A stretch of 13,749 bases of DNA from Prevotellaceae bacterium UBA7028 (GTDB lineage: Bacteria > Bacteroidota > Bacteroidia > Bacteroidales > Bacteroidaceae), in assembly GCA_002494215.1 (NCBI GenBank), contig DLBF01000065.1, positions 1 through 13,749 on the forward strand, read 5' to 3'. How positions within the stretch are numbered: position 1 is the first letter of the stretch; the number at the start of each line of letters is the position of its first letter. The notes beneath the pieces were generated by a model that was not told the origin of the DNA, did no database searches, and saw nothing but the letters and a program-made list of their open reading frames with translations. The position numbers and the translations under genes were made by a program. Of the stretch, positions 1 to 13,749 are shown in pieces.

Positions 1-115
1 CACTTCCAAGCGCCTCATAATCATGAGTAGCCCAGAAGATGTTCTTGCCTGTGGTGTGGTCGAGTAGCAATATAGCTAACACATCAGGCAACAACTCCAA
101 GTCATTGTCTGGCAT
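1..115 (-). CDS. Probable DNA adenine methyltransferase (restriction endonuclease subunit M type), N-terminal fragment
   Basis: Only the first 38 codons are present; the gene runs off the left edge. The start is ATG at 115-113, with an in-frame TAA 12 bases upstream, so translation cannot begin further up in this frame. The peptide begins MPDNDLELLPDVL and contains HTTGKNIFWATHDYE. From memory, this resembles the N-terminus of Bacteroidales proteins annotated as restriction endonuclease subunit M, which are standalone DNA methyltransferases whose catalytic domain would lie beyond the edge. No methyltransferase motif is visible here, so the name rests on that short resemblance. The gene is preceded by a leftward promoter and a leader of about 300 bases with competing hairpins, which suggests control by transcription attenuation or by occlusion of the start codon. 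It could instead be an unrelated gene. Confidence 0.45.
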   Translation of the reverse strand, partial: MPDNDLELLPDVLAILLLDHTTGKNIFWATHDYEALGS

Positions 116-280
116 TCTTTGCGCTTATAGCTAGAGGCACAAGCACTTATCGGATTCTTCAGGAACTCACAACTATTGACACGAAAAAAGCGCGGACACT
201 TATCATGTCTGCGGTTGTGAGAGGTACCTGAACGCTGATAAGCTTAATGTCCACGCCTATAAGCGCAGACATCAGACAAT
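104..280 (-). promoter_or_regulatory. Long imperfect palindrome in the leader, candidate antiterminator/start-codon hairpin
   Basis: On the leftward transcript, several blocks pair in nested order: 273-280 with 104-111 (8 bp), 257-267 with 120-130 (11 bp, perfect), 237-245 with 141-151 (9 bp with a 2-base bulge), 227-232 with 158-163 (6 bp) and 214-219 with 168-173 (6 bp). The left side includes the ATG at 113-115, so this fold would bury the start codon. The segment 236-245 is also needed for the terminator hairpin at 184-256, so the two folds exclude each other. This is the layout of an attenuator, although a degenerate palindromic mobile element cannot be ruled out. Confidence 0.5.
184..256 (-). 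terminator. Rho-independent terminator-like hairpin in the methyltransferase leader
   Basis: Reading leftward, 236-242 pairs with 199-205 (7 bp), 248-252 pairs with 194-198 (5 bp, with a 5-base bulge), and 254-256 pairs with 190-192. Six T residues follow at 189-184 on the minus strand. A smaller alternative hairpin uses 206-212 with 192-198 and the same T run. The hairpin lies after the promoter at 428-459 and before the start codon at 115, so it would end the leader RNA early. Confidence 0.55.
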
Positions 281-347
281 TATCGTTCGCGTTCGTATTC
301 TAAAACTCTCACATTTCAGACAAACCGAATAACTGCTAATGCTGTTA

Positions 348-410
348 TTAATATTCCACTAAGATTGAAAGGAGCCTCCACTGAGGACTTGCAGCTCCAT
401 AAAGGAGCAT
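348..410 (-). CDS. Possible 20-codon leader peptide
   Basis: An ATG at 410-408 opens a 20-codon frame closed by two consecutive TAA codons (350-345). It begins MLLYGAAS and ends LVEY. It starts about 10-15 bases after the predicted transcription start of the leader and lies upstream of the terminator/antiterminator region, where a leader peptide would be expected. The codons show no run of a single amino acid, and the frame is short enough to be chance. A second overlapping frame starts at 400. No homolog is recognised. Confidence 0.2.
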   Translation of the reverse strand: MLLYGAASPQWRLLSILVEY

Positions 411-427
411 ATCTTCACTTTCTTTTG

Positions 428-459
428 CAAAAATAACGAATATTCCCGATTCACACAAA
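428..459 (-). promoter_or_regulatory. Bacteroidetes-type promoter for the leader and methyltransferase
   Basis: On the minus strand, TTTG (459-456) is followed after exactly 20 bases by TATTTTTG (435-428). This matches the Bacteroidetes consensus TTTG-N19/21-TAnnTTTG. Transcription would start near 420 and run left, giving a leader of about 300 bases before the ATG at 115. Confidence 0.6.
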
Positions 460-482
460 GAAAAAGGGTATTTTTCTTGTAT

Positions 483-516
483 TTAGACCTTAGGCATTAG
501 ACATTAGACGTTAGCC
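483..516 (+). repeat. Heptamer tandem array, TTAGRCN family
   Basis: Five units start at 483, 490, 497, 504 and 511 with a strict 7-bp period: TTAGACC, TTAGGCA, TTAGACA, TTAGACG and TTAGCC. The array lies in the intergenic stretch between the leader promoter (428-459) and the AraC gene. A related array lies in the opposite orientation at 8580-8607. Confidence 0.7.
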
Positions 517-552
517 AATAATAACTATCGCTAACCACGTCATGAGTAACAT

Positions 553-625
553 GCCGTTTCTCTGGCAGCGATACGCCGTTTCTCTGGTAGCGATACGCCG
601 TTTCTCTGGCAGCGATACGCCGTTT
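553..625 (+). repeat. 22-bp tandem repeat, 3.3 copies
   Basis: Copies start at 553, 575 and 597, with a partial fourth copy at 619. The core of each unit is GCCGTTTCTCTGGCAGCGA; the middle copy has GTAGCG in place of GCAGCG. The array sits 13 bases beyond the stop of the AraC-family gene. GCC/GGC triplets alternate along it and could form weak small hairpins, but no T run follows, so it does not look like a normal terminator. Apart from this array and the heptamer array at 483-516, I see nothing definable between 460 and 638. Confidence 0.85.
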
Positions 626-638
626 TGCTTATAGGGAA

Positions 639-1523
639 TCAACCTTCCTTTCTGAACTCCATGGGGGAGAGGCCTGTGATGCGGCGGAATGCGGTAGAGA
701 AGTAGTCGGGGTTGTTGAAACCTACATCGTATGCAATTTCCTTGAGGGGCTTGGTGGTGTTCATAATGAGGAACTTGCTTTGCTTGATGCGCGTTTCCTG
801 TATGTATTGGTAGGGCGTCATGCCGGTCTGTTGCAGGAAAACCTTGCGAAAGCGACTATATCCCCAATTGATGGCCTGCGCCACATCCTCCGAACGGATA
901 TCGTTCTGATAATTCTCGTGAATGAAGAGTAGGGCCTGATGTATGTCTTCTGCGGTTTCTTTCTCAGCCTGGCTGGATGCGTTGTCGTATGACGAGATAT
1001 AGCCCAGCAGCATATTTACATAGCCACTCAGCAGTTGCTGGTAGCCTTTCTCCATGTGTTGCGCGGCTTCTATGCCTTGGTTGAAGAGGTGGATGATGTC
1101 ATGACAAATGGCTACAGGCAGGTGGAACAATGGATGCTGGGTAGAGAAGAATCCATTCTTTACCTTCATCTCTATGTTGGGACCTCGGAATCCTATCCAA
1201 TACTCCTTCCAGCCTGTTGTGACATCAGGGTGATAGGTATGCCGTTCCTGCGGGAAAAGCATCATCATGTCGCCCGCTTTTACGTGCATTTCTCCCGCTG
1301 TTTCTGTGCGAAATATACCCGAACCTTTTGAACAATAGACCAGCTGATACTCTTCGAGCATACGTTCGGTTGTCGGCTGGAATCTGTAAGATAGGGGATG
1401 CCCCTTCGGAGGATATTCCTCGCCAGGCAATACATCCTGCATTCCCACGCAGTTGATGGTAAGGCCCCAGCCCAGATCATGTTCTACCGAAGGAAGGTAC
1501 TTGTAATTGAGATGCTCGTTCAT
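639..1523 (-). CDS. AraC-family transcriptional regulator
   Basis: This is a 294-residue DNA-binding regulator. Residues ~55-115 form a cupin-type sensor domain (LVYCSKGSGIFRTE, then GEMHVKAGDMMMLFPQERHTY). Residues ~192-292 hold the two helix-turn-helix motifs typical of AraC proteins: DIRSEDVAQAINWGYSRFRKVF at ~208-229 and PLKEIAYDVGFNNPDYFSTAF at ~259-279, ending with the family signature GLSPMEFRK. The length is normal for an AraC_binding plus HTH_18 protein. The gene diverges from the rhamnosidase at 1781, and the 257-bp gap carries paired direct repeats spaced as AraC sites usually are. It is therefore probably the regulator of that gene, responding to rhamnose or a rhamnoside; the ligand is inference. 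The start at ATG 1523 has no Shine-Dalgarno sequence, as is usual in this phylum. Confidence 0.9.
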   Translation of the reverse strand: MNEHLNYKYLPSVEHDLGWGLTINCVGMQDVLPGEEYPPKGHPLSYRFQPTTERMLEEYQLVYCSKGSGIFRTETAGEMHVKAGDMMMLFPQERHTYHPDVTTGWKEYWIGFRGPNIEMKVKNGFFSTQHPLFHLPVAICHDIIHLFNQGIEAAQHMEKGYQQLLSGYVNMLLGYISSYDNASSQAEKETAEDIHQALLFIHENYQNDIRSEDVAQAINWGYSRFRKVFLQQTGMTPYQYIQETRIKQSKFLIMNTTKPLKEIAYDVGFNNPDYFSTAFRRITGLSPMEFRKEG

Positions 1524-1563
1524 ATTGTGCCATATTTTAAAGGAAATGGGGATATTTTCTGCA

Positions 1564-1571
1564 CAAATGTA
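1564..1571 (-). promoter_or_regulatory. Candidate -7 element of the AraC-family gene
   Basis: TACATTTG on the minus strand matches TAnnTTTG and would give a 5' leader of about 30 bases before ATG 1523. No clear TTTG lies 19-21 bases upstream, so the promoter is incomplete. It abuts a GTCATAAA motif at 1572-1579 that matches the core of the repeats at 1637-1672, which would suit autorepression. Confidence 0.35.
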
Positions 1572-1636
1572 GTCATAAACATCATATTAACTGGCAGATT
1601 TCTGCGTTTTTTTTTATAAAAAACCTCAAAAATGTA

Positions 1637-1672
1637 TAGAATGTCATAAATCTATGGTATAATGTCATAATT
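1637..1672 (+). promoter_or_regulatory. Paired direct repeats, likely AraC-family operator
   Basis: Two 15-bp copies of TANAATGTCATAANT lie at 1637-1651 and 1658-1672. They are identical at 13 of 15 positions, including a shared 10-mer AATGTCATAA. Their spacing is exactly 21 bp, two helical turns, which is the usual arrangement of AraC-family half-sites. The downstream copy ends 26 bases before the -7 box of the rhamnosidase gene, where the missing -33 element would sit, so a bound activator could replace it. Confidence 0.65.
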
Positions 1673-1698
1673 TAAAGGTTGGTGATTTGTGTAACCGC

Positions 1699-1706
1699 TA
1701 ATTTTG
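1699..1706 (+). promoter_or_regulatory. -7 element of the rhamnosidase promoter
   Basis: TAATTTTG matches the Bacteroidetes TAnnTTTG consensus. No TTTG lies at the expected -33 distance, which fits an activator-dependent promoter next to the paired repeats at 1637-1672. The untranslated leader would be about 65-70 bases and AT-rich, with no Shine-Dalgarno sequence before ATG 1781. Confidence 0.55.
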
Positions 1707-1780
1707 CCACCAAAATAGGTTCAGAGACCTCACTAACCACCAACCATTATTAATTAACCGCAACTATTATTAATAATTCA

Positions 1781-4700
1781 ATGAAAAGATTTATTTTGTT
1801 TGCTACAGTATGTTTCGTGGCAATCAGTATGTTTGCGTTGGAGGTGAACAACCTGAAGACGCAAGCATACACCAATCCCATCGGTATTGACATTACGACA
1901 CCCTCCTTCAGTTGGATGCTCAGTTCTACGGAGCGTGGTGTTGTGCAGGTATCTTATAATATAAAGGTCAGTACAGAGCGTGACTTCAGTGATGTGGTAT
2001 GGGAGTCTGGAACCATAGAGAGTAACCTGTCAACTGATGTGATGGCAACGGGCTTCTCTCCCAAGGCCCGTACCCGCTATTATTGGCAGGTTACTGTTAC
2101 TGATAATAAAGGTAATGCTGCGACCAGCCAGGAACGGGCTTACTTCGAGACCGGTCTTAAGACTGCCACAGCATGGGATAATGCTAAGTGGATAAAGGCT
2201 ACCACCAATCCCAAGGGTGAGGGTTCCACGGATAACCCTTCCGAGATTAAAGACTATGAGGTGGAGGTGAAGTTCCAGATCCAGCAGTTGGCGGCTGGTC
2301 TGATCTTCGCCGCCAAGGATCACAACAGCTATTACATGTGGCAGGTGAACACTCTTACAGGTTCTCCCCGTTTTCGTCCTCACCGTTGGCAGAACGGTGG
2401 AGCTGCGTGTCTGTCAGAGAATGCGTTGGGCGTAAATGTTCAGAACGGCGAGGTACACACGTTGCGTATCGAAGTCAGGGATGCCAGCACAGCCACCACA
2501 TACGTTGATGGCGTGCAAGTGGACACCCGGACAGGAGATTTCGTATATGGTGATTTCGGCTTCCGCGAGGATTATGACAATGGCAATGTAGCGGAGCAGG
2601 CATTCTTCGACGACTTTGTTGTTACTTCCGGTGGTAAGATTCTGCTACAGGAGCACTTTGATACGGAGGAGGGTAAGATGTTCAATGGTGGTAGTGTTCA
2701 GGACGGCCGTCTCTATGTGTCAGGACCTGCCAACTATTGCTGGCAGCTCAAGATGGGCAAATATGTTCATTATGATATAGAGGCAGATATGACCCTTGTT
2801 CAGGATAACGCCAGTATCTGTTTCTCTGCTACGGCTACTGACACTTACATGATGTGGGCCATCAATACATTCGATGTTTCACAGCCCGTGGTCCGCCGTC
2901 ATGTTTATAGCGCAGGGGCGCTCACTTATAACGACACTCCCATTCAGGGGTTCACCAAGGCTGACCTCATAGGTAAGACGCATCACATCCGTATAGCGTG
3001 CGAGACACCTTATGTGCGTACCTATATCGATGATAAGTTGGTTGATACCTTTGTGGATGCTTCGGCAGTCCTGGCTGTGGGCGATGTGGGCTTCCGTGTC
3101 AGCGCTACGGGTAATGAGCGTGAGAAGGCTTATTTTGATAATCTCAAGGTCACCTCATACGATGCAGAAGGTAATGCCTCTGTTACCCTTTCAGAGGATT
3201 TCGAGCAGGCAACCAGCATTTTTGACAATGCCGATGTGCGTGATTACGACGGAAGTCGTCAGGTGTATATGGAGGCTGCTGTGGGTAATGCTAAGCGTAT
3301 GATGCAGAGCGATGGCAGCGTCTTACCCGGAGCGCCCATGATGCGCAAGACTTTTGCCGCTACAGCTGCCATTAAGCGTGCCCGCCTGTATGCCACGGGT
3401 CTGGGCGTGTATAATGTATATATAAATGGAACTCGTGTGGGAATCACTCATGATGACGGAACCACAGAGCAGGATGAACTCAAACCAGGCTTCACAGAGT
3501 TCCTCAAGACAGTATTCTATACTACACACGATGTTACGGCTCTTATCCATGAGGGTGACAATGCTATAGGGGCAGAGCTCACCAGCGGCTGGTGGAGTGG
3601 CGCTATATCTCATGGCATGTATGGCAGCAAGCCTGTAGCCTTCCGTGCCTTGCTTATCCTTACCTATGAGGATGGTTCGGAGAAGATCATCCCCACAGAT
3701 ACTTCGTGGTCCTGTAATACCAATGGCGCACTTCGCAAGGGTGATATCTACAATGGTGAGACCTATGATGCCCGCTTGGAGAGTAACTGGTCAGAGGCGG
3801 ACTTCGATGATACCGATTGGTTCGCTACAGCGGTCAGCAACGACTTCCAGGGTACTATCCGTGCTTTCGAAGGCCCTGCCATAAAGGCTGTTCCTGCCTT
3901 GGCTCGTCAGCCTAAGACCATCACCATATATGAGGGGACAAAGTCCAATGGAAAGACTTATGGCGCGATAAATACCGTTTCAGAGTTGATAGGGCAGAAC
4001 AACTTCCAGCTTAAGGCTGGTCAAACTGCCATTATCGACCTTGCTCAGAATGCTGCCGGATGGGTTAGCTTCACAGCTAAGGGCGTACGTGGCACCCGTC
4101 TACGCTTCCGCTTTGGCGAGATGCCAAATACAACGGGCGATCGCAATCGTGGTGACGACGGTCCAGCCGGTTCTGTCTATACAGAGAACTTGCGTAGTGC
4201 TGAAGCTTCGCTCTATTACACCCTTAAAGGTGCAGAGGAGGGAGAGTCTTTCCATCCCACCACTACATTCATGGGCTTCCGATACATTGAGGTTATTAGC
4301 AGCGCTGATGTGGAGCTTACCAACGTAGTAGGCGAGACTGTTACTTCTGCAATGGATGAGCGTTCCAGCTTCAAGACCTCTCATCCCGATGTCAACCAGC
4401 TTTATAGCAATTGCATGTGGGGGCAGCGCAGCAACTTCCTAAGTGTTCCTACAGACTGCCCCCAGAGAGATGAACGCCAGGGTTGGACAGCCGACACACA
4501 GGTCTATTCAATGGCTGGCCTTTACAATGCCGATACGCGCATGTTCTACGAGAAGTTTATGCGTGACATGCGTGACTCGCAGCGTTCTGATGGTGCCTTC
4601 CCACATATTGCACCTTATGCTTGGGGCGTGGGTCATGGAGCCGCAGCATGGGCTGATGCAGGTGTCATCCTGCCTTGGAATGTCTATCTGATGACAGGCG

Positions 4701-5911
4701 ATAAGCAGATTATCAGGGACAACTGGACGGCTATGGAGAACTACATGAACTTCCTCTCTACCAAGACGGAGGGTAGTTATAAGTACAATGGTGGCGAGAC
4801 TACATACGGCGACTGGGTGGCTTACGTGAATACCGATTCGCGTTACTGCAGTGTCTGCTACTATGCCCTTGATGCTCAGTTGATGGCCAAAATGGCCCGT
4901 GTACTTTCTACCTCAGAGACTGACAGCTATGCCCAGAAGGCCAAGCAATACGATGAACTCTTCCAGAATATTAAAGCTGAATGGCAGACACGTTACGCTA
5001 TCTCCTCTACAGGTGTACCCAACATCAATACTCAGTGTGCCTACCTTATGGCTTTGCATTACAATCTGTTACGCGATGAGAATGCCATTAAACGTACCAA
5101 GACGGCTCTTCGCAATGCCATCTCCAATAATGGCTACAAACTCAATACAGGCTTCCTGGGTACAGCTATCTTGAATCAGACACTTACGGAAAACGGTCTG
5201 AACGATGAGGCTTACACCCTGCTTCTTCAGCGTAATGATCCCTCGTGGCTTTATAGCATAGACCAGGGGGCCACCACCATCTGGGAGCGTTGGAATTCCT
5301 ATACTAAGGCTAGTGGATATGGTCCTGTCAGCATGAACTCCTTCAATCATTATGCTTATGGTATCATCGCCGAATGGATGTTCCGTCATATGGCAGGTAT
5401 CTGTCCGGATGAGGAGAATGCTGGCTTCAAGCATTTCATCCTTCGTCCCAATCCCGACACCCGTAAGATTCTTCGCTACCAGCAGAAGCGTATCACCAGT
5501 GTGGATGCTAACTTCTGGAGTGTCTATGGGCCTATCAAGGCAGCTTGGGTATGCGAGGGCGGAGCTGACATTACCTACGACGTTACCATCCCTGCCAACA
5601 CCACCGCTACACTCTATATGCCTGTTGCGGAAGGGTATGAACTTAAGGAAAGCGGTCAGCCTATATCTGAATGCAGTGATATAGAATACTTGGGTATGCA
5701 AGATGGCAGAGCTGTCTGTCGCTTAGGTTCCGGCTCTTATCGTTTTTCTGTGGATAACGCAACTGCAATTCATAATTCACAATTCATAATTCATAATGAG
5801 GGGGAGGTTTATGACCTGGGCGGACGTAAGATAGATTCTTCACTCTTCACTCTTCATTCTTCACTCAAGAAGGGAGTTTATATCCAGGAAGGTATAAAAA
5901 AGGCTATGTGA
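1781..5911 (+). CDS. Secreted GH78 alpha-L-rhamnosidase with tandem lectin-like modules
   Basis: This 1376-residue exo-glycosidase would remove terminal alpha-L-rhamnose from glycans or plant glycosides. A signal peptide covers residues 1-19 (MKRFILFATVCFVAISMFA). Residues ~20-125 are the fibronectin-like N-domain of GH78 enzymes. Residues ~158-470 are two related concanavalin-like modules (YYMWQVNT/TYMMWAINT; TYVDGVQVDT/TYIDDKLVDT; GDFGFR/GDVGFR). Residues ~530-700 are the rhamnosidase N-domain (SGWWSGAISHGMYG), then a beta domain to ~850 and the (alpha/alpha)6 barrel ~860-1205. In the barrel, DCPQRDERQGW at ~892-902 should hold the general acid (Glu898) and TTIWERW at ~1165-1171 the general base (Glu1169), by analogy with characterised GH78 enzymes. 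A beta domain follows to ~1325. The tail VYDLGGRK...KKGVYIQEGIKKAM resembles a type IX sorting motif and is interrupted by two heptamer arrays. It is probably controlled by the divergent AraC-type gene. Confidence 0.92.
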   Translation: MKRFILFATVCFVAISMFALEVNNLKTQAYTNPIGIDITTPSFSWMLSSTERGVVQVSYNIKVSTERDFSDVVWESGTIESNLSTDVMATGFSPKARTRYYWQVTVTDNKGNAATSQERAYFETGLKTATAWDNAKWIKATTNPKGEGSTDNPSEIKDYEVEVKFQIQQLAAGLIFAAKDHNSYYMWQVNTLTGSPRFRPHRWQNGGAACLSENALGVNVQNGEVHTLRIEVRDASTATTYVDGVQVDTRTGDFVYGDFGFREDYDNGNVAEQAFFDDFVVTSGGKILLQEHFDTEEGKMFNGGSVQDGRLYVSGPANYCWQLKMGKYVHYDIEADMTLVQDNASICFSATATDTYMMWAINTFDVSQPVVRRHVYSAGALTYNDTPIQGFTKADLIGKTHHIRIACETPYVRTYIDDKLVDTFVDASAVLAVGDVGFRVSATGNEREKAYFDNLKVTSYDAEGNASVTLSEDFEQATSIFDNADVRDYDGSRQVYMEAAVGNAKRMMQSDGSVLPGAPMMRKTFAATAAIKRARLYATGLGVYNVYINGTRVGITHDDGTTEQDELKPGFTEFLKTVFYTTHDVTALIHEGDNAIGAELTSGWWSGAISHGMYGSKPVAFRALLILTYEDGSEKIIPTDTSWSCNTNGALRKGDIYNGETYDARLESNWSEADFDDTDWFATAVSNDFQGTIRAFEGPAIKAVPALARQPKTITIYEGTKSNGKTYGAINTVSELIGQNNFQLKAGQTAIIDLAQNAAGWVSFTAKGVRGTRLRFRFGEMPNTTGDRNRGDDGPAGSVYTENLRSAEASLYYTLKGAEEGESFHPTTTFMGFRYIEVISSADVELTNVVGETVTSAMDERSSFKTSHPDVNQLYSNCMWGQRSNFLSVPTDCPQRDERQGWTADTQVYSMAGLYNADTRMFYEKFMRDMRDSQRSDGAFPHIAPYAWGVGHGAAAWADAGVILPWNVYLMTGDKQIIRDNWTAMENYMNFLSTKTEGSYKYNGGETTYGDWVAYVNTDSRYCSVCYYALDAQLMAKMARVLSTSETDSYAQKAKQYDELFQNIKAEWQTRYAISSTGVPNINTQCAYLMALHYNLLRDENAIKRTKTALRNAISNNGYKLNTGFLGTAILNQTLTENGLNDEAYTLLLQRNDPSWLYSIDQGATTIWERWNSYTKASGYGPVSMNSFNHYAYGIIAEWMFRHMAGICPDEENAGFKHFILRPNPDTRKILRYQQKRITSVDANFWSVYGPIKAAWVCEGGADITYDVTIPANTTATLYMPVAEGYELKESGQPISECSDIEYLGMQDGRAVCRLGSGSYRFSVDNATAIHNSQFIIHNEGEVYDLGGRKIDSSLFTLHSSLKKGVYIQEGIKKAM
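5767..5797 (+). repeat. Heptamer array (AATTCAY)4 inside the rhamnosidase gene
   Basis: Four AATTCAT/AATTCAC units with a 7-bp period plus AAT give 31 bp. They are read in frame as the low-complexity segment AIHNSQFIIHNE, between the end of the last catalytic-core domain and the sorting-like tail. Confidence 0.8.
5835..5866 (+). repeat. Heptamer array (CTTCAYT)4 inside the rhamnosidase gene
   Basis: A 32-bp block of ATT, four CTTCACT/CTTCATT units with a 7-bp period, and a final C. It is read in frame as DSSLFTLHSSL between VYDLGGRKI and KKGVYIQEG. The identical 32 bases occur at 8610-8641 outside a gene. Confidence 0.85.
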
Positions 5912-5936
5912 TAGTTAGTAAATTATAGTTAGAAAG

Positions 5937-5978
5937 GAATCCTGTACTTGCGTAATGCGTACAGGATTCTTCTTTTTT
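5937..5978 (+). terminator. Rho-independent terminator of the rhamnosidase gene
   Basis: A perfect 11-bp stem (5937-5947 with 5959-5969, GAATCCTGTAC/GTACAGGATTC) has an 11-base loop and is followed by TTCTTTTTT. It starts 26 bases after the stop codon. The T run is on the plus strand only, so it mainly serves the rhamnosidase. The convergent DUF1080 gene has no comparable terminator in 5980-6109, only a weak 5-bp GCACC/GGTGC hairpin. Confidence 0.9.
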
Positions 5979-6109
5979 ACCTCTCAGTGGAGAGAGGGTG
6001 TTCGACAGGCGAGGTTCTAAATGCCCTTGCTTGTAGTATCTGTAAAAATCTGGTTTAGCACCTGAACAGCTACGTGGGTGCGGTAGTGTGACGTCTCGAA
6101 GCAATTGTA

Positions 6110-8491
6110 TTACTTCTTTTTCCCCTTAGGGGCTTTTGAAAGGTCAAGAACACGTACGTTGCGGAACTTCAAACCAGCACCATGACCGAGGAAACCAATG
6201 TGGCCGGTCTTGTTGAACATACCGGGGTGGTTGCGGTGGTCAACAGTGTAGGGGTTGTTGTCGCTTCCGTCGGGGGCTACATTGTGGCCCTGGCAAGCTT
6301 CCTTGATGTCGCCATCCACAATAACCTCGCCATTAACGGTAACGGTGATGTGATTGCCCTGAACGCGGATTTCCTCCTCGCTCCACTCGCCCAGAGGCTT
6401 GTGCTTGATACGCTTGGCAGGGATAACACCGTAAACGGAGCCATGAACCTGGTACTCGCGCAGGCCAGCATACATGGGAGCATCGTGATCCAGAATCTGG
6501 CACTCGCACATACCATAGTAAGCTGCATCTACACCCATCGGAGTACGGATACCCACACCATTGTTAACACCTGGGCGCAGGAAGCAGAATTCGAAGCGGA
6601 AGACGAAGTCGCGATACTCCTTGGCGGTGTACAGGTTGCTCTCGTTACCATAGTTGGCTGTTACATTGATGCAGCCGTTGATGGGAATGTAGCCAACCTT
6701 GTTACCAACGAAGTTGTCCAGGTTGGTACCGTCGAACAACAGCTCGAAGCCTTGTGCCTTCTCCTCGTCAGAAAGAACGTAAACAGGTGAGGGCTGCAAC
6801 TCAGAGATGATCTTCTTCAGTTCATCCACAGCATAGCCGTCGTCAGCAGTGCCATGAGCCTTATAGCGATCCATAGCCTTGGTAAGGTTCTCTTTTACAA
6901 TATTGTATTCAATATCCTCGTTGGTTTTATTGATAATGTCTTTCTCAGCTGTGGCAGCGGTGTAACCCAGGGTCTTGTCGTCGAGGTACTTGCCTGCCAA
7001 CAGGAAGGCATTACGTGTGGGAGTCTTGCCAAGGAAGTTCAGAATAGCCTTCTTCTGGTCGTCAGACTTGGCAAGTTGCATGGCTGTGTTCAGACCCTCA
7101 TAACGTGAATCAGCGTTCTTCTGATAGTTGCCCATCAGGTTGATGTAACCGTTCAGCGCTTTGTTGTCACCAGCTTTGGCAGCATTCAGCAATGGAGCGG
7201 CAGCTTTCAGGTTGGTGCTGCGTAACAGGGCATTAATGGCAGCTTGTGAACCGATCTTCTGAAGTTCCTCAACAGACTCGTTGGTGTTGGTAGAAGCCAG
7301 GATGGGGTAGAAACGCTCCTTGTTGGTAGCTTTCTTCATTTCGGCGCTGATAGCTTGATATTGCTGTTTGACATCCAGACTCTTGATGCTGGCAGAAAGA
7401 GCTTTCTGATAGTCGCCCATTTCAGAGTCACTGGCAGTGTCCAGCAACTGTGCTACCTTACTGATGTCATTCTTGCCTACAACACCTGCTAGTGCACTGC
7501 GGGCAATGGAATTATCCTTTGCCAAATCGAATACAACAGGAGCTGCGCTGGTGATGCGACGGAAGGACGCAAGGGCAAGCAGACGGTTTTGCTGCTGACC
7601 AGTAGTAACCTTCAGTGCCTCTGTTACCTTGCCAGAGATGTCGCCCTTGAAACTGAGCAATGCATTAAGGGCTTCCTGGAAATTATCGCCTCCCAGTTGA
7701 GCAATCAGAGCGGTAAGGGCATCCTCGCCGCCAATCTTGCCCAATGCCTCGATGGCAGCAACTGCCGGCTTGCCACCCTGTGTGAGCACCTTGTTGAGGA
7801 AGGGCTTCTGGTTCTCAATCTTATTGTCACCCAACCAATTGATGATGTCTGCCTTGCCCTCTTCTGTCTGAGATTTGTACTTGGCAACGACCTGCTTAGC
7901 CAAATCGTCGGTTACCAGATTGTTGGCAGTGGCAAACTTCAGGGCCTGCATGCGCAGCGCATTGTCCTTGGTCTTGAGGGTCTTAACAATGGCAGGGCCA
8001 GCATTAGCACCCAATTTCTTCAGGTTGTCGTATGCCTGAGCATAGGGTGTGGCACCTGCATGCTCGCTGAACTCAATGGGTTTCTCGTCGCCTGCCAACA
8101 GACGAATCTGTGACTGCAGGAACTGCTTCACATACTGGTCCGGAGCTTTAGGGGCAGCGGCTTTCAGACCATCGAGGACAGCCTGCTTGTACTTAGCATT
8201 GGCTGAGGCATAGTTGGTAACACCATTAATGGCATATTCTACCAGATTGTTCTTGGCCTTCTCTGTGGGTTGCAACATAGCGGCCAGGATTTCGATAGAC
8301 TGAGGAGCGGTCTTGGCGATGTCCTCCATCTCGCGATTAAAGTCGGTCTGATTCTGCAGAGGCATCAGTGCCAATGCATCCTGCACAATGGTCTGTGTAG
8401 TTCTCTGCCTTGCATCTTGTGCAAAGGTGGGTGTTGTGGTGACCGTCAGCATCAGAACGGCCAGCAACAATATATTAAATATCTTCTTCAT
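6110..8491 (-). CDS. HEAT-repeat protein with C-terminal DUF1080 (3-keto-disaccharide hydrolase) domain
   Basis: This is a 793-residue exported protein. A signal peptide covers residues 1-24 (MKKIFNILLLAVLMLTVTTTPTFA). Residues ~60-560 are Ala/Leu-rich helical repeats of HEAT type, clearest at ~240-285 (AAIEALGKIGGEDALTALIAQL). Residues ~579-783 form a DUF1080 domain (PF06439) with its usual landmarks: GFELLFDGTNLDNF, NNGVGIRTP, YGMCECQILDHD, YQVHGSVYG, GEWSEEEIRVQG and GHIGFLGHG. Proteins of this family act on 3-keto-glycosides made by Gfo/Idh/MocA oxidoreductases, by elimination or hydrolysis of the glycosidic bond. The gene directly follows such an oxidoreductase, so the two probably form one pathway in the periplasm. 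No promoter is visible in the 150-bp gap before it, so it is likely co-transcribed with 8642-9946. The substrate is unknown. Confidence 0.85.
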   Translation of the reverse strand: MKKIFNILLLAVLMLTVTTTPTFAQDARQRTTQTIVQDALALMPLQNQTDFNREMEDIAKTAPQSIEILAAMLQPTEKAKNNLVEYAINGVTNYASANAKYKQAVLDGLKAAAPKAPDQYVKQFLQSQIRLLAGDEKPIEFSEHAGATPYAQAYDNLKKLGANAGPAIVKTLKTKDNALRMQALKFATANNLVTDDLAKQVVAKYKSQTEEGKADIINWLGDNKIENQKPFLNKVLTQGGKPAVAAIEALGKIGGEDALTALIAQLGGDNFQEALNALLSFKGDISGKVTEALKVTTGQQQNRLLALASFRRITSAAPVVFDLAKDNSIARSALAGVVGKNDISKVAQLLDTASDSEMGDYQKALSASIKSLDVKQQYQAISAEMKKATNKERFYPILASTNTNESVEELQKIGSQAAINALLRSTNLKAAAPLLNAAKAGDNKALNGYINLMGNYQKNADSRYEGLNTAMQLAKSDDQKKAILNFLGKTPTRNAFLLAGKYLDDKTLGYTAATAEKDIINKTNEDIEYNIVKENLTKAMDRYKAHGTADDGYAVDELKKIISELQPSPVYVLSDEEKAQGFELLFDGTNLDNFVGNKVGYIPINGCINVTANYGNESNLYTAKEYRDFVFRFEFCFLRPGVNNGVGIRTPMGVDAAYYGMCECQILDHDAPMYAGLREYQVHGSVYGVIPAKRIKHKPLGEWSEEEIRVQGNHITVTVNGEVIVDGDIKEACQGHNVAPDGSDNNPYTVDHRNHPGMFNKTGHIGFLGHGAGLKFRNVRVLDLSKAPKGKKK

Positions 8492-8502
8492 TGCAGTTTT
8501 TA

Positions 8503-8534
8503 GTTTGTAAGTTTATGAGTTTGTGAGTTGGTCG
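8503..8534 (+). repeat. Degenerate octamer array, GTTTRTRA family
   Basis: Four units with an 8-bp period: GTTTGTAA, GTTTATGA, GTTTGTGA and GTTGGTCG. Related GTTTGGTCGTTTGG follows at about 8549-8562. The array lies just upstream of the DUF1080 gene and would be in the 5' region of its message. Confidence 0.6.
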
Positions 8535-8579
8535 TTTAGTATATTAATCGTTTGGTCGTTTGGGGGAAATGACAAACAT

Positions 8580-8607
8580 CTAAGGTCTAGAGCCTAAAGT
8601 CTAATTA
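8580..8607 (-). repeat. Heptamer array, TTAGRCN family, minus orientation
   Basis: On the plus strand the units are CTAAGGT, CTAGAGC, CTAAAGT and CTAATTA with a 7-bp period. Reverse-complemented they read TTAGACT, TTAGGCT, CTAGACC and TTAG, the same family as the array at 483-516. Confidence 0.6.
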
Positions 8608-8609
8608 AT

Positions 8610-8641
8610 ATTCTTCACTCTTCACTCTTCATTCTTCACTC
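8610..8641 (+). repeat. Second copy of the 32-bp (CTTCAYT)4 element
   Basis: All 32 bases match 5835-5866. This copy is intergenic and abuts the stop codon (8642-8644) of the oxidoreductase gene. The sequences on either side of the two copies do not match, so the repeat itself is the shared unit. Confidence 0.85.
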
Positions 8642-9946
8642 TTAAATCATCTTTCCCCATTCGCCACGCATAGGCTGGTTGATAAGCAGGTTGGCAGCCT
8701 CGTCGTTGATGAAGAGCTGAGTTTTGGGGTCGAAGTGAAGGGTTCGGTTCAGGCGCAATGCACAAACACCCATATTTACAATGGTGGCACTGTGGTGGCC
8801 GTTTGTCTCGTTCAAGGCAAACTGGCGACGGTTGCGAACGCACTCCAGGAAGTCAGTGTTGCGTGGCTCTGGGTCAGGCATCTCGTTGATGAGCTCCTGC
8901 ACATTGGGGATGGTGCACTCGAAGCCCTTGTAAACCTTACCCTTTGGACCTTCGATGTAAGGTACCTTACCCTCACTCTCGAAGCCTTCGCCTTCCAGAA
9001 TAATCTGGCAACCATCCTCGTAAGTGTATGTAATGCTTCGCCAGATACCCACTGCATCGGGATGCTGCTGAGGAGCGTCTATCTCCACCTTAACGGGGAA
9101 GGTGTCGTCCTTGCCAAGGATGTACTGAACGGGGTCGATGTAATGCTGACCCATATCGGCCAAACCACCGCCGTCATAGTCGAAGTAGCCACGGAAGGTC
9201 TGGTGCGTACGATGAATATTATAGGGCTTGTAGGGAGCCGGACCTAACCACAGGTCGTAATCCAGTTCCTTGGGGATGGGCTGAACCTCCAGGTTCTCTT
9301 TTCCTACCCAGTAGAATTTCCAGGTGAAGCCTGTAGCGCCAGAGATGCGAACCTTTAGGGGCCAACCCAGCAGGCCGCTATCCACCAGCTTCTTCAGGGG
9401 TTTAACATCTGTTCCCAGTCCGTAGAAGGTATCCTTGAAGCGGAACCATGTATTCAGGCGGAACACGCGGGCATTACGCTTAACAGCCTCTTCTACGCGC
9501 TTGCCCTCACCAATGGTACGTGTCATTGGTTTCTCACAGAAAATATCCTTTCCGGCATTGGCAGCTTCAACCGACATGATCCCGTGCCAATGGGGTGGGG
9601 TTGCAATATGGACAATATCAACGTTGGGGTCGTGAATAAGCTCGCGGAAGTCGTGATATGCCTTCACTGTCTCGTTGAAATTCTTTTTGGCAGCTGCTAC
9701 TGCAGAATCCAGATGCTTCTGGTCTACGTCGCATACTGCTACCAAGCGACATGACTGGTCACTTGCAAAGTGGTGACCTGAACGTCCTATACCGCCTACA
9801 CCGATGATACCGCGTGTAAGCTGATCGCTGGGTGCAACAAAGTTGTTAGCTCCACCCATCTTACCCAGCACCTCGCGGGGCAAGATACTGAACAGTGCCG
9901 ATGCGGCAGCAGTTCTCTTAAGAAAAGTTCTTCTGTTTAGTGCCAT
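8642..9946 (-). CDS. Gfo/Idh/MocA-family NAD(P)-dependent oxidoreductase, exported
   Basis: This is a 434-residue sugar oxidoreductase. The N-terminus has a Tat-type leader (NRRTFLKR at 4-11, then a hydrophobic stretch to ~22), typical of the family members that fold with bound cofactor before export. Residues ~43-165 are the Rossmann domain with GVGGIG at 49-54, the acidic strand end VCDVD at 71-75 and the family motif EKPMT at 138-142. The C-terminal domain contains the catalytic-site motif DMGQHYID at 264-271, with His268 as the likely proton acceptor. The probable reaction is oxidation of a sugar hydroxyl, often at C3 of a glycoside, passing a keto-glycoside to the DUF1080 protein encoded 150 bp downstream. 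It has its own promoter at 9986-10017. The sugar acted on cannot be told from sequence. Confidence 0.88.
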   Translation of the reverse strand: MALNRRTFLKRTAAASALFSILPREVLGKMGGANNFVAPSDQLTRGIIGVGGIGRSGHHFASDQSCRLVAVCDVDQKHLDSAVAAAKKNFNETVKAYHDFRELIHDPNVDIVHIATPPHWHGIMSVEAANAGKDIFCEKPMTRTIGEGKRVEEAVKRNARVFRLNTWFRFKDTFYGLGTDVKPLKKLVDSGLLGWPLKVRISGATGFTWKFYWVGKENLEVQPIPKELDYDLWLGPAPYKPYNIHRTHQTFRGYFDYDGGGLADMGQHYIDPVQYILGKDDTFPVKVEIDAPQQHPDAVGIWRSITYTYEDGCQIILEGEGFESEGKVPYIEGPKGKVYKGFECTIPNVQELINEMPDPEPRNTDFLECVRNRRQFALNETNGHHSATIVNMGVCALRLNRTLHFDPKTQLFINDEAANLLINQPMRGEWGKMI

Positions 9947-9985
9947 AATAAGGGTATTTTCATAGATTATTTATGTTGTGTGAGG

Positions 9986-10017
9986 CAAAATTAGAAATTT
10001 CTATGGAAACAACCAAA
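9986..10017 (-). promoter_or_regulatory. Bacteroidetes-type promoter of the oxidoreductase-DUF1080 operon
   Basis: On the minus strand, TTTG (10017-10014) is followed after exactly 20 bases by TAATTTTG (9993-9986), a full match to TTTG-N19/21-TAnnTTTG. The start would be near 9979, about 33 bases before ATG 9946. The -33 box lies about 12 bases past the stop of the PorE-like gene, so the operon is transcribed separately from it. Confidence 0.7.
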
Positions 10018-10028
10018 ATTAACAAGAA

Positions 10029-12239
10029 TTATTCTTTTTCTTGCTCGGGTTTTGGATTTTCTTCTGATTTTGTCGCCTCATCAGCGGGTTTAACCTTATC
10101 AAAAAGCTTATAAGTGGTACGCAATACCTTAAATTCCGTACGACGGTTATAAGCGTGGCATATTTCTTGTTTCTCGACATCCTCTAAGCGAAGAATAAAG
10201 GCTTCTGTAAGTGTGTCGCCCTCATGCAGGAAGTCGTTCTGCTCTGCTATCTTACGTGTTACCACCTTGGGCTTCTTCTCGCCATAGCCAACAGGGGTAA
10301 GGCGCTCAGCCTCGATGCCGTGTTCAATCAGATAGTTGACAACACTCTCGGCACGACGCTGGCTCAGTTTCTCGTTATATTCGTCCTTGCCTCGGAAGTC
10401 GCAATGCGAGGAAAGTTCAATGGTGACATTAGGATTCTCGTTCAGCAGGTCCACCAAACTGTCCAAGGCCTGCGTGCTGTTTTCTGTAAGGGCAGCGCTA
10501 TCGAACTCATAGAACACATTGCGGATAAGCACGGGGTTGTTGATGCTGGCCAATGGGAATTGCAGAACAAACTCCTGACTGACGCTGCTGGTGTCGACAT
10601 GCAGTTCCTCCTTGTGGTTCAGATAACCTGTGCAGGTGCCTAGGAAGACGTAGTCTACGTTGGGCTGAACCTCCTGTACAAAGGATCCGTCGCCATGGAC
10701 GCTCAGTTTCTGATACGTTCCATCATTGCCAACCATATAGACAAGGCCCTCGGGTAGCTCATAGCCGTCCTTTTCGTACACCCATCCCTTTACGGTGTGG
10801 ATAACTTCGGGGCATTCAAAGGACATGATATGATCCCATCCGCGGGCATCGCCTCTGTTGGTGCAGAAGTATCCTCTGTTGTGCAGTCCCTCGAATGTCA
10901 TGCCAAAGTCGTCTCCGCTACTGTTCATGGGTACCTTCAGGTTCTCTATCTGCCAGTTACCTGTTACAGTATCGCGCTTAGCTTTGAAGATGTCCAAACC
11001 GCCCATACCAACGTGCCCGTTGCTCGAGAAGTAAAGTTCTCCATTTGGACGGAAAGAAGGAAACATCTCGTCGCCTTCTGTGTTGATGGGCTCGCCTACG
11101 TTCTCAACGCCTCCTAAGCCGCCACCCTCCATAAGGGCGATGCGCCAGATATCCTTTCCGCCATAGCCACCTGGCATATCGCTGGTAAAGTACAGCCATT
11201 TGCCGTCGGGTGAGATGGTAGGATGGGCGTAGCTGGAAAGCGTGTCCTTGGTAATCTGCAGCAACTGTGGTTTGCTCCATGAGGCATCGCTGCGCTGGCT
11301 GGTGTATATCTCGGCATAGCGGGGATAGTCAGGGTCGTAAGTGCAACGAGTAAGGTACATGGTCTTTCCGTCGGGCGAGAAGCAGCAGGCACCTTCATCG
11401 TATTCGCTGTTCAGTTCACCTTCGGCCATCTCAGGACTTCCCCATTTACCCTTGTCGTCTTTTTTGCTGAAGAAAATATCCGAGCTCTTGGTTCCTGTGA
11501 TACCGCTTATCTCGTCTCCGGTAGCCTGAGGGCGTGTGGTAGAGAAGTAGAGTTGATCGGCTTCGCTGCCAAGAAGCATAGGCGAGTAATCGGCACGCCT
11601 GCTACTTAGGATGGGTTCCTTCTTGATGCTATAAAGCGTGGGCTTATTCTTCCAAATGGGAGCCTGCATACATCCTTGAATACCATTGATGGCAAGCTTG
11701 GCGCCAGGCACCATCTCCAGATAGGTTTTATAGTTCTTGATGGCGGTTTTATAGTCACCTTGCTTGTGCTGCAACTGGGCCAGATAGAGCCATGCCAAAG
11801 TGTCTGGGTAATTGTAGCGGACGGCATTCTGGTAGGCACCAATGGCTTTGGCGTTATAGTTAATCTTTCTGTAGCACTCTGCCATCTTCCAGGCCCGGAC
11901 GCCACGCTTCTCTTTTTCTGTGGTCTTGGTACGGGCGTAGGCTTTCTTGTATTCGGCAGCAGCATCAAAGTATTCGCCAATGGCATAAAACTGATCGCCT
12001 TTCTTCAGGTGGTTGTCGGCACCACAGGAAGAGAGCAGGCATACTCCTGCAAGAATAAAAAGGAGATAAAAGGAGATAAAGGGAGATAGAAAGGAGATAA
12101 AGGGAGATAAAGGGAGATAGAAGGGAGATAAAGGGAGATAAAGGGAGATAGAAGAAGACAAAAGACGGGTGTGTCGTCCTCTATCTTCTGACGCTGAAAA
12201 GCGGCAGTCTTTCTCTATCTTCCTATCCTTTCCTAACAT
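10029..12239 (-). CDS. porE: PorE-like lipoprotein: TPR, PD40 propeller, regulatory beta domain and OmpA domain
   Basis: This is a 736-residue outer-membrane-associated lipoprotein. A lipobox LLSSC places the lipidated cysteine at residue 72. Domains in order: TPR helices ~77-180 (GDQFYAIGEYFDAAAEYKKAY), a WD40-like PD40 propeller ~210-475 (CCFSPDGKTMYLT, PTISPDGKWLYFTSD, PSFRPNGELYFSSNG), a carboxypeptidase-regulatory-like beta domain ~478-565, and an OmpA peptidoglycan-binding domain ~570-715 (ELSSHCDFRG, LSQRRAESVVNYL). This is the order known for Porphyromonas gingivalis PorE of the type IX secretion system, which anchors the machine to the cell wall. Orthology rather than mere shared architecture is inference. 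The signal region is abnormally long, because a 3 x 31-bp array encodes residues ~29-59. ATG 12239 is the only Met before the lipobox. The gene lies 31 bp after topB. Confidence 0.8.
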   Translation of the reverse strand: MLGKDRKIEKDCRFSASEDRGRHTRLLSSSISLYLPLSPFYLPLSPFISFLSPFISFYLLFILAGVCLLSSCGADNHLKKGDQFYAIGEYFDAAAEYKKAYARTKTTEKEKRGVRAWKMAECYRKINYNAKAIGAYQNAVRYNYPDTLAWLYLAQLQHKQGDYKTAIKNYKTYLEMVPGAKLAINGIQGCMQAPIWKNKPTLYSIKKEPILSSRRADYSPMLLGSEADQLYFSTTRPQATGDEISGITGTKSSDIFFSKKDDKGKWGSPEMAEGELNSEYDEGACCFSPDGKTMYLTRCTYDPDYPRYAEIYTSQRSDASWSKPQLLQITKDTLSSYAHPTISPDGKWLYFTSDMPGGYGGKDIWRIALMEGGGLGGVENVGEPINTEGDEMFPSFRPNGELYFSSNGHVGMGGLDIFKAKRDTVTGNWQIENLKVPMNSSGDDFGMTFEGLHNRGYFCTNRGDARGWDHIMSFECPEVIHTVKGWVYEKDGYELPEGLVYMVGNDGTYQKLSVHGDGSFVQEVQPNVDYVFLGTCTGYLNHKEELHVDTSSVSQEFVLQFPLASINNPVLIRNVFYEFDSAALTENSTQALDSLVDLLNENPNVTIELSSHCDFRGKDEYNEKLSQRRAESVVNYLIEHGIEAERLTPVGYGEKKPKVVTRKIAEQNDFLHEGDTLTEAFILRLEDVEKQEICHAYNRRTEFKVLRTTYKLFDKVKPADEATKSEENPKPEQEKE
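12062..12154 (-). repeat. 3 x 31-bp tandem repeat of decamer units inside the PorE-like signal sequence
   Basis: Nine GGAGAT cores (plus strand) start at 12062, 12072, 12082, 12093, 12103, 12113, 12124, 12134 and 12144, giving a 10-10-11 spacing and a 31-bp superperiod. Units 12093-12123 and 12124-12154 are identical; 12062-12092 differs at two positions. On the coding strand no stop codon occurs in any frame within the array. Because 31 is not a multiple of three, loss or gain of one unit shifts the frame of the downstream lipoprotein. Confidence 0.9.
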
Positions 12240-12270
12240 AATTAACGTGATTATTCTATATAATAACGTA

Positions 12271-13749
12271 TTAGGTACGCTTTTTATTGCCTTTCTTGTT
12301 AATTACAGGCTCAACAGTCACGCTGATCTGTCGCGGATTTCTGTCGTTCAACACTGATGTGACGATATCCGTTACCATCTGCTTGAGCTCTTCCAGGAAG
12401 GTCTTTGCCTGATATTCCTTGCGTTCTATCATTCTCAGTTTCTTCTCCCAAAGACCTGTCAGTTCGGCGCTCTTTAACAGTTCCTCGTGGATAATCTCTA
12501 TCAATTCCACACCCGTTGGAGTTGCCCAAAGGCTTTTCTTCTCCTTACGGATATAATGACGGCGGAAGAGTGTCTCTATGATGGCAGCGCGGGTACTGGG
12601 GCGACCGATACCGTTCTCCTTCAATGCATCGCGCAGCTCCTCGTCTTCGACCATCTTACCTGCCGTTTCCATTGCACGGAGCAGGGTTGCTTCGGTATAG
12701 GGTTTGGGAGGTGTGGTCCATTTGTCGGTGAGTGAGGGAATGTGCGGACCACTCTCGCCTTTCTCGAAGATGGGGAGCGAAGCATCTGCAGCTTCTGGTC
12801 CTTTCTCCAAGCCCTCCCCTTCGGAGGGGGTCTCTTTCTTGAAGACTACCTTCCAACCTTCATCAGTGGTTACACGTCCGTTCACACGGAAGAGGACAGA
12901 TTCTTCCTCTGTTTTTTTGACTTCGCCAATAACGGTGGTAGTCTCGAAGAGGCAATCTGGATAGAAAGCGGCAATGAAGGCGCGTGCAATCAGGTCGAAC
13001 ACCTTCCATTCCATCTCTGTAAGTCCCTGGGGTGATACGCCTGTGGGTATGATAGCGTGGTGGTCCGTAACCTTGCTGTTGTCAAATATCTTCTTGCTTT
13101 TCTTCAGAGGTTTTCCTCCTAACGCTTTTACTATCTCTGCATAAGGTTGTACACCTGCGTTCTTGGTCAGGAACAGGCCGTTCATGATCTGAGGGCACTT
13201 GGGGTACACATCATCAGGCAGGAACGTGGTGTCAACACGGGGATAGGTAGCGAACTTCTTCTCGTAGAGGCTCTGTATGACGTTCAGCGTCTGGTCTGCA
13301 CTGAAGCCGAACTTCTTGTTGCAATCTACCTGCAGGCTGGTCAGGTCATAGAGGCGGGGTGGTGTTTCAACGCCTTTCTTTTTGGTAATAGACAGAACGG
13401 TGAAGGGCTTGTCCTTGATGGCCTCCAGCACGTCCTTGCCTTCCTGCTCAGTGGCATATTCCATCTGTCGGTAGATGGGGCCTTTGCTCTTCATCGTCTT
13501 GCCCTGTTTGGCGGCTTCGGCAATCTCGGCTGCTTCCTCGGCTTCCGCCTCTTCGTCGCGCATGATGGCACTGAACTTAACATCTCTATATAAGGTGGAA
13601 AGAATCCACGATTGACGTGGAACGAAGTTCTCTATCTCCTTCTGACGGTTGACAATCAGCGCCAACGTGGGGGTCTGTACACGACCTACACTCAGTACCT
13701 GATGTTTGCCGTAGGCATATTTCTGCGTATAGAGGCGTGTGGCATTCAT
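12271..13749 (-). CDS. topB: DNA topoisomerase III-like type IA topoisomerase, N-terminus beyond the window
   Basis: The 492 visible residues relax or decatenate DNA by cutting one strand. The gene is open to the right edge, and the leading MNATRLYT is an internal segment of type IA enzymes, so the TOPRIM domain (roughly 150-200 residues) lies outside. Visible landmarks are VGRVQTPTLALIV at 21-33, the active-site tyrosine in FATYPRVDT (Tyr169 in this numbering), HHAIIPTG at 230-237 and the GIGRPSTRAAIIETL motif at 380-394. The C-terminus is short and basic (NKKGNKKRT) with no zinc-binding cysteines, which favours topoisomerase III over TopA. Two low-complexity insertions stand out: an acidic Ala/Glu stretch at ~65-89 and PSEGEGLEKGPEAADA at ~308-323, the latter encoded by a GC-rich palindrome. 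It ends 31 bp before the PorE-like gene and may be co-transcribed with it. Confidence 0.88.
   Translation of the reverse strand: MNATRLYTQKYAYGKHQVLSVGRVQTPTLALIVNRQKEIENFVPRQSWILSTLYRDVKFSAIMRDEEAEAEEAAEIAEAAKQGKTMKSKGPIYRQMEYATEQEGKDVLEAIKDKPFTVLSITKKKGVETPPRLYDLTSLQVDCNKKFGFSADQTLNVIQSLYEKKFATYPRVDTTFLPDDVYPKCPQIMNGLFLTKNAGVQPYAEIVKALGGKPLKKSKKIFDNSKVTDHHAIIPTGVSPQGLTEMEWKVFDLIARAFIAAFYPDCLFETTTVIGEVKKTEEESVLFRVNGRVTTDEGWKVVFKKETPSEGEGLEKGPEAADASLPIFEKGESGPHIPSLTDKWTTPPKPYTEATLLRAMETAGKMVEDEELRDALKENGIGRPSTRAAIIETLFRRHYIRKEKKSLWATPTGVELIEIIHEELLKSAELTGLWEKKLRMIERKEYQAKTFLEELKQMVTDIVTSVLNDRNPRQISVTVEPVINKKGNKKRT
12812..12828 (-). repeat. GC-rich palindrome inside topB
   Basis: CCCTCC (12812-12817), a 5-base loop CCTTC and GGAGGG (12823-12828) form a perfect 6-bp hairpin. 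It is read in frame as PSEGEG in a linker of the topoisomerase. From memory, similar palindromes are common between genes in Prevotella; this was not checked. Confidence 0.5.

Follow-up and report, generated by a model that had tools for sequence, protein, structure and literature searches.

Results

The Window Codes for a PorE Lipoprotein

The DNA analyzed here, i.e., a stretch of 13,749 nucleotides from Prevotellaceae bacterium UBA7028 that we refer to as the window, carries on its reverse strand, at 10029-12239, a gene whose 736-residue product comprises a leader, a TPR region, a PD40 propeller and an OmpA domain. A first-pass annotation had described this product as a PorE-like lipoprotein, and the NCBIfam model NF052230 (T9SS_PorE) bore this out, matching residues 59-707 with 1085 bits against a cut-off of 600. 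The Pfam domains followed the order expected in PorE (TPR, beta-propeller, OmpA_C-like): TPR_16 at residues 130-180, with a score of 31.4 bits that is slightly below the cut-off of 32.7, PD40 with its best match at 339-366, and OmpA at 576-667. By eye, there was a lipoprotein signal with the lipobox LLSSC at residues 68-72, of which the cysteine, Cys72, is encoded at 12024-12026 on the reverse strand.

Passages of PMC7192894 describe PorE as essential for the type IX secretion system (T9SS) in Porphyromonas gingivalis. The window protein shares with P. gingivalis PorE the family model, the lipoprotein character, and the TPR, propeller and OmpA domains; it differs in that those passages mention no leader repeat, whereas here the cysteine is preceded by a 71-residue leader with a repeat-coded core. 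Type IX secretion, the context that had been proposed for the gene, was supported in relatives by the SprA translocon, which scored above cut-off in all eight searched. In one of them, G005, SprA was in two pieces on a single contig (C84, 5898-13428), representing either a gene break or an assembly fault. Separately, the porE matches on contig C63 of G017 and contig C10 of G104 were split near residue 420 within one long open frame (805 and 821 aa), which suggests that some 20 codons have been inserted.

The window also codes for a rhamnosidase, which the first-pass annotation had counted among the cargo of type IX secretion. By eye its tail does resemble a sorting domain, but no type IX sorting domain was found in it with Pfam or NCBIfam. 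Two 7-bp arrays lie at the end of this gene, one of AATTCAT (5767-5797) and one of TCTTCAC (5837-5866), flanking a YDLGGRK motif and preceding KKGVYI in the segment that looks like a type IX sorting tail; a change in their copy number would shift the frame of the tail. Units of 7 bp also occur in L002, where a gene ends in a similar tail.

A Non-Triplet Repeat Lies between the Start Codon and the Mature Part of PorE

Tandem Repeats Finder and inspection of the sequence delimited an array at 12062-12154 (reverse strand), consisting of three 31-bp copies of 10 + 10 + 11 bp each, i.e., nine units of 10, 10 and 11 bp that read TATCTCCYTT on the gene strand. Two of the copies, 12093-12123 and 12124-12154 (together 12093-12154, reverse strand), were identical on comparison, as had been noted before, and the third (12062-12092) differed from them at 2 of 31 positions. 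The shorter units were not all identical and differed at several positions. The array scored 171 with a period of 31 bp over 12055-12164, whereas no array scored above 70 when the window was dinucleotide-shuffled 100 times, which rules out a chance origin. An assembly error is unlikely as its source, because the whole repeat (110 bp) fits into one ordinary short read.

The signal peptide owes its hydrophobic stretch largely to the array. Its coding strand is 90% pyrimidine and reads L, F, S, I, P and Y in every frame, and as a non-triplet repeat it separates the porE start codon from the mature part of the protein. The start is an ATG at 12237-12239 (reverse strand), the sole in-frame ATG upstream of Cys72. 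The position of the array between start and Cys72 thus stood as first described, but the statement that this was the only start codon holds for ATG alone, since an in-frame TTG, the sole other start ahead of Cys72, occurs at 12159-12161 (reverse strand). It too lies 5' of the array, and downstream of it the leader contains no K or R. Translation starting downstream of the array was rejected: there is no in-frame ATG, GTG or TTG between the array and Cys72, and such a start is also contradicted by the ATG and an upstream box that are conserved in relatives free of the array (see below).

The earlier reading had further held that the array is open in all three frames, that both wrong frames stop soon after it, and that a change of one unit shifts the frame. 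Analysis of frames and stops agreed on each point. Both wrong frames were stop-free across the array, with first stops at 12005-12007 and 11965-11967 (reverse strand), about 18 and 32 codons past it, respectively. From the last upstream stop to the array, neither wrong frame contained an ATG, GTG or TTG, so that no start would rescue it.

The Nearest Relatives Share the Leader but Lack the Array

The nearest relatives are, by their record titles, metagenome-assembled Bacteroidales, mostly from ruminant forestomachs. In the eight nearest genomes the mature part of PorE was 88-91% identical to that of the window. Five of them (L001, L002, L004, L078 and L104) had in common the ATG and a leader of 47-48 residues; proteins P0001 and P0002 had the same layout as these five array-free relatives, and the leader of P0003 was that of L104. 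The other three genomes (L003, L005 and L006) had shorter, different leaders. The array was absent from all eight, and from P0001, P0002 and P0003.

Upstream of the start we found a putative promoter-like box, ACGTTATTATATAG, at 12256-12269 (reverse strand), which was invariant in L001, L002, L003, L004, L078 and L104. In the alignment it lay 16 nt 5' of the ATG in the window and 17 nt in five relatives. Because start, box and leader are common to five relatives, comparison with array-free orthologs gives good support for the leader start and for the location of the array inside the signal peptide. The array itself, absent in every relative examined, is therefore a young feature of one lineage rather than a conserved switch, and the leader region is labile, given that three of the eight nearest genomes have altogether different leaders. 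In the front of the leader (24 residues), pN/pS was 0.50 when summed over ten pairs of five sequences, versus 0.71 and 0.63 in the wrong frames, which hints weakly at constraint on the protein.

Relative to the five genomes with the same leader, the window has gained about 72 nt, in frame. Before the cysteine there are 71 residues in the window and 47 in L001, i.e., a gain of 72 nt, which arithmetically equals 31 + 31 + 10. At the position of the window array, the porE leader of L003 contained a related 10-bp unit in three copies, so that a seed of 10-bp units may have been present before the expansion. The length of the L003 leader differed by whole codons, as did, at the protein level, that of P0004. 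A genome-wide family of the porE 10-bp unit was mostly rejected, with 0-2 matches (at most 2 mismatches) per genome in the seven nearest; G009 had 10 matches, against 5 for a reversed-pattern control.

These comparisons bear on the view that the array arose by one or two duplications and is now nearly static, with only in-frame alleles surviving. The units have already diverged at several positions, the frame is intact in the sole allele seen, a leader of 47-48 residues persists in five relatives, and the leaders of L003 and P0004 differ by whole codons, all of which would fit. The two identical 31-bp copies point instead to a recent duplication, and the leader changes described below, in a repeat-bearing group of PorE proteins whose mature part stays 98.7% identical on average, also speak against a static leader. 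We regard this view as distinctly unlikely.

A Conserved Hairpin Adjoins the Array

Folding and comparison revealed that the coding region of the leader forms a hairpin of 15 bp at 12153-12189 (reverse strand), immediately 5' of the array and just touching it. A 13-bp helix was present at the same place in L001, L002, L004, L078 and L104, so that the hairpin occurred in 6/6 sequences with this leader; L003 has lost the stretch. Local 61-nt folds had z values of -2.9 to -4.3, with 0-3 of 300 shuffles equally stable, and the 237-nt 5' end of window porE had a z of -3.25. Over the 150 nt from the ATG, z ranged from -0.8 to -3.3, and in L004 the fold was matched by 55 of 300 shuffles.

In the alignment of the six sequences, one pair (columns 14-22) occurred as GC, AU, GU and UG through amino-acid-changing substitutions, and 98.7% of cells paired, compared with 44-62% in slid controls. 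The percentage paired was reached by 30 of 500 shuffles and the covariation score by 20 of 500. One pair changed on both sides, a count that 351 of 500 shuffles reached. The conservation of the hairpin across six sequences is suggestive, and its pairing pattern may have been selected or may be a product of palindrome correction.

If nucleic-acid structure were what is selected, with the hairpin tuning translation or mRNA lifetime together with the pairs that it forms with the pyrimidine-rich array, the frame would be incidental. The shared helix, the local and 237-nt folds and the pairing kept through amino-acid-changing substitutions are in line with such a role. Yet the comparison comprises six sequences with a single doubly changed pair at a count common among shuffles, the folds are weaker over 150 nt, palindrome correction during replication could mimic the pattern, and L003 has lost the stretch. 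Moreover, five relatives have the hairpin without the array, which leaves the array unexplained. We consider this role very improbable.

As a dispersed element the leader hairpin was rejected: there were 0-3 matches per genome in eight genomes, and the other matches were about as numerous as those of the reversed-pattern control. Two other palindromes were seen. In another porE clade, comprising L023, L129 and the protein group around P0087, a GC-rich palindrome codes for the leader part PLSSREG, and in L129 it adjoins a 15-bp repeat; leaders in this clade vary widely although the mature parts are on average 98.7% identical. The palindrome ccctccccttcggaggggg, at 12812-12830 within the gene for DNA topoisomerase III, looks like a dispersed one.

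All porE Loci Surveyed Are in Frame

Among the matches listed (120 of 8000 scored), there was no protein more than 87% identical to window PorE and no second allele of the window species. Nor was there an OFF allele: in the best 80 of 310 relatives, 80/80 porE loci were in frame, each with an in-frame ATG, GTG or TTG at least 12 codons 5' of the cysteine (ATG in 70). The gene was open in 10/10 genomes. Several of 139 genomes of the genus had one or two stops within the matched porE stretch; in L123, the one inspected, this was the natural gene end.

The first-pass annotation had proposed that slippage in the array switches the lipoprotein off and on. The part of this proposal that concerns the arrangement of frames and the position of the array in the leader held, whereas neither a second allele nor, at 80 loci, an OFF allele was found. 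A porE phase switch is therefore no more than possible.

Leaders Change Faster than the Mature Protein in a Repeat-Bearing porE Group

We compared the leaders of 178 of 182 PorE proteins, leaving out four in which no cysteine was found, after single-linkage clustering at 97% mature identity, which gave 21 groups; some leaders (P0108, P0114, P0071 and P0078) depend on the starts chosen by gene callers. In one group of 21 proteins, mean identity was 98.7% in the mature part versus 59% in the leader. By eye, 13 of these leaders contained FIT-type repeats, and 8 had no evident repeat. A second group with repeat leaders (three proteins) had a leader identity of 70%. Mean leader identity in the remaining 19 groups, which had no such leaders, was at least 81% in 17 and stood at 78% and 65% in the other two, the last figure being low because of differing start calls. 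The mature parts of P0099 and P0108 were 100% identical, but their leaders had different starts.

The sole repeat-bearing DNA copy seen for the 21-protein group, L129, had a 15-bp unit, which would keep the frame. The repeat-linked variability envisaged for the window gene was present in another porE group. As indirect, sequence-based evidence, this suggests that leader repeats accompany fast leader change, with the frame-shifting kind not among it so far.

Arrays near Gene Starts Resemble Intergenic Arrays

Arrays in the porE leader occurred at three other loci, with units of 10 bp (L003), 7 bp (L034) and 8 bp (L038), and signal-peptide arrays in other genes were seen in L007, L011, L038 and L039. 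The arrays of the L003, L034, L038, L007, L011 and L039 leaders were 83-92% pyrimidine, and each of their frames was free of stops and for the most part hydrophobic; the exceptions in pyrimidine content among signal-peptide arrays were L025 (0.55) and L170 (0.58). At the protein level, the leaders of P0137 and P0139 looked alike in kind by eye. An array scoring at least 40 lay near the porE start in 14 of 80 loci, in some cases outside the coding sequence. By a crude rule, signal-peptide arrays were rare, at 9/726 or about 1 in 100: 8/442 in the 80 porE loci (of which L074 looks false), 0/149 in 396 kb of G002 and 1/135 in 397 kb of G007. The L003 porE and L025 arrays were added by eye.

To place these in context, we surveyed arrays by compartment in those loci that had any (76 of 80; 1.37 of 1.42 Mb). 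Genes were called crudely, from ATG only, so that wrongly placed starts may account for some of the "first codons". Arrays scoring at least 50 reached a density of 104.7 per 100 kb in intergenic DNA; within genes, the values were 18.5 for the first 45 codons, 14.5 for the last 45 and 7.4 for the interior. Units were of non-triplet length in 165/198 intergenic arrays, 17/23 in the first 45 codons and 15/69 in gene interiors (first 45 codons versus interiors, Fisher p 1.9e-5). In unit length, therefore, arrays of the first 45 codons resemble intergenic ones and not interior ones.

A 7-bp TTCACTC family was found in 10/10 genomes, with 20-193 matches each (overlaps counted apart) against 0-37 for controls. 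In the window, an identical 32-nt stretch of 7-bp repeats occurs at 5835-5866, at a gene end, and at 8610-8641, almost wholly in intergenic DNA; arrays of this kind occur in the genomes of 10/10 relatives.

Discussion

Our preferred reading, to which we give a probability of about 60%, is that the array is a tolerated, frame-sensitive slippage hot spot in the porE leader. It would be a young minisatellite, made by slippage within the segment coding for the signal peptide, which grew out of a short hydrophobic core that was probably already periodic at 10 bp. The leader can tolerate the array as long as the downstream frame is right, because the 90% pyrimidine repeat reads stop-free in every frame. 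Gain or loss of one 10-bp or 31-bp unit, the presumed slippage step, would shift the frame by one and yield a truncated peptide without the lipobox, and three such steps would merely make the core longer or shorter, with the frame kept. In this way the gene would give rise to cells devoid of PorE and, if Porphyromonas gingivalis is a guide, unable to secrete type IX cargo; we infer both the hypermutability of the array and the loss of secretion. In favor of a hot spot are the frames and stops, the array-free leaders of five relatives, the related units of L003, the lability of the region, the non-triplet arrays near gene starts and in other signal peptides, and the variable leaders of another porE group. 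Several points tell against it: neither a second allele among the matches listed nor an OFF allele at 80 loci was found, non-identical units lower slippage, the 15-bp unit of L129 keeps the frame, 8/21 leaders of the hypervariable group have no evident repeat, and the 10-bp unit forms no genome-wide family in the nearest relatives.

By analogy, the array is plausible as a repeat-length hot spot of the kind known from opa and oipA. Opa leaders tolerate many unit numbers. The Neisseria opa genes are described, in passages of PMC3960869, as having CTCTT pentamers as coding repeats in the region of the leader peptide, where a change of a unit shifts the frame. Window porE likewise has a pyrimidine-rich, non-triplet repeat in its signal-peptide region; the opa genes differ in their 5-bp units, in that switching was measured and in that the product is an opacity protein, whereas porE has imperfect units of 10, 10 and 11 bp and codes for part of a secretion system. 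In Helicobacter pylori oipA, passages of PMC10564699, which compiled 536 sequences, place CT repeats in the signal-peptide region, with wrong frames generally reaching a stop. The repeat in the signal-peptide region and the stops in the wrong frames recur in window porE, but oipA has a dinucleotide repeat, encodes an outer-membrane protein and is represented by those 536 sequences, while window porE is known from one allele. On paper, the layout is of the opa or oipA type and would work likewise, as judged here from one sequence.

This likeness also speaks for a stronger proposal, i.e., that the array is a selected contingency switch, in which reversible slippage toggles PorE and thereby everything that the type IX system secretes, and which is favored because secretion is costly or exposed. 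The architecture matches opa and oipA, the required arrangement of frames is in place, and leaders vary in another porE group. On the other hand, no variant was seen, the array occurs in one lineage only, and there was no OFF allele at 80 loci; since arrays in these genomes are mostly intergenic, the presence of one needs no adaptive cause. We judge a selected switch unlikely and favor a tolerated hot spot over it.

Invertible DNA is the usual switch in Bacteroidales, and to our knowledge switching by frame slippage has been little described there. In the open-licence literature we found no report of tandem-repeat phase variation in type IX secretion and none of heptanucleotide repeats in Prevotella, and on phase variation through signal-peptide tandem repeats in Prevotella nothing beyond a work unrelated by its title; open-licence passages on phase-variable type IX secretion or on slipped-strand signal peptides in Bacteroidales contained nothing on this. 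It is tempting, if doubtful, to see here an unrecognized opa-like class of genes in gut and rumen Bacteroidales, in which non-triplet, mostly pyrimidine-rich arrays that spread at gene edges have come to serve as signal-peptide cores and slippage switches the genes, PorE included. Were this true, the entire type IX secretome would change state with one switch in porE, and a single repeat would control the secretion of a whole set of enzymes in gut bacteria. Even if the porE array is only a tolerated hot spot, it could serve as a marker for strain typing, and it shows how simple repeats can make up a signal peptide because they are hydrophobic in every frame.
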